From Streptoalloteichus hindustanus (GTDB lineage Bacteria; Actinomycetota; Actinomycetes; Mycobacteriales; Pseudonocardiaceae), in the NCBI RefSeq assembly GCF_900129375.1, contig NZ_FQVN01000002.1, forward strand, positions 744,001-808,000: a stretch of 64,000 bases of DNA, in the 5' to 3' direction. A model generated the notes under the pieces. The model did not search any database, had not been told where the DNA came from, and saw only the letters and a list, made by a program, of their open reading frames with translations. How positions within the stretch are numbered: the first letter of the stretch is position 1; every line of letters starts with the position of its first letter. The position numbers were made by a program, and so were the translations under genes. Of the stretch, positions 1-64,000 are shown one piece after another.

Positions 1-775
1 TGTCGGCCTCGGCCAAGCCCTGGGCGAGCCCGGCCCACTGCTCCACGGTGACCTGGTCGGCCAGGGTGTTCGACTCCAGGCCCACCATCCTGACGAGACG
101 GCGGGCCTGGCGCGCGCCCGCGACCTCGGTGACCAGGGCGTGCACTGTCCTCTGTGGAGAGGTGTAGCCGGCGTGCACCAGCCACCACAGGGGCGGGAGA
201 ACCCGCGATCCCATCCCCGAGCGCGGGCGGATCGACAGGTGGGCAGCGTCCACTGTGGGCGATGGGGAGAAACAGGTGCGCGGGATGCGTTGCACCAGCG
301 CGAGTTCGAAGCGTGCCGCCCACCACGCCGTCTCCAGGTCGCGCGGGCGGGGCCGGGTCAGCCGGCGTGCGAGACCCCACTCCACGATCAGGTCGGCACG
401 GCGCAGCCGGGTGCGCGGGGACTGGAGCAGCCGACGCAGCAGGGGAGTGGAGACCGAGAACGGAATGTTCGCCACGACCTGGTAGGGCCGGTGGGGCAGA
501 GGCACGGTCCGCGCGTCACCCTGGATCACGCGAACGTTGGCGGTGTTGGAGAACCGGTCGATCAGGGTCTCGACGAACTTCGGGTTCCGTTCCACCGCCA
601 GCACTCGGGCGCCGGTGGCGGCGAGGGGTGCGGTGATCGCACCACCGCCGGCGCCGAGGTCGACGACCAGGTGGTCCCGGCCGACGCCGGAGGCGCGCAC
701 CAGGTTGGTGGCGACCGCGGCGGAACGGAGGAAATGCGTGCCGTGGTAATTGGGCGCGAGCGTACGCGCTGGCAT
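1..775 (-). CDS. erm: Erm-family 23S rRNA (adenine-N6) methyltransferase, C-terminus cut by window edge
   Basis: Adds methyl groups from SAM to the 23S rRNA adenine at the macrolide/lincosamide/streptogramin B site, giving ribosomal resistance. About 258 residues are visible. They show the Erm N-terminus (NYHGTHFL), SAM-binding motif I (VVDLGAGGGAITAPLA), the acidic VERNP motif II, and the catalytic NIPFSVSTPLLRRLL motif IV (N-I-P-F). The start is the ATG at 773-775, because an in-frame TGA lies two codons upstream. The reading frame is still open at base 1, so the last part of the C-terminus is missing. A leader peptide and hairpins lie immediately upstream. The host may use it for self-protection or as intrinsic resistance; the window shows no macrolide cluster to decide between these. 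Confidence 0.93.
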   Translation of the reverse strand, partial: MPARTLAPNYHGTHFLRSAAVATNLVRASGVGRDHLVVDLGAGGGAITAPLAATGARVLAVERNPKFVETLIDRFSNTANVRVIQGDARTVPLPHRPYQVVANIPFSVSTPLLRRLLQSPRTRLRRADLIVEWGLARRLTRPRPRDLETAWWAARFELALVQRIPRTCFSPSPTVDAAHLSIRPRSGMGSRVLPPLWWLVHAGYTSPQRTVHALVTEVAGARQARRLVRMVGLESNTLADQVTVEQWAGLAQGLAEAD

Positions 776-820
776 GCGCCATCACATCCAGACTCAAGAA
801 GTGCCAGGGAGTCCTGATGC

Positions 821-930
821 GTCGTGCCCGCGACATCCGGTTCAGACCGGGAAACGGGCACGACGAGGCGACGGCGCGCCAGTGACCAGAACGGTCACGC
901 CGTGGGGATCACGCCGTCGCGCTCAGCGAC
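821..930 (-). promoter_or_regulatory. Hairpin region between leader peptide and erm (putative attenuator)
   Basis: Three stems are visible. GTCGTGCCCG (821-830) pairs with CGGGCACGAC (855-864), with a nested CCGGT/ACCGG stem. GTGACC (882-887) pairs with GGTCAC (893-898). GTCGC (916-920) pairs with GCGAC (926-930) and includes the leader stop codon. Segment 868-876 is also perfectly complementary to 912-920, so a 9-bp alternative pairing competes with the leader-end hairpin. This is the layout of erm attenuation, in which a stalled ribosome on the leader selects the alternative fold. No U-run follows the hairpin at 821, so translational control fits better than termination. Confidence 0.6.
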
Positions 931-973
931 GCGTGCGGCAGTAGCAGAAACAGAAGCTCGCGAAGGCTGCCAT
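923..973 (-). CDS. Leader peptide of erm (16 codons)
   Basis: A 16-codon frame reads MAAFASFCFCYCRTRR and ends in TGA at 923-925, about 150 nt before the erm start. It has an R-T-R tail, which fits the plus-x-plus (R/K-x-R/K) arrest motif known from Erm leader peptides at which macrolide-bound ribosomes stall. It has no ribosome binding site, but a promoter -10 ends 7 nt before its ATG, so the transcript is probably leaderless and begins at the start codon. The peptide identity is read directly; its role as a drug sensor is inferred from its position, size and motif. Confidence 0.7.
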   Translation of the reverse strand: MAAFASFCFCYCRTRR

Positions 974-980
974 GTCGGTG

Positions 981-1010
981 ACGCTAATCAGACCGAAGTG
1001 GAGGGTCCAA
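981..1010 (-). promoter_or_regulatory. Promoter of the erm leader transcript
   Basis: Reading the minus strand, TTGGAC (1005-1010) and TAGCGT (981-986) are separated by 18 nt and match actinobacterial -35 TTGNNN and -10 TANNNT elements. The leader ATG at 973 lies 7 nt beyond the -10, giving a predicted leaderless start. AATT lies just upstream of the -35, an arrangement resembling WhiB7-dependent promoters. WhiB7 control is a suggestion only. Confidence 0.6.
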
Positions 1011-1047
1011 CCGAATTACCGGTGGGGTGCGTCACGGCCGTGCGGTG

Positions 1048-2001
1048 TCACCGCGACTGGTTCAGCGCCTTGAGCAGGCGGTCCACCGAACCGCCGAGGT
1101 TCCAGCGGTCCCGCAACGCGATCGCCCGCTCCGCGTCGACCGCCCCGGCGGGCACGGCGTCGCTCTCCCGGTCCTGCCGGACCGGCGCGTCCGTCACCAC
1201 GCGGACCACGGTCGGCGCCGCCGCCAGGTACTCCTGGGCGGCGAGGAGCTTCGTGCGCGCGGCCGGCTTGAGCCGGCGGTCGGTCGGGTCGTTGGCCACC
1301 GCGAGCAACGCGGCCAGCGAACCGAACTCGCGCACGAGCCGGGCGGCGGTCTTCTCCCCGATCCCCGCGACGCCGGGCAGGCCGTCCGAGGGGTCGCCGC
1401 GCAGCGCCGCCATCTCCGCGTACGCCGGCCCGGCGCCCTCCTCGGGCAGGTCGTAGCGCGCGGCCAGCTCCGCGGGGCCGAACAGCTCCGCCTTGGCCAG
1501 GCCGCGGCCGGCGTAGAGCACCCGGACGGGGGTGGGCTCGTCCCGCACCACCTGGAACAGGTCGCGGTCGCCGGTGACGGCCACCACCGGGTCGGTCCGC
1601 TCGCGGTGCGCCAGCGTGCCGATGACGTCGTCGGCCTCGAAGCCCTCGGCCTCGGCCGTGGTCAGGCCCACCGCGTCGAGCAGCTCCATGATCATCGGAA
1701 CCTGCGGCGTGAGGGTGTCCGGCACCTCCTCCGCGCCGTCGGCGTCGGGTCCGGCGTCGGCCACCCGGTGCGCCTTGTAGGAGGGCAGGGCCTCGACCCG
1801 GAAGGCCGGCCGCCAGTCCGCGTCCAGGCAGGAGACCAGCCGCCCGGGCCGCAGGTCCGTGATGATCTTGGCGACCATGTCGGCGTAACCGCGCACCGCG
1901 TTGACCGGCGTGCCGTCCGGCGCGGTCATCGACTCCGGCAGCGCGAAGTAGGCCCGGAAGTACAGGCTCGCGGCGTCCAGCAGCACCAGGGGAGCGGTCA
2001 C
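1048..2001 (-). CDS. 5'-3' exonuclease (PolI N-terminal/FEN-like)
   Basis: A 317-residue stand-alone 5' nuclease like the N-terminal domain of DNA polymerase I, removing RNA primers and flaps. The N-terminus has the PIN-like start [18 protein letters not shown]. Metal-binding acidic positions are visible in [11 protein letters not shown] and [11 protein letters not shown]. The helix-hairpin-helix DNA-binding segment reads [18 protein letters not shown]. The GTG at 1999-2001 is chosen because it directly precedes the conserved beta strand; no strong ribosome site is seen. It is a single gene, divergent from the M24 peptidase. Confidence 0.9.
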
Positions 2002-2301
2002 GCCGGACAGGGTGCCAGGTGGGCCCGACACAACATCGGTCCCACACCACGCCGAGCGGATTTTGTTCTTTGTCCCTGTGGCCCGAATGACTTCAGTGCT
2101 GATCGAAAAAATTTCCGGACAGCACGCCGTCCGCCCGGAAAGTCTCCACCTCCAACTCGCCTGCTCAGAATGAGCCCGCACTGCCATCCCGTGTCCGCTG
2201 GCGTTCCCCGTCCGGCGGCAGAGCGGCGGGCCACCCGACCGCACCCCGGGTGCGCCCCCGGGCGGACGCGGCTGTCGCGGTGGCGGATTAGGCTCAGCGC
2301 C
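2002..2301. other. Intergenic region between exonuclease and M24 peptidase
   Basis: This 300-bp divergent region is locally AT-rich around 2052-2115. It carries an inverted repeat, TTTCCGG (2112-2118) with CCGGAAA (2135-2141), enclosing a second one, GGAC/GTCC. It presumably holds both promoters. No gene or riboswitch recognised. Confidence 0.5.
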
Positions 2302-3456
2302 ATGTCGATGACGACCACCACCCTGGACCCGGAGGTGTTGCGCGCCCGGCTCGACCGCGCCGGCGCCGCCGCCTCGAACGCCGACCTGGACGCGCTGCTG
2401 GTCACCCCCGGCTCCGACCTGCGGTACCTGCTGGGTGTGGGCGGCTCGTCGTTCGAGCGGCTGACCTGCCTGGTGCTGCCGGCCGCCGGCAGCGCCGCGG
2501 CGCCCGCCCTGGTGCTGCCCAAGCTGGAGGAGCCCGGCTACGCGGACGTGCCGGTGGAGGCCCTGGGCCTGGAGATCGTGACCTGGGTGGACGGGGAGGA
2601 CCCGTACCAGGTCGTCAACGACCTGCTGCGGCGCGGCGGCGGCGCGGCCCGGCAGCTCGCGGTGTCCGACATGATGCCGGCGCTGCACGCGCTGCGGCTG
2701 CGGGACGCCGTCAGCGGGTCGCACCAGGTGCTGGCCGGGCCGGTGCTGCGCGAGCTGCGGATGCGCAAGGACGCCGCGGAGATCGCGGGGCTGCGCAAGG
2801 CCGGCGAGGCGATCGACCGGGTGCACGCCCGGATGGGTGAGTGGCTGCGCGTGGGCCGCACCGAGGCCGAGGTCGGCGCGGACATCGCCGAGGCCATCGT
2901 GGCCGAGGGGCACACCGAGGTCGCGTTCGTGATCGTCGGCTCCGGCCCGAACGGCGCGAGCCCGCACCACGGCCTGTCCGACCGGCGCATCGAGGCCGGC
3001 GACGTCGTCGTGGTCGACATCGGCGGGCCGGTGGCCGAGGGCTACAACTCCGACTGCACCCGCATGTACGTGATGGGCGAGCCGGCGCACGACGACGTCC
3101 GCGAGACCTACGCGGTGCTCCAGGCGGCGCAGGAGGCGGCCGTGGCCGCGGTGCGGCCGGGGGTGACCGCCGAGCAGATCGACGCGGCGGCGCGCTCGGT
3201 GATCGCCGACGCCGGGTTCGGCGAGTACTTCGTGCACCGCACCGGCCACGGCATCGGCCTGGACGTGCACGAGGACCCCTACATCGTGAGCGGCAACGAC
3301 CTGGCGCTGGAGCCGGGCATGGCGTTCAGCGTGGAGCCGGGCATCTACCTGCCCGGCCGGTGGGGCGCGCGGATCGAGGACATCGTCGTGGTCACCGAGG
3401 ACGGGGTCGAGCGGCTGAACAACCGCACCCGGGACCTGGTGCGGCTGCCCGCATGA
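2302..3456 (+). CDS. M24-family metallopeptidase (Xaa-Pro aminopeptidase-like)
   Basis: A 384-residue cytosolic pita-bread peptidase, probably cleaving the N-terminal residue before proline. Residues 1-145 form the creatinase-type N-domain and the rest the catalytic domain. The metal ligands can be read in order: Asp in VVVDIGG, Asp in NSDCTRM, His in [12 protein letters not shown], Glu in [11 protein letters not shown] and Glu in ARIEDIVVV. Two ATGs (2302 and 2308) are possible starts. The Lrp-type regulator begins 10 bp downstream, so the two are probably co-transcribed and the regulator may respond to an amino acid released by the peptidase. Confidence 0.93.
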
Positions 3457-3466
3457 GGAGTTCGGG

Positions 3467-3916
3467 GTGAACCAGCTGGAGCCCATCGACCGGGCGATCC
3501 TGCGGGAACTGGCGTCGGACGGCCGGTGCAGCTACACCGACCTGGCCGAGCGCGTCGGGTTGAGCGTGTCCGCGGTGCACCAACGGGTGAGACGGTTGGA
3601 GCAGCGCGGGGTCGTGACCGGGTACGCGGCCCGGTTGGACGGTGAGCTGGTCGGCCTGGGGCTGACGGCGTTCATCTCGTTGACGCCGTTCGACCCGGCC
3701 GCGCCGGACGACTACCCGCAGCGGTTGGAGCACCTGCCGCAGATCGAGGCGTGCTACTCGGTGGCCGGCGACGAGTCCTACATCCTGCGGGTGCGGGTGG
3801 CCTCGCCGGCGGGGCTGGAGGAGCTGCTGCGGCAGATCCGGGAGGCGGCCAACGTCTCCACCCGGACCACCGTGGTGCTGTCCACGCCCTACGAGGACCG
3901 GCCGCCGGCCGTCTGA
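3467..3916 (+). CDS. Lrp/AsnC family transcriptional regulator
   Basis: A 149-residue feast/famine regulator. Residues 1-50 form the AsnC winged helix ([20 protein letters not shown], then a recognition helix at [13 protein letters not shown]). Residues 65-140 form the RAM ligand-binding domain, with the usual [17 protein letters not shown] strand. It starts with GTG, preceded by GAGGAG that overlaps the end of the peptidase. It probably binds an amino acid and regulates its own operon. A strong palindromic terminator follows directly. Confidence 0.92.
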
Positions 3917-3926
3917 GTCCGGCCTC

Positions 3927-3964
3927 CCTGTTCCCCTGCGACGCGCGCGTCGCAGGGGAACAGG
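3927..3964. terminator. Bidirectional terminator
   Basis: A perfect 38-nt palindrome with arms CCTGTTCCCCTGCGACG and CGTCGCAGGGGAACAGG around CGCG. It sits between the convergent Lrp gene and the PPOX-family gene and can serve both. Confidence 0.85.
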
Positions 3965-3968
3965 CGGT

Positions 3969-4457
3969 TCAGGAGCGGGGCGAGCGCCAGACGCGGCCGG
4001 GACGGCGGGCGGCCAGGTCGTCGAACGTGCGGACCCCCACGCGCCAGGGGTCCAGGCGCAGGAGCACGAGCGTGGGGTCGTCAGGGGTGGTGCGCAGCGA
4101 CTCGCCCGGGTCGTAGCCCAGGGGCGGGGGAGCGCTGCGGAACAGCTCCCACACGCGTTGTTTGGTCGGGAGGTCCTCGACCCAGCTCGCCCGGCACTCG
4201 GCGAAGACGGTGTCGTGCGCGGGGGACCAGTAGGCGCAGGACACGTGCGGGTTCGCCGCCAGGTGCGCTGCCTTGACCGGTGTCTTGGTGGTGAGGACCC
4301 AGCCGACGGGCAGGTCCTCGACGATCTCCCAGATGGGGTGCAGCACCCGGGTGCGGGGCCGGCCGAGGCGGTCGACCGTGGCGACGGTGGACCAGACGAT
4401 CTCGGTGGTCAACCGCAGGAATTCGTCCCGCACGTCGGCGAACGAGGCTGTGGTCAT
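3969..4457 (-). CDS. Pyridoxamine 5'-phosphate oxidase-fold flavoprotein
   Basis: A 162-residue FMN-binding split-barrel protein of the PPOX-like class, often F420- or FMN-dependent reductases or haem-degrading relatives in actinobacteria. The N-terminal helix is followed by the barrel strands VWSTVATVDRLGRPRTRVLHP, WVLTTKTPVKAAHLAANP and HVSCAYWSPAHDTVFAEC. The ATG at 4455-4457 is chosen over longer in-frame extensions because those read as non-coding. It is divergent from the DinB-type pseudogene with only 40 bp between the starts. Substrate unknown. Confidence 0.82.
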   Translation of the reverse strand: MTTASFADVRDEFLRLTTEIVWSTVATVDRLGRPRTRVLHPIWEIVEDLPVGWVLTTKTPVKAAHLAANPHVSCAYWSPAHDTVFAECRASWVEDLPTKQRVWELFRSAPPPLGYDPGESLRTTPDDPTLVLLRLDPWRVGVRTFDDLAARRPGRVWRSPRS

Positions 4458-4497
4458 GTCCACAGTCTGCTGGATCGGGCGCGGGTGATCATACGGT

Positions 4498-4959
4498 GTG
4501 TTCTCACGCGACGACTGTCTGTTCTTCGTTGACCGCGCCCTGGACGGGATGACCCGGATCGTGACGGAGCTGGGTGACGAGCTGGCCAACCGTCGGCCGG
4601 CGTTGGACGGAGCCAATTCCGCCTATGCGCTGCTGACTCACTGCCTCGGCGTGATGGAGCACTGGGTGGGCCATCTGGTGGCGGGCCGGGTGGTGCACCG
4701 GGACCGCGCGGCCGAGTTCACGGCTTCGGGACCGGTGGCGGACCTGGTGGCCCGGGTGGCGGCGGCCAAGCGACGCCTGCGCGCGGACCTGGTGAACCTC
4801 GACCCGGGCGCGCCCCTGCACGCCGCGCCGTGAACCTCGTCGTGGGGTCCGCCCGACGGCGGCTGGACGCAGGGGGTCGCCCTGGTCCACGTGCTGGAGG
4901 AGTTGTGCCAGCACCACGGGCAGATGGAGCTGACGCGCGATCTACTGTGGGCCGCATGA
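4498..4959 (+). pseudogene. DinB/DUF664-type protein interrupted by one in-frame TGA
   Basis: The frame from GTG 4498 encodes a DinB-like four-helix protein (thiol-dependent S-transferase or DUF664 type: ANSAYALLTHCLGVMEHWVGH). It meets TGA at 4831-4833 after 111 codons. In the same frame, without any shift, the sequence continues as the expected last helix (WTQGVALVHVLEELCQHHGQ, then MELTRDLLWAA) to a TGA at 4957-4959. That stop overlaps the aldo/keto reductase ATG (ATGA). One CGA-to-TGA change would explain the defect. A sequencing error or readthrough is possible. The shortened product lacks the helix carrying conserved histidines. Confidence 0.8.
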
Positions 4960-5801
4960 ACGCCCGGGAACCACAGCCGCGCCAGTTGGGCCGCCGAGGA
5001 TCCTCTGTTCCCTGCGTCGGGCTGGGCACCTGGCGGCGGTTCGACCTGCCGGCGGATCGACAGCACCTCGCCGACGAGGTCGTCGCGGCCGCTTTCGCAA
5101 GCGGGGTAAGGGTTTTCGACACCGCGTCGGTGTACGGGCGTTCTGAGGAGGCGCTGGCGACCGCGCTGGGCGACCGCCGGTCCGAGGCGTTCGTGGCGAC
5201 CAAGATCTGGGCCGAGGACGGCGCGGAGGGCCGCGCGCAGTTCGACGGCCAACTCCGCCGCTTCGGCGGCCGGCTCGACCTCATCCAGGTCCACAACCTC
5301 ATCGGCTGGCGCACGCACCTGCCCTGGCTCGCGGAGCGCCGCGAGGCGGGCGACGTCGGCCTGGTCGGGATCACCTACCGTCGGGACGGCCACATGCCGG
5401 GCAGCGGCACCCGGGACGACCTCGTCGCGGCGATGCGCTCGGGCATGGTCGACGTCATCCAGGTGCCCGTGAACCCGTTGGAGCACAACGTGATCGCCGA
5501 GGTGCTGCCGTTGGCGGCGGAACTCGGCCTGGGCGTGCTGGCCATGCGCCCGTTCGCGGAGGGCGAGCTCCTGTCCGGCCCGTCACCCGACGAGATCGCG
5601 GCCACGGGCTGCCGCACCTGGCCCGAAGCCCTGCTGCGCTGGACCCTCTCCACCCCGCATGTCACCGCCGCCCTCCCCGCCACCGGCAGCGCGACCCACG
5701 TGGCCGCGAACGCCGCTGCCGGCACGGCCCCACCCCTGACCCCGGACCAGCGCGCCCTCATCCACCGCCTGGCCCACCACCACACCCCGGGAGCGCCCTG
5801 A
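4956..5801 (+). CDS. Aldo/keto reductase family oxidoreductase
   Basis: A 281-residue TIM-barrel NADPH-dependent reductase. It has the VPCVGLGTWRRFD start strand and FDTASVYGRSEEALATAL with the catalytic Asp and Tyr, and ATKIW supplies the conserved Lys. The usual active-site His strand reads DLIQVHNL. The C-terminal cofactor region contains ALLRWTLSTPHVTAALPATG. The start ATG overlaps the stop of the DinB-type frame, so translation was probably coupled to it. The physiological substrate cannot be told from sequence. Confidence 0.9.
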   Translation: MNAREPQPRQLGRRGSSVPCVGLGTWRRFDLPADRQHLADEVVAAAFASGVRVFDTASVYGRSEEALATALGDRRSEAFVATKIWAEDGAEGRAQFDGQLRRFGGRLDLIQVHNLIGWRTHLPWLAERREAGDVGLVGITYRRDGHMPGSGTRDDLVAAMRSGMVDVIQVPVNPLEHNVIAEVLPLAAELGLGVLAMRPFAEGELLSGPSPDEIAATGCRTWPEALLRWTLSTPHVTAALPATGSATHVAANAAAGTAPPLTPDQRALIHRLAHHHTPGAP

Positions 5802-5896
5802 CACAGCTGATGATGTTCCCTGCGCCCGTGCGCACATCCCACAAGCAAATGGTCAAAACCGAGCCCCCGGCCCGCTATTAGCCCAGGTCACGAAGT
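5802..5896 (+). promoter_or_regulatory. CRISPR leader
   Basis: The stretch before the first repeat is distinctly more AT-rich than its surroundings (GATGATGTT, ACAAGCAAATGGTCAAAACC, CGCTATTAG). A TATTAG element about 20 bp before the first repeat could serve as a -10. Repeat decay increases toward the far end of the array, so this is the leader side and the array reads on the plus strand. Confidence 0.6.
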
Positions 5897-6712
5897 GTCG
5901 GCCCCGCGCGCGCGGGGATGGTTCGGCAGGGTGGCCGAGGTGACGCCTCTGCCCACGGTCGGCCCCGCGCGCGCGGGGATGGTTCCTGGCCGATTCACTG
6001 CGCCGGGCTCATGATGAGGTCGGCCCCGCGCGCGCGGGGATGGTTCCCTTGGCGTTTCTTACTTGTCAGCGGTGGCGTTGTCGGCCCCGCGCGCGCGGGG
6101 ATGGTTCCCGTCCCCCGCAACCGGACCGCTCGCCGCTGCCGTCGGCCCCGCGCGCGCGGGGATGGTTCCGCCGCGCCGTGCGACCTCGCTGTGCCAGTGC
6201 GAGTCGGCCCCGCGCGCGCGGGGATGGTTCCCCCCCCTGCCGGGACACCCACACCAGACAGGCGTCGGCCCCGCGCGCGCGGGGATGGTTCTTAGCTTCC
6301 GGTAGCTTCCGGTGACAAAAAGAAGTCGGCCCCGCGCGCGGGGATGGTTCCAGAGCAGGCAGCACGACGCCGAACGTCACTGCGTCGGCCCCGCGCGCGC
6401 GGGGATGGTTCACGAGCTGGTCTGTGGAATTCTGCGGATTCTGCGTCGGCCCCGCGCGCGCGGGGATGGTTCCGCGTGCGTGGTCACCGCCGTACCGTCC
6501 ACGGCGTCGGCCCTGCGCGCGCGGGGATGGTTCCGCCGAGTCAACACCTCCGGGGACCCGTGGGCGGTCGGCCCCGCGCGCGGGGATGGTTCCTACGGCA
6601 CGACCAACGCCACCACCGCGCTGCTGTCGGCCTCGCATGCGTGGGGATGGTTCCTCGGCGATGTGGGTCTCACCAGAGAGGTCCGTCGTCCCCGCGTGGT
6701 GGGGGTGAGGGG
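5897..6712 (+). CRISPR. Type I-E-like CRISPR array: 13 repeats plus a degenerate terminal relic, no cas genes in window
   Basis: The 28-nt repeat runs from GTCGGCCCCGCG to GGGGATGGTTC, and a 29th base is usually C. Repeat starts are 5897, 5958, 6019, 6080, 6141, 6203, 6264, 6325, 6384, 6445, 6506, 6567 and 6626, and spacers are 31-34 nt. The centre forms a GC palindrome (CCCCGCGCGCGCGGGG). Repeats 8 and 12 lack one CG (26 nt), repeat 11 has one change and repeat 13 has several. A relic at 6685-6712 abuts the stop of the next gene. Spacer 7 contains a duplicated TAGCTTCCGG. Repeat length, spacing and the GGGGAT tail match actinobacterial subtype I-E arrays. No cas gene is visible within 64 kb, so it is orphan or served in trans. 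Confidence 0.97.
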
Positions 6713-7417
6713 TTAGACGGCGTGGAGGTGGGGGGTGGGGGTGAGGGTGGGGAGGGGGATGCCGAGGTGGGTGAAGGGGGTGGTGGCGGTTCTGGTGGGG
6801 CGGAGGGCTCGGCCTTCGCCGGGTTCGAGCCAGCCCTGGTCGAGGGCGTGGCGGAGGATGGCGGCGGGGAGGGCGCCGGCGAGGTGTTCGCGGCGTTCTG
6901 TCCAGTCGAGGCAGTCGCGGAGGAGGGGGCGGCGGGGGCGTTGGGGGATGGGGACGCCGAGGTCGGTGAGGACGGTGCGGCCGGTGGGGGTCAGGGTGAG
7001 GCCGTCGGTGGTGTCGATCAGTCCTTTGTGGAGCATGCCGTCGCGGAGGGCGACGCCGAGGCGGCCGGCGAGGTGGTCGTAGCAGTGGCGGGCGAAGGCG
7101 AGGCGGTTCGCGCGGAGGTTGGCGCGCAGGCCGCGGACCGGGCGGCCCTCGGCGTGTTCGGCCAGGCGTTCCACGAGGTCGGCGACCTTGGGGTCGGTGA
7201 TCCGGACGTAGTGGTGTCGGCCCTGTCGGATCGTCTCGACGAACCGGGCTTCGCGGAGCCGGGAGACGTGCTCGCTGGCGCTGGACGGGGCGATGCCGGC
7301 GACCCGCGCCAGCTCGCCGACGGTCCAGGCCCGGCCGTCCAGCAGGGCCAGGCACATGGCCGCGCGGCTGCGGTCGGCGAGCACGGCGGCGACGGCGGCC
7401 AGGTCGACGTTCTCCAC
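6713..7417 (-). CDS. ArsR-type winged-helix transcriptional regulator
   Basis: A 234-residue regulator. Residues 5-75 form an ArsR/HTH_20 winged helix: AAVLADRSRAAMCLALLD, then WTVGELARVAGIAPSSASEH as the recognition helix and RLREARFVETIRQGRHHYVRI as the wing. The remaining 150 residues are an accessory region found in the longer ArsR-like repressors, which typically act on a neighbouring drug or redox gene. GTG 7417 is taken as the start because the frame upstream loses coding character. It is divergent from the flavin reductase locus 64 bp away, its likely target. Its stop codon touches the CRISPR terminal relic. Confidence 0.87.
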   Translation of the reverse strand: MENVDLAAVAAVLADRSRAAMCLALLDGRAWTVGELARVAGIAPSSASEHVSRLREARFVETIRQGRHHYVRITDPKVADLVERLAEHAEGRPVRGLRANLRANRLAFARHCYDHLAGRLGVALRDGMLHKGLIDTTDGLTLTPTGRTVLTDLGVPIPQRPRRPLLRDCLDWTERREHLAGALPAAILRHALDQGWLEPGEGRALRPTRTATTPFTHLGIPLPTLTPTPHLHAV

Positions 7418-7481
7418 ACCGCCACGGTAGGCGACGCACGTTTCGGCGCGCGCCGAGACGTCGTTGGGTGAGTCTTTCGTC

Positions 7482-8103
7482 GTGATCCAAACACAGTTCG
7501 CCGCGCCCGAGTCCGTCGTGCTCGACCCGCCCGTGTTGTACCCGGGAACCCCGGTCGTTCTGTTGTCGAGTCTGAATTCCGACGGGTCGCCGAACCTCAT
7601 GCCGATGTCCTCGGCGTGGGTGATCGGCAGGAACCGCGTTGTTGGGGCTGGGCCGGACCGGGCAGACGTTCGAGAATCTGCGGGAAAACCCGGAATGCGT
7701 GCTGAACTACGCGAGCGAGGACCTGTGGCCGCGGGTTGAGCGGTTGGCGCCGTTGACGGCGGCGGACCCCGTTCCGCCGGAGAAGGCGGGTGTGTTCCGC
7801 ACCGAGCGGGACAAGTTCGGCGCCGCCGGCCTCACACCGGTCGCGAGCGAGCTGGTCTCGGCTCCGCGCGTGGCGGAGTGCCCGATCCAGGTCGAGTGCC
7901 GGGTGGTCTCCACCAGGGTGGCGGAGGAGAACATCGTCGGCGTGGTCGAGGCACAGGTGTTGCGGGTGCACGTGCATCCGGAACTGGCCGCCGCGGACGG
8001 CCGGCACGTCGTGGTGGACGCGTGGCGACCGCTGTTCTACGCGTTCCGGCGCTATCTCGGGCGGGGCGCGGAGTTCGCCCGGTCCTTCCGGTCCACAGGC
8101 TGA
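7482..8103 (+). pseudogene. Flavin reductase-like (FMN-binding split barrel) gene with one frameshift
   Basis: The first part reads VVLLSSLNSDGSPNLMPMSS and then AWVIGRNRVV in one frame. From about base 7638 the protein continues in the next frame as LGLGRTGQTFENLRENPECV and onward to TGA at 8101-8103. Joining the frames near 7636-7642 (GTTGTTGGGG, one base too many) gives a complete protein of about 207 residues of the flavin reductase-like/NADH:FMN oxidoreductase class. Natural decay and a sequencing slip are both possible. It faces the ArsR-type regulator and probably shares its control region. Confidence 0.78.
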
Positions 8104-8145
8104 CAGTCCACGGACTGACTGTCCACGAACTGACTGTCCCGGATG
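8095..8145. repeat. Short tandem repeats built on ACTGACTGTCCAC
   Basis: Three imperfect units of about 18 bp (GCTGACAGTCCACG, GACTGACTGTCCACG, AACTGACTGTCCCG) follow the flavin reductase frame. They resemble half-sites of the dispersed TCCACWGTGGA palindrome. No function assigned. Confidence 0.5.
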
Positions 8146-8234
8146 GACACCACGCGAAGGTCGGGATCAGGCGGATTCCCTTTGCCTGTCCGAACTCGCG
8201 GTCTTGTCCGCCTGCGCGTCGCCAGGTGGCGACG

Positions 8235-9302
8235 TCATCCGGAGGCGCGGACGGCCTGGTTCGGCACCGGGTGCAGGGAGCCGTCGGGTCCGAGCAGGCA
8301 GGCGGCGTCCTCGTGCTTGGTGGTCAGGAACTCGCCGAGGCAGCGGCCGAACTGGTTGTGGCCACGGGCGTTGGGGTGGAAGGACTCCTGGCTGAAGTGC
8401 TCCGCGCGTTGGTTGTCGCGCAGGGCGTTGAAGTCCAGGGCGAGGCGGGCGAACCACTCGCGGCTGGTGTCCGTGCCGCCGGCGCACGCCTCGTGGCCGC
8501 GGGCCGCGCGGGACATGTCCAGGAACCGGGCGCCGACCAGGTCGGCCGCGCGGTGCAGGCCGGCGGCCAGGCGGCCGACCGCGTTGTCCTCGACCCACCG
8601 CAGGTCCGAGCTGCGGAACGGGCAGCCGTTGAGGTTCTGCAGGCTGGGGGAGACGGAGGTGCCCACGGGCGCGGCGTAGGACTGGAGGACGAGGGTGTAG
8701 CTGTTGTCCGGGTAGCCCGCGCGCCGCATCACGGAGCGGACGTCGGTGAGGGCCTTCGTGACCTTCGGGACCATGCGGTCGACGCGGTCGGACCACTCCT
8801 TGCCGGCGTCCCGGTTGCAGTCGGGGCCGTCCTTGAGGAACCACGCCCAGAGGCAGCGCATGACGATGTCGCTGAAGCGGGGGTCGTCGTTCGCGCCGAC
8901 GCCGACGACCACGGCGGTGATCCGGTTGTCCCTGGCCACCTCCGCGAGGCGGCGCGTCTGCGAGCCCTCGTTGTAGTGCTGGGCGTCGGTGAGGGCGACG
9001 TGGTCGGCGTTGGCCCCGGAGCACGCGAGGTTGATCGTGCGCTCGACGCCGGGCACCGCCGTGCGGTGGATCAGGGCGTTGGCGGAACGGTGGCACCAGT
9101 TGCCGTTCTCGCCGTCGGTGCCGCGCTCGTAGTCGCCGGCGCCCTCGCCGGAGATGGTGCTGTCGCCGAGGGCGACCAGGGCCCTGGGCTTGTCCTCGGG
9201 CGGCGAGGGCGGCACGAACCGCCGGTCGCTGACGAGGAGCAGCAGCGTGAGCGCCGGGAGGATGAGGAAGGCGGCGAGCAGCCGGGTTCGCAGAGGCCGC
9301 AT
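8235..9302 (-). CDS. Secreted or membrane-anchored SGNH/GDSL hydrolase
   Basis: A 355-residue protein with an N-terminal membrane segment (LLAAFLILPALTLLLLV) and an SGNH hydrolase domain. Block I reads ALGDSTISGEG with the catalytic Ser. The Gly/Asn oxyanion positions lie in NLACSGANADHV and VVGVGANDDPRF. The C-terminal catalytic Asp/His pair is in SFHPNARGHNQFG. Such enzymes are lipases or esterases working on lipids or acylated polymers outside the cell. ATG 9300-9302 begins the hydrophobic signal; upstream codons are non-coding. An upstream neighbour on the same strand is the SMP-30 gene. Confidence 0.9.
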   Translation of the reverse strand: MRPLRTRLLAAFLILPALTLLLLVSDRRFVPPSPPEDKPRALVALGDSTISGEGAGDYERGTDGENGNWCHRSANALIHRTAVPGVERTINLACSGANADHVALTDAQHYNEGSQTRRLAEVARDNRITAVVVGVGANDDPRFSDIVMRCLWAWFLKDGPDCNRDAGKEWSDRVDRMVPKVTKALTDVRSVMRRAGYPDNSYTLVLQSYAAPVGTSVSPSLQNLNGCPFRSSDLRWVEDNAVGRLAAGLHRAADLVGARFLDMSRAARGHEACAGGTDTSREWFARLALDFNALRDNQRAEHFSQESFHPNARGHNQFGRCLGEFLTTKHEDAACLLGPDGSLHPVPNQAVRASG

Positions 9303-9431
9303 AGTGTGATCAGTGTAAGGAGTCGCTCCACCGGTTGGCACCGGCCGGTGGGGCGAGTCCCGCCGGACGAGGGCGGGACCCGGTCGACAGCGGGTGACGC
9401 GACGGGTCGGCCGTCCCACTGAAGTGGCTGG

Positions 9432-10436
9432 TCAACCCCCTGGAAGAGGTAGCTTCGCTGGTCGGTGAAGCGCGCTTCGGTCCAGGGCCGTTCTCGTGGT
9501 CGGCCGGCGCGCTCCGTTCACCGACATGAGCAGGGAGTACAGCGCGGTGCCGCCGCAGAGGAACATCCGGTTGCGGCGCGCGCCGCCGAAGGTGAGGTTG
9601 GCGACCCGGCCCGGCACCCGGATGCGGCCCAGCAGGGAGCCGTCGGGGTCGTAGCAGTCGACGGCCTCGCCGACCGCCGTCCAGACCCGGCCGTCGGCGT
9701 CCAGCCGGAGGCCGTCGACGTCGCCGCCGCTGGGTTCGGCGAACACCCGGCCGCCGGTGACGGGGCTCGACGTGTCGTCCTCGGCCAGGTCCAGCGCCCT
9801 GATGTGCCCGGCGGTGGTGTCCGCGACGTAGAGCTGCCGCTCGTCGCGGCTGAAGGCGAGCCCGTTGGGGCGCTGGAAGTCGTCGGCGACGACCCGCGTC
9901 TGCCCGGACGCCGGGTCGACCCGGTAGACGTGGCAGCCGCCGATCTCGCTCTCGGCGCGGTGGCCCTCGTAGTCGCTGGCGATGCCGTAGTCGGGGTCGG
10001 TGAACCAGATCGAGCCGTCCGAGCGCACGACGACGTCGTTCGGGCTGTTGAACCGCAGTCCCCGGAAGCGGTCGGCGATCACGGTGGTCGTGCCGTCGTG
10101 CTCGGTCCTGGTGACCCGGCGTTCGCCCTGCTCGCAGGTCACCAGGCGGCCCTGGAGGTCCACGGTGTTGCCGTTGGGGTGGTGGGCCGGGGACCGCAGG
10201 ACCCCGACCGCGCCGGTGGTCTCGTCCCACCGCAGGAGCCGGTCGTTGGGGATGTCGCTGAACACCAGGTAGCGGCCGGCGGGGAAGTAGGCCGGCCCCT
10301 CCAGCCAGCGCCCGTCGTCCCACAGCCGTTCCAGGCGGAGGTCGCCGTGGGCGCAGGGTGCGAACCGCTCGTCGTGGATCTCGTAGGGGCCGCGGACGAC
10401 CGGCGCGTCTCCTGCTGGCGACATGACCCCCAGCAT
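9432..10436 (-). CDS. SMP-30/gluconolactonase-family beta-propeller lactonase
   Basis: About 334 residues forming a six-bladed propeller that opens sugar lactones or related esters in a metal-dependent way. The metal ligands are recognisable: Glu in WLEGPAYFP, Asn in NSPNDVVVRSDGSIWFTDPD, and Asp in GGDVDGLRLDADGRVW. The C-terminus carries about 30 extra basic residues after the last strand. ATG 10436 and ATG 10424 are both plausible starts. It is cytosolic, with no signal peptide. Substrate unknown. Confidence 0.88.
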   Translation of the reverse strand: MLGVMSPAGDAPVVRGPYEIHDERFAPCAHGDLRLERLWDDGRWLEGPAYFPAGRYLVFSDIPNDRLLRWDETTGAVGVLRSPAHHPNGNTVDLQGRLVTCEQGERRVTRTEHDGTTTVIADRFRGLRFNSPNDVVVRSDGSIWFTDPDYGIASDYEGHRAESEIGGCHVYRVDPASGQTRVVADDFQRPNGLAFSRDERQLYVADTTAGHIRALDLAEDDTSSPVTGGRVFAEPSGGDVDGLRLDADGRVWTAVGEAVDCYDPDGSLLGRIRVPGRVANLTFGGARRNRMFLCGGTALYSLLMSVNGARRPTTRTALDRSALHRPAKLPLPGG

Positions 10437-10770
10437 GACCGAACCCGGCGGATCCGACGTGCGGCGAGGACGGCTTGCGTCACCCTGCGCGCCCTGCGAC
10501 AGCCGGACATCACTCCACCAGGTGAAACAGGACGGTGGTCGGGCGGGCACCCCCGCGGATGTCCGTTCGGGAGGTCGGTGACCTGCTGGGCGGCGGGCAC
10601 TGCGCGCTGGATCGCTCGTCAGTCTGATTTTTCCGACACGTTCGGGTGGTGCGCGGGGGTGCTCGGGCGGGCCGGCGCCCGATCCCCGCTAGACCAACCT
10701 TGATCACGTTCGTGGTCGCCCAGTTCCGACAACCAGTGCCGAGACCCAGTTCGTCCCCGGAGGAATCGCG
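10437..10770. other. Intergenic region between the SMP-30 gene and class 3 lipase
   Basis: This 334-bp divergent region contains no recognisable gene, hairpin or repeat. A TTGATCACGTTCG stretch at 10700-10712 and the GGAGGA at 10760-10765 belong to the lipase promoter and ribosome site. Confidence 0.45.
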
Positions 10771-11592
10771 ATGCCGGTCGCCGCCCTCGACCACCACACC
10801 CGGGAGTACAGCCTCCCGTTCGCCTACTGGATGGCCCGCGCCGCCAAGCTCGCCTACCAGCCGCAGAACGTGATCGTGAAGCAGGCCGACGAGTGGGGCT
10901 TCGGCCGGGTCAGCCACCACGAGACCACGTTCCGGCCGCCGTTCCCGCTGGAGGACACCCAGGCGTACACGATGGCCAGCGACCACATGATCGTCACCGG
11001 GTTCCGGGGCACCGAGCCGGCCAAGATCAAGGACTGGCTGTCCGACGTCAACACCCCGCCGTCGCGGGGCCCGGGCGGGCAGGGCTACGTCCACTACGGT
11101 TTCGCCGCCGCGCTGGAGTCGATCTACCCGCAGGTGCGGGCGGCGCTGGAGGACTTCCGCGACCGGGACCAGACGATCTGGTTCACCGGCCACAGCCTCG
11201 GCGGCGCGCTGGCCATGCTCGCCGGCGCCCGGCTGTACTTCGAGGAGCCGAACCTGCGCGTCGACGGCATCTACACCTTCGGGCAGCCCCGCACCTGCGA
11301 CCGGCTGCTGGCCGCGGCGCACAACAAGGCTTTCACCGACCGCATGTTCCGATTCGTCAACAACAACGACATCGTGCCGCAGTTGCCGCCCGAGCCTGCC
11401 TACCACCACGTCGACGTCGTGCGCTACATCGACTCGTCGGGGAAGCTGCGCGAGCGGATGCCCGTGCTGACCGGTTTGGCGGACCGCGCCAAGGGATTCA
11501 CGGCCGACGCCTTCGCCCCCGCGAGCGACGCGGTGCGGGACCACAGCATCAACAAGTACGTCGACGCGTTGGAGAAGAACATCACCAGTTGA
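10771..11592 (+). CDS. Class 3 lipase family protein
   Basis: A 273-residue alpha/beta hydrolase of the fungal-type class 3 lipase family. The nucleophile elbow reads TIWFTGHSLGGALAML. The catalytic Asp lies in FVNNNDIVPQLPP and the His in AYHHVDVVRYI, all in the expected order. The oxyanion region is TGFRGTEP. There is no signal peptide, although class 3 lipases of actinomycetes may act in or outside the cell. A strong ribosome site (CGGAGGAAT) precedes ATG 10771. It hydrolyses acylglycerols or phospholipids; the exact substrate cannot be read. Confidence 0.92.
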   Translation: MPVAALDHHTREYSLPFAYWMARAAKLAYQPQNVIVKQADEWGFGRVSHHETTFRPPFPLEDTQAYTMASDHMIVTGFRGTEPAKIKDWLSDVNTPPSRGPGGQGYVHYGFAAALESIYPQVRAALEDFRDRDQTIWFTGHSLGGALAMLAGARLYFEEPNLRVDGIYTFGQPRTCDRLLAAAHNKAFTDRMFRFVNNNDIVPQLPPEPAYHHVDVVRYIDSSGKLRERMPVLTGLADRAKGFTADAFAPASDAVRDHSINKYVDALEKNITS

Positions 11593-11701
11593 CCGCCCGC
11601 GCGAAAGCCGAGGTGGCGGCGGAGAAAGGGCGGTCGTGGCGCGGCGTGCGCCAGGAGGATTCTCCGGGAAAAACCCGGAGAGGACCCGCTGACAAGATCC
11701 T

Positions 11702-11730
11702 TCTCAGGTCGGTATCAGGTCGTTCTCAGG
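11702..11730 (+). promoter_or_regulatory. Three direct repeats TNTCAGG with 11-bp period (response-regulator-type box)
   Basis: TCTCAGG (11702), TATCAGG (11713) and TCTCAGG (11724) are spaced exactly 11 bp apart, one helical turn, about 85 bp before the serine hydrolase start. OmpR-family regulators such as PhoP bind direct repeats of this spacing. The binding protein is unknown. Confidence 0.6.
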
Positions 11731-11814
11731 AGGGATGCGCACGTACTTCCCGGCTCTCCACGATGGGGTGGCGGGCCCCGGACCGGGGCTCGCGACCGTG
11801 GGGAGGAGATCTTC

Positions 11815-13092
11815 GTGAAACTGGGAATCCGCCGGTTAACCGCGGCCGTCCTGGCCGCCACGCTGGCGACGGGCGTGTTCGGCGCCACCGCGTTCGCCGA
11901 GCCGGCCGCGCCAGTGGAGGCGGCGCCCGCGGAGGCGGCGACCGGGCAGGACCGAGCCGCGCTGCAGCAGGCCATGGGGGAGTTGGCCTCCGCCGGCGTC
12001 GCCGGCGTGCAGGTGCGCGTTCACGACCAGCAGGGCGACTGGACCGGCAGCTCCGGGGTGAAGGAGCTCGGCCGGGACGAGAAGGTGCCGACCAACGGGC
12101 GGTTCCGCGCCGGCAGCATCACCAAGACCTTCCTGTCCACTGTGGTCCTCCAGCTCGTGGGTGAGGGCAAGCTCAAGCTGGATGACCCGGTGGCCAAGTA
12201 CCTGCCGCAGTTCGGGCTGGACAAGCGGATCACGGTGCGGATGATCCTGCAGCACACCAGCGGCATCTTCAACTACACCGGCGACACCGACGCCAACGGC
12301 AAGAACGAGCCCGGGATTCCGTTGGAGGGCTCGGAGTTCCTGAAGAACCGCTACCGCACCTACCAGCCGGAGGAGCTGGTCCGGTTCGCGCTGTCCAAGC
12401 CGGCCCGGTTCGAGCCGAACAGCGAGTGGCGGTACTCGAACACCAACTACATCCTGGCCGGGCTGCTGGTCGAGAAGGTGACCGGCAGGTCCTACGCCAG
12501 CCAGGTGGAGCAGCGCATCCTGCGGCCGTTGCGGCTGTGGGAGACCACGATGCCGGGCACCCGGTTCGGCATCCCCGGGCCGCACGCGCACGGCTACTAC
12601 TCCTACAAGGAGAACGGGAAGCTGGAGACGGTCGACATCACCCGGCTCAACCCGTCGTGGGGCGGCGCGGCCGGTGAGATCATCTCGACCACCAGGGACC
12701 TGGACCGGTTCAACTCCGCGCTGCAGGGCGGCAAGCTGCTGAAGCCGGAGCTGCTGGACCTCATGCGCCAGGAGCGGGCGACCCGGCCCGGCTCCGGGTA
12801 CGGCCTGGGCCTGGAGGTCGAGGACACCGGCCCGTCGTGCGCCGGCAAGATGTACGGCCACACCGGCGGCATCCACGGGTACAACTCGTTCATGTTCAGC
12901 AACGCCGACCGCAGCCGGCGCTTCGAGATGTCGGTGACCACCGGCTCGTTCGACATCGAGGACCCGGCCACCAGGGACAAGCTGGTGAAGGCGCTGAACA
13001 AGGTCGTCAACATCGGGTTCTGCGGGAAGGCGGCGAGCGGCGAGAACGCCGCCCAGCCGACCCTCCAGTCCCTCAAGTCCCTCCAGTTCTGA
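11815..13092 (+). CDS. Secreted class C beta-lactamase/D,D-carboxypeptidase-family serine hydrolase
   Basis: A 425-residue exported penicillin-binding-fold enzyme. The signal peptide covers about residues 1-30 (RRLTAAVLAATLATGVFG, then ATAFAEP as cleavage region). The three active-site motifs are present: S-I-T-K in FRAGSITKTFL, Y-S-N in WRYSNTNYIL, and H-T-G in YGHTGGIHGYN. It most likely acts on D-Ala-D-Ala peptides or esters in the cell wall. GTG 11815 follows GGGGAGGAG. Direct repeats of 11-bp period upstream suggest two-component control. It is monocistronic and followed by a terminator. Confidence 0.93.
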   Translation: MKLGIRRLTAAVLAATLATGVFGATAFAEPAAPVEAAPAEAATGQDRAALQQAMGELASAGVAGVQVRVHDQQGDWTGSSGVKELGRDEKVPTNGRFRAGSITKTFLSTVVLQLVGEGKLKLDDPVAKYLPQFGLDKRITVRMILQHTSGIFNYTGDTDANGKNEPGIPLEGSEFLKNRYRTYQPEELVRFALSKPARFEPNSEWRYSNTNYILAGLLVEKVTGRSYASQVEQRILRPLRLWETTMPGTRFGIPGPHAHGYYSYKENGKLETVDITRLNPSWGGAAGEIISTTRDLDRFNSALQGGKLLKPELLDLMRQERATRPGSGYGLGLEVEDTGPSCAGKMYGHTGGIHGYNSFMFSNADRSRRFEMSVTTGSFDIEDPATRDKLVKALNKVVNIGFCGKAASGENAAQPTLQSLKSLQF

Positions 13093-13103
13093 TCCGCTTC
13101 ACC

Positions 13104-13143
13104 GGTGCGGTGGGCGCTTCCCGGCGCCCACCGCACCTTTCTG
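13104..13143 (+). terminator. Rho-independent terminator of the serine hydrolase
   Basis: GGTGCGGTGGGCGC pairs with GCGCCCACCGCACC around a 6-nt loop (TTCCCG), followed by TTTCTGT. Confidence 0.88.
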
Positions 13144-13171
13144 TCCCCACGCCACACGAACCACTTGTGTC

Positions 13172-13897
13172 TCAACTGTTTTCGCGCTCGTGGGCGAGGA
13201 CCGGACCGCTCCCGTTCTCCGAGATCTCGGGAAGGTGCGCCGGTGTGACCGGGGACTCCAGCGACCAACCGAGCGCGCCGTAGAGCGCCCGACCCTGTTC
13301 GGTGGCCACGAGAACGGCCCGCCGCGCGCCGGCTGCGTAGGCGACCGCGCACGCGGTGCTCATGACCACGCGACCCAGGCCGCGCCGACGGTGCTCCGGC
13401 GCCGTCTCCACCTGGTCGGCGACCGCCGCCGTGCCGTGCACCGCGATGCGCCCGTTGGCCGCCCGCGCGCCGTCGGTGGTCCGCACCACCACGTCGTGGA
13501 CGCCGCCGTCGCTCACGATCTCCACGACGTACGGGCGCGGGGGCGTGGCGGCGGGCTCGGGCGACAGGTCGGTGCTCATCAGGTACTCGGTGTCGCCGAC
13601 TGTCCACGCGGGAGTCAGGGCGGGCAGGACCACCTCCGGCGCGGCGCACACCTTGAGCCAGGTGCCCGGCGCGGTCAGCGTCGTCGCGCGGTGACCCACC
13701 GTGGTCGTGTCCGGCAGCACGTAGCGGACGCGGTGACCGGGAGCGCCGACCTCGATGCGGTGGCCGTCGGGCTCGGCGACGGGCGGGGGCGTGCCCCGGG
13801 ACACCGCCCAGCCGTGCGCCCAGTCGTCGGCGAGCCGCCGGAGCCGGTCGGGCTCGGCGTGCGGCGTCGGCGGTGACGAGTCGGATGTCGTGATCAT
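13172..13897 (-). CDS. GNAT-family N-acetyltransferase
   Basis: A 241-residue protein whose C-terminal half is a GNAT fold. The acetyl-CoA loop reads ETAPEHRRRGLGRVVMSTAC (R-R-x-G-x-G type), followed by ARRAVLVATEQGRALYGALG. The N-terminal half (about residues 1-120) is not clearly homologous to anything I recognise and may form a degenerate second GNAT lobe. ATG 13897 is selected over an extension to 13966 because the added codons look non-coding. Acceptor substrate unknown. Confidence 0.85.
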   Translation of the reverse strand: MITTSDSSPPTPHAEPDRLRRLADDWAHGWAVSRGTPPPVAEPDGHRIEVGAPGHRVRYVLPDTTTVGHRATTLTAPGTWLKVCAAPEVVLPALTPAWTVGDTEYLMSTDLSPEPAATPPRPYVVEIVSDGGVHDVVVRTTDGARAANGRIAVHGTAAVADQVETAPEHRRRGLGRVVMSTACAVAYAAGARRAVLVATEQGRALYGALGWSLESPVTPAHLPEISENGSGPVLAHERENS

Positions 13898-14318
13898 CTG
13901 CTCATCCTGACAGCGCGTCAGGCGTGCGGACCGGCCTCGCCCCGGTCCCACTGAGACCTGGATCACTTTCGCGGGGTGGGGGGAACACCACCCAGGGGTG
14001 GTGGGTTGTGCCCTGTGGTCGGCGCGTCACGTGTCCCCCGGGCTGCATATGATCACGCCTTCGCGGAATACCGTACGGCTGGAGCCGCGTCGCGCCACTC
14101 GCCGAGAGGCGACCTGGCGCGCCGACCAACCTCGTGGGGCCGGCCCCCGCCACGGTGGACGACCACCGCGGCGGGGGCCGTTCCTCGTTCGGGCGTCGGG
14201 CCTCCGCTCATCCGGGCTGGAACCGCGCGAGAAGCCCGGTCGTTGCCATGGCAAGGACGCGTCGAGGTCGTGGGGCCGTGCGATGGTCGCTCTGCCCAGC
14301 AGGACTGGACTCTTCACG
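13898..14318. other. Intergenic region with strong hairpins
   Basis: This 421-bp region between GNAT and the small zinc protein has no convincing protein gene. It holds a hairpin, CACCACCC (13986-13993) with GGTGGTG (13997-14003), and a much stronger one, CGGCCCCCGCC (14141-14151) with GGCGGGGGCCG (14170-14180), with a nested GGTGG/CCACC and TTCCTCGTT after it. The second looks like an intrinsic terminator on the plus strand, although no gene precedes it; a short untranslated RNA ending there is possible. Confidence 0.5.
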
Positions 14319-14540
14319 ATGATCTGGTGCCAGCACTCGGACTGCTGGCGGTGGATCTGCGTGCCGACCTACCTCGGGCGGGGGCCGGAGGGCGCGCGGC
14401 GGGTCGCCAGGAGCTTCGGCTGGCACTGCGACGAGCAGCGGGAGTACGACGTCTGCCCGCTGCACCTCGCTGACGGACCTCCGGAGGCGCGCGTCCGCCG
14501 CCCCTCCTGGTTCGCCCGCCTGCGCCGTCGCCCGCGCTAA
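14319..14540 (+). CDS. Small Cys/His-rich, probably zinc-binding protein
   Basis: A 73-residue protein. Codon third positions are almost all G/C, supporting coding. The cysteines and histidines are arranged CQHSDC..C, then RSFGWHCDEQREYDVCPLH, fitting the C-x4-C ... GW ... CP-x-H arrangement of small actinobacterial zinc-finger-like proteins. The C-terminus is basic. An in-frame ATG at 14283 could add 12 residues, but MIWCQHSDC is the more natural start. Its stop overlaps that of the convergent helical gene by 4 nt. Function unknown. Confidence 0.6.
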   Translation: MIWCQHSDCWRWICVPTYLGRGPEGARRVARSFGWHCDEQREYDVCPLHLADGPPEARVRRPSWFARLRRRPR

Positions 14541-15022
14541 CCCGCCACGAGCACCTGCGGGGCGACCTGCTTGATCCGCGTGCGCAGCCACTTCTCGCAC
14601 ATCCGCGTGTCCTCGTGGCAGGTGGTGACGACCTGGAGGAGCTCGCGGTCCCGGACCGCCTGGGCCACCTGGCCGAGGATCACCCACGCGATCTCCACCT
14701 CGTGCGCGGCGAGGGAGAGGTCGCACAGGTCGCGCAGCAGGAGCGGCCCGGCCAGCTCGGAGTGACCGAGCAGCTCGCCGCTCTTGCGGCGCAGCGCGTC
14801 GAGCAGCCGGGGCGACCCGACGTGGGGCTCGCGGACCGGCGCCCCGTAGCGCTCGGCGAACGGCGCGAGGCGTCGCACGTGCTCCTCGCACCGGTGGGCG
14901 AGGGTGTTGCCGAGGTGGTGGACGTCGGGTTCGGCCGTGTGCCGCTCCCGGACCCGGTGGAGCTGTTTGGCCAGGTCCAGCTCGGCGTCCTGGACCTCGC
15001 TGATCGCCGTGTCGACCCTCAC
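14537..15022 (-). CDS. Helical protein translationally coupled to molybdopterin oxidoreductase
   Basis: A 161-residue, almost entirely alpha-helical protein of unrecognised family. It has ferritin-like heptad patterns (VQDAELDLAKQLHRVRERH; DLSLAAHEVEIAWVILGQVA) and a terminal Cys-containing segment (VTTCHEDTRMCEKWLRTRIK). Its GTG overlaps the oxidoreductase TGA (GTGA), so the two proteins are made together and may form a complex. It could be a maturation chaperone or partner subunit. That is inferred from coupling only. Confidence 0.8.
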   Translation of the reverse strand: MRVDTAISEVQDAELDLAKQLHRVRERHTAEPDVHHLGNTLAHRCEEHVRRLAPFAERYGAPVREPHVGSPRLLDALRRKSGELLGHSELAGPLLLRDLCDLSLAAHEVEIAWVILGQVAQAVRDRELLQVVTTCHEDTRMCEKWLRTRIKQVAPQVLVAG

Positions 15023-17517
15023 CGCGTCTCCTCCCGTGCTTCCTCGACCGTCTCCCGGACGCCGTCGCCGCCTGATGTGCCCGGCGCGTCCCCGCTCACC
15101 GGCCGTGCGGTGGTCGTCGTCGGGGCGGGGGAGGGGACGCCGCCGCCGTCGGCGACCTTCTCCACCCGGACCGCCGCGACCTTGAACAGGGGCTGGTGCG
15201 ACACCGGGTCCCACTCGGTGACCGTCAGCTCGTTGGCGGCCCGCCGACGGCCGTTCCCGCCAGGGCCGTCCCCGGTTGCGCCGTTCTCGGTCGGGTCGCC
15301 GTCGGTCGCGCCGCCGTCGGGAAGATCCCAGTAGCCGTAGTGGAAGGGCGCGAAGACGACGCCCTCACGTACCCCGCTGACGTGCGCCCGTGCCTCGATC
15401 GCGCCCCGGGCCGACTCGACGCGCACGAGGTCGCCCTCGCGGACCCCGAGGCGCTCGGCGTCGCCGGCGGCCAGTTCCACCCACATCTCGGGGGCGGCGG
15501 CGTTGAGCTGCGGCGCGCGCCGGGACTTCGTGCGGGTGTGCCAGTGGTAGACCGTGCGCCCGGTGGTGTAGAGGAGGGGGAACTCCTCGCTCGGAGCCTC
15601 GTGCGGCGGAAGGTAGTGCGTGGACTTGAGAATCGCGCGCCCGTTGGTCCGCAGCGCCGCGTGGTCGTTGCGTTCGTGGGCCGCGCCGGTCGCCAGGTCG
15701 TGGCCGTAGTCCTCGCAGTAGTCCGTGTCCGTGTTGAACTGGTGGTCGGCGTAGAGCCGCTCGGTTCCCTCGGGCGCGTTCTCGTTGCACGGCCACTGGA
15801 TTCCGGGGCTGCCCCGGAGCTTCTCATAGGACAGTCCACTGTAGTCACAGGGCCGGCCCGCGGTGACCCGCTTGAACGCCTCGAAGCACTCCTCGGGCGT
15901 CCGCCACGGGATCAGGGGCGCGCCGTCCTTGTCCTTCAGCTCCATGCGGGTCGCGTAGTCGAGGAAGATGTCCATGTCGGGGCGGGCCTGCCCCGGTGGG
16001 TCGACCGCCTTCACCGACAGGTGCACCGTCCGGTCGTGGTTGGTGAAGGTGCCGGTCTTCTCGCCCCACACCGCGGCCGGCAGGACGACATCGGCGAGGT
16101 GGCCGGTCTCGTTGAGGAAGGCGTCGCTCACGACGACGAACAGGTTCTCCTGGGCCAGGATCGACCGGATGCGGTGGAGTTCCGGCAGCGAGACCGCGGG
16201 GTTGGTGCCCACGATCCACAGGAAGCGGATGGACCCGGTCTCGGCGTGGCGGAAGATCTGCATGACGTGCGTGGGTGGCGCCCAGGTGGGGATCTGGAGC
16301 GGGTCGACGTTCCAGATCCGGGCCAGGTCCGCGACGTGGTCGGGGTTCTGCCAGTTGCGCAGGGCGGTCATGTCGCCGTTCGCGCCGGTCTCCCTGGTGT
16401 TCTGCGCCGTGGGCTGGCCGTTCATCTGGAACACCGTGCGGCCGGGCTCGCCGATCATCCCGCGCAGCAGGTTGATGTTGTTGACCTGGCACGCCGAGGC
16501 GGTCGCCTGGTGCGACTGGTAAACCCCCTGCAGGCAGGTCGAGACGAGCCGGTCGGCGGAGCCGAGAATTCTGGCCGCCGCGCGGATGTCCTCGGCGGGC
16601 ACCCCGCAGATCTCGGCGACCCGCTCGGGCGGGTAGTCGGCCACGATCGCGGCGAGCTGGTCGAACCCCACGGTGTGGGCGTCGACGAACGCGCGGTCGA
16701 CGCGGTCGTTCGCGATCAGCTCGTGCTGGATTCCGTTCAGCAGAGCCAGGTTCGTGCCGTTGCGGATGGGCAGGTGCACGTCGGCCTCGCGGGCGACGGC
16801 GGTGCGGCGCGGGTCGACCACGACCAGCCGGGGCCGGTCCGGACCGTGCAGCCGGTCCAGAATCCGCGCCCACAGCACGGTTTGCGTCTCGGCGATGTTG
16901 TGGCCGACCGCGAAGATCGTGTCGCACAGGTCGAAGTCCCGCAGCGAGCCGGGATCGCCGTCGGTGCCGAAGGTCTCCTTCAACGCGAAGTCGGCGGTGG
17001 CCGTGCACAGCCGGGTGTTGCCGTCCAGGTGCGGGGTGCCGATGCCGGCGCGCACGAGCAGCGACAGGGTGTAGTAGTCCTCCAGGAAGAGCTGCCCGCT
17101 GTTGTAGAAGCCCATGGCCAGCGGGCCGTGTTCGTCCAGCACCTGCCGGGATCGCTCGACCACCAGGCCCATCGCCTCGTCCCAGCTCGCCGGCCGGAGC
17201 TCGCCGTCGCGGCGCACCAACGGCTCGGTCAGCCGGTCCGGCGAGTTGTTCGCCTGCCAGCCGAACAGCCCCTTCGGGCCGAGGCGGCCGTGGCTGACCC
17301 GGTCGGAGGCGCGGCCCCTGACCCCGACGATCTGTCCGGAGTGGACAGCGATGTCCATGCCGCAGCCGTTGGAGCAGAGCACGCACGCGGAGGGGACCCA
17401 CTGGACCTCCCCCTCCGGCACGCCCTCGGCGAGGTACTGGTCGACCCGCACCGGCCAGGGGGAGTCCGCGCCGTGGGGAGTGCGGGCTCCCCAGATGTCC
17501 GCGATGCGATCCGCCAC
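15019..17517 (-). CDS. Molybdopterin-dependent oxidoreductase (nitrate reductase/formate dehydrogenase-type)
   Basis: An 832-residue cytosolic Mo-bisMGD enzyme. The N-terminal Fe-S domain has CVLCSNGCGMDI, giving three ligand cysteines. The position that normally holds the fourth (L-C-P-K-G) reads HGRLGPKGLFGW, so it is Gly. The catalytic domains contain GFYNSGQLFLEDYYTLSLL, GTNPAVSLPE and GEKTGTFTNHDRTVH. The C-terminal MoCo-binding barrel starts LYTTGRTVYHWHTRTKSRR. GTG 17517 follows AAGGAGAGG. There is no Tat signal. Without an obvious electron-transfer subunit nearby, its substrate stays open. Confidence 0.9.
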   Translation of the reverse strand: MADRIADIWGARTPHGADSPWPVRVDQYLAEGVPEGEVQWVPSACVLCSNGCGMDIAVHSGQIVGVRGRASDRVSHGRLGPKGLFGWQANNSPDRLTEPLVRRDGELRPASWDEAMGLVVERSRQVLDEHGPLAMGFYNSGQLFLEDYYTLSLLVRAGIGTPHLDGNTRLCTATADFALKETFGTDGDPGSLRDFDLCDTIFAVGHNIAETQTVLWARILDRLHGPDRPRLVVVDPRRTAVAREADVHLPIRNGTNLALLNGIQHELIANDRVDRAFVDAHTVGFDQLAAIVADYPPERVAEICGVPAEDIRAAARILGSADRLVSTCLQGVYQSHQATASACQVNNINLLRGMIGEPGRTVFQMNGQPTAQNTRETGANGDMTALRNWQNPDHVADLARIWNVDPLQIPTWAPPTHVMQIFRHAETGSIRFLWIVGTNPAVSLPELHRIRSILAQENLFVVVSDAFLNETGHLADVVLPAAVWGEKTGTFTNHDRTVHLSVKAVDPPGQARPDMDIFLDYATRMELKDKDGAPLIPWRTPEECFEAFKRVTAGRPCDYSGLSYEKLRGSPGIQWPCNENAPEGTERLYADHQFNTDTDYCEDYGHDLATGAAHERNDHAALRTNGRAILKSTHYLPPHEAPSEEFPLLYTTGRTVYHWHTRTKSRRAPQLNAAAPEMWVELAAGDAERLGVREGDLVRVESARGAIEARAHVSGVREGVVFAPFHYGYWDLPDGGATDGDPTENGATGDGPGGNGRRRAANELTVTEWDPVSHQPLFKVAAVRVEKVADGGGVPSPAPTTTTARPVSGDAPGTSGGDGVRETVEEAREETR

Positions 17518-17546
17518 GGTCCTCTCCTTCCCCCCGAGCCGGGTGC

Positions 17547-18362
17547 TCAATCGGGATCGGCCGCCCGAACTCCGGTCACCAGGAGGAACGGTGGGCGCCG
17601 GCGCTCCAGGGCCCACCCCCGGGAGGCCAGCAACGCCGGCTCGGCCACCCCGGCGGCGTCGGCCAGCACCGGGCCGTCGACGCGCAGGTCGTGGAACCCG
17701 GCGCCGCCGAACAGCTCGCGGTAGGTGCGCGTTGGCCAGTAGACGTTCACGATCCGCCGCCACGACCCGTCGGCGCGGCGGACCTGGACCGGGATGGGTT
17801 GGCCCGCCCGGTAGCGGACGCCGGGCTCACCCCGGCGGAAGCTCTCGAACCGCACCCCGTCCACCTGGTCGGGGTGCGGGCCCAGCGCGGTGAACCGGCC
17901 GCCGGGCCGCAGCACGCGCGCGACCTCCGCCAGCAGCGCGCGCAGGCGGTCGAGCTCGGCGATCGCGTTGAAGACGAAGCAGGCCGTGGCCGCGTCCACG
18001 GCGGCGTCGGGCAGGAACGGCAGCCGGTCCTCGACGCTGAGGTGGTAGCTGACCAGGGGGTCCGCCGCGTGCCGCCGGGCCAGCGCCAGCATGGGCGGCG
18101 ACGGGTCCGCGCCGATCACGCGGACGCCGTGCCGCCGGGCCAGCCACCGGCTGAACACGCCGGTGCCGCAGCCGAGGTCGAGCACCGTCCGGCGCCCGTC
18201 GTCCGCGCCGGCGGTCAGGCCCAGCGCCAGCGGCACGAACGGGTAGCCCAACACCCAGCAGACGGCGTCGTCCCAGGACTGGTAGTCCTCGGCGGTGCCC
18301 GGATCGCGGTACGAGATCACCTCGTCCGCGTCGAGCCCGGTGCGATCGGCGGGAACGCCCAT
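17547..18362 (-). CDS. Class I SAM-dependent methyltransferase
   Basis: A 271-residue Rossmann methyltransferase. Motif I is VLDLGCGTGVFSRWLA and motif II VIGADPSPPMLALAR. The later motifs read VEDRLPFLPDAAVDAATACF and VARVLRPGGRFTALG. Acceptor unknown. It lies 29 bp before the molybdopterin oxidoreductase in the same direction, so it may share its transcript. Confidence 0.88.
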   Translation of the reverse strand: MGVPADRTGLDADEVISYRDPGTAEDYQSWDDAVCWVLGYPFVPLALGLTAGADDGRRTVLDLGCGTGVFSRWLARRHGVRVIGADPSPPMLALARRHAADPLVSYHLSVEDRLPFLPDAAVDAATACFVFNAIAELDRLRALLAEVARVLRPGGRFTALGPHPDQVDGVRFESFRRGEPGVRYRAGQPIPVQVRRADGSWRRIVNVYWPTRTYRELFGGAGFHDLRVDGPVLADAAGVAEPALLASRGWALERRRPPFLLVTGVRAADPD

Positions 18363-18532
18363 GCCGACCTCCCGACGACGAGACTGCTCCGACTGGGTGT
18401 CCCCTCCATGGTCGAGCAGATCCCGGGTGCTGGCGCGGCGACGGGTGCTGGCACTTTCGGGGGAGAGCAGCGCCTCCAGCGGGTTCCACGCGTGGCACCG
18501 CCCCGGTGCTGATCACCCCGCGTGGCTGTCTT

Positions 18533-19528
18533 TCACTCCTTCGTGTGAGGGGTGCGCTGCTGGTGGTCCTCGATGACGCGGGCGTGGCCGTCGAGCAGGG
18601 CGCGCAGGCCCAGCTCGAACAACACGTCCAGATCGAGGTCGTAGCCCGTCTCGGCGAAGCTCGCCATCACCGACCCGAACACGGGGTAGCGGCCGGAGGC
18701 CACCAGGTCGGCGAACGCCCGCTGCTGGCTGTCCATCCACTCGTCCTCGGTCAGGCCGGTGGCCGCCTCGGCCTGCGCCTCCTGCTCCAGGTTCGCCGCC
18801 AGGCCCTGGACGAAGGCGTGCACCAGGACGTGCAGGTTGACCATGGTGGTCGGGTCCAGGCCGAGGCCGTCGAGCGCCCCGATCATCCACTCGGCGCCAG
18901 CCACGACGTTCGGCAGGGCCAGCGGGCGGGTCAGCAGGTGGCGCTGCGCGAGCCAGGGGTGTCGGCGGTGCAGCGCCCACAGCTCGCGCGCGCCGGTCTC
19001 CACCCGCTCCCGCCACCCCGGCGGCGGTCGCTCGGAGTAGCGCAGTTCGCCGAAGACGGCGTCGATCATCAGGCGCACGAGGTCGTCCTTGCCGGCGACG
19101 TGCCGGTAGGGCGACATGGTGCCGACGCCGAGCCGGGCGGCCACCGCGCGCATCGACAGGCCGGCCAGCCCCTCGGCGTCGGCGATCTCGATCGCGGCCC
19201 GCACGACGCGCTCGCGGGTCAGCTCGTGGTCGGGGTCCGCCACCGGTGCCCGCCTCGGCGCGCGGGACGGGGACCCGCCGGACCCGCCGGGCCCGGCCGC
19301 CTCCGGCCGTCGGCCGGATTCGGCGACCACCGTGCCGATCCTCGGCTCGGTGCGGACGAATCCCTGCTGGCGCAAGGTGTTCAGCGCCTTGGTAGCGGTG
19401 GCGTGCGCGACGCCCCACTCCCTGGCGACCTGCCGGGTGGAGGGTACCGGGTCGCCGGGGGCGAGATCTCCCTCCACGATCCGCCGCCGGATCTCGGCCA
19501 CGATGCGCAGGTAGGGCGGCTCCGCCAC
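18533..19528 (-). CDS. GntR-TetR fusion transcriptional regulator
   Basis: A 331-residue protein with two DNA-binding domains. Residues 5-72 form a GntR winged helix (DPVPSTRQVAREWGVAHATA). After a Pro/Gly linker, residues 102-160 form a TetR helix-turn-helix (LSMRAVAARLGVGTMSPYRH), followed by a TetR C-terminal ligand domain. GTG 19528 is the start. It is divergent from the FAD monooxygenase, with TGTTCTAG-type repeats in the gap, and is likely to repress that gene and itself. Such fusions are known in actinomycetes; which domain reads which site is open. Confidence 0.92.
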   Translation of the reverse strand: MAEPPYLRIVAEIRRRIVEGDLAPGDPVPSTRQVAREWGVAHATATKALNTLRQQGFVRTEPRIGTVVAESGRRPEAAGPGGSGGSPSRAPRRAPVADPDHELTRERVVRAAIEIADAEGLAGLSMRAVAARLGVGTMSPYRHVAGKDDLVRLMIDAVFGELRYSERPPPGWRERVETGARELWALHRRHPWLAQRHLLTRPLALPNVVAGAEWMIGALDGLGLDPTTMVNLHVLVHAFVQGLAANLEQEAQAEAATGLTEDEWMDSQQRAFADLVASGRYPVFGSVMASFAETGYDLDLDVLFELGLRALLDGHARVIEDHQQRTPHTKE

Positions 19529-19542
19529 TGACCCTCCCCACG

Positions 19543-19644
19543 TGTTCTAGTACAGATTCCCGGAAAGATGACAGAACAGTAGCCTGTTCTAGGTCAGGGC
19601 CTCATTTTTGAGGTGTGCATACTGCGTACGTCGATTTGCGTACG
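19543..19644. promoter_or_regulatory. Operator repeats between GntR-TetR regulator and monooxygenase
   Basis: TGTTCTAG occurs at 19543 and 19585, 42 bp apart, each followed by a CAG (TGTTCTAGTACAG, TGTTCTAGGTCAG). GAACA (19574) with TGTTC (19585) forms an inverted repeat with a 6-bp centre. Nearer the monooxygenase, GCGTACG is repeated at 19624 and 19638. Two distinct site types fit a regulator with two DNA-binding domains. Confidence 0.6.
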
Positions 19645-19662
19645 ACGTATGCGGAGGGTTTC

Positions 19663-20781
19663 ATGCGTAGTGTCCTGATCTCCGGCGCGAGCATCGCGGG
19701 GCCGGCGCTGGCCTACTGGCTGCACCGCCACGGCTTCGCGCCCACCGTGGTCGAGCGCGCGCCCGCTCCCCGCCCGGGTGGGCAGGCGATCGACATCCGC
19801 GGGGTCGCGCTGGACGTCGTGGAGCGGATGGGGCTGCTGGAGCGGGTGCGGGAGATGCGCACCCGCATGCGCGGGATGTCCGTGCTGGACGGGGACGGCA
19901 ACGAGGTCTTCCGCTCCACCGAGATGACGCTCAGCAGCGGCCGACTCGACAGCGACGACATCGAGGTGTTGCGCGACGACCTGACCTCACTGCTGTACGA
20001 GCACACGCGCGACGACGTCGAGTACGTCTTCGGCGACTCCGTCACCGGCCTCACCCAGGACGAGCACGGCGTGCGGGTCGAGTTCGCCAACGCCGAACCC
20101 CGCACGTTCGACCTCGTGGTCGGCGCCGACGGCCTGCACTCCGCCGTCCGCCGGCTCGCTTTCGGCCCGGAGAGCGAATTCCTGCGCCACCTCGGCACCT
20201 ACATCGCGATCTTCGGCACCGACAACATCCTCGACCTCGACAACTGGCAGATCTGGGTCAGGCACAACACGCGCGAGGGCGTGGGCTACGCCGTCTACCC
20301 CGCGCGGGACAACACCGAGCTCCGGGTCACCCTCGGGTTCAGGTCCGAACCGCTGGACTACGACTACCGCGACGTCGACCAGCAGAAGCGGATCATGGCC
20401 GAGCAACTCGCCGACCTGGGCTGGGAGACCCCGCGCCTGCTGGCCGCCATGCACGACTCGACCGGCTTCTTCTTCGACGCCATGGCGCAGATCCACATGG
20501 ACCGCTGGTCGACCGGGAGAGTCACCCTCGTCGGCGACGCCGGCTACTGCCCGTCGCCCCTGTCCGGCCAGGGCACGAGCCTGGCCCTGGTGGGCGCCTA
20601 CGTCCTGGCCGACGAACTGCGCGCGGCCGCCGGAGACCACGAGTCCGCCTTCCAGCGCTACGAGGAGCGCATGCGGCCCTTCGTCACGCTCAACCAGGCC
20701 CTCGCGACCGACTACCCCCAGGGCGAAACCCCGGAGGAAGCAACCGCCCACGCGAAGAACGCGATCTCCCTCGACCGCTAG
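19663..20781 (+). CDS. FAD-dependent aromatic-type monooxygenase
   Basis: A 372-residue class A flavoprotein monooxygenase (PHBH/TetX-like). The dinucleotide fold reads VLISGASIAGPALAYWLHRH, with Glu in VVERAPAPRPGGQ. The DG motif is VVGADGLHSAVRR and the GD motif is TLVGDAGYCPSPLSGQGTSL. ATG 19663 is preferred because GGAGGG lies just before it and the fold begins at once. The neighbouring regulator and operator repeats suggest induction by an aromatic compound or drug. The substrate cannot be told. Confidence 0.92.
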   Translation: MRSVLISGASIAGPALAYWLHRHGFAPTVVERAPAPRPGGQAIDIRGVALDVVERMGLLERVREMRTRMRGMSVLDGDGNEVFRSTEMTLSSGRLDSDDIEVLRDDLTSLLYEHTRDDVEYVFGDSVTGLTQDEHGVRVEFANAEPRTFDLVVGADGLHSAVRRLAFGPESEFLRHLGTYIAIFGTDNILDLDNWQIWVRHNTREGVGYAVYPARDNTELRVTLGFRSEPLDYDYRDVDQQKRIMAEQLADLGWETPRLLAAMHDSTGFFFDAMAQIHMDRWSTGRVTLVGDAGYCPSPLSGQGTSLALVGAYVLADELRAAAGDHESAFQRYEERMRPFVTLNQALATDYPQGETPEEATAHAKNAISLDR

Positions 20782-20791
20782 TCGCACGAGG

Positions 20792-20822
20792 TCATGGCGT
20801 TGGCGAGATGCCAACGCCATGA
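20792..20822 (+). terminator. Terminator of the monooxygenase gene
   Basis: A perfect 13-bp stem, TCATGGCGTTGGC with GCCAACGCCATGA, around a 5-nt loop GAGAT. No long T-run follows. Confidence 0.75.
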
Positions 20823-21307
20823 CCGGCATTGCTTACAGGTCAAGGGCTCCGGACTTCACGTGCGCGATGAAGGATGCGAACACGGAGCGCTCGACCATCA
20901 GGACTGGGCGAGTCATGCCAAGGTGCGCCTGGGTAGGTGCCGATCCCATGGTCGACACCACGGTGGCGATCACCATCAACACCAAGTCCGGTGGCCTGGA
21001 GGGCATCTACCAGCGCCAGAACAAGTACGGGCACTTCCAGCCCACCACCGTCGCCGGATACCCCGCGGTCCAGGCCGTTGACTATCGAGACGCGCCCAGA
21101 CAAGGCGATTGCCGAAACTTGGTCGGGGTTGCCGAGGAACGCATCATCACCGCGCACACCACCATCGGGGACCGCAAGAATCCTGACTACACCACCGCTT
21201 GCAAGGTCAGTGACCAGGTGGCGGCCCTGGTGATCGAGAACCTGAGGGGGCGCGGTAGGGCTGGTTGGCTCGACGGGCGGGGGAGGAGGGGACGGGGGCG
21301 TCGTTAG
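20819..21307 (+). pseudogene. Remnant of a DUF3558-type lipoprotein (C-terminal half only)
   Basis: The frame shows the second half of the DUF3558 family of actinobacterial lipoproteins: the Cys-Trp strand (PRCAWVGAD), GLEGIYQRQNKYGHFQPTTV, the AGYPAVQ motif, a CRNLVGVA strand, and a final CKVSDQVAALVIENLRG. There is no signal peptide, lipobox or N-terminal half; the apparent ATG lies inside the preceding terminator. Coding ends effectively near 21250, and the last residues to the stop are low-complexity Gly/Arg. Its base use is less GC-biased than its neighbours. It looks like a 5'-truncated leftover. Confidence 0.65.
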
Positions 21308-21348
21308 CATGGGGGCGGACGGCGAGTGGGACGGGTGGAGGGGCGGAC

Positions 21349-22404
21349 GTGGCGAGGAACCAGATCCCGGTCGTCGTGGTGGCGGGGTTCCTGGGGTCGG
21401 GGAAGACCACGTTGCTCAACCACCTGCTGCACGCCAGCTCGGACACCCGGCTCGGGGTCATCGTCAACGACTTCGGCAGCATCAACATCGACGCGATGCT
21501 CGTCGCCGGGCAGGTCGACTCCACGATCTCGCTCGGCAACGGCTGTCTGTGCTGCGCCATCGACTCGGCCGACATGGACGAGCTGCTCGACCGGCTCTCC
21601 GATCCGAGAAAGCGGATCGACGTCATCGTGGTCGAGGCCAGCGGGCTGGCCGAGCCGCAGGGCGTGATCCGGTTGGTGCTGGCCAGCGGCAACCCCCGGG
21701 TCACCTACGGTGGGCTGGTCGAGGTCGTTGACGGTGCCGAGTTCGAGCGCACCAGGAGCATCCACCCCGAGCTGGACAAGCACCTGCGCTACGCGGATCT
21801 GGTGGTGCTCAACAAGAACGACCGGCTCGACGACGAGGAGCGCCGTCGGGTTCGCGCCACGGTCGAGCAACTCAGCCCGGGCACTCCGGTCGTGCCGACC
21901 GCGCACGGTCGGGTGGATCCCGCTCTGCTCTTCGACGTCCGGACGCGCCCGGAGCGCAGTGAGCGGGCACAGCAGCTCGCGTTCGACCTCCTCGCGGCGG
22001 AGGACGAGGCCCACGAGCACCACGACGGCTGCGGCCACGGGCACGACGAGCACCTGCACAGCGCCTACGAGAGCGTGTCGTTCTCGACGGAGCGGCCGGT
22101 GGACCCGAACCGGCTGATGGACTTCCTCACCGACCGGCCCCGGGGCCTGTACCGGATGAAGGGTTTCGTCCACTTCGACGTCAAGGGGTACCGCCAGAAG
22201 TACACCCTGCACGTCGTGGGCAACTACCTCTCCTTCCAGCGCTCGGCGTGGGGCCGCGAGGAGGAGCGGCTGACGCGGTTGGTGCTCATCGGCTCGGGCC
22301 TGGACCTGGACGAGGTGCGGCGGCGGTGGGAGGACTGCCTGCGGGGCGAGGGGGAGCCCGGCGACGCGAGCGGGATGTACCGCGTCCTCCGCCACACCAG
22401 GTGA
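21349..22404 (+). CDS. CobW/COG0523-family metal-chaperone GTPase
   Basis: A 351-residue G3E GTPase thought to deliver zinc or another metal. It has Walker A VAGFLGSGKTTLLNHLL, the family metal site GNGCLCCAIDS (C-x-C-C), Walker B-like VVEASGLAEP, and a base-specificity NKND motif. A His-rich loop (HEHHDGCGHGHDEHLH) precedes the CobW C-terminal domain. GTG 21349 follows GGTGGAGGGG. In actinobacteria such genes are often Zur-regulated, but I see no clear Zur box. The target protein is unknown. Confidence 0.93.
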   Translation: MARNQIPVVVVAGFLGSGKTTLLNHLLHASSDTRLGVIVNDFGSINIDAMLVAGQVDSTISLGNGCLCCAIDSADMDELLDRLSDPRKRIDVIVVEASGLAEPQGVIRLVLASGNPRVTYGGLVEVVDGAEFERTRSIHPELDKHLRYADLVVLNKNDRLDDEERRRVRATVEQLSPGTPVVPTAHGRVDPALLFDVRTRPERSERAQQLAFDLLAAEDEAHEHHDGCGHGHDEHLHSAYESVSFSTERPVDPNRLMDFLTDRPRGLYRMKGFVHFDVKGYRQKYTLHVVGNYLSFQRSAWGREEERLTRLVLIGSGLDLDEVRRRWEDCLRGEGEPGDASGMYRVLRHTR

Positions 22405-22414
22405 CCTGACCTGG

Positions 22415-22433
22415 GGTGTCCACTGTGGACACC
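22415..22433. repeat. Dispersed palindrome TCCACWGTGGA (best copy; others listed)
   Basis: The extended copy here is GGTGTCCACTGTGGACACC. Perfect 11-bp cores also start at 25012, 33019, 40404, 41000, 42166, 53635, 55646 and 60729. One-mismatch copies lie near 251, 12135, 25672, 31601, 52429 and 53450. Copies lie both between and within genes and in both orientations of the central A/T. Role unknown. Confidence 0.75.
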
Positions 22434-22476
22434 AGGTCGACCGTCCACACAGGACGTCCCCGCCCCCTGGCCCGGC

Positions 22477-23022
22477 TCAGGTTCGGGGGCGGAGCACGAC
22501 GAGCAGCATCACCGTCTCGGTGGCGCCGGGGTTGTCGAACCGGTGCGTCCGGTCGGCGGGGAGGACGGCCGCGTCGCCGGCCCGCAGGTCGACGGTCGTC
22601 TCCCCGGAGGTGACCCGGAGCGTGCCGGAGAGCACGACGAAGGACTCCTGCGTGCCCGGGGGGTGCGGGCGGAACGCGGCGGGCGCCCCGCCCGGCGGCA
22701 GCGTGTACCGGATGATCTCGGTGCCCGGGACGGGCTCCAGCAACGCCTCGCGGACCGTGCCGGTGTCCTCGTCCACCATCCGGGAGACCTGGTCGCCGCG
22801 CACCACGGTGGACGTGGTGGGGCGGTAGCCGACGAGTTCGGACAGCGGCCGGCCGAGCGCCTCGGCGATCTGCAGGGCGTAGTGCAGGCTCGGGTTGCGC
22901 TCGCCCCGTTCGATCTTGGACAGCGCGGCCCGGGAGACCCCGCTGAGCTGGGCCAGCTCCTCCAGCGTGAGCTGGCGCTCCTGGCGGAGCCGACGCACCT
23001 CGACCCCGAAATCTTTCTCCAA
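22477..23022 (-). CDS. XRE-family regulator with C-terminal cupin domain
   Basis: A 181-residue repressor or activator. Residues 4-60 form an HTH_3 domain (LRQERQLTLEELAQLSGVSR, ALSKIERGERNPSLHYALQI). Residues 95-180 form a small cupin (PGGAPAAFRPHPPGTQESFV, AGDAAVLPADRTHRFDN) that senses a small ligand. The TTG at 23022 is the likely start: AGGAG lies 9 nt upstream and the HTH begins 3 residues later. It is divergent from the lactate-permease gene with a perfect inverted repeat between them, so it probably controls that transporter. Confidence 0.88.
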   Translation of the reverse strand: MEKDFGVEVRRLRQERQLTLEELAQLSGVSRAALSKIERGERNPSLHYALQIAEALGRPLSELVGYRPTTSTVVRGDQVSRMVDEDTGTVREALLEPVPGTEIIRYTLPPGGAPAAFRPHPPGTQESFVVLSGTLRVTSGETTVDLRAGDAAVLPADRTHRFDNPGATETVMLLVVLRPRT

Positions 23023-23047
23023 AGGTAGATCTCCTCTCCTATTGTCT

Positions 23048-23079
23048 ACTAGCGTTGGGTCCTCAACGAGAACGCTAGT
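23048..23079. promoter_or_regulatory. Inverted repeat operator for XRE-cupin regulator/permease pair
   Basis: ACTAGCGTT (23048-23056) and AACGCTAGT (23071-23079) form a perfect 9-bp inverted repeat with a 14-bp centre, midway between the divergent starts at 23022 and 23114. It is the best candidate binding site of the XRE-cupin protein. Confidence 0.7.
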
Positions 23080-23113
23080 CGCCGATCGGAGAACAGACGG
23101 TGCTGACCTTCCG

Positions 23114-24580
23114 GTGGACCCGGTGAGCGCGGCGCTGGCCGCCACGCCACCCATGTTCGCCCTGCTGCTCCTGCTGCTGCGCCGCACGGCGCTCACCGCC
23201 GCCCTGGGCGCGGTGGCCGTGGCGGTGGTCATCGCCCTGCTGGCCTTCCCGACCCCGCTCGACGCGCTGGTGAACACCGGCGCGCGGCTCGCGCCCACCG
23301 CGGTCGAGGTCGCGGTGATCCTGCTCGGCGGGGTCGTGCTCAACGAGCTGCTGGCGGCCAGCGGGACGCAGCGGCGGTTGGCCGACGCCATCGCCGAGGC
23401 CTGTGGCGGGCGGGGCAGGGCCGTGGTCGTCGTGGTGCTGGGGGTCACGCCGTTCGCCGAGTCCGTCACCGGCTTCGGCATCGGTGTCGTGGTGGCGATC
23501 CCGCTGCTGCGCCGGCTGGGGCTGTCGGCCCGCCAGGCCGCGATCACCGGTCTGCTCGGCCTGGTCACGGTCCCCTGGGGCTCGATGGCGCCGGGCACGC
23601 TCGTCGGGGCCCAGCTCGGCGGCGTCGGCTTCCAGGAGCTGGGGGTGCGCAGCGCCGTGCTGTCGCTGCCGGTGTTCCTGCTGGCCGGGGCGGGCGCGCT
23701 GCTGGTCGCGACCGGCTGGCGCGGTCTGCTGGGCGCGCTGCCCGACCTGCTCGTGGGCACCGCCGTGCTGTGGACGGTGATCTGGGCGACCAACACCTGG
23801 ATCGGCGTCCCGCTGGCCGGGGTGCTCGGCGGGCTCGCCCTGATCACCGTCGCGCTGCTGCTGGGCCGGAGGACCGGCGGCGGAGTCCTGCGGACGCTGC
23901 GGCCCTACCTGGTGCTACTGGCCGGACTGATGGGCAGCCGCCTGGTGGTCGCGCTGGTCGACGCGGAGGGGTGGTGGACGGCCGTGCTGGTCAGCCCCGC
24001 GCTCTGGCTCGTGGTCACCGTCGCCGTCACGCCCCGGTTGGAGGGCGTGGACCCCGGCACGGCCCGGGTTTGCGTCGCCGCCGGTGTGCGGCGGGCGGTG
24101 CCGGTCGCCGCCTCCGCCGTCGTGTTCCTCGCCCTCGGCGCGCTGCTCACCGTGACCGGGATGAGCGCGGCGCTGGCCGCCGCTGCCGCTGGGCTCGGCC
24201 CGGCCTACCTGGGCGTCGCGCCGTTCGTCGCCGCGCTCGGCGGTTTCCTCGCCGGCTCCAACACCGGGGCTAACGCGATGTTCGCCGCCAGCCAGGCGGC
24301 AGCGGCGCAGACCCTGGGGGTGCCCGCGCTCGCCCTGGTCGGCGTGCAGAACGTGTCGGCGGCGCTGGCGATCATGAGCTCGCTGCCCCGGGTCGCCCTG
24401 GCCGCCCAACTCGCCTCCGACCAGGAGAGCGGTGACCAGAAGAGCGGTGACTCGGCGGCGCCCGCCGACACCACGACCCCGACCAGGGTTCTGCCCGTCG
24501 TCCTCGCCGTGGACGTCGTGGTTCTGCTCGCGCTGGCCGCGATCACCGTGATCACCACGATGAGCGCGGTCAGCGGATAG
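23114..24580 (+). CDS. L-lactate permease (LctP)-family transporter
   Basis: A 488-residue integral membrane protein with about 12-14 hydrophobic helices. Family signatures are visible: TPFAESVTGFGIGVVVAIPL, TVPWGSMAPGTLVGAQ, and near the C-terminus AALGGFLAGSNTGANAMF. These transporters carry L-lactate, D-lactate or glycolate with protons. GTG 23114 is chosen; GTG 23123 is an alternative. The divergent XRE-cupin gene and its operator suggest substrate-responsive control. A terminator follows at 24642. Confidence 0.88.
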   Translation: MDPVSAALAATPPMFALLLLLLRRTALTAALGAVAVAVVIALLAFPTPLDALVNTGARLAPTAVEVAVILLGGVVLNELLAASGTQRRLADAIAEACGGRGRAVVVVVLGVTPFAESVTGFGIGVVVAIPLLRRLGLSARQAAITGLLGLVTVPWGSMAPGTLVGAQLGGVGFQELGVRSAVLSLPVFLLAGAGALLVATGWRGLLGALPDLLVGTAVLWTVIWATNTWIGVPLAGVLGGLALITVALLLGRRTGGGVLRTLRPYLVLLAGLMGSRLVVALVDAEGWWTAVLVSPALWLVVTVAVTPRLEGVDPGTARVCVAAGVRRAVPVAASAVVFLALGALLTVTGMSAALAAAAAGLGPAYLGVAPFVAALGGFLAGSNTGANAMFAASQAAAAQTLGVPALALVGVQNVSAALAIMSSLPRVALAAQLASDQESGDQKSGDSAAPADTTTPTRVLPVVLAVDVVVLLALAAITVITTMSAVSG

Positions 24581-24641
24581 CCCCCCATCCCGCTGGGGGT
24601 CCGCGCGTCGAAACCTGTGCCCCCGCGACGCGCGGTGACAG

Positions 24642-24678
24642 CCCGGCCCGCCCTGAGTTCCCGCCAGGGCGGGCCGGG
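24642..24678. terminator. Bidirectional terminator between permease and endonuclease-like gene
   Basis: CCCGGCCCGCCCTG pairs with CAGGGCGGGCCGGG over a 9-nt loop. The flanking genes converge. Confidence 0.85.
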
Positions 24679-24693
24679 TTCGGGGCGTCGGCG

Positions 24694-26256
24694 TCAGAGG
24701 ACCGGCAGGCGGAAGGTCGTCACCACGGCCCGGTGGTCGGAGGTCCACTCGTTGTCGGCGTGGTGCGGGACGGGTTTGGGCGTGCCGACCACCACCGCCC
24801 GCGAGTCCAGCACCCGGATCCGGCCCGCGTAGTGGACGAAGTCGATCCGGTCCTGGGGCTCCGGCGCGCCGGAACTGCCGTCGTGGAACGGGTAGACCGG
24901 CGACCAGGTCACGCCCGGCTCCTGGGCCGGAGCGGGGTGCGCGACGCGGAACGAGTCCCGCAGCCCGGCCCGCTCGACCTCCTCGCTGGTCGGCCACGGG
25001 ATGTCGGAGTATCCACAGTGGACAGCGCTCGTCGCGCTGGTCCAGTCCAGATGGGACGGTGCGTTGAAGTCGCCGACGAGGAAGACCGGGATGCGGTCAG
25101 CCTGGGCGAGCTGGGGCGCCATCTGCCCGAGGATGTCCCGGATCTCCCGGGGTCGGCCGGACTGCTCCTCCCGCTTCAGCACCTCCTCACGGCTCATCTT
25201 GCTGAAGCAGGCGTCGTAGGGGCCGTAGGGCGTGTAGTTGAGGTGCGCGCTCCAGACGACGATCTCGCGCTGGAACCGCTCGTCCAGCCGAATCCGCACG
25301 CCCGCGCCCTTGAGCGCCTTGCCGTCCGCGCTGGGCGGATAGGTGGCGGTGATGGGGTAGCGGCTGATCAGGCCGACGCTGGCGCTGGCCTGGTAGTGGT
25401 GCCAGCCCAGGTCCGCGGCCAGGTTCCTGGCCGCCACCGACGAGGTCTCCTGGAACCCCACCACGTCGACGTTCTGCTCCAACAGGAACCGGAGCTGCTT
25501 CGTCCGGTGGTCGCGCACCTGGGTTCCGGCGTGCCACAGGTTGAACGACATCACCTTCACGTCGGTGACCAGGGGCTGCCACGGGGCGCGCACGGGGATC
25601 GTGACCGTCGCCGCGTCGACGCGACCCCTGGCGTCGGAGACCTCCACCTCGACCCTGGTGGGACGCAGACTGTCCATAGTGGACGGCGTTCCGGTCAGCA
25701 CGCCGTCACGGGACACCGACACCCAGTTCGGGCCACCGCGCTTGCGGAAGACCAGATCCGGGCGCGCCGGTCGCACCACGCCCCGCACCGCCTGCTCGAA
25801 CCGCTCGCCCGCGCGGGCCGCCCGCGTCTCGAACGCCCTGGTGACGAAGCGCGACGGATCAGCGGAGACGACGTCGAACCGGGCCGGCTGCGCCAGCCAC
25901 CGGTAGCCGTCGTCGGCGAGGAGGTAGGCGACGTGGCGCCCCGGCTCCAGCCCCCGCGTGTCGAACTGGACGCGCCCCTCGCCCAGCGGCGCGTACTGCC
26001 ACGCCGTGGACGGCCCCACGTACTTCTGGTCGACCGGCCCGTTGCCGGGCTCGGTGTACAGCCCCACCCAGTTCTTCGCCGCCGGCCGGTCGGTCCGGTA
26101 GCCGATCTCCAGGGTCTGCCCCTTCTCGACCGAGGCCGGCACGACGAGCGCGCCCGCGCCGGTGGCGGCGTGCGCCGTCACCGCCGAGATCGGCAGCAGG
26201 AGGTTGAGCAGCACCAGGACCGCCACCACGGCCCTGGTTCGTCGGACAGGTCTCAT
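24694..26256 (-). CDS. Secreted endonuclease/exonuclease/phosphatase-family protein
   Basis: A 520-residue exported protein. The signal peptide covers about residues 1-31 (RAVVAVLVLLNLLLPISAV, then TAHAAT). Residues 32-225 look like two beta-sandwich modules. Residues 230-520 form the EEP catalytic domain: VMSFNLWHAG, Glu in VVGFQETSSV, His in VVWSAHLNYTP, Asp/Asn in FLVGDFNAPSHLDW, and terminal NEWTSDHRAVVTTF. It hydrolyses phosphodiesters (DNA, inositol phosphates or sphingomyelin are all possible). The start ATG 26256 opens the signal peptide. Confidence 0.92.
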   Translation of the reverse strand: MRPVRRTRAVVAVLVLLNLLLPISAVTAHAATGAGALVVPASVEKGQTLEIGYRTDRPAAKNWVGLYTEPGNGPVDQKYVGPSTAWQYAPLGEGRVQFDTRGLEPGRHVAYLLADDGYRWLAQPARFDVVSADPSRFVTRAFETRAARAGERFEQAVRGVVRPARPDLVFRKRGGPNWVSVSRDGVLTGTPSTMDSLRPTRVEVEVSDARGRVDAATVTIPVRAPWQPLVTDVKVMSFNLWHAGTQVRDHRTKQLRFLLEQNVDVVGFQETSSVAARNLAADLGWHHYQASASVGLISRYPITATYPPSADGKALKGAGVRIRLDERFQREIVVWSAHLNYTPYGPYDACFSKMSREEVLKREEQSGRPREIRDILGQMAPQLAQADRIPVFLVGDFNAPSHLDWTSATSAVHCGYSDIPWPTSEEVERAGLRDSFRVAHPAPAQEPGVTWSPVYPFHDGSSGAPEPQDRIDFVHYAGRIRVLDSRAVVVGTPKPVPHHADNEWTSDHRAVVTTFRLPVL

Positions 26257-26377
26257 CGTCGAGCCCTCCAGCCACGAGAGGTCAGTCGGGCCCACCTGGC
26301 CCGACGACCGAACCTCACCAGGAACCCGTGACGGGGACCAGAACGCGTGGTGAACGAACCGCCGCCGCCCCGGACCA

Positions 26378-26405
26378 CAGCCACAGCCACAGCCACAGCC
26401 ACGAC
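26378..26405. repeat. ACAGCC hexamer tandem repeat
   Basis: Four head-to-tail copies of ACAGCC (CACAGCCACAGCCACAGCC) lie between the endonuclease-like gene and the VOC pseudogene. The remaining bases of this roughly 187-bp gap show nothing recognisable. Confidence 0.7.
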
Positions 26406-26442
26406 CATGTTCGCGGCCGCCGGCCCGGGACGACGACACGTC

Positions 26443-27184
26443 TCACGACTCGCGGTCCACCCGCAGCGCGCGGTCCAGCTCCTCGGCGTTGGCGAGCACG
26501 TCACCGAGCTGCCCGCGCTCCTCGTCGGTCAGCGCCGTGGCCCGCACCTCGGCCAACAACGCCTCGGCCCGGTCGTGGTCGTGCAGGGCGAGAGCGAGTT
26601 CCGCGCGGTAGACCAGCGCGGAGACGAGGTCGTGCGTCGGGGTGTCCTCCTCGCGCCGCCGCAGCGCGCCGTCGAGGATCTTGGCCGCCTACTGGGGGTC
26701 CACTTTGGAGTCTCCCAGCACGATCGCGTTCTCCAGCGCCTTGCCCAGCTTGCTGGTCGGCTCCTCCCGGGGCTCGTCCTCGCTGTCGTCCCCGTCCGCC
26801 GCGAAGAACCGGATCCAGTTGCCGCCCGGGTCGAGGACGCTGAAGCCCGACGTGGCCCCCGTGTTCTTGCGCCGCCTCGGGCGCGTCATCCTCGGGATGC
26901 CCGACACGAGCACCTTTCCGTGCGCCGCGCGCATTCCCGCCGCGAAGGACTCGTACAGCGCGCCGGTGTCCTCGACGTAGACGAGGCACGTGCCGTAGGA
27001 CTTCTCGGGGTCGAAGTCCTCCAGTCCGAAGAAGTGCAGCTGGAGATCCTCGCGCCGCACGGAGAGATAGGGGGTTGGGCCGGGTCTGCCGGTGCGTGAC
27101 CGCGAAACCGAGCATCTGGTAGAAGTCGCCGATCTCGTCGATCGACGCGCAGGGCAGGAGCGGGATCGTCACCTCGTTCGCCAC
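26443..27184 (-). pseudogene. VOC-family (glyoxalase/bleomycin-resistance-like) gene with a frameshift and an in-frame TAG
   Basis: GTG 27184 begins a VOC domain (IPLLPCASIDEIGDFYQMLG, FAVTHRQTRPNP). A run of five C near 27073-27077 appears to hold one base too many. The protein then continues in the next frame (YLSVRREDLQLHFFGLEDFD, later GFSVLDPGGNWIRFFA) to TAG at 26689-26691. Beyond it, with no further shift, a helical tail continues (AAKILDGALRRREEDTP, ALLAEVRATALTDEERGQLG) to TGA at 26443. Two independent lesions argue for real decay. Confidence 0.8.
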
Positions 27185-27283
27185 GGCGATCCATCTTTCC
27201 CAACGGTGTCAACCATTTTTCTGCTCCCACGAGTTGGGGCCACCAGGGCGTGAGTGCCCGAGAGCTGTCCCGAACCTGTCGGT

Positions 27284-27319
27284 GTCGATGCGCTCCCGAA
27301 CGTCGATGCGCTCCCGAAC
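27284..27319. repeat. Perfect 18-bp tandem duplication
   Basis: GTCGATGCGCTCCCGAAC occurs twice head to tail (27284-27301 and 27302-27319), upstream of the secreted hydrolase and between divergent genes. It could be a doubled protein-binding site or a replication slip. Confidence 0.75.
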
Positions 27320-27389
27320 GCTGAGCGGTTTCTCAGCCTCGGTGAGCCACGATGACGTCGGCTGCCTCCAGTGAGAGAAGGGAAACCGG

Positions 27390-28613
27390 ATGCAGAGAGC
27401 TCGTTGGTCACGACGACTCGTCATGACAGCACTGCCCGCGGTGGTCGTGACCGCCCTCGTCGCGCCCGCCGGCGCGGCGGCTGCGCCCGCCCCGTCGACG
27501 CCGCTGACCCTGACGCTGCCCGCGCCCACCGGGCCGCACAAGGTCGGCAGGGCGGACCTGCACCTGGTGGACCGCTCCCGTCCTGAGCCGTGGGTCGAGG
27601 GGCGTCCGCACCGGGAGCTCATGGTCAGCGTGTGGTACCCCGCCCACCACACGCCGTACCACCCGGTGGCCACCCACATGGCGCCGGCGGCGGCCGCGGA
27701 CTTCGCCGGCGACGCGGCGCGGTACTTCCGCGTTCCGGCGGGCTCGATCGACTGGGCCGCCACGAAGACCCACGCCCGCGTGGGCGCGCCGGTGGACCGG
27801 CGGGGCGGCCCGCGGCCCGTCGTCCTGTTCTCCTCGGGGCTCCAGTCGGTCCGGACGCTGGGCAGCGTGCTGGTGGAGGACCTCGCCAGTCGGGGTTACG
27901 TGGTGGTCACCGTCGACCACACGCACGAGGCGCCGCAGGTGGAGTTCCCCGGCGGCCGGATCGAGCGCGGACGGGTCTCGGTCGAGGACCGCGCCCAGGT
28001 CGAGAAGGCGTTCCAGGTCCGGGTCGCCGACACCCGGTTCGTCCTTGACCAGATCACCGCGCTCAACGCCGGCCACAACCCGGACGTCGACGGCGCGCGG
28101 CTGCCGCTGGGGCTGCGGGGCGCGCTCGACCTCTCCCGGGTGGCCGCCACCGGCTTCTCGCTCGGCGGGGCCGCGGCGGCGCAGGTGACGCACGACGACC
28201 CGCGGATCGACGTGGGCGTCAACCTCGACGGCCGGTTCTACGGCTCGGTCGTCGGGGCCAACCTCGACCGGCCGTTCCTGCTCGTCGCCAACGAATCGCA
28301 CACCCACGGGACCGACCCGACGTGGCCCGCCTTCCGCGCCGCCCAGCGCGGGTGGGTGCGCGAGCTGAGCTTCGCCGGCGCGGCGCACATCTCGTTCTCC
28401 GACGTGCAGTCCCTGCTCCCGCAGTTCGCCACCCGGCTGAACGTGCCGGGGGACCTGGTGACCGCGCTGATCGGCGCCATCGACCCGCGGCGCTCCCTCG
28501 CCGCCCAGCGCGCCTACCTCGCGGCCTTCCTCGACCTCCACCTGCGGGGTCGGTCCACCACGCTGTTCGACGGCCCGTCGCCCGCCCACCCGGACGTGCG
28601 GTTCGTGCCCTGA
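27390..28613 (+). CDS. Secreted alpha/beta hydrolase of the PAF-acetylhydrolase class
   Basis: A 407-residue exported esterase or lipase. The signal peptide spans about residues 1-33 (MTALPAVVVTALVAPAGAAA). The catalytic core shows GPRPVVLFSSGLQSVRTLGS, GYVVVTVDHTHE, and the nucleophile elbow VAATGFSLGGAAAAQV (G-x-S-x-G). Asp is in VGVNLDGRFYG and His in GAAHISFSD. Length and order match plasma PAF acetylhydrolase-like enzymes of actinobacteria, which cleave short acyl chains from lipids or esters. ATG 27390 is preceded by AGAAGGGAAA. Confidence 0.9.
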   Translation: MQRARWSRRLVMTALPAVVVTALVAPAGAAAAPAPSTPLTLTLPAPTGPHKVGRADLHLVDRSRPEPWVEGRPHRELMVSVWYPAHHTPYHPVATHMAPAAAADFAGDAARYFRVPAGSIDWAATKTHARVGAPVDRRGGPRPVVLFSSGLQSVRTLGSVLVEDLASRGYVVVTVDHTHEAPQVEFPGGRIERGRVSVEDRAQVEKAFQVRVADTRFVLDQITALNAGHNPDVDGARLPLGLRGALDLSRVAATGFSLGGAAAAQVTHDDPRIDVGVNLDGRFYGSVVGANLDRPFLLVANESHTHGTDPTWPAFRAAQRGWVRELSFAGAAHISFSDVQSLLPQFATRLNVPGDLVTALIGAIDPRRSLAAQRAYLAAFLDLHLRGRSTTLFDGPSPAHPDVRFVP

Positions 28614-28637
28614 TCCCGCCGGTTTCCGAGCGGAACG

Positions 28638-28679
28638 GGTCGGGCGCCCTCCCCCGGGTTGAGGGGAGGGCACCCGACC
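28638..28679. terminator. Bidirectional terminator
   Basis: GGGTCGGGCGCCCTCCCC pairs with GGGGAGGGCACCCGACC, with one C/A mismatch, between the convergent hydrolase and cyclase genes. Confidence 0.8.
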
Positions 28680-28687
28680 TCTGGCGT

Positions 28688-29824
28688 TCAGTCGTCCGAG
28701 GAGGTCGTGTCCTCGTCGAGCTGGCCGGACAGGCCCCGGCTGTTCGCGCTGACGACGAAGGAGGCCCGGTCGCCCACGCGGAACCGGTTGGCCGCGTCCC
28801 CGAGGTGGACGAACAGCGACTGGGTGTTGCCCCGCTGGTCCTGCACGTCGACGAAGCCGAAGCCGCGCTCGGCGAACACCTTGGTGAACACGCCCTTCAT
28901 CCGCCAGCCCTCCTGGGCCAGCGCCCCGGCCACCGGCCGGTCGCCGGGCCGCAGCGGGTCGGTCGGCAGGAAGCGGACGTTCTTGCCCCTGGTCAGGTCC
29001 TGCTGGCCGTCGGCGAGGAACCGCCGGTCGACGTAGTGGTCGCCCCGCTCGGTGCGGATGAAGCCGCGGCCGTGCTCGGTGCTCCAGTTGTCGACCACGC
29101 CGTGCTGGAACCGGTCGGGCCCGCCGCCCGCGCGCACGACCGGGGCCGGTCGCGGGCTGGCGGAGATCTGGATGCTCTCCCGCACGGTCTCGTTCCTGGC
29201 CCCGAACTGGCTCTGCGCCCAGATGATCTCGTAGTAGCTGACCCGCTGCCCGAACCCCTTGAGCCCGACCTCGCCGGCCAGGTGGTACTCGTTGGTCGGT
29301 CTGTCCAGCGCCCGGCCGATCTCCGAGCCAATCTTGGTCATGTCGGCCGCGTGGAACGTGTTGACGTCGATCCACACGGCGTTCGGCGCCGCGGAGGTGG
29401 ACAGCCGCGCGGCGAGGTCCACCGTGCTGCCGATGACGTCGATCGCCCCGGCCGGCGTGTTGTACTCGACCACCTTGCCGGTCGAGATGCCCACCGTGCA
29501 CTGGCAGTTCTGGATGAGGGTGGTCTCCTGCTGGAGCCGGCGCAGCTCCTCCTGCAGGGCGATCCCGGAGCGGATCGCGCTGGCGCTGCCGGTGTCGTCG
29601 AACACGGCCAGCACGCCGTCCCCGAGGTACTTCACCACCTGCCCGCCCTCGCGCTGCACGGCGTTGGTGGCGATGTCGAGGAACTTGCCGATCGTGGGCA
29701 GCCAGTTGACCTCGGCCGTGCGCTCCTTGAGCTTGGCGGAGTCGACGATGTCGGCGAACAGGATCGTCTTGCGGGGCCGGTCCTCGGTGCGGAGCGCGTC
29801 GCTGAACGCCTCGAAGTACTTCAT
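28688..29824 (-). CDS. Class III nucleotide cyclase fused to two cold-shock-type domains
   Basis: A 378-residue soluble protein. Residues 15-215 form a class III adenylate/guanylate cyclase homology domain. Metal Asp25 is in TILFADIVDS, substrate Lys65 and metal Asp69 in VVKYLGDGVLAVFDD, and Arg140 in STVDLAARL. The usual transition-state Asn there is Asp136. Residues about 235-300 look like a first cold-shock fold (HGVVDNWSTEHGRGFIRTE). Residues 315-370 form a clear one, with RNP1-like RGFGFVDV and RNP2-like SLFVHLG. ATG 29824 follows GGAGG. The fusion suggests a link between cyclic nucleotide signalling and RNA binding. A CRP-type gene lies just upstream. Confidence 0.88.
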   Translation of the reverse strand: MKYFEAFSDALRTEDRPRKTILFADIVDSAKLKERTAEVNWLPTIGKFLDIATNAVQREGGQVVKYLGDGVLAVFDDTGSASAIRSGIALQEELRRLQQETTLIQNCQCTVGISTGKVVEYNTPAGAIDVIGSTVDLAARLSTSAAPNAVWIDVNTFHAADMTKIGSEIGRALDRPTNEYHLAGEVGLKGFGQRVSYYEIIWAQSQFGARNETVRESIQISASPRPAPVVRAGGGPDRFQHGVVDNWSTEHGRGFIRTERGDHYVDRRFLADGQQDLTRGKNVRFLPTDPLRPGDRPVAGALAQEGWRMKGVFTKVFAERGFGFVDVQDQRGNTQSLFVHLGDAANRFRVGDRASFVVSANSRGLSGQLDEDTTSSDD

Positions 29825-29900
29825 GATCAACCTCCACGGGGTGACAGGGAGAGAAGGTGAGGGGCAACGCTTGCGTCCGAAGGGTGACGTCAATCGCCCG

Positions 29901-29919
29901 TTGTGACCGCGTCATGTGA
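29901..29919. promoter_or_regulatory. CRP-like sites upstream of the cyclase
   Basis: TTGTGACCGCGTCATGTGAC contains the inverted repeat TGAC-N3-GTCA (29904-29914) and two TGTGAC motifs, the half-site of CRP-family regulators. A related pair, GTGAC (30694) and GTCAC (30712), lies just upstream of the CRP-type gene. Confidence 0.45.
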
Positions 29920-29958
29920 CGCAGTGCGGGGGAACCCGGGACCGAGCGCGATCTCGGG

Positions 29959-30675
29959 TCACTCTTTCGCCGAGGTGCCGGGTGCGGCCCAGCCGGCGAA
30001 CGGCTCCGGCCGGAGCAGGGTGATCTCGCGCCGCCGGACTGCGACCACGCCGTCGCGGCGCAACACGCGCAGCGCGCGGATCACCTGCTCCCGGGACGCC
30101 GCCACGCAGCTCGCCACGTCCTCCTGGGACAGCGGCACCCCGATCACGACCCCGGCCCGCTCCTGCCGGCCGAACCGGCGGGCGAGGTCGAGCAGCAGCC
30201 GGGTGAGCCGCCGCTCCACCCTGGCCACCCCGGTGTGCTCGGTCCGGTTGTGGTTGGCCTGCCGCACCCTGGCCAGGACGGTCCGGTGGAGCAGGGCCGC
30301 GGTGCGGGGGTGGCGGTCCAGGAAGGCCCGCAGGGCCGGCGCCGGCACGACGAGGGCGCTGAGCGGGGTCAGCGCGACCACCGACGCCGAGCGGGGCCTG
30401 CCGTCGAGCACGGCGAACTCGCCGACGATGTCGCCGGGGCCGAGGAAGTCCAGCACCGCCTCGGCCCCGGCCACGGAGATGCCGACGATCTTGACGTACC
30501 CGGAGAGCAGGACCACCGCCGAGACGCCGGGGTCCGCCACGCGCAGCACCGTCTGCCGGGCCGCGTAGGGGCGGACGTCGCCCAGCGCGCGGAGCTCGGC
30601 CCGTTCCGACGGGGGGATCGCGGAGAAGAAGGGCGTGTTCGCGCCTACGGCGTCGGATGGCGGGAATGCCGACAT
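29959..30675 (-). CDS. CRP/FNR-family transcriptional regulator
   Basis: A 238-residue regulator. Residues 15-130 form a cyclic-nucleotide-binding barrel with GPGDIVGEFAVLDGRPRSAS as the phosphate-binding cassette (G-E-x6-R-S-A). Residues 160-225 form a CRP winged helix (VPLSQEDVASCVAASREQVI, RALRVLRRDGVVAVRRREI). The conserved Glu, Arg and Ser of the cassette are present, so it could bind cAMP or cGMP. It sits 134 bp upstream of the cyclase on the same strand, making a plausible synthesis-and-sensing pair. TGTGAC-type repeats lie before both. Confidence 0.92.
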   Translation of the reverse strand: MSAFPPSDAVGANTPFFSAIPPSERAELRALGDVRPYAARQTVLRVADPGVSAVVLLSGYVKIVGISVAGAEAVLDFLGPGDIVGEFAVLDGRPRSASVVALTPLSALVVPAPALRAFLDRHPRTAALLHRTVLARVRQANHNRTEHTGVARVERRLTRLLLDLARRFGRQERAGVVIGVPLSQEDVASCVAASREQVIRALRVLRRDGVVAVRRREITLLRPEPFAGWAAPGTSAKE

Positions 30676-30993
30676 CGCACCTCGATACCGTTCGTGACAG
30701 CTATGACCCAGGTCACTCTGACGAGGGAGTGGTGTCACTGGTTCTGGTGGCAGAGGAATGCACCCGAACGCATCATCACTGCCCGCCCTGTTCCCCGAAC
30801 GGCCCAAGGTGCGCGCGGTGTGCTTACGCGGGGTGACGGTGATCTTCTGTTGGCGTGCGCCAGCGGACGAGCGGTGGCGGATGCCGCGTTGTTGACTGAC
30901 GGCGAACTCCTCGCACGTCGTGCGCCAGCACGTGGACCACCCCGGGGCGGAGGCGAGACGAACCCGCCCACGCGGACGGAGGTGTCGTTCCCC
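30676..30993. other. Intergenic region between CRP-type regulator and QueD-like gene
   Basis: This 318-bp divergent region has the GTGAC/GTCAC pair at 30694-30716. TTGACT near 30894 could be a -35 element for the downstream gene. No riboswitch of known shape and no small gene were recognised. Confidence 0.4.
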
Positions 30994-31548
30994 ATGGCCG
31001 AGCCGGCAACACCACAACGCCTGAACTCTCCTGCGGGCCTGGCGGCGGGGGAGGGCCTGCGCGCCGCCCACTGGGTCTCGATCGACCACACCTTCGAGAC
31101 GGCGCACCGCCTGCCACACCTGGGTGGCAAGTGCGCCAGCCTGCACGGCCACTCCTGGCGGGTGGCTGTCGGAGTCGCCGCCCCGCGCCTGGATGGCGAC
31201 CTGACCGTCGTCGAGTTCGGCGCGCTCAAGACCGCCGTCCGGGACTGGATCGACACCCGCCTCGACCACGGCACCATGCTCGGGACTGAGGACCCGCTCG
31301 TGGAGCCACTGCTCGCGGCCGACTGCAGGGTGTTCCGCTTCGGTGCCGGCCACTCCGCCGTCGACGGCGAGGAGCTGGCCGCCGACCTGGCATGGCCGAC
31401 CGTGGAAGCCGTCGCCGTGCTGTTGCGCCGCATGAGCCAGAAGATCCTCGCTGAGCTGCCGCACGCGCCCGAGGCGCGGGTCGGACGGGTCGCCGTCCGC
31501 GAAGCGCCGCTCAACACCGCCGAGTGCGGGCCGGAGGGCATCCTCTGA
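30994..31548 (+). CDS. 6-carboxytetrahydropterin synthase/6-pyruvoyltetrahydropterin synthase-like protein (QueD family)
   Basis: A 184-residue T-fold enzyme that converts dihydroneopterin triphosphate to a tetrahydropterin. The zinc ligands are His in FETAHRLPHL and the HGH of CASLHGHSWRV. The catalytic Cys is in GGKCASLHGH, the Asp/His pair in RLDHGTML, and the terminal Glu in VREAPLNTAEC. About 25 N-terminal residues are unstructured. ATG 30994 is the first good start. No queC, queE or queF is nearby, so whether it serves deazapurine or pterin synthesis is open. Confidence 0.87.
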   Translation: MAEPATPQRLNSPAGLAAGEGLRAAHWVSIDHTFETAHRLPHLGGKCASLHGHSWRVAVGVAAPRLDGDLTVVEFGALKTAVRDWIDTRLDHGTMLGTEDPLVEPLLAADCRVFRFGAGHSAVDGEELAADLAWPTVEAVAVLLRRMSQKILAELPHAPEARVGRVAVREAPLNTAECGPEGIL

Positions 31549-31811
31549 TCTCCGGCGCGTCGACGGGTGCGCGGCCGTTCCTCATCTGTCACCTCTCTGT
31601 CCATAGTGGACCGGTTGGGGACGGTTCCACGTGGCCGGGGTGGGTGAGCGCCCTGGCTTCCCGTGGAGTACCGGCGTACGTTGCGAGATCGTCCGACGAA
31701 GCACGAGCGAGCGAGCGCGTGGGGTGTCGGCAGACGAGCGACGACGCCGAGGATGCCGACGATGCCGGCCCCGTGGGATGACGGAACCGCCGTCCTGCCG
31801 AGGAGGAAGCC

Positions 31812-34800
31812 ATGTCGCACGAGCCGGTCTGGTCGCCGCTTCCCAACAGGCGCAGTGTGTTGCGGGGAATGGGCGTCGCGGCGCTGGCCGCGGGGTTCGT
31901 CCCGACCGGTGCGGACGCACAGGCCGGAAGCGCGGTCCGGCCCGTTCCCCCCGACGCCGTCGGGCTGCGCCCACCAGCCACGCCGTTGGTCGTTCGCGCT
32001 CCCTACCTGAACACCTGGTTGACGGGCGACGACCTCGCCGGGTCCTGGAGCCGGTTCTGGACCGGGGCGGTCACCGCGCTGTGCGGGATCGCCGTGGTCG
32101 ACGGCGAGTCCTTCGTGTTCGCCGGGCAGCCCGGATTCGCCGAGGCGAAGCGGATGCGCCAGGCGGACTTCTCGCTGACCTCCACCGAGTCGATCTTCAC
32201 GATGGAGGGCGCCGGTGTCGCGCTGACCGTGACGTTCCTCTCGCCGGTCGACCTGGAGGACTTCCGACGGCAGTCCGTCCCCGCCAGCTACGTCGTCGTC
32301 ACCGCCCGGAGCGTGGACGGGCGTGCGCACCAGGTCAGCGTCTACCTGGACATCTCCGCGGAGTGGGCGCACGGCGACCAGAGCAGTCCGGTCGGATGGG
32401 CACGTCACGACCTGGCCGGCGCGAATCCGTTGACCGCGTTGACCTTCACGCCCGCGTCGCCCGAGCCGTTGACCGAGCGGCACGACCAGGCGTCGTGGGG
32501 GACGGTGGTGTGGGCCGCCGACGCGCGTCCGGGCCTGACCTGGCAGATCGGCGCGGACACCGTGGTCCGCCGGCAGGGCATGACCGGCGGGTTGGCCAAC
32601 CAGGTGGACGCCCGCATGCCGCGCGCGATCAACGATGCCTGGCCCGTGGCGGGTTTCCGGCAGGACCTGGGCGTCGTGCGCCCCCACGAGCCGAGCCAGG
32701 AGCTCGTGCTGCTCCTCGGTCACGTCCGGACGCCGGCCGTCCGATACCAGGGCGCGGACCTGCCCCCGCTGTGGTCGGCCTACTGGGGCGACTGGCCGGA
32801 GATGCTGGCCTGGTTCCGCGCCGACCTCCCCGCGGCCCGTCGGCGCTGCGCCAGCCTGGACGAGCGGATCGTGGCCGAGGCCACCGCTGTCGGCGGGCCG
32901 GCCTACGCGCGACTGTGCCGGCTGGCCCTGCGTCAGGCCGTGGCCGGCGCGGAGCTGGTGCGCGGGGACGGCGCGGTCTGGGCGTTCCAGAAGGAGATCT
33001 CCTCCGGCGCGTTCATGTCCACTGTGGACGTTCTCTACCCGGCGGCTCCCGTCTACCTGCACCTGGGACCGGCACACCTGAAGGCGTTGCTCCTGCCGGT
33101 GATCGACTACGCGCGGACCGGGTGGACCAAGCCCTACGCGCCGCACGACCTCGGCCTCTACCCCAGGGCGGACGGCCAGGCGTACGGCAGCGGGGACATG
33201 CCCGTGGAGGAGTCGGCGAACCTGCTCGTGATGGCGGCGGCGCTGGTGGGTCGCCTGCCCGACGAGGAGATCCGGCGGTTCGTGACGCGGGAGTACCCGG
33301 TGTTCCGCCAGTGGGCCGAGTACCTGGTGGACCACGCGCTGGACCCCGGACTGCAGAACCACACCGACGACTTCACGGGCCCGATCGCGCACAGCGTCAA
33401 CCTGGCGCTCAAGGGAATCACCGGCCTCGGCGCGATGAGCCGCCTCGCCGCTGCCGTCGGCGAGGAGGCCGACGAACTGCGCTACCGCGCCACCGCCTTC
33501 CGCTACATCACCCTCTGGGCGGACCGGGCCAGGGACGACGCCGAGGACCACCTCAAACTCGCCTACGACCGGCCGGGAACCTGGAGCCTGAAGTACAACG
33601 CCTACGCCGACCGGCTGCTGCGCCTCGGCCTGGTCCCGCACCGGGTCGCCGCGCAGGAGGCCAACTGGTACCTCAGATCCGCCGCCCGGTACGGCATCCC
33701 GCTGGACGTGCGCCACCACTACACCAAGAACGACTGGGAGCTGTGGTGCGCGGCCTGGCTGGTGGACAGGCAGGACGTTCGGCAGCTCATCGTGGAGCGC
33801 GTGCACGACTACGCGCACCAGACGCCGTCCCGCGTCCCGTTGAGCGACTGGCACGACACGGATTCCGCGGTGAACAAGGGGTTCCAGGCGCGGCCCGTCG
33901 TGGGCGGTTTCTTCGCCCCGCTGACCGTCGACAACCAGCGGACCCCGAGTGCCCCGACCACGGGGCACGGCCCGGCGGTCGCGCAGGATGTCGTCGGCAA
34001 GCTCACCTTCGTCACGACGACCAGTTCCGGGCGCCTGGTCCACGGCTGGCAGTCACGTCCCGGGCAGGGACCGTGGGAACGCGCCGAGCTGATCGACGGT
34101 GTGGTGGGCGACGCGTCCAGTCTGCTGGACGTGAACGGCAAATTGACCTATTTCGTGCGCACTCGCAGTGGAGAACTGGTGTGGGGGTGGCAGGAGAGCC
34201 CGGGTCGGGGGCCGTGGCGATCCGAGATCATCGCCCGCGACATCGCCGGAAGTCCCGCTGCGGCACTGGACATCGCGGGCAAGCTCACCGTTGTCGCCAC
34301 CACGGTGTCCGGGCGGTTGGCGCACGGGTGGCAGTCGCGCCCGGGGGAGGGTCCGTGGGAGTGGACCGAGCTGGTTGACGGTGTGGTGGGGGATGCGGCG
34401 AGTCTGCTGGACGTGAACGGAAAGCTGACTTGTTTCGTGCGTTCTCGTGATGGGGATTTGGTGTGGGGGTGGCAGGAGAGCCCGGGTCGGGGGCCGTGGC
34501 GGTTCGAGGCCATCGCTCGTGACGTTGCCGGGATTCCCTCGGCCGCCCTCGACGTCTCGGGCAAGCTGACGTACTTCGTCCGGACCCGCGACGACCACCT
34601 GCTCCACGGGTGGCAGACCAACCCCGGCCGGACGACATGGGATTCCGCACGTCTGACCCCGATGGCGCACGGCGACCCAGCGTCCACTCTGGACTCTTCC
34701 GGCCACCTGGTTGTCCTGACCCGGCACCGGAACGACGAGTTGCTGTGCGGGCGCCAGGAAAGACCGGGCCAAGGGCCGTGGCGGTTCGCGGTGCTCGCGA

Positions 34801-34985
34801 CGAACGTGGACGGCAACCCCGCCGCCATCACCGATCCGGGCGGCAAGCTCACGTTCTTCGTCCGCGCCAAGGATGGACACCTGCTGCACGGGTGGCAGAC
34901 CTCGGCCGGCGGCGACCGGTGGGACACCACGACGCTGGGCAGTCTCGGTGCGCCGAACTCCCACCCGGCGCGTGGCACGTCCTGA
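31812..34985 (+). CDS. Tat-exported glutaminase-like (DUF4965/DUF1793) protein with seven PLL-type lectin repeats
   Basis: A 1057-residue secreted protein. A twin-arginine signal (NRRSVLRGMGVAALAAGF) opens it. Residues 50-690 form the GtaA-type glutaminase region (DUF5127/4965/1793-like), including FQKEISSGAFMSTVDVLYP and GSGDMPVEESANLLVMAAAL. Residues 705-1050 hold seven repeats of about 48 residues with the pattern GKLT-FVRT-GxLxHGWQ-x3-GxGPW, as in PLL/photopexin lectins, enough for a seven-bladed propeller. Blades 1-2 and 3-4 are almost identical in DNA (288-bp period), so they were duplicated recently. ATG follows GAGGAGGAAG. It probably binds glycans and cleaves or modifies surface material. 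Confidence 0.88.
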   Translation: MSHEPVWSPLPNRRSVLRGMGVAALAAGFVPTGADAQAGSAVRPVPPDAVGLRPPATPLVVRAPYLNTWLTGDDLAGSWSRFWTGAVTALCGIAVVDGESFVFAGQPGFAEAKRMRQADFSLTSTESIFTMEGAGVALTVTFLSPVDLEDFRRQSVPASYVVVTARSVDGRAHQVSVYLDISAEWAHGDQSSPVGWARHDLAGANPLTALTFTPASPEPLTERHDQASWGTVVWAADARPGLTWQIGADTVVRRQGMTGGLANQVDARMPRAINDAWPVAGFRQDLGVVRPHEPSQELVLLLGHVRTPAVRYQGADLPPLWSAYWGDWPEMLAWFRADLPAARRRCASLDERIVAEATAVGGPAYARLCRLALRQAVAGAELVRGDGAVWAFQKEISSGAFMSTVDVLYPAAPVYLHLGPAHLKALLLPVIDYARTGWTKPYAPHDLGLYPRADGQAYGSGDMPVEESANLLVMAAALVGRLPDEEIRRFVTREYPVFRQWAEYLVDHALDPGLQNHTDDFTGPIAHSVNLALKGITGLGAMSRLAAAVGEEADELRYRATAFRYITLWADRARDDAEDHLKLAYDRPGTWSLKYNAYADRLLRLGLVPHRVAAQEANWYLRSAARYGIPLDVRHHYTKNDWELWCAAWLVDRQDVRQLIVERVHDYAHQTPSRVPLSDWHDTDSAVNKGFQARPVVGGFFAPLTVDNQRTPSAPTTGHGPAVAQDVVGKLTFVTTTSSGRLVHGWQSRPGQGPWERAELIDGVVGDASSLLDVNGKLTYFVRTRSGELVWGWQESPGRGPWRSEIIARDIAGSPAAALDIAGKLTVVATTVSGRLAHGWQSRPGEGPWEWTELVDGVVGDAASLLDVNGKLTCFVRSRDGDLVWGWQESPGRGPWRFEAIARDVAGIPSAALDVSGKLTYFVRTRDDHLLHGWQTNPGRTTWDSARLTPMAHGDPASTLDSSGHLVVLTRHRNDELLCGRQERPGQGPWRFAVLATNVDGNPAAITDPGGKLTFFVRAKDGHLLHGWQTSAGGDRWDTTTLGSLGAPNSHPARGTS

Positions 34986-34986
34986 C

Positions 34987-35661
34987 CTACCGGTCGGCGC
35001 CTCCCCTGAGGTAGGCCAGGACGGCGAGCACCCGCCGGTTGGTGTCCTCGGTCGGCGGGAGGTCGAGCTTGGCGAGGATGTTGCCGACGTGCTTGCCCAC
35101 GGCCGCCTCGGAGACGACGAGCTGCCGCGCGATGGCCGCGTTGGAGTGGCCCTGGGCGACCAGGGCCAGGACCTCGTGCTCCCGGGGGGAGAGCCGGGCG
35201 AGCGGGTCGCGGCGGTGGTTCAGCAGTTGCCGCACCACCTGCGGGTCGACGACCGTGCCGCCGGCGACCACCTGCCGCAGCGTGGACACGAAGTCCTCCA
35301 CGTCGACCACCCGGTCCTTGAGCAGGTAGCCGACCCGTTCGCCGTGGCCGGAGTCCAGGAGTTCGGCGGCGTAGCTGCGTTCCACGTACTGGCTCAGCGC
35401 GACGACGGGCAGGTCCGGGTTGGCCCTCCGCAGCGCCACGGCAGCCCGCAACCCCTCGTCGGTGAAGCCCGGCGGCATCCGGATGTCGGTGAGCACGAGG
35501 TCGGGTTCGTGCTCCGCCACGGCGTCGGCCAACGCGGCGGCGTCCCCGACGGCGGCCACGATCACGAAACCGAACCGCTCCAACAGGCCGGCGAGCCCCT
35601 CGCGCAGCAGCACGCCGTCCTCGGCGAGGACTACGCGGACGGTGGGGTGATCTGGCTGCAC
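34987..35661 (-). CDS. NarL/LuxR-family response regulator
   Basis: A 224-residue two-component regulator. Residues 8-125 form the receiver with acidic pocket VVLAEDGVLLREGL and phospho-accepting Asp in VLTDIRMPP. The switch Ser is in VVALSQYVE and the Lys in YLLKDRV. Residues 155-215 form a LuxR helix-turn-helix (LSPREHEVLALVAQGHSNAA, IARQLVVSEAAVGKHVGNIL). Its GTG lies inside the histidine kinase gene (31-nt overlap), so the pair is translated together. Confidence 0.94.
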   Translation of the reverse strand: MQPDHPTVRVVLAEDGVLLREGLAGLLERFGFVIVAAVGDAAALADAVAEHEPDLVLTDIRMPPGFTDEGLRAAVALRRANPDLPVVALSQYVERSYAAELLDSGHGERVGYLLKDRVVDVEDFVSTLRQVVAGGTVVDPQVVRQLLNHRRDPLARLSPREHEVLALVAQGHSNAAIARQLVVSEAAVGKHVGNILAKLDLPPTEDTNRRVLAVLAYLRGGADR

Positions 35662-36974
35662 GGGAGCTCCACACGTAGCAGGGTCGGCCCGCCGGCCGGA
35701 CTGGACAGGAACATCCTGCCGTCGATCACCGCGACCCGGTCGGCGAGGCCGGTCAGGCCGCTGCCCCGCTCCGGGTCGGCGCCACCGCGGCCGTCGTCGG
35801 CGACCTCGACCGTCAGCAGGCCGCCGTCCCGGCGCGCCGTCACCACGACCTCGGTGGCGCCGCTGTGCTTGGCGACGTTGGCCAGGGCCTCGGACACCAC
35901 GAAGTAGGCCGTGGCCTCCACGTGGGTGGGCAGCCGGTCCGGCAGGTCGGCGCGCACCGCGACCCGGACCGGCGAGCGGTCGGCCAGCTCGCCCAACGCC
36001 GCCGGCAGACCCCGGTCGGTGAGCACCCTGGGGTGGATCCCCCTGACCAGTTCCCGCAACTCGGCCATGAGCTGCTTGGCCTGCTCGTGCGCGTCCACCA
36101 CGTTCCGGTGGGCCGTCGAGCCCGGCGGGAGGTCCAGCCGCGCCAGGCCGAGCCGGAGGGTGAGGCTGACCAGCCGCTCCTGGGCGCCGTCGTGCAGGTC
36201 GCGCTCGATGCGCCGGCGCTCGGCCTCGAAGGCGTCGACCAGGCGGGCCCGGGACCGGGACACCTCGACCAGCTCGGCGCGCAACTGCTCGTGACCGCCG
36301 TGGAGCAGCGCGCGCGCCACCGCCGCGTGTGCGCCCGCGAGCAGCGCCAGGAGGTAGGCGGCCAGGGGGAGCAGGAGCAGTCCGAGCGCGGCGTAGCCCA
36401 GCGCCTCCGGGGTGCTGGAGACCGAGACGAAACCGAGGATCACCGGGGCGCCGCCCCGCTGGACGAGCAGGGGACTGGCGAGGAACAGGACGGGCACGAG
36501 CAGCGTGCCGAAGCCGACGACGCAGAGGAACGGTCCGACCGTGACCAACAGGACGGCGTAGGCGACCTCGCGCCAGGTCGCCATTTCCCCGTACCACGTC
36601 CGGAGCTGTCGCCAGCGGTCCTCTGTGGACGGACGTGGCCGTCCGCTGTGGACCGGTCGGCTGTCCACCATCCGCAGCCGCCGTCGCTCCAGCGCGGCCA
36701 GCGGCACCGCCACGAGCGGCAGGCCCACCGCGAGCAGTCCGGCGCCGAGCACGGTCATCGCGAGCGACGAGCCGAGGGAAGGGGACGACGCGACGAGCAG
36801 GCGGGACCCCGCGACCAGCCACGGCAGTGCCAACAGCCCCAGCAGTGGCGCCACCGCCACGACCAGCAGGCAGGTCCCGAGGAGGTGGCCCAGGGCCTGC
36901 CACGGCCACGTGCCGAGCAGGAACCGCCGGTGCGTCAACGCCTCCCACGGGGTTCTCGGATTGGGGACGGTCAC
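35631..36974 (-). CDS. Sensor histidine kinase (HisKA_3 type)
   Basis: A 447-residue membrane kinase. About six transmembrane helices occur in two groups (residues 20-95 and 135-225). The dimerisation/phosphoacceptor helix reads EAERRRIERDLHDGAQERLV (His in DLHDG). The ATPase domain has YFVVSEALANVAKHSG and VEVADDGRGGA. It partners the overlapping NarL-type regulator. There is no large extracellular sensor, so it probably senses membrane stress through its helices. The divergent CPBP protease gene is a possible target. Confidence 0.93.
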   Translation of the reverse strand: MTVPNPRTPWEALTHRRFLLGTWPWQALGHLLGTCLLVVAVAPLLGLLALPWLVAGSRLLVASSPSLGSSLAMTVLGAGLLAVGLPLVAVPLAALERRRLRMVDSRPVHSGRPRPSTEDRWRQLRTWYGEMATWREVAYAVLLVTVGPFLCVVGFGTLLVPVLFLASPLLVQRGGAPVILGFVSVSSTPEALGYAALGLLLLPLAAYLLALLAGAHAAVARALLHGGHEQLRAELVEVSRSRARLVDAFEAERRRIERDLHDGAQERLVSLTLRLGLARLDLPPGSTAHRNVVDAHEQAKQLMAELRELVRGIHPRVLTDRGLPAALGELADRSPVRVAVRADLPDRLPTHVEATAYFVVSEALANVAKHSGATEVVVTARRDGGLLTVEVADDGRGGADPERGSGLTGLADRVAVIDGRMFLSSPAGGPTLLRVELPCSQITPPSA

Positions 36975-37106
36975 CGTACGACGCTAACCGGTCGGGCGGC
37001 TCGTGTCGGGAGGTCTGGGTGGTGTGGTCGAGGTATATCCAGCCCCACCCCGGTTCTGGTCTCCAGCGGTAGTGAACCGCGCGCCCCGCGCTGGTCTGCT
37101 GACGCC

Positions 37107-38018
37107 GTGGCTACGACAACCCTCACTTCCCCGGCCAGCTCCGCGCCGGACACGCTGAACGCGCCGAACACGCCGTCGCGTGCGACGCGGTCGCGGTCCT
37201 CGGGACTCGGAGCGTTTCTCCTTCTCTCGTTCGGGATCGCGTGGGCCTGCATGTTCGTCGCGAGGGCACTGGGCATGTCCCTGGTCAACCCGCTGGTCCA
37301 GCTCACGTTCGCCTTCGCCCCCGCCATCGCCGGGTACGCCGTGCGGAAGTGGGTGACCAGGGAGGGCTTCGGCGACGCGGGGCTCGCGCCGCGCCTGCGC
37401 GCCGCCTGGCCCCACTACCTCGCCGCGTGGTTGGGGCCGTGGGCGCTGCTCGGGGCGTCGCTCGCGGTCGCCGCCGCGGCCGGTCTCTGGCAGCCGAGCC
37501 TGGCGCCCCTGGGCGACGTGGTGCCCGGACTGCCCGGCTGGGGGCTGGTCCTGGCGCTCCTGCTCGTCGTGCCCCTGCTCACGCCGGTCTACTGGGGCGA
37601 GGAGTTCGGCTGGACCGGCTACCTGCGGCTCCGCCTGCTCCCGCACCGCCCGGTGCTGTCCACCGTCCTGACCGGACTGGTCTGGGCGGTCTGGCACTAC
37701 CCGTTGGCCTTCCTCGGGTACATCGAGTTCGACAACGTCGCGCTGGGCCTCCTGGTGTGGACCGTGTCGTTCCTGTTCCAGGAGTTCCTGTTGAGCTGGC
37801 TGAGGATCAGGGGTGGCAGCATCTGGCTGCCGAGCCTCGCGCACGCCGGCAACAACATGGTCCTGTCGTTGCTGGCGGGCGCCCTGCTGACCGGCGGCGC
37901 GGGCCTCGGGGTCATGGCGGTCACGCTGATCACCGCCGTCCCGATGGCCGTGCTCACCGCGTTCATTGTCCTCAGTGGACGGTTCTCGGCGGCGCGCGCG
38001 TCGGCTGGTCCACGGTAG
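37107..38018 (+). CDS. CPBP-family intramembrane metalloprotease
   Basis: A 303-residue polytopic membrane protein of the CAAX-protease/bacteriocin-processing family. Motif 1 is YWGEEFGWTGYLRLRL (E-E, with Thr at the place of the usual Arg). Motif 2 is GLVWAVWHYPLAFLG with the metal His, and motif 3 SLAHAGNNMVLS with His and Asn. The start GTG 37107 gives a 35-residue Ser/Thr-rich cytoplasmic tail. Such enzymes handle membrane proteins or confer bacteriocin immunity. It is divergent from the two-component genes, with 132 bp between. Confidence 0.88.
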   Translation: MATTTLTSPASSAPDTLNAPNTPSRATRSRSSGLGAFLLLSFGIAWACMFVARALGMSLVNPLVQLTFAFAPAIAGYAVRKWVTREGFGDAGLAPRLRAAWPHYLAAWLGPWALLGASLAVAAAAGLWQPSLAPLGDVVPGLPGWGLVLALLLVVPLLTPVYWGEEFGWTGYLRLRLLPHRPVLSTVLTGLVWAVWHYPLAFLGYIEFDNVALGLLVWTVSFLFQEFLLSWLRIRGGSIWLPSLAHAGNNMVLSLLAGALLTGGAGLGVMAVTLITAVPMAVLTAFIVLSGRFSAARASAGPR

Positions 38019-38035
38019 TGACCACGTCGCGGGGC

Positions 38036-38071
38036 CGGGCCGAACCCCGAGGGTGCGCGGGGTTCGGCCCG
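38036..38071. terminator. Bidirectional terminator
   Basis: CGGGCCGAACCCC pairs with GGGGTTCGGCCCG over a 10-nt loop, between the convergent CPBP and alpha/beta hydrolase genes. Confidence 0.85.
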
Positions 38072-38077
38072 ATCCGC

Positions 38078-38938
38078 TCACTCCCCGTCGGTCAGGTCGA
38101 CCAGGTCGGCCAGGACGGCCGCGGCCTCGGCCGGCCGGACCAGGAACCCGACGTGGCTGCTGTCGAGCGAGCGCACGTCGAACGGGTTGTCCGGGGTGAG
38201 CGCGTCGGCCTCGCGGATGAAGCGGTCCTGCAACGCGACCGGGATCGACGTGTCCTGGGTGAGCCGCACGTAGGTGCGGGGGACGCGGCCCCAGGTGTCG
38301 GCATGGGCGCGGTCCTCGGGACCGCCGGCGTCCAGGCTCTCGTCCGGCTCCAGGGTGTTGAGGTAGGCGAGGAACTCCTGCTCGGTGCCCTCGGCCAGGA
38401 TCGCGTGCTTCAGCGCCGCGAGCAGCCGCGGGTCGGCGGTGCGCCAGTTCATCCGGAGCACGCCGAGCTCCACGGGATTGCCGACCAGAACGCCGGCGGT
38501 GTCGTTGAGCGCCGTGGTCGCGTACTCCGGCGTGGCCATGTACTCACCGACGGTGAGGTCGACGCAGCACCACGCCGAGATGTAGACGATCCGGTCGACC
38601 AACTCGGGAACCGCGTTGCCGACGCCGGTGAGGGTGCACCCACCCCGGCTGTGCCCCACCAGGATCACGGGGCCGTGCTCGGCGACCCGCCGCACGACGT
38701 CCGAGACGTGCTCGACGGTGTCCGCGAACGGGACACCGGCCAGTGTGGACGGTGCGCCGGCCAGCGCCGTGAGGTCCTGGGGCGCCTGGTAGGCGGCCGA
38801 GAACGCGGCGCCGAAGCCGTGTCCGGGTAGGTCGACAGCGAGCGTGCGGTGCCCGAGCAGCGCCAGTTCCCGCTGGAGAGGCGCCCAGCTGAACGAGTTG
38901 CTGTTGGAACCGTGCACGAACACGAAGGTGGGACTCAC
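38078..38938 (-). CDS. Alpha/beta hydrolase
   Basis: A 286-residue cytosolic hydrolase of the esterase/haloperoxidase type. The oxyanion strand reads FVFVHGSNSNSFSW and the nucleophile elbow VILVGHSRGGCTLTG (G-H-S-R-G). The terminal catalytic His lies in RSLDSSHVGFLVRP. A cap of about 90 residues lies between. GTG 38938 is taken as the start because the barrel begins at once; longer starts add non-homologous residues. Substrate unknown. Confidence 0.87.
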   Translation of the reverse strand: MSPTFVFVHGSNSNSFSWAPLQRELALLGHRTLAVDLPGHGFGAAFSAAYQAPQDLTALAGAPSTLAGVPFADTVEHVSDVVRRVAEHGPVILVGHSRGGCTLTGVGNAVPELVDRIVYISAWCCVDLTVGEYMATPEYATTALNDTAGVLVGNPVELGVLRMNWRTADPRLLAALKHAILAEGTEQEFLAYLNTLEPDESLDAGGPEDRAHADTWGRVPRTYVRLTQDTSIPVALQDRFIREADALTPDNPFDVRSLDSSHVGFLVRPAEAAAVLADLVDLTDGE

Positions 38939-39031
38939 CGCGCAATCCTGACATCTTTCACCAGGGAAACGCTGCTGGGCGATGTGCGTCACACGATGGC
39001 GCTTCGGCGGGCCGGGCGCCGTTCCCCCAGA

Positions 39032-39658
39032 TCAGGGGGTGGTTTCTCCCTCCGGGCCGAGGAATCCCTCCCACTGGTACCGGCGGTAGGCGTCCTCAAT
39101 GGACCGATCCAGAGCACCGGTCAGCGCGTAGTGCGCCGTCACCCCGGCCACGGCGTCGACCACGGCCTGCGCCGCCGCGCCCAGCCGCTCCGGCCGGAAC
39201 ACCCCGTGCTTCTCCACTTTCACGCCCATCCCGGCGTCGTGGTGAACCCACCGCGCGCAGTCGCCGGTCGCGACCGCGAGCCGTGCCACGAGAACCAACG
39301 GGGGAACGTCCACAGTGTCCGTGCTGTCCGTGCTGTCCGCCGCGCACGCCGTGTCGACGGCGCTGGGCTGGGGAGGCACGGTGAACCGGACCGACTGCTC
39401 GTAGTGCCGGGCGAGCCCGACGGCCGCCCGCAGCACGTCCCGCAACTCCTTGACCAGGTTGGCCCGCGTCGGGCCGGCCGGGGTCGCGCCCGTCTCGGCG
39501 AACAGGACCTCCTCGGCCAGCTCGCCGACCTCCTCGCAGAGCCGGCCCAACCGGTGCTCCGGCGCGTCGTGTTCGGGAAAGCGCAGGTCGAACGCCCGCG
39601 ACAGGCGGTACAACGCGGTCGTCCGGTCCACCTCGGCCCCGTCGAGACCAGTGATCAC
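39032..39658 (-). CDS. MazG-like/all-alpha NTP pyrophosphohydrolase-type protein
   Basis: A 208-residue helical protein. Residues 10-90 match the MazG-like pattern: RLCEEVGELAEEV supplies the E-x2-E metal helix and LVKELRDVLRAAVGLARHYE the partner helix, with Arg in place of the usual Ala in EL-A-DV. The second half (residues 120-205) may be a second, degenerate helical module. It may clean nucleotides or bind phosphorylated ligands. Starts at GTG 39658. Overlaps nothing and appears monocistronic. Confidence 0.65.
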   Translation of the reverse strand: MITGLDGAEVDRTTALYRLSRAFDLRFPEHDAPEHRLGRLCEEVGELAEEVLFAETGATPAGPTRANLVKELRDVLRAAVGLARHYEQSVRFTVPPQPSAVDTACAADSTDSTDTVDVPPLVLVARLAVATGDCARWVHHDAGMGVKVEKHGVFRPERLGAAAQAVVDAVAGVTAHYALTGALDRSIEDAYRRYQWEGFLGPEGETTP

Positions 39659-39682
39659 GGGGGCATCGTAGGGAACTGGCGC

Positions 39683-40342
39683 TCAGCGCGGCGGCTCCGT
39701 GCTCCACGCCGTCACGGTCACCTGGCCCGTGGTGCCCAGATCGGTCGACAGGGGCAGGGTGGTGGAGCTCCTGTCAGGGGTCAGGGTGACCGTGACGTGC
39801 GAGCCGTTCACGATGTCGCCGTGGGTGACGGTGTTGGACCAGGACAGCACCGCTCGGGCGGTGGCGCCGGGGCTCAGGGTCAGGTCGCGCGGGCCGGGGT
39901 CGCTCGCCATGTACGACGACCCGCGCTTCACCCGCACCGGCAAGGGCTTCTGCTCGCCGTCGAGAACCTTCACCTCGGGGTACCCGCTGAGGTGGTAGGG
40001 CTGCTGCCCGCAGTTGGTCACGACGAGCACCGAGGCCCGGTGCCCGAGCGCGGCCTCCACCTGGCCGGCGGTGACCAGCGCGCCCGACTTCGGGCAGGAC
40101 GCGGACGCGGGGACCGGCGTGCCGGCGGCCGAGGGGAGGTCGAGCGACTGGACGGACGTCCTGGTCGTCGGCACCGCCGCCGACCCCGACGGGTCGGTCA
40201 CCGAAGGACGGCCGATCCCGCCGTCGCTCCCGGCGGCGGCTCTGCCGCCACAGCCCGCGAGCAGCGCGGACAACATCAGGGCTGTGGGCACCACGGCCGA
40301 CATGAGGCGCGTGCCGCGTCCGCGGGTGTGCAGCGAGGTCAT
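39683..40342 (-). CDS. DUF4232-type lipoprotein
   Basis: A 219-residue exported lipoprotein. The signal ends at the lipobox LSALLAGC, after which Cys is lipidated. A Thr/Ser/Pro-rich spacer is followed by a beta-sandwich domain from about residue 80: VTAGQVEAALGHRASVLVV, YPEVKVLDGEQKPLPVRVKR, LSPGATARAVLSWSN. This matches the DUF4232 domain of actinobacterial envelope proteins. Function unknown. It is followed closely by the MazG-like gene in the same direction (24-bp gap). Confidence 0.85.
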   Translation of the reverse strand: MTSLHTRGRGTRLMSAVVPTALMLSALLAGCGGRAAAGSDGGIGRPSVTDPSGSAAVPTTRTSVQSLDLPSAAGTPVPASASCPKSGALVTAGQVEAALGHRASVLVVTNCGQQPYHLSGYPEVKVLDGEQKPLPVRVKRGSSYMASDPGPRDLTLSPGATARAVLSWSNTVTHGDIVNGSHVTVTLTPDRSSTTLPLSTDLGTTGQVTVTAWSTEPPR

Positions 40343-40431
40343 GCGGCCACCGTAGCCAAAAACGCGCAGCGCCGTCGCCGGCGGAGCAGAGATTCCAGCA
40401 GAGCTTCCACTGTGGACGCGTTGTGTTCAGA

Positions 40432-40836
40432 TCACGCCTCGTCGTAGCGGGTGCGGGCGGTCTCGATCTCGACGACGTGGCGCTCGGCCCACTGGCGCAG
40501 CACGTCGAGCGGGCCGTCGAGCGAGAGTCCCAGCGGGGTGAGCGAGTAGTGGACGGCCGGCGGCACCGTCGGCTCGACCCGGCGGGCGACGAGGCCGTCC
40601 CGCTCCAGCGAGCGCAGCGTCTGCGACAGCATCTTCTGCGAGATCCCGGAAACCCGGCGGCGCAGCTCGGCGAAGCGCACCTCGCCGGGGGCGGCGCCAG
40701 CGAGAACCTTGATCAGCATCGACTCCCACTTGCCGCTGAGCCGGTCGAGCACCTGGCGCGTGGGGCAGGCCGGGTTGAACAGGTCGCCGGGGGAGTCGTC
40801 GGGTCTCGCCCCGGTCGCACGTGCTGGCGTGGTCAC
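40432..40836 (-). CDS. HxlR-family transcriptional regulator
   Basis: A 134-residue winged-helix protein. The HxlR domain begins with the hallmark ACPTRQVLDRLSGKWESMLI, whose Cys is the redox-sensing residue in some members. It continues with RFAELRRRVSGISQKMLSQT and the wing GLVARRVEPTVPPAVHYSLT. GTG 40836 is taken as the start. It is divergent from the AhpD/CMD-type gene 337 bp away, a plausible target because HxlR proteins often sense electrophiles or oxidants. Confidence 0.92.
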   Translation of the reverse strand: MTTPARATGARPDDSPGDLFNPACPTRQVLDRLSGKWESMLIKVLAGAAPGEVRFAELRRRVSGISQKMLSQTLRSLERDGLVARRVEPTVPPAVHYSLTPLGLSLDGPLDVLRQWAERHVVEIETARTRYDEA

Positions 40837-41173
40837 CTGTGGCTCACCTCGTCTCGGGAAGGTGCCGTCTTCGCAGCCTAGGACACGAGAAATGGTGGTG
40901 ACCAGGTCACCACTGGTAACTGATGAAGGATCCGTGAGTCCGGCGCGCGCTGTTCTCCCGGCACTGAGCGGCGTTCGCCGCACGCGACGGCACTATCAGT
41001 CCACAGTGGACTTGTTGCGCTCGGGGTCGGTCGCCGGTGTGGTTTCGTCGCCTCTGCCGGGTTTCGGCTCGTTGCCCGGTTTCTCGCGCTCGTGGCCAGA
41101 GCGGATATCGTTGTCGACGCAAGTGATCTCTCTCGGCACCGTTTTCGCCCCGCCAGGTCTAGGGTCGGGACCT
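40837..41173. other. Intergenic region between HxlR regulator and AhpD-type gene
   Basis: This 337-bp divergent region contains GGTGACCAGGTCACC at 40899-40913, a near-perfect palindrome (GGTGACC/GGTCACC) and good HxlR operator candidate, and one copy of the dispersed palindrome at 41000-41010. No gene seen. Confidence 0.55.
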
Positions 41174-41638
41174 GTGAACGAGACGCCAAGGATTGGTGCG
41201 TCCCCGGCTCTTCCGGACGTCCTCCAGGAGTTCATCGGGCTCTACACGAAGGTCAAGCGCCGGGCCGTGGACGGGGGCGTGGACCCCAGGCTGATCGAGC
41301 TGATGCTGATCAGGGCCTCCCAGATCAACGGGTGCGCGTTCTGCCTGGACATGCACATCCGCGACGCTCGCAGGCTGGGGGAGACCGAGCGGCGGCTCGA
41401 CGTGCTGGCCGCGTGGCGCGAGACCGCGCTGTACTCCGACCAGGAGCGCGCCGCGCTGGCGCTGACCGAGTCGATCACCACGATCTCCGAGCACCGGGAC
41501 GTGCCGGACGACGTGTACGAGCACGCCACGCGGGTCTTCACCAAGGAGCAGTACGCCACCCTCGTGTGGCTGGCCTCGATCATCAACACCTTCAACCGGC
41601 TGAACGTGACCTCCCGGCGGCAACTCCCGTCGTCGTAG
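41174..41638 (+). CDS. Carboxymuconolactone decarboxylase/AhpD-family protein
   Basis: A 154-residue helical protein with the AhpD redox site INGCAFCLDMHIRDAR (C-x2-C followed by His three residues on). The helices ELMLIRASQ and ERAALALTESITTI match the carboxymuconolactone decarboxylase fold. It probably works as an alkyl-hydroperoxidase-type peroxidase or thiol reductase. GTG 41174 is the start; the strand is divergent from the HxlR regulator. A palindromic terminator follows. Confidence 0.92.
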   Translation: MNETPRIGASPALPDVLQEFIGLYTKVKRRAVDGGVDPRLIELMLIRASQINGCAFCLDMHIRDARRLGETERRLDVLAAWRETALYSDQERAALALTESITTISEHRDVPDDVYEHATRVFTKEQYATLVWLASIINTFNRLNVTSRRQLPSS

Positions 41639-41661
41639 GTCGCGCCGACTCGCCTCGGGTC

Positions 41662-41691
41662 CGCGTCACCGCGAGCGCTCGCGGTGACGCG
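41662..41691. terminator. Palindromic terminator overlapping the MFS stop
   Basis: CGCGTCACCGCGAGC pairs perfectly with GCTCGCGGTGACGCG. It serves the convergent AhpD-type and MFS genes, and the last MFS codons lie inside it. Confidence 0.8.
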
Positions 41692-43147
41692 TCGCCCGCA
41701 GAGTGAGGGAGCTGCGCCGCCGAGGCAGGCCGAGCGCGACCAGGGCGGTGGCGACGAGCGTCGCGGCGGTGGCCAGGAACACGCGGCCGTGGTCGACGGC
41801 GGTCTCCGAGCTCTGGCCGATCGTGACCAGCACGGCCAGGCCCAGCGCGCTGCCGATCTGCTTGGTGGTGGTCATCAGGCCGGCCGCCGCGCCGGCGTCG
41901 GACGTGTCGACCCCCGAGGTGACCGCGGTGGTGAGCGGGGTGTTGAGCAGACCTCCGCCGAGCGAGATGACGACCGCCGGCCCCAGGACTCCCCAGAGGT
42001 AGCCGGTGTCCGAACCGACCCGGCTCTGCCACAGGAAGCCGGCCGCGGCGAGGACGGCGCCCACGACGACCAGGTGGCGGGTGGAGAAGCGCCGCATGAG
42101 CCGCGGCGTCACGCGGGTGCCGACCAGCATCGACAACAGGGTGTGCGGGAGGAACCCCATTCCCGTCCACAGTGGACCGTAGTGGAGTTCCCGCTGCATG
42201 AACAGGGTCAGGAAGTACCACATCGGGATCAGACCGGCCCCGGCGAGCAGCATCGCCACGTTGCCGACGGAGACCGCGCGGACGCGGAAAAGGTGCAGCG
42301 GGACCAGCGGCGTGCGCGTGAACCGGGCCTGCGTCACGACGAACACCGCCAGCGCGCAGACGCCGCCCGCCAGGGTCAGGGCGGTGAGCGGATCACCCCA
42401 GCCGTGGTCGTGGGTCCGCGTGATGCCGTAGGTGATGGCGGCGAGGCCCGCCGTCACCAGCGCCGCCCCCGGCAGGTCCAGTCGCCGCGCGGAGCGGTGG
42501 CCGTGGTCGGCCGGCAGGACGCGGGCCGCCAGGACGAGGGCCACGACGCCGAGCGGCACGTTGACCAACAGAACTCCGCGCCACGACAGGAACTGCGTCA
42601 GCAGACCGCCGACCAGGTTGCCCGCCGTGCCGCCAGCGAGACTCACGGCCGACCAGGTCGCCACGGCGCGGGTGCGTTCCGGCCCTTCGGGGAAGGTGGT
42701 GGTGAGGACGGTCAGCGTGGTGGGGACCAGGATCGCCGCGCCCAGCCCCTGCACGACCCGCGCCACGACCAGCACGCCCGCGCTGGTCGCCAGGCCGCCG
42801 ACCAGGCTGGCGGCGGTGAACAGCGCCAGTCCCAGCCCGAGGGCGCGCCGCCGGCCGTGGAGGTCGGTGAGTCGGCCGCCGAGCAGGAGGAAGCAGGCGA
42901 GGGCCAGCGCGTAGCCGTTGACGACCCACTGGAGGTCCGTGGCGTCGAAGCCGAGTTCCACCTGGAGCGAGGGGAGTGCGACGTTCACGACGGACGCGTC
43001 GAGCACCACCATGAACTGGGACGCGCAGGCGAGGACGAGCACGGCCCGGGAGGGGGAGCGGAGGGCGGGTGTCTCCCGCGCGCCACCGGGCGCGGTGCCG
43101 TTCTCGGCGCCGTTCTCGGTGAGGTTCTCGGTGTCGTGATGTCCCAC
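41666..43147 (-). CDS. MFS drug exporter of the EmrB/QacA (14-helix) type
   Basis: A 493-residue transporter with 14 predicted helices. Family motifs include QFMVVLDASVVNVALPSLQ (motif D1), LQWVVNGYALALACFLLLGG, GRLTDLHGRRRALGLGLAL (motif A) and VQGLGAAILVPTTLTVLTTT (motif C region). It exports drugs or metabolites in exchange for protons. GTG 43147 is preferred over longer frames, which read as non-coding. It is divergent from a TetR gene with overlapping inverted repeats between, so substrate-induced derepression is likely. Confidence 0.93.
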   Translation of the reverse strand: MGHHDTENLTENGAENGTAPGGARETPALRSPSRAVLVLACASQFMVVLDASVVNVALPSLQVELGFDATDLQWVVNGYALALACFLLLGGRLTDLHGRRRALGLGLALFTAASLVGGLATSAGVLVVARVVQGLGAAILVPTTLTVLTTTFPEGPERTRAVATWSAVSLAGGTAGNLVGGLLTQFLSWRGVLLVNVPLGVVALVLAARVLPADHGHRSARRLDLPGAALVTAGLAAITYGITRTHDHGWGDPLTALTLAGGVCALAVFVVTQARFTRTPLVPLHLFRVRAVSVGNVAMLLAGAGLIPMWYFLTLFMQRELHYGPLWTGMGFLPHTLLSMLVGTRVTPRLMRRFSTRHLVVVGAVLAAAGFLWQSRVGSDTGYLWGVLGPAVVISLGGGLLNTPLTTAVTSGVDTSDAGAAAGLMTTTKQIGSALGLAVLVTIGQSSETAVDHGRVFLATAATLVATALVALGLPRRRSSLTLRATRHRERSR

Positions 43148-43195
43148 GAGCCCACCCCCTGGGGCCCGGACGGCCGGGTCCCGACTTCGGTTCGT

Positions 43196-43224
43196 GATAC
43201 AGCGGTACCGTATACAGCTGTACC
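43196..43224. promoter_or_regulatory. TetR operator between MFS exporter and its regulator
   Basis: Overlapping inverted repeats occur: TACAGCTGTA (43213-43222), nested in GGTAC (43204) with GTACC (43220), and ATAC (43196) with GTAT (43209). They lie midway between the divergent starts. Confidence 0.7.
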
Positions 43225-43250
43225 ACAACCTGGCGCGCGGGAGGCTGATT

Positions 43251-43922
43251 GTGCCGAGAACTGTCGACCACGCCGAGCGGCGTGCCCGGATCGCCGAGGC
43301 CCTGGTCCGGGTCGCCGCGCGCGACGGCCTGCACGCGGTCACGATGCGCTCCGTCGCCGCCGAGTCCGGGGTCTCGCTGCGCATGGTGCAGTACTACTTC
43401 GAGACCAAGGCGCAGCTCATGCTCGGCACCCTGCGGCACCTGGAGCACCAGAGCGACGGCCGGTGGGCCGCGCGCCTGGCCGGGTCGTCCCGCCCGCGAT
43501 CGGCGCGCGAGGTCGTGGAGGCGTTCCTCGCCGAGGCGCTGCCCACCGACGAGCGCAGCCGCGCCTTCCACCTCGTCTGGACCTCCTACGCCGTACTGGC
43601 GATGACCGATCCCGACCTCGCCGAACAACCGTTCGTCGAAGGTCCCCGGCGGCTTGAGCGGCAGCTCAGCGAGGTGCTGCGGAGGGCGCAGGCCGACGGT
43701 GAGCTGGCGGAGGACCGCGACCCGGCGGCGGAGGCGGCCCGACTCGTCGCGCTCAACCACGGTCTGGGCACCGGCGTTTTGGTCGGCCAACGCACCGCGC
43801 AGGAGGCGTTGGGCGTGCTGCGTTACCACCTGGACCGCCTGTTCGGCGCGTCGTGCGCCACGACCCGGACGGGCGGCGGCGAAGCCCGGACGGCTTCGAG
43901 ACCGGTCAGTGCGTGTTCGTGA
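43251..43922 (+). CDS. TetR-family transcriptional regulator
   Basis: A 223-residue repressor. The N-terminal HTH is RIAEALVRVAARDGLHAVTM, RSVAAESGVSLRMVQYYFET. The C-terminal ligand domain is of the type found beside MFS exporters. GTG 43251 follows GGGAGG, and the earlier in-frame ATG at 43194 lies within the operator. It probably represses the divergent exporter. Confidence 0.92.
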   Translation: MPRTVDHAERRARIAEALVRVAARDGLHAVTMRSVAAESGVSLRMVQYYFETKAQLMLGTLRHLEHQSDGRWAARLAGSSRPRSAREVVEAFLAEALPTDERSRAFHLVWTSYAVLAMTDPDLAEQPFVEGPRRLERQLSEVLRRAQADGELAEDRDPAAEAARLVALNHGLGTGVLVGQRTAQEALGVLRYHLDRLFGASCATTRTGGGEARTASRPVSACS

Positions 43923-44112
43923 TTCCCTCAATGACTGGGGTCGCTGAAAACTGTTCCGCGCTCTCGTTGTCTCCTCGGGACCCCGGCTGTCCTCTTAGGA
44001 CACTTCCTCTGTCTACAGTGGTCTGATCTCCGCCGTGAGCTCCGCGAGCACCCGGCACGCGTCGAACGCGCTGTTGCGAACAGGATGAGGCGGCGCCGCC
44101 GCGCTCGCCACC

Positions 44113-44307
44113 GTGTCGGGTGACCCGAACGGGGTCGCCCAAGGTGTTGGCCCGACCAGCGGGGGGACCGGGCCGGGCGGGACCATCGGTGACATGCCTG
44201 TGGTTCGTCCCTCCCGCGCCGGCCAGCGCCCGCGGCGGTCGGCACGACGCTCCGCCGGTCGCCCGGCCACCGCGGCCGGCGCCCGCGAGGCGGTGGCTCG
44301 GCGATGA
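44113..44307 (+). CDS. Possible small basic protein coupled to the next gene
   Basis: A 64-codon frame from GTG 44113 ends with a TGA that overlaps the next ATG (ATGA). The product is Gly/Pro-rich first and strongly Arg/Ala-rich later ([18 protein letters not shown]). Third positions are mainly G/C. A shorter start at ATG 44194 would give 37 residues. I recognise no family, and it may be only the untranslated leader of the next gene. The rest of the 381-bp gap from 43923 shows nothing clear. Confidence 0.3.
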   Translation: MSGDPNGVAQGVGPTSGGTGPGGTIGDMPVVRPSRAGQRPRRSARRSAGRPATAAGAREAVARR

Positions 44308-44819
44308 CCTCACCCCGGCCGGACCGGCTCCGCCAACGCCTGGCGGAGCTGCTCGACACCCACCTGGAACAGCTCCAGCGCGCCCACATCCGACTGCTCG
44401 CCCTCGGCCCCGCCTCGGACGAGGGCGAGGGGGAGGACGTGGAAGGCGTGGAGGAGGTGCTGGTGACCAGCGCGATCCTGGCCCAGCAGTTCGCCAAGGA
44501 CACGCTCGCCCTGCTCGGCGACGACTTCGACACCGCCGCCGTGAGCGCTCTGCGCGACGTGATCGGGAGCCCCGAGACCGCGCTCCTGATGCCCGACGAC
44601 GTCGAGGCGCTGGCCGCGCTGCGCGCGGACGCCGCCGCGTTGCTGGCCGCGGTCTGGGTCGCCGGGGAGCTGACCGCCCTGGTGCCGCCGAGCGCGTGGC
44701 CGGAGGACCTGCCGGCCCTGTGCCTGGCCACGGTGACCCGCTCCCGCCTCCACCACCAGCTCAACGACGACCTGGCGGAGCTGGACCACCCCAACGGCCA
44801 GGAGGACGACGACTCCTAG
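44304..44819 (+). CDS. Hypothetical acidic helical protein
   Basis: A 171-residue protein without a recognised family. It is almost wholly helical and ends in an acidic tail (NGQEDDDS). An acidic loop (ASDEGEGEDVEGVEEVL) interrupts the first helices. Strong third-position G/C supports coding. Its ATG overlaps the preceding small frame. No signal peptide or membrane segment is seen. The neighbourhood gives no functional hint. Confidence 0.75.
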   Translation: MTSPRPDRLRQRLAELLDTHLEQLQRAHIRLLALGPASDEGEGEDVEGVEEVLVTSAILAQQFAKDTLALLGDDFDTAAVSALRDVIGSPETALLMPDDVEALAALRADAAALLAAVWVAGELTALVPPSAWPEDLPALCLATVTRSRLHHQLNDDLAELDHPNGQEDDDS

Positions 44820-44965
44820 GCCGTGCCTTCCCCGCCGCGTGATCAGCGTGCCCAGAACCCACCCGGTGGGAACACCGCTCCACCACGGTGCGCGGAGTGG
44901 AGAGCACCGGTTACGGCCAGAACTCCGGAGCCGCCAGCGGCGACGCCCCATACAGTGGCGAAGGC

Positions 44966-45259
44966 ATGACGGCCCTGACGTCCTTCACCTTCGTGCGCCA
45001 CATCGACGGGCTTCGCTACACCTTCGAACGCGACGGCGAACGCAACGGACGCCCTGCCTACCGCCGAGCGGACGGCAACGTGTGGTGTGTCTGGTCGCCA
45101 ACAGAGGGCTGGCACTGCGAGAACGCTGATGGTCTCGTCACCGCGCATCCCCTCAGCGGCCACGCTGACGGACCTGAACCCGCGGCCACTGTCTGGCGGA
45201 GCTTCAAGAACGGCCGCTCCTACCTCTACGACCTCCGGGTCCTCGGCCCCGAGGCCTGA
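44966..45259 (+). CDS. Hypothetical small protein
   Basis: A 97-residue, beta-rich, soluble protein (TSFTFVRHIDGLRYTFERDG, NVWCVWSPTEGWHCENADGL) with two cysteines. No family recognised. ATG 44966 is preceded by GCGAAGG. It may be a lone actinobacterial orphan. Downstream sequence is an insertion-sequence remnant. Confidence 0.6.
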   Translation: MTALTSFTFVRHIDGLRYTFERDGERNGRPAYRRADGNVWCVWSPTEGWHCENADGLVTAHPLSGHADGPEPAATVWRSFKNGRSYLYDLRVLGPEA

Positions 45260-45264
45260 TCCGC

Positions 45265-45410
45265 CGGAGAGTGCCCAGGACCAGCAAGAACGAAATGCGG
45301 TTGTTGACGTGGTCGCCGGTGAGCACCGACAACGGCCTGCTCCGACCGTCGCGGGCCGAGTGGATCTTCGTGGCCAACCCGGCCCGGGAGGCGGTCGAGA
45401 GCACGGTCAG
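45265..45410 (-). pseudogene. Fragment of an IS5-type transposase
   Basis: The minus strand reads SRAGLATKIHSARDGRSRPL followed by SVLTGDHVNNRISFLLVLGT. This corresponds to the IS5-family segment usually reading GLTTKIH-DGRGRPLS-G-ND-F-VL. Nothing of the N- or C-terminal catalytic blocks and no terminal inverted repeats are visible in the 261-bp gap, so it is a small decayed remnant. Confidence 0.55.
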
Positions 45411-45476
45411 CTCTCCGCATCGCCTCCGCCATCACCCGCGCCTGGGACCCCTCCAGCGGACGTCCGTCGTGCGGGA

Positions 45477-45513
45477 GGCCACCGCCCGCCCCGGGCGGGG
45501 GCGGGCGGTGGCC
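45477..45513. terminator. Terminator of the quinone-reductase/OYE operon
   Basis: GGCCACCGCCCGCCCC pairs with GGGGCGGGCGGTGGCC around a short loop, immediately beyond the quinone reductase stop. Confidence 0.85.
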
Positions 45514-45520
45514 GAGGGGG

Positions 45521-46444
45521 TCAGTCCTCGATCCGGATGACGATCTTGCCGCGCACGTGGCCGCCCTCGCTGAGGCGGTAGGCGTCCACCGCCCGGTCCA
45601 GCGGGTAGACGTGCTCGACCGGCACGCGCACGGTTCCGTTCTCCAGCAGCGGGAGGACCGCCGTCATCGCGGGGACGAAGGGGCCGCCCGCCGAGAAGCG
45701 GACGCCGTGCTCGGCGGCGCGGCCGTCGGCGATGCTGATCACCTTGTCCGGGCTGCCGGTCAGCTCGACCGACAGCGGCAGCACGCCCCGGCCGGAGCCG
45801 TCGAGCACGAGGTCGACGCCCTGCGGAGCCGCCGCCCTGATCCGCCCGAGGAGGTCGTCACCGGCGTAGTCGACCGGGACCACGCCCAGCTCGCGGAGGT
45901 AGGCGTGGTTGCGCTCGCTGGCAGTGCCCACCACGACGGACGCGCCCCAGACGCGGGCGAGCTGGCTGGCCACCAGGCCCACGCCGCCGGCAGCGGAGTG
46001 CACCAGCAGGGTGTGGCCGCTGCGCAGCCCCAGCTCGCGCAGCGTGCGGTAGGCCGTCTCCACGACCACGGGCAGCGCCGCCGCCTGTTCGTCGTCCAGC
46101 CAGTCCGGCCGGGCGACGAGCGAGTCGACGGGCGCGAGCACGTGGGTCGCGACCGCGCCGCCGGAGCGGATCTGGCCGAACACGGCCTGGCCCACCGCCC
46201 ACCCGTCGACGTCGGGGCCGACGGCGTCGATGACGCCGGAGACCTCGAACCCGCTGCCCGCCGGCGCGGCCAGGGGCTCGCCCTGGGCGTAGAAGCCGTT
46301 CCGCATCTTCCAGTCGATCGGGTTCACGCCGGCGGCGCGCGCCCTGATCCGCACCTGGCCCGCGGCGGGCTCGGGCAGGTCGATGTCAACGAGCCGCAGC
46401 ACCTCGGGGCCGCCGTACTCGGAGTACTGGAGTGCTCTGGGCAT
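45521..46444 (-). CDS. Quinone oxidoreductase-like NADP-dependent MDR protein
   Basis: A 307-residue zinc-free medium-chain reductase. Its N-terminal substrate domain reads ALQYSEYGGPEVLRLVDIDL and AAGVNPIDWKMRNG. The NADPH site is LLVHSAAGGVGLVASQLARV (A-A-G-G-V-G). There are no structural zinc cysteines. It follows the OYE gene after 30 bp, and GAGGAG precedes ATG 46444, so both form an operon for reducing quinones or unsaturated carbonyls. A MarR-type gene sits divergently upstream of that operon. Confidence 0.92.
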   Translation of the reverse strand: MPRALQYSEYGGPEVLRLVDIDLPEPAAGQVRIRARAAGVNPIDWKMRNGFYAQGEPLAAPAGSGFEVSGVIDAVGPDVDGWAVGQAVFGQIRSGGAVATHVLAPVDSLVARPDWLDDEQAAALPVVVETAYRTLRELGLRSGHTLLVHSAAGGVGLVASQLARVWGASVVVGTASERNHAYLRELGVVPVDYAGDDLLGRIRAAAPQGVDLVLDGSGRGVLPLSVELTGSPDKVISIADGRAAEHGVRFSAGGPFVPAMTAVLPLLENGTVRVPVEHVYPLDRAVDAYRLSEGGHVRGKIVIRIED

Positions 46445-46474
46445 GGGTTTGTCTCCTCGGAGATTCGCGGGTCG

Positions 46475-47545
46475 TCAGGCGGGAAGGGCGGGGTAGTCGG
46501 TGTAGCCGCGCGCGTCGCCGCCGTAGAAGGTGGCCCGGTCGGGCGTGTTGTAGGGGCCGCCGGCGGCCAGCCGGGCGGGCAGGTCCGGGTTGGCCAGGAA
46601 CAGCGCGCCGAAGCTGACGAGGTCGGTGGAGCCGTCCTCGACCAGGGCCAGGTGCTCGGGCCCGGTCGAGCCGTCGGGGGTGAACGGGTTGAGCACGAAC
46701 GTGCTGTTCCACCGCTTGCGCAGCAGCCCGGTCAGCTCGCGGTCCGGGCCCTCGGCGACGTGCAGGTAGGCCAGGCCCAGCGGGTTGAGCGCGTCCAGCA
46801 GGGCGGGGTAGGTGTCGCGGTGGTCGTCCTCGGCGATGTCGTTGTACGTGTTCGCCGGCGAGATCCGCAGGCCGACCCGGTTCGCGCCGATCGCGTCGAC
46901 GACGGCGCGGGTGACCTCGACGACGAAGCGGATGCGGCCCTGCACGGACCCGCCCCAACCGTCGGTGCGCTGGTTGGTGTTGGTCGAGAGGAACTGGTTC
47001 AGCAGGTAGCCGTTGGCGCCGTGCAGCTCGACGCCGTCGAACCCGGCCTCGACCGCGTTGCGCGCGGCCCGGACGAAGTCGGCGATCGTCTCGGCGATGC
47101 CCTCCTCGGTCAGCGCCACGGGGGTGACGAAGTCCAGCAGCCCGGCGCCGGTGAAGACCTGGCCGGCCGCGCGGACCGCCGACGGGGCGACCGGGACCAG
47201 CCCGTCCGGCAGCAGGCTCGGGTGGCCGATCCGGCCGGTGTGCATGAGCTGCGCGAAGATCACGCCGCCCTTCTCGTGCACCGCGTCGGTCACCGCCCGC
47301 CACGCCGCCACCTGCTCCGCGGAGTGCAGGCCGGGGGTGTTCGGGTAGCCCTGGCCGACGACGGACGGCTGGATGCCCTCGCTGATGATCAGACCGGCGC
47401 TGGCGCGCTGGCTGTAGTAGACGGCCGTCTCCGGGGTCGGGGTCGCACCGGGGCCGTAGGCGCGGCTGCGGGTCATCGGGGCCATCGCGATGCGGTTGCC
47501 CAGGCGGAGGCCGGCGAGGTCGATCGGGTCGAACGCGGTGGTCAT
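46475..47545 (-). CDS. Old yellow enzyme-family alkene reductase (NemA-like)
   Basis: A 356-residue FMN TIM-barrel enzyme that reduces electron-poor C=C bonds with NADPH. Signatures are GNRIAMAPMTRSRA, IFAQLMHTGRIGHP, the substrate-binding His and Asn with the proton-donor Tyr in GVELHGANGYLLNQFLS, and the FMN-binding GGDARGYTDYP C-terminus. ATG 47545 is the start. A perfect 20-bp palindrome lies 66 bp upstream, likely bound by the divergent MarR-type regulator. Typical inducers would be electrophiles or quinones. Confidence 0.94.
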   Translation of the reverse strand: MTTAFDPIDLAGLRLGNRIAMAPMTRSRAYGPGATPTPETAVYYSQRASAGLIISEGIQPSVVGQGYPNTPGLHSAEQVAAWRAVTDAVHEKGGVIFAQLMHTGRIGHPSLLPDGLVPVAPSAVRAAGQVFTGAGLLDFVTPVALTEEGIAETIADFVRAARNAVEAGFDGVELHGANGYLLNQFLSTNTNQRTDGWGGSVQGRIRFVVEVTRAVVDAIGANRVGLRISPANTYNDIAEDDHRDTYPALLDALNPLGLAYLHVAEGPDRELTGLLRKRWNSTFVLNPFTPDGSTGPEHLALVEDGSTDLVSFGALFLANPDLPARLAAGGPYNTPDRATFYGGDARGYTDYPALPA

Positions 47546-47610
47546 GTCATGCCTTTCGGGTGAACGTGGGGTGCTGCCGTGCCGTCGGTGCCGGCTACGT
47601 CGGCCGCTGA

Positions 47611-47630
47611 TTACCTGTTCGAACAGGTAA
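47611..47630. promoter_or_regulatory. Perfect 20-bp palindrome, likely MarR operator
   Basis: TTACCTGTTCGAACAGGTAA lies between the divergent OYE and MarR genes. A second, imperfect site, AACCTGTTCGAGCAACTT, overlaps 47757-47774 close to the MarR start, suggesting autoregulation. Confidence 0.8.
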
Positions 47631-47801
47631 CTCCCTCGCTGGCATTCCCCGCAACTGCTGTGCTCCAGGTCACGTCGGACCGAATCGGGTTAATGCGCTC
47701 TGACCTGCGGTTTCGCCTTTGTGCTCGTCGTCGCGCGGCTGGGCGGAGTACAGTGGAACCTGTTCGAGCAACTTTGTGGCGCGAGGGAAGGCGGACGAGA
47801 G

Positions 47802-48344
47802 ATGACCCAGCAGCCGCCCGCGGAGGAGTGCTGTCCGGTCGACCTGGCGGAGGCGTGTGACGGGAAGCTGGCCCTGCCCGAGGGCGCACGGGGCGGCCCG
47901 GTCAGCCACGCGATCTTCCGGGTGGCGCGCCTGCACCGCATGATCGCCGGCCAGCTCCTGCGCCGCACCGGGCTCCACCCCGGTCAGGAGCTGGTGATGA
48001 TGTACCTGTGGGAGCTCGGCCCGCAGCGTCAGGTGGACCTCATCCGCCTGCTCGACTCCGACGCCGCGACCATGACCCGCACCGTCCGCCGCCTTGAGCA
48101 CGCCGGCTTCGTCCGCCGCTGCCCGTGCGCCACCGACAAGCGCGTGGTCATCATCGAGGCGACCGTCGCCAGCCAGGCCCTGCGGCGGGAGGTCGAGCAG
48201 GTCTGGCAGCGGTTCGAGGAGATCACCGTGGGTGGCCTCTCCGAGGACGAGCGGGCCGAGGCGCTGCGAACGCTGGAACAACTGGAGCAGAACCTGCTCG
48301 ACGTCGTGGGCAGCGGGCGGTGCGGCGAGGCCACCGCGTCGTGA
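47802..48344 (+). CDS. MarR-family regulator
   Basis: A 180-residue winged-helix repressor. The HTH reads GPQRQVDLIRLLDSDAATMT, RTVRRLEHAGFVRRCPCATD, with the wing at DKRVVIIEAT. It carries unusual cysteine pairs (EECCPVDLAEAC near the N-terminus and RRCPCATDK at the wing), which could make it redox- or electrophile-sensitive. ATG 47802 follows GAGAG. It is divergent from the OYE/quinone-reductase operon. Confidence 0.9.
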   Translation: MTQQPPAEECCPVDLAEACDGKLALPEGARGGPVSHAIFRVARLHRMIAGQLLRRTGLHPGQELVMMYLWELGPQRQVDLIRLLDSDAATMTRTVRRLEHAGFVRRCPCATDKRVVIIEATVASQALRREVEQVWQRFEEITVGGLSEDERAEALRTLEQLEQNLLDVVGSGRCGEATAS

Positions 48345-48424
48345 GCTCTGTTTCGCCGCACCAGTGGGACATCCGCACCTGACGCACACTGTCCACTTCG
48401 GACTGATAGGGCGGGTGCGCAGGA

Positions 48425-49034
48425 GTGCGCGGGGTGCGGCGCGTCGAGCCGGTCGACGTGCCCTCGGCGTACGGGAGCACCCGGGTGTACGTGGTCGGTG
48501 AGCCCTCGGCGCCACCGCTGGTGCTGCTCCACGGCGGTGGCGCGACCTCCACGGTCTGGTTCCCCACGGCGGGGGGCGTTGGCGCGGGAGCGGTGCGTCT
48601 ACGCCGTCGACCAGATCGGCGACGCCGGCCGGAGCGTGAACGACGGGCTCCGGCTCCGCGCTCCCGAGGACCTCATGTCCTGGTTGGACGCCGTGTTCGA
48701 CCACATTGGACTGTCCACAGTGTCCTCTGTGGCCACTCGTACGGCGGGTGGCTCGCACTGAGCCACGCCCTGCACGCGACCGAGCGGGTTCGTCGGCTCG
48801 TGCTGCTCGCCCCGTCCTCCTGTTTCTCCGGCCCCCGGTTGCCCTACGGCCTTCGCGCGGTGCCGCTCTTCGTCATGCCCAGCGCGCACGGCATGCGGGC
48901 GTTCCTGCGCTGGGAGACCGCCGGCCTGGCTCGACCCGGCCTGGCTCGACCCGGTCTGCGCCGGAGCGGTGCGGCGGTGGTCCCGCGAGGAGGGGGCGCG
49001 ACTCGCGGTCGAGCTGCTGCGGTTCCTCAGCTGA
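48425..49034 (+). pseudogene. Alpha/beta hydrolase broken by several frameshifts
   Basis: Pieces of one hydrolase lie in three frames. PPLVLLHGGGATSTVWFPTA gives the oxyanion strand; after a run of six G near 48572-48577 the frame changes to RERCVYAVDQIGDAGRSVND, EDLMSWLDAVFDHIGLS. Near 48722-48732 it changes again to LCGHSYGGWLALSHALHATE (nucleophile elbow). Near 48930 a 15-bp duplication (CTCGACCCGGCCTGG/CTCGACCCGGTCTGC) is followed by another frame ending SREEGARLAVELLRFLS. At least three indels make it non-functional unless they are sequence errors. Confidence 0.8.
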
Positions 49035-49038
49035 CGGG

Positions 49039-49797
49039 TCAGGCGTTGGCGCGGGCGATGGCCGCCTCGACGCCGTCCAGGATGACGGAGAGCCCGAACT
49101 CGAAGGTCCTCCTCGTCTCGCGCTCCAGGTAGGGCTCGTCCGCGTCGGCCGGCGGTTCGGGCGACGACTCGCCCTCCAGGCGGGCGACCATCGGGAAGCG
49201 CTCGGCGAAGTCGGGTGCGACCTCCAGGAGCAGGCTGGCGCGGGCGCGCCACCAGTCCTCGTCGGACACCCCGGTCGTCGCGGGGGCGTGGCGGGACTCC
49301 GCGACCGTCTGCGCCGAACCCCGCACGTAGTGGAAGAGCGTTCCGACCAGCCGTCGCACCGCCGCTGAGGGCAGGCCGGTCTCGAACAGCACGCGCAGCA
49401 ACGTCTCCAGCACGACGTACTCGTTCGGCCCGAGCACCGGCCGTGCCTGCGACACCTGGAGCACCCACGGGTGCCGGAGATAGAACGACCAGAGGGCGTC
49501 GGCCCAGGCCGTCGCGGCCGGGCGCCAGCCCGCGGACAGGTCGTAGTCGGTCGGCAGCTCGGCCAGCGCCCGGTCGTGCATCAGGTCGAGCAGCTCGTTC
49601 TTGTTGGGCACGTAGGTGTAGAGGGCCATGGCGGTGCGGCCGAGCCGCTCGCCCACCGCGCGCATGGACAGCCCCGCCATGCCCTCCGCGTCGGCCACGG
49701 CGATGGCCGTTTCCACGATCAGGTCCACGCTCAGGCCGGGCCGGGGCCCCGGCGCGCGCACCTCGGGCGACCCGGGGGCGCGCCACAGCAGGGCCAT
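49039..49797 (-). CDS. TetR-family regulator with TetR_C-type ligand domain
   Basis: A 252-residue repressor. The HTH reads LIVETAIAVADAEGMAGLSM, RAVGERLGRTAMALYTYVPN, followed by a C-terminal all-helical domain (LWSFYLRHPWVLQVSQARPV). ATG 49797 gives the MALLW start common in this subfamily; GTG 49836, preceded by GGAG, would add 13 residues. It resembles the TetR half of the GntR-TetR fusion at 18533. Possible target: the broken hydrolase, or a gene elsewhere. Confidence 0.9.
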   Translation of the reverse strand: MALLWRAPGSPEVRAPGPRPGLSVDLIVETAIAVADAEGMAGLSMRAVGERLGRTAMALYTYVPNKNELLDLMHDRALAELPTDYDLSAGWRPAATAWADALWSFYLRHPWVLQVSQARPVLGPNEYVVLETLLRVLFETGLPSAAVRRLVGTLFHYVRGSAQTVAESRHAPATTGVSDEDWWRARASLLLEVAPDFAERFPMVARLEGESSPEPPADADEPYLERETRRTFEFGLSVILDGVEAAIARANA

Positions 49798-49968
49798 CGA
49801 ACGACGGACATCGCCCTGGCCGGCGTAGATGACCACCCGCAACTCCTCGCGCCCTCGGGCACCGTGGCGACGCTGTCTCTTTACGGCGTAAAGGTAGCAG
49901 GACGCCAGACCGGGACCGCTACGCCGCCCGGTGGTCCGACCGACTGTCCTCCCGCTCACGCGCCGAGC

Positions 49969-50439
49969 TCACGCGCCGAGCAGTTCGGCGAGTCGGTCGA
50001 GGAGGACGCGCTGCCCCGTCACGACGAGTTCCCGGGCCCGGTCGAGGTCGAACCACGCCACCCGGTCCAGCTCGGGGAACGACCGCAGCCGGCCCGACCC
50101 CCTCGGCCACTCCATCTCGAACACGCCGGGCACGACCGCGTCCGGGTCGAGATCGCCCTCCACGGCCCACGCCGTCACGACCTTGCCGCCGGACTGCCGC
50201 GTCGTGCCGAGCGGCGTCGGCTCGCCGGGCGGCGCCGGCACGCCGAGCTCCTCGGCGAACTCCCGGCGGGCCGCCGCCAGGGGGTCCTCGTCCGGCGGGT
50301 ACTCGCCCTTGGGCAGCGTCCAGGCGCCCGCGTCGCGGCTCGCCCAGAACGGGCCGCCCATGTGCCCGAGCAGAACCTCGACCCCGTCGTCGCCGTTCCG
50401 GCGGAACAGCAGAATCCCGGCGCTGTGCCTCGTTGTCAC
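49969..50439 (-). CDS. Nudix hydrolase
   Basis: A 156-residue Nudix enzyme hydrolysing nucleoside diphosphates linked to another group. The Nudix box is complete: G-E-Y in LPKGEYPPDEDP, then AAARREFAEELGVP, giving the G-x5-E-x7-REUxEExGU pattern. The N-terminus (HSAGILLFRR) resembles the family of predicted NTP pyrophosphohydrolases. GTG 50439 is the start. Its own RNA probably begins in the gap to the next operon. Confidence 0.92.
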   Translation of the reverse strand: MTTRHSAGILLFRRNGDDGVEVLLGHMGGPFWASRDAGAWTLPKGEYPPDEDPLAAARREFAEELGVPAPPGEPTPLGTTRQSGGKVVTAWAVEGDLDPDAVVPGVFEMEWPRGSGRLRSFPELDRVAWFDLDRARELVVTGQRVLLDRLAELLGA

Positions 50440-50897
50440 GTCGCCCAGTCTGCACCCTGCCCGCCGGCGTTCCCGAGACGACGTGAGAAATCCTCGGCGA
50501 AATTGTTCTTCCCTCTTTGTCCGGCCTGGTTTCGTGGAAAATTCTTCACCGAATCATCGCCCGCGCCGGCACCTCGCGGGGCACCTGATTTTCCGGGGCG
50601 CTGATCGTGACAGCGGGTCAAACTCGCTGCTCGATCCGGTGAGTCCTTACCCCCGGTAGAGGCATACCGCGGTCTTCGCGCCCGGCGGTACCGTGGGCAG
50701 GCCCAACGGCGTCAACGGTCAGGAACCAGCCCGGACCAGCCCGGACCGGCACAGACTGGCGCGGACCGGCTCGGACATGGCTGGGGCGAAAAAGGCGATC
50801 ACTGCTCAATCGGTCATCAATAACGCGCCGGGGCGAGGTGAGCGGATCTGATGAAACAGCCCGTCGCGCGTCGGTCGGTCAGGAAAAGACTCCTGCC
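50440..50897. other. Intergenic region before the radical-SAM/ATP-grasp operon
   Basis: This 458-bp region separates the divergent Nudix gene and the operon. It is locally AT-rich at 50490-50545 (AAATTGTTCTTCCCTCTTTG, GAAAATTCTTCACCG) and has a tandem CCCGGACCAG run at 50731-50752. The operon promoter is probably in 50780-50880. No gene recognised. Confidence 0.45.
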
Positions 50898-53366
50898 ATG
50901 AAACGACCGAGCGCGATGCTGCTCACCGGCGATCTCCGCGAGTACGCCCTCGCGGCGTCGGTCAGCCGCCGCTTCGCCGCCCAGCGGGGGCTGTCCTCCT
51001 GCCAGCCCGTCTGCCGCCCCACCCCGGTGTCCGGCCGACCGCCGCCCGGTCAGCTGCGGGCGCAGGGGCACTACCGCACCGTCGGGATTCCCCTCGACGC
51101 CCTGACCGGGCCGGGGAACCTGGACCGGCGGGCCCGAGCCCTGCGGCACGCCTTCTTCCCCGCGCACGCCCCGCCCGTGGTGGCCGCGCCCACCTGGCCG
51201 CCCGGCCCGCTCGCCCGCGCCGTCTTCACCGCCGTCAGCTCGGACCGGCCGCTGGTGTTCGCCGAGACGGCCACCGCGCTCCGGGAACCGGCCCCGGAAC
51301 CCGGTGGCCACTGGGTGCTCGCCGACTCCCGCAGCCCGCTCGCCGTCGTCGCCGCCGGGTACGCAGCCGCCACCGGAAAGCGGTTCGCCGTCGTGGAACG
51401 CGGCGAGCACCTCGGCGACTGGCTCCGCCGGGTCGAGCACGACAGCGCGATCCTGGTGGCAGAGCACGGGGTGTTCGGCAAGCCGTTCCTCCAGGAACTC
51501 GCCACCTCCCGGCAGTCCCCGCTCGCGCCGGGCGTCATGACCGCCTACTCGGCGGCCCGGTTCAGCCGCCTCGTCTGGCGGCTCCTCGCCCACCGCGACT
51601 TCCGGGCCGGGGGCGGTCGGTTCGGCGAACCGGACCGGCGGCCGGTCCCGCTGCGCGACACCGCGCCCCTGGAGCACTACGTCCTCAGCGGCCACGGCAA
51701 CGAACTGCACGTCCACCACGGCGACGACGAGGTGGTCTGCGGCGCGTTCCCGGTCGAGGAGCGCACCGGGGCGCCGGAGGGCTTCGACTGCGAGCGCGGC
51801 TGCCCCTACCCCGGCCGCATCCGCGGCGCGGACGTCCCCGTCACCACCGCCGTCCTGCTGAGCTGCGAGTCGGCGACCTTCGGCGACGGCTTCGCCCCGC
51901 GCGGGCACTCCGTGCTGCTCAACCTGCTCGACGGCTGGTGCACGTCCGTGATCGCGCCCTACAAGCACGCGATGGTCACCCCCGAGCTGGAGTCGCTGGC
52001 CGAGGCCCTGGTGCGCGGCGGCTACCGGTTGGGGGAGATCGCGGAGCGGCTGAACTCGCTGGTCGGCCCGCACGGGGTGCCGGACGCGCCGTTCGTCCTG
52101 CTGGGCGATCCCGAGCTCGTCCCGGCCACCACGCCGAGGGTCGATTCGGCGGTTCGGTTGGCGCGCCAGGGAAACGCGGTGGTCGTCGAGTGCCGAACCG
52201 CCGGAAGTCGGGTGCTGGACAGCGTCATCCCCCTCGACCACCTCGGTCCGGTCACCGCGGTGCCCCGCGGTCTGGCGGTCGAGCCGGTGTCGGCGGAACT
52301 CGTCTCCGCCGACGTGCGGTTCGCCTTCCGGTCCCCGCCCACCGCCGACAGCGTCGGCGTTCTCGTCTTCGGCCGGACCGAGTTTCCCGCCGTTCCACTG
52401 CGTTTCCGGCTCCGCCGGGCCGCACTGCCCACTGTGGACGAACTCGACCGACTGCGCGCCGACCTCCGCGCCGTCGCCGACCTGTCCGCCCTCGGGCTCG
52501 ATCCCGCCTTCCTCGCCGCCCAGACGCGGGGCATCGCCGACCTCCTGGACCCGCTCCTGGCCTATCCCCGGCTTCCGGAGAGCATCCTCAACCACACCCT
52601 GCTCCGGCACTACGACGCGCTCAGGGACAGCGTCCTGCGGGTGGCGCGTCGCGCCGTCCTCGGCCAACTGCGGGAGATCCTCGGAGAGACGGCCCTGTGG
52701 ATCAGCCACCGCTACGCGGGGAGCTACGGGCTGACCGACCGCACGCGGGCCGACGACCCGCTGCGGCCCTGCCCTCGGTGCGCGGCAAGCACTTCCGCCT
52801 GGCGGTACACCGGCGGCTGTCGGGGCCTGGCGCCGCGAACCGTGGAGGTCTGCCCGCGGTGCGGCATCGTCGCCGACACCCCGGACCCGGCCGCGCTGGA
52901 CGTGACGTTCGCCGGTTCGGGGGCCTTCACCGACCGGACGGAGCACCGACGGGTCACTGTGCGCAACCTGTCGACTGTGCGCCAGGACGTCTCCCTGTTC
53001 GCCCAGTTCACCGAGTGGCGCGCGCAGGGGATCTCGGTGGAGCCCGGGATCGTCGACACCCACCTGGGGCCGGGCGAGGAGACGGCGTTCACCTTCACGT
53101 TCTCCTGCCGCGACCGCCCGCACGACGAGCTGGCCAGCCTGCACGTCTTCGCGCTCACCGCTCGCTTCGCGCTGTCCTGCTTCACCCAACGGGTGCTGGT
53201 GTGCCAGGCCGGCACGCCGACCCGGGTCGGCGTGCCGGCGGGCGAGGACGGCCCAAACGGACCGAGCGGTCCGAGCGGTCCGCGCCTCGGCCCGGTGCTC
53301 CCGATGGTCGCCAGGCCGGTCGAGGGCGCGGGCGCGAAGCGCGGGTCGGGTGGGGGAGAGGGGTAG
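50898..53366 (+). CDS. Putative caspase-fold (C25/CHAT-like) peptidase with zinc ribbon
   Basis: An 822-residue protein. A region around residues 260-420 has the caspase-fold signature: the catalytic His is in HYVLSGHGNELHVHH and the Cys in TTAVLLSCESATFGDG, and a later strand reads GVPDAPFVLLGDPELV, as in gingipain-type C25 and CHAT proteases. Residues 620-660 form a zinc ribbon (PCPRCAAS ... EVCPRCGIV), and residues 670-780 are a beta-sandwich. It has no clear signal peptide. ATG 50898 follows AGGAAAAG; GTG 50838 would add 20 residues. As the first gene of the operon it may process a peptide made by it. The assignment rests on motifs only. Confidence 0.65.
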   Translation: MKRPSAMLLTGDLREYALAASVSRRFAAQRGLSSCQPVCRPTPVSGRPPPGQLRAQGHYRTVGIPLDALTGPGNLDRRARALRHAFFPAHAPPVVAAPTWPPGPLARAVFTAVSSDRPLVFAETATALREPAPEPGGHWVLADSRSPLAVVAAGYAAATGKRFAVVERGEHLGDWLRRVEHDSAILVAEHGVFGKPFLQELATSRQSPLAPGVMTAYSAARFSRLVWRLLAHRDFRAGGGRFGEPDRRPVPLRDTAPLEHYVLSGHGNELHVHHGDDEVVCGAFPVEERTGAPEGFDCERGCPYPGRIRGADVPVTTAVLLSCESATFGDGFAPRGHSVLLNLLDGWCTSVIAPYKHAMVTPELESLAEALVRGGYRLGEIAERLNSLVGPHGVPDAPFVLLGDPELVPATTPRVDSAVRLARQGNAVVVECRTAGSRVLDSVIPLDHLGPVTAVPRGLAVEPVSAELVSADVRFAFRSPPTADSVGVLVFGRTEFPAVPLRFRLRRAALPTVDELDRLRADLRAVADLSALGLDPAFLAAQTRGIADLLDPLLAYPRLPESILNHTLLRHYDALRDSVLRVARRAVLGQLREILGETALWISHRYAGSYGLTDRTRADDPLRPCPRCAASTSAWRYTGGCRGLAPRTVEVCPRCGIVADTPDPAALDVTFAGSGAFTDRTEHRRVTVRNLSTVRQDVSLFAQFTEWRAQGISVEPGIVDTHLGPGEETAFTFTFSCRDRPHDELASLHVFALTARFALSCFTQRVLVCQAGTPTRVGVPAGEDGPNGPSGPSGPRLGPVLPMVARPVEGAGAKRGSGGGEG

Positions 53367-53371
53367 GCGCT

Positions 53372-53707
53372 GTGGACTTCGAGAGCGGGCGGGACGGCGC
53401 CGGGGCGGCGGGCCGGGCCGTGGCCACAAGGACCACAAGGACCACAAGGACCACAGTGGACCTTCGGTCGTCGTGGAACCGGTACGCCGTCCGCGATCTC
53501 TCGGCCATCACCGGCTGGGGTGAAGTCGACCGCGTTCGGACCGCGCTCCGGTGCTGGTCGGGGCGGGCCGACCAGTGGCTTCGGGCAGCGGGCGAGGCCG
53601 AGGGCGGGGACAGTGGGGAGCGGGACCGGCCGGGTCCACTGTGGAGGGGCCGGCCAGCCGCCCGGCGGCCAGCGGCGACGGGGAGGACCGACGATGACGA
53701 GACCTGA
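53372..53707 (+). CDS. Small protein of unknown function in the radical-SAM operon
   Basis: A 111-residue frame from GTG 53372, 5 bp after the protease stop, with strong third-position G/C. It starts with a Thr/Arg run from a 9-bp repeat (ACAAGGACC three times), then a more ordered segment (LRSSWNRYAVRDLSAITGWG, EVDRVRTALRCWSGRADQWL) and an Arg/Pro-rich tail. Its stop overlaps the following ATG region by 14 nt. No family recognised; a partner or recognition protein is possible. Confidence 0.55.
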   Translation: MDFESGRDGAGAAGRAVATRTTRTTRTTVDLRSSWNRYAVRDLSAITGWGEVDRVRTALRCWSGRADQWLRAAGEAEGGDSGERDRPGPLWRGRPAARRPAATGRTDDDET

Positions 53708-54173
53708 CGGGGACAACGCCGTCCTCCGGGCCGTCCAGGAGGCGCTGTCCGGGTACCACCGCCAGATCGAGGAAGTCGACGAGGAGCTGTCCCGGCTCGT
53801 CCACCGGCGCGAGGAGATCGTGGTCGGGGCGCGCACGGCCCTGCTCGAACAACTTCCCGAGGACGTCAGGGGCGGGCTGGCGCGGGAGATCGCCGCCGAG
53901 CGCCCGCCGAGCGCGCTGGGGGCGCGCGCCGCCGGCCACCTGGCCCAGCTCCCGGCGGTGGTGAGCCAGGAGGTCGAGGCGCTGCACGCGCGGCTGCGGG
54001 GATTCCACAGCGAGATCGAGGGGATCGACGCGGACCTCGCGCGCCTGGTGCACAGGCGGGAGGAGCTCGTCACGGCGGCGCGCGAGGCCATGGCCAGGTG
54101 CGTGCCCGACGAGGCCGAGGAACACGCGGCCGACCGCACGCCCCGGGTGGCGATGGCGTTGGCCTGTTGGTGA
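53694..54173 (+). CDS. Coiled-coil protein made of a duplicated helical unit, ending in Ala-Cys-Trp
   Basis: A 159-residue helical protein with an internal duplication. Unit 1 is YHRQIEEVDEELSRLVHRRE and unit 2 FHSEIEGIDADLARLVHRRE, about 95 residues apart, each followed by a further helix. The C-terminus is short and non-helical, RTPRVAMALACW. A leader-like helical part with a short tail carrying Cys and Trp could be a modified substrate, or the protein may be a scaffold. It overlaps its upstream neighbour, and its TGA shares an A with a following ATG (TGATG). Confidence 0.7.
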   Translation: MTRPDGDNAVLRAVQEALSGYHRQIEEVDEELSRLVHRREEIVVGARTALLEQLPEDVRGGLAREIAAERPPSALGARAAGHLAQLPAVVSQEVEALHARLRGFHSEIEGIDADLARLVHRREELVTAAREAMARCVPDEAEEHAADRTPRVAMALACW

Positions 54174-54271
54174 TGCGGGACGGCGGCGCCCCCAACCCGC
54201 CGCCGGGCGGACCGGCGACGGACCGGGGGCGCGGGGAGCCGGGCGAGGAGGAGAACGGATGGAGTCGGTGA
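54173..54271 (+). CDS. Tiny frame linked by TGATG overlap
   Basis: A 32-codon frame starts at the ATG inside TGATG (54171-54175) and ends within the ATP-grasp start region at 54271. The product is Gly/Pro-rich then acidic (MRDGGAPNPPPGG ... EPGEEENGWSR). The overlap supports translation, but the composition is low-complexity and it also covers the ATP-grasp ribosome site. Low confidence. Confidence 0.25.
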   Translation: MRDGGAPNPPPGGPATDRGRGEPGEEENGWSR

Positions 54272-55605
54272 CGACGGAGAAACCCGGTGACGACAACCGG
54301 CCGGTCCTGGTGGTGGTCGACCCCCAGGTCGCGTTGTTCCGGTACCTGGCCGTGGCGCGGCGCAAGGGGTACCGCACGGTGGTGCTGGCGCTGGACCCGG
54401 GGTTCTGCCGGGTCGAGGAGGCCAGGCACAACCGGGCCGCCTTCGGGATGGACGCCGTGACGGACACCGCCACGATCGCCGGTGTGGGCACGACGAGCCA
54501 CATCGACACGCTCATCCAGTGCGACACCGGGAGCGCGAGCGCCATCCGCGACGCGCTGGCGCCGTTCGCCGGCCGGATCGCCGGTCTGCTGCCCGGTGAC
54601 GATCCCTACATCCCGGCGACCTTCGAGGCCGGCCGCGCGCTCGGCTTCGACTGCCCGCCACCCGCCGACGCGGTGTGCCAGCAGTCCAAGAGCGCGATGA
54701 AACGGCGGCTGGCCGAACGGGGTGTGTCCACTCCGGACTTCCGGATCGCCGCGGACCCGGCGGAGGCGGAGCGGCACTGGATCGCCCTCGGTCGGGACTG
54801 CGTGGTGAAGACGGTCGACCACAGCACGAGCGCCAACGTCTTCCGGGTCAACAGCCGGGAGCAGCTCGCGGACGCCTGGGACTCCATCATCACCAACCGA
54901 CTGGCCATCCCGGGGCCGTTCCCGTTGAGCAGGGAGATCCTCCTGGAGGAGGTCGTCCTGGGCCGGCGGCTGAGCGCCGAGGGCTACGTCCGGGACGACC
55001 GGGTGGAGTTCCTGAACTTCTGCGAGAAGATCACCTCGAACGACTTCGTGCTCCTCGGGCACCTGGTGCCGGCGGCGCTGTCGCCGGAGGAGGAGGCGAA
55101 GGTCAGGGCGGTGGTCACCGACTGCGTGGCGGCGCTGGGAATCCGCGACAGCGTGTTCCACGCGGAGGTCCACCTGCGGGAGGGCGTCCCGCACGTCGTC
55201 GAGTGCGCCGCCCGACCGCCCGGGCAGCACGTCGTCGACCTCATCTGGCGCAGCCGCGGCTACGACCTGATGGACGTCGCCATCGACCTGGCCGTTGGCA
55301 AGCCCGTGCACGTGCGCAGCAGGCCGCCGCGTCGGCACTACGCGATGTCGGTCCTGTTCGCCGACGAGCCGGGGCTGGTGACCGGGATCGAGGGGTTGTC
55401 CGAGCTCCGCGCCCGGGGCGGTGTCCGCCAGGTGTACCTGGAGGTGCGCCCCGGCGACCGGGTCGACGCGTCGCGGACCTCCCGGCGCCGCTACGGGTTC
55501 GTGGTCGTCGAGGACGACACGGCCGAAGGCGTGCGGGAGAAGGCCGCGTGGCTGCGGGACAACGTCCGGCTGGAGATCGCGGGGGCCAGTGTTCTGGTCT
55601 CCTGA
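54259..55605 (+). CDS. ATP-grasp ligase
   Basis: A 448-residue carboxylate-amine/thiol ligase. The pre-ATP-grasp Rossmann-like domain starts VLVVVDPQVALFRYLAVARR. The ATP-grasp core contains SKSAMKRRLAERGVSTPDF, the nucleotide-binding strand CVVKTVDHSTSANVFRV, REILLEEVVLGRRLSAEGYV, and the metal-binding FHAEVHLREGVPHVVECAAR-PPG. It resembles L-amino acid ligase/carboxylase-type enzymes (PF13535-like) that join a carboxylate to an amine. It is preceded by GAGGAGG. It probably makes an amide bond during product assembly; it is not of the RimK kind used by microviridins. Confidence 0.85.
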   Translation: MESVTTEKPGDDNRPVLVVVDPQVALFRYLAVARRKGYRTVVLALDPGFCRVEEARHNRAAFGMDAVTDTATIAGVGTTSHIDTLIQCDTGSASAIRDALAPFAGRIAGLLPGDDPYIPATFEAGRALGFDCPPPADAVCQQSKSAMKRRLAERGVSTPDFRIAADPAEAERHWIALGRDCVVKTVDHSTSANVFRVNSREQLADAWDSIITNRLAIPGPFPLSREILLEEVVLGRRLSAEGYVRDDRVEFLNFCEKITSNDFVLLGHLVPAALSPEEEAKVRAVVTDCVAALGIRDSVFHAEVHLREGVPHVVECAARPPGQHVVDLIWRSRGYDLMDVAIDLAVGKPVHVRSRPPRRHYAMSVLFADEPGLVTGIEGLSELRARGGVRQVYLEVRPGDRVDASRTSRRRYGFVVVEDDTAEGVREKAAWLRDNVRLEIAGASVLVS

Positions 55606-55738
55606 CCACGGCCGCGCGCCGAGCCGACGACGACGTCACCGACAGTCCACAGTGGACATCCGAGTTGGGGCCCTCCCGAAGGGATGGGAAAGCCGTGTGC
55701 CCACCACTTCGTCGGACCCGCTCCGGGCCGGTGCGCCG

Positions 55739-55843
55739 ATGAGGAACCCGTGTCAAGGTCGGTGTCAAGGTCCGTGTCGAGGTCAATGTCATGGCGGAAC
55801 TCCCGTTCCGGGACGAGCGATCGGGGAGACCTGGGTGTGGTGA
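55739..55843 (+). CDS. Possible Cys-rich small peptide overlapping the radical SAM start
   Basis: A frame from ATG 55739 (or GTG 55697, with GGGATGGGA upstream) contains C-x3-C-x3-C-x3-C: PCQGRCQGPCRGQCHGG, ending GETWVW. Its TGA overlaps the radical SAM GTG (GTGA). The Cys pattern comes from a 12-bp tandem repeat (GTGTCAAGGTCS) over 55751-55795. Third positions in this frame are poor in G/C, so it may be only a repeat; the same bases read better in other frames. It is listed because of its position. Confidence 0.3.
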   Translation: MRNPCQGRCQGPCRGQCHGGTPVPGRAIGETWVW

Positions 55844-57300
55844 ACTGGAAGGAAGATCCCTATCCGGCGCGGCTCGCGGAGGAGCTGCCCGACGGCGTCG
55901 TGCGCTGTCTGCTCAGCCCGCGCCACTGCCGGATCAGGCCGGGGCAGCACGGGTTCTGCATGGTCAGGGCCAACCGCGACGGCCGACTGGTCAGCCTCAA
56001 CTACGGGCGGTCCGTGCACGCCACCGAGGAGACCATCGAGACCGAGGCGGTGTTCCACTACGCGCCGGGTGAGCCGATCCTGTCGATGGGCAACATCGGC
56101 TGCATGCTCAACTGCGACTACTGCCACAACTGGAAGACGTCGCAGGCGCGGTTCGTCTCCGACGACGACATCCACCGCTACACCCCGGACGAGGTCGTGG
56201 AGATCGCGCTGCGCCACGGCATCCGGGTCCTGTCCTGGACCTACAACGATCCCGTGGTGTGGCACGAGTTCGTCACGGAGACCGCGGCGCTCGCGCGCAA
56301 GGCCGGGCTGGTCAACCTGTTCAAGTCGGCCTTCTTCATCTCCCCGGAGGCCGTGGCGGAGCTGCTCCCGGTGATCGACATCTTCTCGATCTCGGTGAAG
56401 TCGATGGACCCCCGGTACTACCGCAGGCTCACCAAGGGGTGGCTCGAACCGGTGCTCGACGGCGCGAGGCAGGTGCACCGCGCCGGCCGGCACGTGGAGA
56501 TCTCCACGTTGATGGTGACCGACCTCAGCGACGACGAGAAGACCGCGCGGGCCGTGGCCCGGTTCGTCGGCGAGGAACTGGACCCCGCCGTGCCGTTGCA
56601 CTTCGTGCGCTTCCACCCCGACTACAAGATGACCAACAGTCGGCGCACGCCGCTCGACCGGCTGGAGCACGCGCGTCGCGTGGCCCTGGACATGGGCATT
56701 CACCACGTCTACCTGGGCAACGTCTACGACACCGACGCCACCGTCACCACCTGCCACTGGTGCGGGCACCGGCAGGTCACCCGCTACGGCCTCAACGCGA
56801 GCGTTGTGGGCGTCGGTGCGGACGGAACCTGCGGTGGCTGCGGCAAACCCGCCAACCTGACGCTTCTCCCGGCGCGGCCCGCCCGCGCGACTCTCGCCGA
56901 GCTGCCCACGGGCCAGCACCTGCGCACCGCGGGTTTCCACTGGCACGGGGACGTGCGTTCCCTGCACATCCAGGTGCGCAACGACAGCGACTCCGCCCGC
57001 ACCCTCTACCAACGCCGCTTCGGCACGGACTGCGCGCCGGCCTGGACGCCGCTGAACCTCCTGCCCGGCGAGAGTTACCGCTTCATCGCGGCGAAGGCGA
57101 CACCGGGCGAGCAGGGTGTGGAGGTCGCCGTGTCCGACGATGTGCGGTGCAGCCTGCACGAGGTCTTCGACCGCGCGCACTTCCCCACGGTGGAGACGAG
57201 TGCCGGCTCGCTCAACGACGACGTCACGCCGTTGCCCAGCTACGACGCGGCGGTGGGCCGCCCACTGCCCGTGCTCGACGTCGAGGGATCGACGCGATGA
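55837..57300 (+). CDS. AmmeMemoRadiSam-type radical SAM enzyme with extra C-terminal domain
   Basis: A 487-residue radical SAM protein. The N-terminal LLSPRHCRIRPGQHGFCMV and ILSMGNIGCMLNCDYCHNW segments are typical of the AmmeMemoRadiSam family, with the 4Fe-4S cysteines C-x3-C-x2-C near residues 89-96. Zinc-finger pairs CHWCG and CGGCG follow near residues 306 and 331. About 140 further residues (from SLHIQVRNDSDSARTLYQRR) form a beta-rich extension not usual in the family. GTG 55837 or 55840 is the start (GGGGAG upstream). AMMECR1 and Memo partners are missing. Its stop overlaps the next radical SAM gene (ATGA). Confidence 0.88.
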   Translation: MVNWKEDPYPARLAEELPDGVVRCLLSPRHCRIRPGQHGFCMVRANRDGRLVSLNYGRSVHATEETIETEAVFHYAPGEPILSMGNIGCMLNCDYCHNWKTSQARFVSDDDIHRYTPDEVVEIALRHGIRVLSWTYNDPVVWHEFVTETAALARKAGLVNLFKSAFFISPEAVAELLPVIDIFSISVKSMDPRYYRRLTKGWLEPVLDGARQVHRAGRHVEISTLMVTDLSDDEKTARAVARFVGEELDPAVPLHFVRFHPDYKMTNSRRTPLDRLEHARRVALDMGIHHVYLGNVYDTDATVTTCHWCGHRQVTRYGLNASVVGVGADGTCGGCGKPANLTLLPARPARATLAELPTGQHLRTAGFHWHGDVRSLHIQVRNDSDSARTLYQRRFGTDCAPAWTPLNLLPGESYRFIAAKATPGEQGVEVAVSDDVRCSLHEVFDRAHFPTVETSAGSLNDDVTPLPSYDAAVGRPLPVLDVEGSTR

Positions 57301-58910
57301 GGCCCGACGTCGACTACCGGGTGATCGACCTGGACGAGGACGCCGGGTTGCTCTTCCTCGCCGGCAACCACCGCGCGTTCGTGGTCGACCCCGGGCTGGC
57401 CGACCGGTTGCGCCACGGCCTGGACCACCTCACCGAGGAGGAGCGCGCCGAGTGGCGCAGCCTGGTCGGTGTGGGGCTGGTGTCGCAGGAGAACCGCGAC
57501 GCGCTGAGCGCCAGCACGGCCGTCGACGGCGCGGACCTGGCGATCAACGTCAACCTCACCAACACCTGCAACCTGGCCTGCGCCTACTGCTTCGCCGACG
57601 GCGGCGACTACGGCCGCATCACCGAGGCCATGGGGCACGAGAGCGTCGACCACATCTTCGCTTTCGTGGAGCGCAACCTCACGCCCCGCCGGTCGGTCCG
57701 GCTGGAGTTCTTCGGCGGGGAGCCGTTGGCCAACTTCCCCGTGCTGCGCGAGATCTGCGAGCGCGCGGAGCGGGTCGGGGCCGAACGCGGCGTCCGGTTC
57801 GTCCACCGCGTTTCCACCAACCTGACGCTGCTTCCCGAAGGTGCGCTCGACCTGTTCGCCCGACACCGGTTCATCGTCTCGGTGTCCATCGATGGCTGCC
57901 GGGAGGTCCAGGACGCCAACCGCCCGGCCAAGGGCGGCCAGGGGTCGTACGACCGGGTCATCCGGAACGTCCGTGCCGTGCGCGAGGCCGGCGACGACAT
58001 CACGCTCGTGGCCAGGATGACCGTCGCCCAACATCATCCCTCGTTGCTGCACAACGTCCGGGAGCTGTGGAAGCTCAACCTTTTCGACTACTTCCAGATC
58101 TATCCCGGTGTCTTCCCAATGGAGGGCGAGGAGTCGCGGAGGCCGTCGGGGCCGGTTTTCGTCGAGATCGGCCGCCGGCCGGATGATCAGGACACGCCGG
58201 TTCCCTCGTTGACGGGTTGCGGGTCGACGGCCTCGACGGCATCGGGAAGACGGCACGTCAACTTCTTCCTGCGGGACGGGATGGTCGAGCAGTTCCGCGA
58301 CTTCCTGCGGGACTACCCCACGCTCTTCGCCGAGGACAACCGGTTCAAGGGTGTGCTGGAGTACGAGCGCACGGTCCAACTCGTCCTCGAAGGGCAGCTC
58401 GCCCTGTCCTTCTGCTCCGGCGGACGGACGTACTTCACCCACTCGCCGAACCAGGCCATCAGTCCGTGCCACCGGCTGGTCGGCGAGTCCCGATTCGACG
58501 TGGGCACAGGGGAACGAGGGATCACGCGGTCCCTGGCGGACTGGCGGCAGACGGTCGACAACCACCCCGTGTGCGGGCGCTGCTGGGCGCGCTACCTCTG
58601 CGGCGGCGGCTGCAAGCAGGAGAACTACGTGGCGAGCGGTGATCTCACCGTGCTCAACGAGGAGTCCTGCCGCTACCAGCTGTTGTTGGCCGAGGAGGTG
58701 CTGCGCATGCTGGGCCGCTCCTCACCCGCCTACCTGCATCGGGACCGACGCCGGTTCGACGACCTGTTCGTCTCCTGTGGACGGCCGGTCGCGCCCAGCG
58801 GCCGTGCTGACCCTGATCCCCGGGCGCTGGCCGGCTTCCGGCACTTCCGACCGGTCACGCCGCCGACCACCCCACTGGTCCTGGACCAGGACGGGGGTGG
58901 ACAGCCGTGA
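57297..58910 (+). CDS. Radical SAM/SPASM maturase
   Basis: A 537-residue enzyme. Residues 1-80 may form a small substrate-binding domain. The SAM cluster is INVNLTNTCNLACAYCFAD (C-x3-C-x2-C) and LEFFGGEPLANF is the SAM-contact motif. The C-terminal SPASM domain carries cysteines around residues 372, 391, 425, 428, 434, 438 and 457 (PCHRL, VCGRCWARYLCGGGCKQENY, SCRY), enough for two auxiliary Fe-S clusters. Such enzymes install thioether or C-C crosslinks in peptides or oxidise residues. ATG overlaps the previous stop (ATGA), and its own stop overlaps the GTG of a 35-codon frame. Confidence 0.93.
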   Translation: MRPDVDYRVIDLDEDAGLLFLAGNHRAFVVDPGLADRLRHGLDHLTEEERAEWRSLVGVGLVSQENRDALSASTAVDGADLAINVNLTNTCNLACAYCFADGGDYGRITEAMGHESVDHIFAFVERNLTPRRSVRLEFFGGEPLANFPVLREICERAERVGAERGVRFVHRVSTNLTLLPEGALDLFARHRFIVSVSIDGCREVQDANRPAKGGQGSYDRVIRNVRAVREAGDDITLVARMTVAQHHPSLLHNVRELWKLNLFDYFQIYPGVFPMEGEESRRPSGPVFVEIGRRPDDQDTPVPSLTGCGSTASTASGRRHVNFFLRDGMVEQFRDFLRDYPTLFAEDNRFKGVLEYERTVQLVLEGQLALSFCSGGRTYFTHSPNQAISPCHRLVGESRFDVGTGERGITRSLADWRQTVDNHPVCGRCWARYLCGGGCKQENYVASGDLTVLNEESCRYQLLLAEEVLRMLGRSSPAYLHRDRRRFDDLFVSCGRPVAPSGRADPDPRALAGFRHFRPVTPPTTPLVLDQDGGGQP

Positions 58911-59014
58911 TCAGGCGTCGCGACATCCGTACCCACCGCGAGGGCCAGATCCACCCCGCCACCGTCTCCCCGTGGGGGGAGGTGCGGTTCGGCGCCTCCG
59001 AGTGCGTGTCCTGA
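58907..59014 (+). CDS. 35-residue peptide coupled to the SPASM maturase (candidate precursor)
   Basis: A 35-codon frame starts at GTG 58907, whose GTGA overlaps the maturase stop. Third positions are G/C in 33 of 35 codons, a strong coding sign. The product begins MIRRRDIRTHREGQ and ends SPWGEVRFGASECVS, so it has a basic front and a short tail with one Cys and aromatic Trp and Phe, residues that radical SAM enzymes crosslink. No family recognised. The 54-bp gap that follows contains the hydrolase ribosome site. It is the best substrate candidate in the operon. Confidence 0.6.
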   Translation: MIRRRDIRTHREGQIHPATVSPWGEVRFGASECVS

Positions 59015-59068
59015 GTGTCCCGTGGTTCCCCGCCCACACCGGGGAACCGGGACGGACGGGAGGAACGG

Positions 59069-59929
59069 ATGATCGGCGACAGCTACCGGGACGCCTTCCC
59101 GGTGGAGCTGGACGGCGGACCGGTCGTGCTCGTCCGGCGGGGGAGCGGGCCGCCCGTGGTGCTGCTGCACGGAATTCCGCTGTCCCTGCTCACCTGGCGG
59201 CACAACGTGGACCAGTTGGCCACCTCGTTCACCGTCCACGCCGTGGATCTGCGCGGCTACGGCAGGTCGGCCAAGCCCCCGACCGCCGACTACAGCGTTC
59301 CCACGTTGGCCAAGGTCGTGGAGAGGGTGCTCGACCGGCTGGGGCTGCCGGCGGCCAGTCTGGTCGGCAGTTCCTTCGGTTGCGCGGTCGCGATCACGCT
59401 GGCGCACCTGTCACCTCGGCGGGTGGACAAGCTCGTCCTGATCAATCCGGTGTGCTACCCGCGCGGCCGTCGCGGCCTGACCCGCCTGGCCAGGAACGGT
59501 GCGCTGGCGGCATTGCGCCGTTCCGCGCTGCGCGCCTCGGGGCTGGGACCGCGCGTGCTGGCGAGGCCGTTGCGGCGCTCCTACGCCAATCCGCGCCTGG
59601 CGACCCGGGAACTGGTTGCGGCGCACCACTCCCTGCTCGTGCACGACTCCGGCGAACGGACCTACCTGGCCACCCTGCGGGCGTTGGACGAGGCGGAGGT
59701 GGCGCGCCGGGTGCCGGAGCTGCGGCAGGACACGCTGGTCATCTGGGGTGAGCGGGACCGGGTGCTGCCCGCGTCCCACGCCAGCCGGATGGCGGAGGAA
59801 CTGCGCAACGCCCGGGTGGAACTGGTGCCGGCCACCGGGCACTTCCCGCACGAGGAGTCGCCCGCCGTCGTGAACCAGCTCATCACCGCGTTCCTCGCCG
59901 GGGCCGGCCGGGCGGAAGGAGCGGGGTGA
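59069..59929 (+). CDS. Alpha/beta hydrolase
   Basis: A 286-residue hydrolase. The oxyanion strand is VVLLHGIPLSLLTWRHNV, the nucleophile elbow SLVGSSFGCAVAITLAH (G-S-S-F-G), Asp in IWGERDRVLP, and His in PATGHFPHEESP. A GGGAGGAA ribosome site precedes ATG 59069. It lies in the operon between the maturase and a methyltransferase and may release or hydrolyse a product ester or peptide. No signal peptide. Confidence 0.9.
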   Translation: MIGDSYRDAFPVELDGGPVVLVRRGSGPPVVLLHGIPLSLLTWRHNVDQLATSFTVHAVDLRGYGRSAKPPTADYSVPTLAKVVERVLDRLGLPAASLVGSSFGCAVAITLAHLSPRRVDKLVLINPVCYPRGRRGLTRLARNGALAALRRSALRASGLGPRVLARPLRRSYANPRLATRELVAAHHSLLVHDSGERTYLATLRALDEAEVARRVPELRQDTLVIWGERDRVLPASHASRMAEELRNARVELVPATGHFPHEESPAVVNQLITAFLAGAGRAEGAG

Positions 59930-60666
59930 CGATGCCGCTGGCGCGCGGGTGGATGGTCTGGGCCGAGCGGGCGCCGGAGCGCTACGACTGGGCGGTCCGG
60001 GTGATGACCCTCGGTCGGCTCGACCGGATCAAGGACGAGATCGCGGAGCGGGTCGGTGTCGGGGACGCGGTGCTCGACATCGGTTGCGGCACCGGAACTC
60101 TCGCGGCGCGCTGCCTGGCGAGGGGCGCGCGGGTCACCGGGTTGGACGCCTCGGAGCCCATGCTGCGCCGAGCCGCTGTCCGGGCCGCGAACGAGGGGCG
60201 CGCCGAGCGGCTGACCCTGGTGCACGACAACGTCGTTCGGATCGCCCAGCACTTCCGGGACAACCAGTTCGACGTCGTCACCGCGACGATGGTGCTCGGC
60301 GAGATCCCCCGGGAGCGCCTACGCCCCGTGTTCCGGGAGTGTTGGCGGGTCCTGAAACCCGGTGGCCGGCTGGTCGTGGCCGACGAGTGCTGGCCCCGCA
60401 CGCGGCCGGCCCGTGCGCTGTACCGGCTGGGGATGGCCGTCCTCTGGATTCCGCAGCTCCTCCTGCTGCGACGGCCGCTGTTCCCCGTCCACGACCTGGA
60501 GGGCACCGTCCGCGACGCCGGTTTCCGGCTGGTGGAGTCCCGGGCCTACCCGGGCACCTCCTTCCGACTCGTCGCGGCGGTCAAGATGCCCGACGCGACG
60601 CCCGTGCTGAACCGGTGCGCGCCCGGCGTGGCGGCGGTCGGCGTCGGCGAGGCGTGGGTGGTGTGA
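59926..60666 (+). CDS. SAM-dependent methyltransferase
   Basis: A 246-residue class I methyltransferase of the UbiE/Methyltransf_11 type. Motif I is VLDIGCGTGTLAARCLARGA, motif II TGLDASEPMLRRAA, motif IV FDVVTATMVLGEIP and motif VI WRVLKPGGRLVVADE. A hydrophobic segment (LYRLGMAVLWIPQLLLL) may dock a membrane or lipid substrate. GTG 59926 overlaps the hydrolase stop (GTGA); ATG 59932 is an alternative. It probably decorates the operon product. Confidence 0.9.
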   Translation: MTMPLARGWMVWAERAPERYDWAVRVMTLGRLDRIKDEIAERVGVGDAVLDIGCGTGTLAARCLARGARVTGLDASEPMLRRAAVRAANEGRAERLTLVHDNVVRIAQHFRDNQFDVVTATMVLGEIPRERLRPVFRECWRVLKPGGRLVVADECWPRTRPARALYRLGMAVLWIPQLLLLRRPLFPVHDLEGTVRDAGFRLVESRAYPGTSFRLVAAVKMPDATPVLNRCAPGVAAVGVGEAWVV

Positions 60667-60776
60667 CGATGCGAGCGATCGAGCACCGCTTCTGGCTGTC
60701 GCTGTGGGAGAGCTCCCACATCTTGCAGTCCACTGTGGACGGCCCAAGAGGACGGTCCACGGCCGAACTACCGTGA
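60663..60776 (+). CDS. Second tiny frame (35-37 residues) in the operon
   Basis: A frame starts GTGACGATG at 60663, overlapping the methyltransferase stop (GTGA), the same junction sequence as the methyltransferase start itself. It reads MRAIEHRFWLSLWESSHILQ and then about 15 less conserved-looking residues that include a copy of the dispersed TCCACTGTGGA palindrome. It stops 10 bp before the amidinotransferase ATG. The first 20 codons have strong third-position G/C and a Phe/Trp-rich sequence. It could be a second precursor or a coupling peptide. Confidence 0.4.
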   Translation: MTMRAIEHRFWLSLWESSHILQSTVDGPRGRSTAELP

Positions 60777-60786
60777 GGACACGGCG

Positions 60787-63120
60787 ATGAACCGTCAGAC
60801 TGATCTTGATGGGATCGTGCGGCTCTCCCCGGAGGACACGCGGAGGATCGCGGCGGTGGCCAACGAACTCGACGTCGACCCCCAGCCCCGGGCGCGCTCC
60901 GCCGCCGAGTGGGCCGAGTTCGCGGCCTCGGTGGCCACCGCGATGCCGGCCGCGCTGACCCAGGCGGCACAGCGGTTCGCCACCGACGGCGCGCCGAACC
61001 ACGTGCTGGTGGTGCGCGGTCTTCCTGTCGACGAGCACCTCCAGCCCACACCGACGGCGGACGACCACCGCGAACTGGGCGGCACGGCACGACGCGGTGT
61101 GCTCGCCGCGCTGGGGGTTCTCGCCCTGCTCGGCCGGCCTCCGGCGTCGACGACGCCGACGGCCTCGACGGGGCCACGGGAGATCCCGGTCGCGCGGCAC
61201 ATCACCCCGGCGCTCGGCCAGAAGCGGGCGGGCGGACCCGGCGAGGCGGTTCTCCTGTGGCGTGGCGCGGACATCCCCGGCGACGCGAGCCGGGCGCACT
61301 TCGGCCTGCTCTGCCTGCGCGGTCGTCCCACCACGTTGTTCGCGACAGCCCGTTCCCTCGCCCTGGAAGCGCGGTGGGAACAGGTGTTGCGCGACACCCG
61401 GTTCGTGCTCCACCCCAACGGCGCCGAACCCCACCCCCGCACCGTGCTGTCCGGACCCCGGTCCGATCCGCGGATCGGGTACGACTCGCTTCTCCTGCGT
61501 CCCCACCGACCCGACGACGCCGAGGCCGTGGAGGCGTTGCGGCGCTTGGCCGTCGAACTCCGACGCGTCGCCCGGAGGCACGTTCTGGAACCGGGAGACT
61601 TCCTCCTGGTGGACAACCACCGCACCGTGCACGCCCACCTCTTCCCCCGCGCCGACCGCGACAACGCCGACTGGTGGCTGTCCCGTGTCCTGGCTCCCGC
61701 CGTACCTCCTGCCCCCACCGCGCCTGCCGCGCCTGCCGCGCCAACGGCGAGGCACCGGAGGAGCACGGCACCAGCTCCTACTCCTCCGGCGGCCCCCGCC
61801 GGCAGCGCCCCACCCACGAACGCCCCACGGACCAGCGCCCCACCGACCACGAAGGTCCCACCCACCAGCACTCCGTCGACCGGTGTTCCGCCCGCCAGTG
61901 CCTCACCAACCAGTGCCCCGCCGACCAGTGCCGGGCCTCCGGCCCCGCCGACCGCTGCCCGGCACCCGGCCCCGCGGCCAGCACCTGTGCGGACCGCCGA
62001 GCGCGGGGCTCCGGCGTCGGGCCCGCCCCCGGTTTCCCGTCAGCAGCCCGAAAAACCGCGGCCGGCCCACTCCCACGACGAGTTCTCCCCGTTGCGGGAG
62101 GTCATCGTGGGCGACGCGGCCAACGCCCGGATCCCAGATCTCCAGCGGGACCCCTCCGCCTGGCTCGCCTTCTACCCCGACCTCACCGCGGCCGAACTGA
62201 CCAGGGTGCGGACGGGCCGGTTCCCGGACCGCGTGCTGGCGGAGACCGAGGAGGACCTGGACCGCCTGGTGGGGAGTCTGCGGGAGCTCGGGGTGGTGGT
62301 GCACCGGCCAGCCCCGGTGGACCACGACCTCATGTTCGTCACGCCGGACTGGTCCTCCTCCGGCGTGACCTCCTACTGCCCCCGCGACCTGACGCTGGTC
62401 CTCGGCTCGACGATCATCGAGGCGCCGAGCCCCACCCGGTCGCGCCAGCACGAGCTGTCCGCGTTCCGCGCGCTGTTCCGCCGTTATCTGGCGGCGGGGT
62501 CGACCTGGATCTCCGCGCCCCGCCCGGAACTGCGGGACGAACTGTACGGAGTGGACGATCAGGGGCACCCGACCCTCGGCGAGGCGGAGCCGGCCTTCGA
62601 CGCGGCGAACGTCCTCCGCTGCGGCCGTGACCTGTTCTACCAGGTGTCGGTCTCGGGGAACGAGGCCGGACTCCGGTGGCTGCGCTCGGTGGTGTCACTG
62701 CTCGGGGACTACCGGGTCCACCCCATGCACGCGACCTGCCCGGGCTCCCACGTGGACACCGCGCTGGCGCTGATCCGGCCGGGGCTGTTGCTGGCCAACC
62801 CGACCTCGTTCACCGACGACACCCTGCCGAAGCCGTTGCGGCGGTGGGAGGTGCTGTGGTGCCCGCCGATGCGGGAGGCGGCGCCGCTCGCCACCCCGTG
62901 GCCGCTCGCCTCGTCCTGGGTCGGGATGAACCTGCTGATGGTCGCCCCGGACCTGGCGATCGTCGACGCGGCGCAGGGCGAGCTGATCGCCACGCTGGAG
63001 CGGCACGGGGTGCGGGTGCTCCCGCACTCCCTGCGGCACGCCCGCGTCCTGGGTGGAGGGTTCCACTGCGTCACCCTCGACACCGTGCGGGACGGGGAAC
63101 TGCGCGACTACTGCGGCTGA
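60787..63120 (+). CDS. Degenerate Fe(II)/2OG oxygenase fused to an arginine amidinotransferase
   Basis: A 777-residue fusion. Residues 1-300 resemble the clavaminate synthase/VioC-like oxygenase fold (HVLVVRGLPVDEH, FGLLCLRGRPTT, GDFLLVDNHRTVHAHLF), but the metal H-x-E region reads LLWRGADIPGD, so two iron ligands seem lost. Residues 300-427 are a Pro/Ala/Thr linker. Residues 428-777 form a complete amidinotransferase of the StrB1/AGAT type: FSPLREVIVGDAANARIP, PAFDAANVLRCGRD, His in PGSHVDTALALIRPG, SSWVGMNLLM, and catalytic Cys in GGGFHCVTLD. It moves the arginine amidino group to an amine. It follows GTGAGGAC in the operon. Confidence 0.88.
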   Translation: MNRQTDLDGIVRLSPEDTRRIAAVANELDVDPQPRARSAAEWAEFAASVATAMPAALTQAAQRFATDGAPNHVLVVRGLPVDEHLQPTPTADDHRELGGTARRGVLAALGVLALLGRPPASTTPTASTGPREIPVARHITPALGQKRAGGPGEAVLLWRGADIPGDASRAHFGLLCLRGRPTTLFATARSLALEARWEQVLRDTRFVLHPNGAEPHPRTVLSGPRSDPRIGYDSLLLRPHRPDDAEAVEALRRLAVELRRVARRHVLEPGDFLLVDNHRTVHAHLFPRADRDNADWWLSRVLAPAVPPAPTAPAAPAAPTARHRRSTAPAPTPPAAPAGSAPPTNAPRTSAPPTTKVPPTSTPSTGVPPASASPTSAPPTSAGPPAPPTAARHPAPRPAPVRTAERGAPASGPPPVSRQQPEKPRPAHSHDEFSPLREVIVGDAANARIPDLQRDPSAWLAFYPDLTAAELTRVRTGRFPDRVLAETEEDLDRLVGSLRELGVVVHRPAPVDHDLMFVTPDWSSSGVTSYCPRDLTLVLGSTIIEAPSPTRSRQHELSAFRALFRRYLAAGSTWISAPRPELRDELYGVDDQGHPTLGEAEPAFDAANVLRCGRDLFYQVSVSGNEAGLRWLRSVVSLLGDYRVHPMHATCPGSHVDTALALIRPGLLLANPTSFTDDTLPKPLRRWEVLWCPPMREAAPLATPWPLASSWVGMNLLMVAPDLAIVDAAQGELIATLERHGVRVLPHSLRHARVLGGGFHCVTLDTVRDGELRDYCG

Positions 63121-64000
63121 ACCGGCTGGTCCCCGCTCAGCGGGATGATCGTGCGGTACTTGCCGCCAGGGGACTGCTGCGGCGGTTCCTCGGCGAGCTC
63201 GACCGAGACGTGCTCGGCGCGGTAGTCGGCGAGCAGGCGGCGGATCTGGTCGCGCACCGCCGGCCACACCTGGACCGGGTCGGCGCCGTGCGAGTACCGC
63301 AGCCGCACGCGCAGGCTGATCGGCGTGGTCTGCACGATCTGGAACAGCTCGATGCCCGGTGTGCGGTCGACCAGGGTGCCGAAGGCCAGGGGCGGCACGC
63401 TGACCTGCCCGCCGTCGCTGGCGGGGAACGACACGATGTCGCCGGCCCGACCGCGCACCTTGATCGCGGGGAGGGGGCTGCCGCAGGGACAGGGATCGGG
63501 CCGCATCAGGATGCCGTCGCCCAGGTCGTACCGCAGGATGGGCTGGACCCTGTTGGCCAGGTTGCTGATCAGGACGGTGTGCGAGACCTCGCCCGGCGGT
63601 GTGGGCCGGTGGTCGGCGTCGACCGGCTCCAACACCACCCAGTCGCTGTTGACGTGCAACCAGCCCTGCCGGCAGCTCGACGCCATGAACGGGCACTCGG
63701 TCGCGCCGTACACGGTGCCGATCGCCGCCTGGAACGTGGTGGCGATGCGCTCGAACTCCTTGGCGCTCAACGACTCCCCGGCCGGCTGCACGAGGACCGG
63801 GTTGATGCGCAGGCGGCCGGCCTCCTGTTCCCCGGCCAGCATCGCGACGACGCTCGCGTAGCCGATGAGGACCACGGGGCGGTACCGGTTGAGCTGCTCG
63901 ACCAGCTCCGGAAGCGGGGTGTGGACGGAGAGAACGCGCATCACCTTGCCGCGCCAGCTGCTTTCCTCACCGGCCCGCATCGCGCCGGTGTACCCGAGGA
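63108..64000 (-). CDS. PaaK/CapK-type adenylate-forming enzyme, N-terminus beyond the window
   Basis: About 297 C-terminal residues of a phenylacetate-CoA ligase-like adenylating enzyme. Visible blocks include the Gly-rich GYTG near the right edge, VVLIGYASVVAMLAGE, TVYGATECPF, ILRYDLGDGIL (D-L-G-D), and PCPCGSPLPAIKVRGRAGDI, whose two Cys resemble the CxCG metal site of the family. The frame is still open at base 64000. Its TAG overlaps the end of the amidinotransferase by 13 nt, convergent. It would activate a carboxylic acid for the same product. Confidence 0.88.
   Translation of the reverse strand, partial: LGYTGAMRAGEESSWRGKVMRVLSVHTPLPELVEQLNRYRPVVLIGYASVVAMLAGEQEAGRLRINPVLVQPAGESLSAKEFERIATTFQAAIGTVYGATECPFMASSCRQGWLHVNSDWVVLEPVDADHRPTPPGEVSHTVLISNLANRVQPILRYDLGDGILMRPDPCPCGSPLPAIKVRGRAGDIVSFPASDGGQVSVPPLAFGTLVDRTPGIELFQIVQTTPISLRVRLRYSHGADPVQVWPAVRDQIRRLLADYRAEHVSVELAEEPPQQSPGGKYRTIIPLSGDQPVQPQ

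What the first reader, a model, noticed from the sequence alone, without database searches (positions are those of the whole stretch)
50898..64000. Uncharacterised operon joining caspase-like protease, ATP-grasp ligase, two radical SAM enzymes and an arginine amidinotransferase
At least twelve plus-strand frames run from 50898 to 63120, most with overlaps or short gaps (ATGA, GTGA, TGATG). Together they offer peptide cleavage (C25/CHAT-like), amide-bond formation (ATP-grasp), radical chemistry (AmmeMemoRadiSam-type plus SPASM-type), hydrolysis, methylation and guanidine transfer, with a PaaK-type activating enzyme converging. ATP-grasp with SPASM recalls 'grasp-with-spasm' peptide systems, but the protease, amidinotransferase and first radical SAM enzyme are not part of those. 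I know no described pathway with this set. A guanidine-bearing, crosslinked peptide-derived product is the inference.
Basis: partly seen in the sequence, partly recalled or inferred. Interest (0 to 1): 0.92.

Follow-up and report, generated by a model that had tools for sequence, protein, structure and literature searches.

The report
Two-radical-enzyme biosynthetic gene cluster
An actinomycete carries an undescribed set of genes built around a pair of radical enzymes that also sit side by side in unrelated bacteria, so the pair probably makes or modifies an unknown natural compound, although no peptide precursor was found.

Summary
Eight plus-strand genes (not twelve) run from 50898 to 63120: caspase/C25-like protein, coiled-coil protein, L-amino-acid-ligase-type ATP-grasp, AmmeMemo-type radical SAM (D), SPASM radical SAM (E), hydrolase, CpaM-type methyltransferase, and a degenerate oxygenase domain fused to a StrB1-like amidinotransferase. 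Overlaps exist only at D/E and F/G.

The core is real: in 9 of 9 loci fetched with E (two phyla besides Actinomycetota), D lies beside E. Eight of 9 add a HemN/HutW-like radical SAM gene that the window lacks. Bradyrhizobium and an acidobacterial MAG also carry hydrolase and CpaM, then an HgcAB-like corrinoid protein; Bradyrhizobium also has the ATP-grasp. In Streptoalloteichus tenebrarius D and E are intact (dN/dS 0.19, 0.25) while protease and ATP-grasp are remnants.

The peptide (RiPP) reading is weakened, not excluded: I recognised no precursor gene conserved between loci, though that comparison was noisy. I favour an amino-acid-derived small molecule. Protease, coiled coil and amidinotransferase were found beside D-E only here (protease also as the remnant), so their membership is less sure. 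The product is unknown.

The parts
50898..53366 (+). A: caspase/C25-like putative cysteine protease (822 aa), with C-terminal CxxC pairs (zinc-ribbon-like) and a tail of unknown fold
   Evidence: Motif order SGHG-LLSCES-LLGDPEL; no profile, PDB or model support; decayed remnant at the same place in S. tenebrarius
53694..54173 (+). B: 159-aa protein of two similar coiled-coil segments, ends ...AMALACW
   Evidence: Pfam Osmo_CC 26.5 bits over 24, a coiled-coil match; no homologue in the nine loci
54259..55605 (+). C: ATP-grasp ligase, L-amino-acid-ligase type (LAL_C2)
   Evidence: Pfam LAL_C2 and ATP-grasp_4 over cut-off; PDB 3vot BL00235 2e-14; 46% homologue in the Bradyrhizobium cluster L017; C-terminal remnant in S. 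tenebrarius
55840..57300 (+). D: AmmeMemoRadiSam-type radical SAM enzyme with an extra conserved C-terminal domain
   Evidence: TIGR04337 286.9 over 220; alignment A4; adjacent to E in 9 of 9 loci; no AMMECR1-type protein found in G000
57297..58910 (+). E: radical SAM/SPASM enzyme; nearest models are nif11, PapB, QhpD-type and SCIFF maturases, none over cut-off
   Evidence: PDB 5wgg 1.5e-43; ATGA overlap with D
59069..59929 (+). F: alpha/beta hydrolase
   Evidence: Abhydrolase_1 5e-36; homologues 48% and 44% downstream of E in L017 and L018
59926..60666 (+). G: CpaM-type methyltransferase
   Evidence: NF043040 246.3 over 180; homologues 50% and 57% after F in L017 and L018; the only over-cut-off CpaM in G000
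60787..63120 (+). H: fusion of a clavaminate-synthase/AsnO-like domain that appears to have lost the HxE iron ligands, a Pro/Thr-rich linker, and a StrB1-like amidinotransferase
   Evidence: PDB 1bwd 1e-95 and 2og5 9e-16; HTE of a homologue aligns with RGA
63108..64000 (-). I: converging PaaK/F390-synthetase-like AMP-binding protein (464 aa; runs beyond the window, L004:1108-2502); membership unsure
   Evidence: AMP-binding 2.7e-5, below Pfam cut-off; TIGR02304 123.7 below cut-off 251.9

Best explanation
A biosynthetic gene cluster for an amino-acid-derived specialised metabolite, built on a mobile core of two radical SAM enzymes (D and E) that act together. Shown: D and E are neighbours in every locus found (9 of 9 besides the window), and hydrolase F and methyltransferase G (2 of 9) and ATP-grasp C (1 of 9) recur with them in other phyla. 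Inferred: C joins amino-acid units by an ATP-dependent amide bond (or puts on a protecting aminoacyl group); E and D do C-H radical chemistry on that scaffold; G methylates; H moves an amidino group from arginine to an amine; F, and perhaps the protease-like A, hydrolyse or release intermediates. The strain-specific genes A, B and H tailor a variant product, and the third radical SAM step (HemN-like) found in the relatives is missing here.
For: D next to E in 9 of 9 loci. HemN/HutW-like third radical SAM gene in 8 of 9. F and G in the order E-(HemN)-F-G in L017 and L018, C in L017. A LysE-type exporter gene after HemN in 5 of 5 Streptomyces loci (clustering; family match tested for one); around the Actinoplanes core an FkbH-domain protein, a PCP-thioesterase, two oxygenases and a cysteinyl-tRNA-synthetase paralogue: in keeping with small-molecule metabolism. 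No conserved precursor gene recognised. C is L-amino-acid-ligase-like. H carries a StrB1-like amidinotransferase domain. D and E under purifying selection against S. tenebrarius: dN 0.096/dS 0.517 and 0.140/0.563.
Against: E's nearest named families are peptide or protein maturases. A precursor could be unlinked, strain-specific or overlooked in the noisy, cut output. The loci were fetched with E as query, so only the neighbours are evidence. The accessory set differs so much between taxa that D-E may have one fixed job (such as modifying a protein) in unlike settings. A, B and H were not seen beside D-E elsewhere except for the remnant of A and an AsnO-like relative of H's N-terminal domain about 7 kb from the HemN gene in L016.
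Confidence: 0.45

Rival explanations
1. Ribosomal peptide pathway: E is a SPASM maturase that crosslinks a precursor peptide; the ATP-grasp adds amides, A is the leader protease, H adds a guanidino group. The precursor is B, an unannotated mini-ORF, or encoded elsewhere.
For: E's closest NCBIfam models are nif11, PapB, QhpD-type and SCIFF maturases; its one PDB match at E 1e-15 is 5wgg, which I recall as the SCIFF maturase CteB. Two mini-ORFs lie in gaps (translations): 55739-55843 (Cys-rich, CQGRCQGPCRGQCHGG...) overlapping the start of D, and 60669-60776 just before H.
Against: No precursor-like ORF conserved between loci was recognised (one search was noisy and its output cut; the one short ORF clearly shared, in L015 and L016, looks like a ferredoxin). 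In L018 the gaps between the cluster's genes are at most 80 bases, though the ends and the 454-base D-E gap of L017 remain. By my reading the Cys-rich repeat is not kept in S. tenebrarius, and the second mini-ORF contains the palindrome that recurs elsewhere. E reaches no cut-off among the 25 of 64 matching families shown.
Confidence: 0.25
2. D-E is a protein-modifying pair whose target protein is encoded elsewhere in the genome; the other genes are merely neighbours in this strain.
For: Of genes A-H only D and E are common to all ten loci. S. tenebrarius keeps D and E intact where A and C are remnants and F-H gave no match in the 27 kb searched. E resembles protein and peptide maturases.
Against: F, G and C recur with D-E in L017, and F and G in L018, at 44-57% identity, more than chance neighbourhood would give. 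D-E is rare (E at 1e-60 in 1 of 396 and 1 of 297 sampled genomes, the carriers themselves), unlike a housekeeping modification.
Confidence: 0.2
3. Composite of two or three unrelated operons: A-B-C, D-E-F-G and H (with I), joined by chance.
For: Gaps of 327, 234, 158 and 120 bases; A, B and H have no homologues beside D-E in the nine loci apart from the remnant of A and an AsnO-like relative of H's N-terminal domain farther off in L016.
Against: A and C remnants lie in the same order before D-E in S. tenebrarius, and C recurs in L017. H follows G on the same strand.
Confidence: 0.1

Closest known systems
AmmeMemoRadiSam system (TIGR04335/TIGR04337)
   Same: D scores over the TIGR04337 cut-off
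   Different: AMMECR1-type partner not found in 9 of 10 genomes with D-E; D has an added conserved C-terminal domain and is paired with a SPASM enzyme
nif11, PapB, QhpD-type and SCIFF radical SAM/SPASM maturases
   Same: E shares the radical SAM core and, as I recall the pattern, the SPASM cysteines
   Different: E is below every NCBIfam cut-off shown (187.4 against 518.7 for nif11), and no precursor gene was recognised beside it
HgcAB-like fusion / CpaM pair (NF043039/NF043040)
   Same: G is a CpaM over cut-off; L017 and L018 carry the whole pair inside the D-E cluster
   Different: No HgcAB-like match in G000; in seven other Acidobacteriota genomes no D or E was seen in the stretches held around it
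Pheganomycin-type loci and graspetides (passages of PMC8939145)
   Same: ATP-grasps with amidinotransferases or with SPASM/radical SAM enzymes are mentioned there
   Different: C is LAL-type; no type III polyketide synthase among genes A-I, and no precursor recognised
Phaseolotoxin clusters (passages of PMC8473136)
   Same: Amidinotransferase and ATP-grasp ligases; in the Pbo cluster a radical SAM gene next to an L-amino-acid-ligase-like ATP-grasp
   Different: The Pbo radical SAM protein is described as lysine-2,3-aminomutase-like; no D-E pair is mentioned in the passages seen
StrB1 inosamine-phosphate amidinotransferase (name StrB1 recalled; PDB 1bwd)
   Same: C-terminal half of H, 1e-95
   Different: Fused to a degenerate oxygenase domain; genes A-G are not an aminoglycoside-type set

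Membership tests
AmmeMemoRadiSam system | Radical SAM member over TIGR04337 cut-off | tested here: met
   286.9 against 220
AmmeMemoRadiSam system | AMMECR1-type partner (TIGR04335) in the genome | tested here: not met
   0 hits in G000; 1 of 10 genomes, on another contig than the cluster
AmmeMemoRadiSam system | MEMO1-type partner (recalled) | not tested
Grasp-with-spasm / graspetide | ATP-grasp of the graspetide type | tested here: not met
   C matches LAL_C2/ATP-grasp_4, and no graspetide model is among its 12 NCBIfam hits at E 0.01; that NCBIfam holds such models is recalled
Grasp-with-spasm / graspetide | Precursor peptide gene beside the enzymes | tested here: inconclusive
   None recognised, but the output was noisy and cut, and a strain-specific or unlinked precursor is not excluded
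nif11/PapB/QhpD-type/SCIFF maturases | Score over an equivalog cut-off | tested here: not met
   Best is TIGR04064 at 187.4 against 518.7; 25 of 64 matching families shown
CpaM methyltransferase | Score over NF043040 cut-off | tested here: met
   246.3 against 180
CpaM-HgcAB corrinoid module | HgcAB-like corrinoid partner in the same genome | tested here: not met
   0 matches in G000; over cut-off in 2 of 10 genomes with D-E
Arginine amidinotransferase | Full-length similarity and Asp/His/Cys residues (triad recalled) | tested here: met
   1bwd 1e-95 over residues 429-775; EPAFDAAN, HVDT and GGGFHC aligned. No Pfam amidinotransferase model hit
Clavaminate-synthase-like oxygenase | HxE/D...H iron triad (recalled) | tested here: not met
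   HTE of one homologue aligns with RGA in H (a two-sequence alignment)
Peptidase C25 / CHAT (caspase-like) | Family profile match | tested here: not met
   the C25 profile had only 3 sequences
Peptidase C25 / CHAT (caspase-like) | His then Cys dyad after strands, then GDP motif (recalled) | tested here: inconclusive
   Motif order present, 0 of 200,000 shuffles, but pattern chosen after the fact

The most novel reading that the evidence does not exclude
A radical-SAM biosynthetic core found in three phyla, AmmeMemo-type plus SPASM, usually with a HemN/HutW-like third member, that recruits exchangeable tailoring modules (CpaM plus an HgcAB-like corrinoid protein in Bradyrhizobium and an acidobacterial MAG; exporters in Streptomyces; amidinotransferase and a caspase-like protease here) and makes a new class of natural product. 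It would give the AmmeMemo-type radical SAM family a testable chemical role and place an HgcAB-like protein inside a biosynthetic pathway.
Probability: 0.35. Interest if true: 0.8.

Novelty: new variant of a known kind. Interest (0 to 1): 0.6.

Why it matters
I know of no assigned reaction for the AmmeMemo-type radical SAM family; the two name searches listed 5 papers and 1 paper, none with such a title (listings only). Here a member is tied to a SPASM enzyme and, in two genomes, to an HgcAB-like corrinoid protein and its methyltransferase. That gives a small, expressible two-gene unit with which to ask what these enzymes do.

Tried and rejected
Single-sequence structure prediction of A (391 residues) failed: pLDDT 34.6, so no fold search was run. 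A three-sequence C25 profile did not recognise A: hhalign score 18.1 on the whole protein, 19.1 on residues 1-560 against 60 shuffles with mean 14.7 and maximum 22.5. Rfam at gathering score: no RNA family in the window or in 8 loci, L011-L018. Plasmid collection: no A at E 1e-5 and no E at E 1e-60. PADLOC: partial viperin matches to E, and mad2 and MTase_II matches to G; a defence system was not pursued. Precursor search by six-frame comparison was noisy, and the output was cut and not read in full; no candidate was recognised. Papers: HgcAB-like fusion (0 papers), AmmeMemoRadiSam, HgcAB with radical SAM or paralog (12 of 216 listed), fused HgcAB (12 of 60 listed), Streptoalloteichus with radical SAM, amidinotransferase with ATP-grasp and radical SAM, AMMECR1 with radical SAM, SPASM/HemN sets: no description of this gene set in the listings. 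Passages only were seen of PMC11588087, PMC8939145, PMC8473136 and PMC9062424; of the others the listing alone.
Full report
What is there. The window lies in a 7.28 Mb genome of the same genus as G001. G001's contig matches that of Streptoalloteichus tenebrarius DSM 40477 in length (334631 bases) and in position of the match, so the source is probably another Streptoalloteichus. Base-composition gene calling (7 of the 8) and homology give eight plus-strand genes A-H between 50898 and 63120 and a converging AMP-binding gene.

Gene identities. C is an ATP-grasp ligase with an LAL_C2 domain, nearest in the PDB to L-amino acid ligase BL00235. D is over the TIGR04337 cut-off but carries an added C-terminal domain conserved in the eight sequences aligned (L014 and L019 left out), and no AMMECR1 partner was found in 9 of 10 genomes with D-E. 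E is a SPASM enzyme below every NCBIfam cut-off shown (25 of 64 matching families listed). G is a CpaM methyltransferase over cut-off, the only one over cut-off in its genome. H joins a clavaminate-synthase/AsnO-like domain, whose HxE iron ligands appear as RGA, to a StrB1-like amidinotransferase (1e-95). A has the His/Cys/GDP motif order of caspase-like peptidases but no profile, PDB or model support.

Conservation. A scan of one genome for each of 84,980 species with an alignment of E gave 9 loci: S. tenebrarius, Actinoplanes, five Streptomyces, Bradyrhizobium and an acidobacterial MAG. The scan used two short peptide patterns, so this is a lower bound. D lies beside E in 9 of 9, divergently in Bradyrhizobium. 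A HemN/HutW-like radical SAM gene is in 8 of 9, the other seven at 54-57% identity to the acidobacterial copy; the exception is S. tenebrarius. It is absent from the window, and the best genome hits in both Streptoalloteichus are 30-35% identical. F and G follow in Bradyrhizobium and the MAG (2 of 9), C in Bradyrhizobium (1 of 9). In both those loci an HgcAB-like corrinoid protein follows G (family score 361.4 over 285 in L018). Several of the nine loci end at contig ends, so absences there are weak. The five Streptomyces loci share a LysE-type exporter gene, and L015 and L016 have a ferredoxin-like ORF before D (my reading). Actinoplanes has FkbH, PCP-thioesterase, oxygenase and cysteinyl-tRNA-synthetase genes around the core. 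E is rare: found in 1 of 396 sampled Actinomycetota genomes (the window's own) and 1 of 297 Acidobacteriota (the MAG itself) at E 1e-60 or better, with at most 3 and 5 candidates scored per genome in the rows shown, and in 2 of 150 relatives at 1e-40 (the own genome and G001). A was found in 2 of 150 relatives, the own genome and the remnant.

The corrinoid link. HgcAB-like proteins are over cut-off in 8 of 297 sampled Acidobacteriota genomes, the MAG included. In the other 7, a CpaM lies directly upstream in 5, and no D or E homologue was seen in the stretches held, some of them only 4 to 9 kb. CpaM-HgcAB is thus probably an independent module that joined the D-E cluster. SAM has been reported as methyl donor for HgcAB (PMC11588087, passages), which would suit a corrinoid methyl-transfer step in those two clusters. 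The window's genome has CpaM without an HgcAB match.

Decay in S. tenebrarius. At the same position, A survives only as fragments (residues 219-271 aligned) and C as residues 427-448, while D and E are full length. dN/dS is about 0.19 for D and 0.25 for E (Nei-Gojobori, one pair, averaged over the whole split). So A and C were once linked to D-E in the genus, and D-E can outlast them. B, F, G and H gave no match in the 27 kb searched there.

Trees. With 9 E and 8 D sequences, E groups the Actinomycetota together, whereas D of Actinoplanes groups with the MAG on a long branch (the program warns of long-branch joining). Pairwise identities of D and E correlate at 0.78 over 28 pairs, inflated by the close pairs. 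Mostly joint inheritance, with one possible exchange.

Mechanism. The most likely reading is a small-molecule pathway: C joins or protects amino-acid units, D and E perform radical chemistry, G methylates, H transfers an amidino group, F and possibly A hydrolyse. Adjacency is shown; every chemical step is inferred. The ribosomal-peptide rival is kept at 0.25 because E resembles peptide maturases; against it, no conserved precursor was recognised and the gaps between the L018 cluster genes are at most 80 bases.

Verdict. A real, rare, cross-phylum D-E core, with a strain-specific variant in the window. The kind of system (a radical SAM gene cluster of biosynthetic type) is known; the combination was not seen in the listings of the paper searches named in Tried and rejected.

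Noticed in passing
window 22419, 25012, 33018, 40406, 41000, 42166, 53635, 55646, 60729: Palindrome TCCAC(A/T)GTGGA occurs 9 times exactly in the window (0.05 expected for independent bases), 5 of 9 outside called genes; with one mismatch 24 against 2.8 expected. Also once each in L004, L009 and L011 (L009 and L011 overlap), none in the other ten loci counted. Possibly a genus-level repeat or operator.
   Followed up: partly
window 55739-55843: 34-codon mini-ORF MRNPCQGRCQGPCRGQCHGGTPVPGRAIGETWVW overlapping the GTG start of D; the Cys part comes from a short repeat in the DNA and, by my reading, is not kept in S. tenebrarius.
   Followed up: partly
window 60669-60776: 35-codon mini-ORF MRAIEHRFWLSLWESSHILQSTVDGPRGRSTAELP between G and H; contains the palindrome; no dedicated homologue search.
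   Followed up: no
window 53424-53455: Three head-to-tail 9-base units (CCACAAGGA) in the A-B gap.
   Followed up: no
L018 10686-12203: One open frame whose first half matches M20 peptidases and whose second half matches MIP-family channels; a real fusion or an assembly join in a MAG.
   Followed up: no
L012 15804-17456: Cysteinyl-tRNA synthetase (TIGR00435 382.7 over 340) a few genes from the Actinoplanes D-E core; may hint at a cysteine-like product, self-resistance or tRNA-dependent chemistry.
   Followed up: no
L017 10623-12539: ThiF-type adenylyltransferase followed in one open frame by a second alpha/beta hydrolase, just before the ATP-grasp gene in Bradyrhizobium.
   Followed up: no
L013 8025-8309, L014 890-1199, L019 7734-8046: Intergenic stretch upstream of D in three Streptomyces loci conserved in several reading frames with stop codons, so probably regulatory DNA or RNA; no Rfam match in L013 and L014 (L019 not scanned).
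   Followed up: partly
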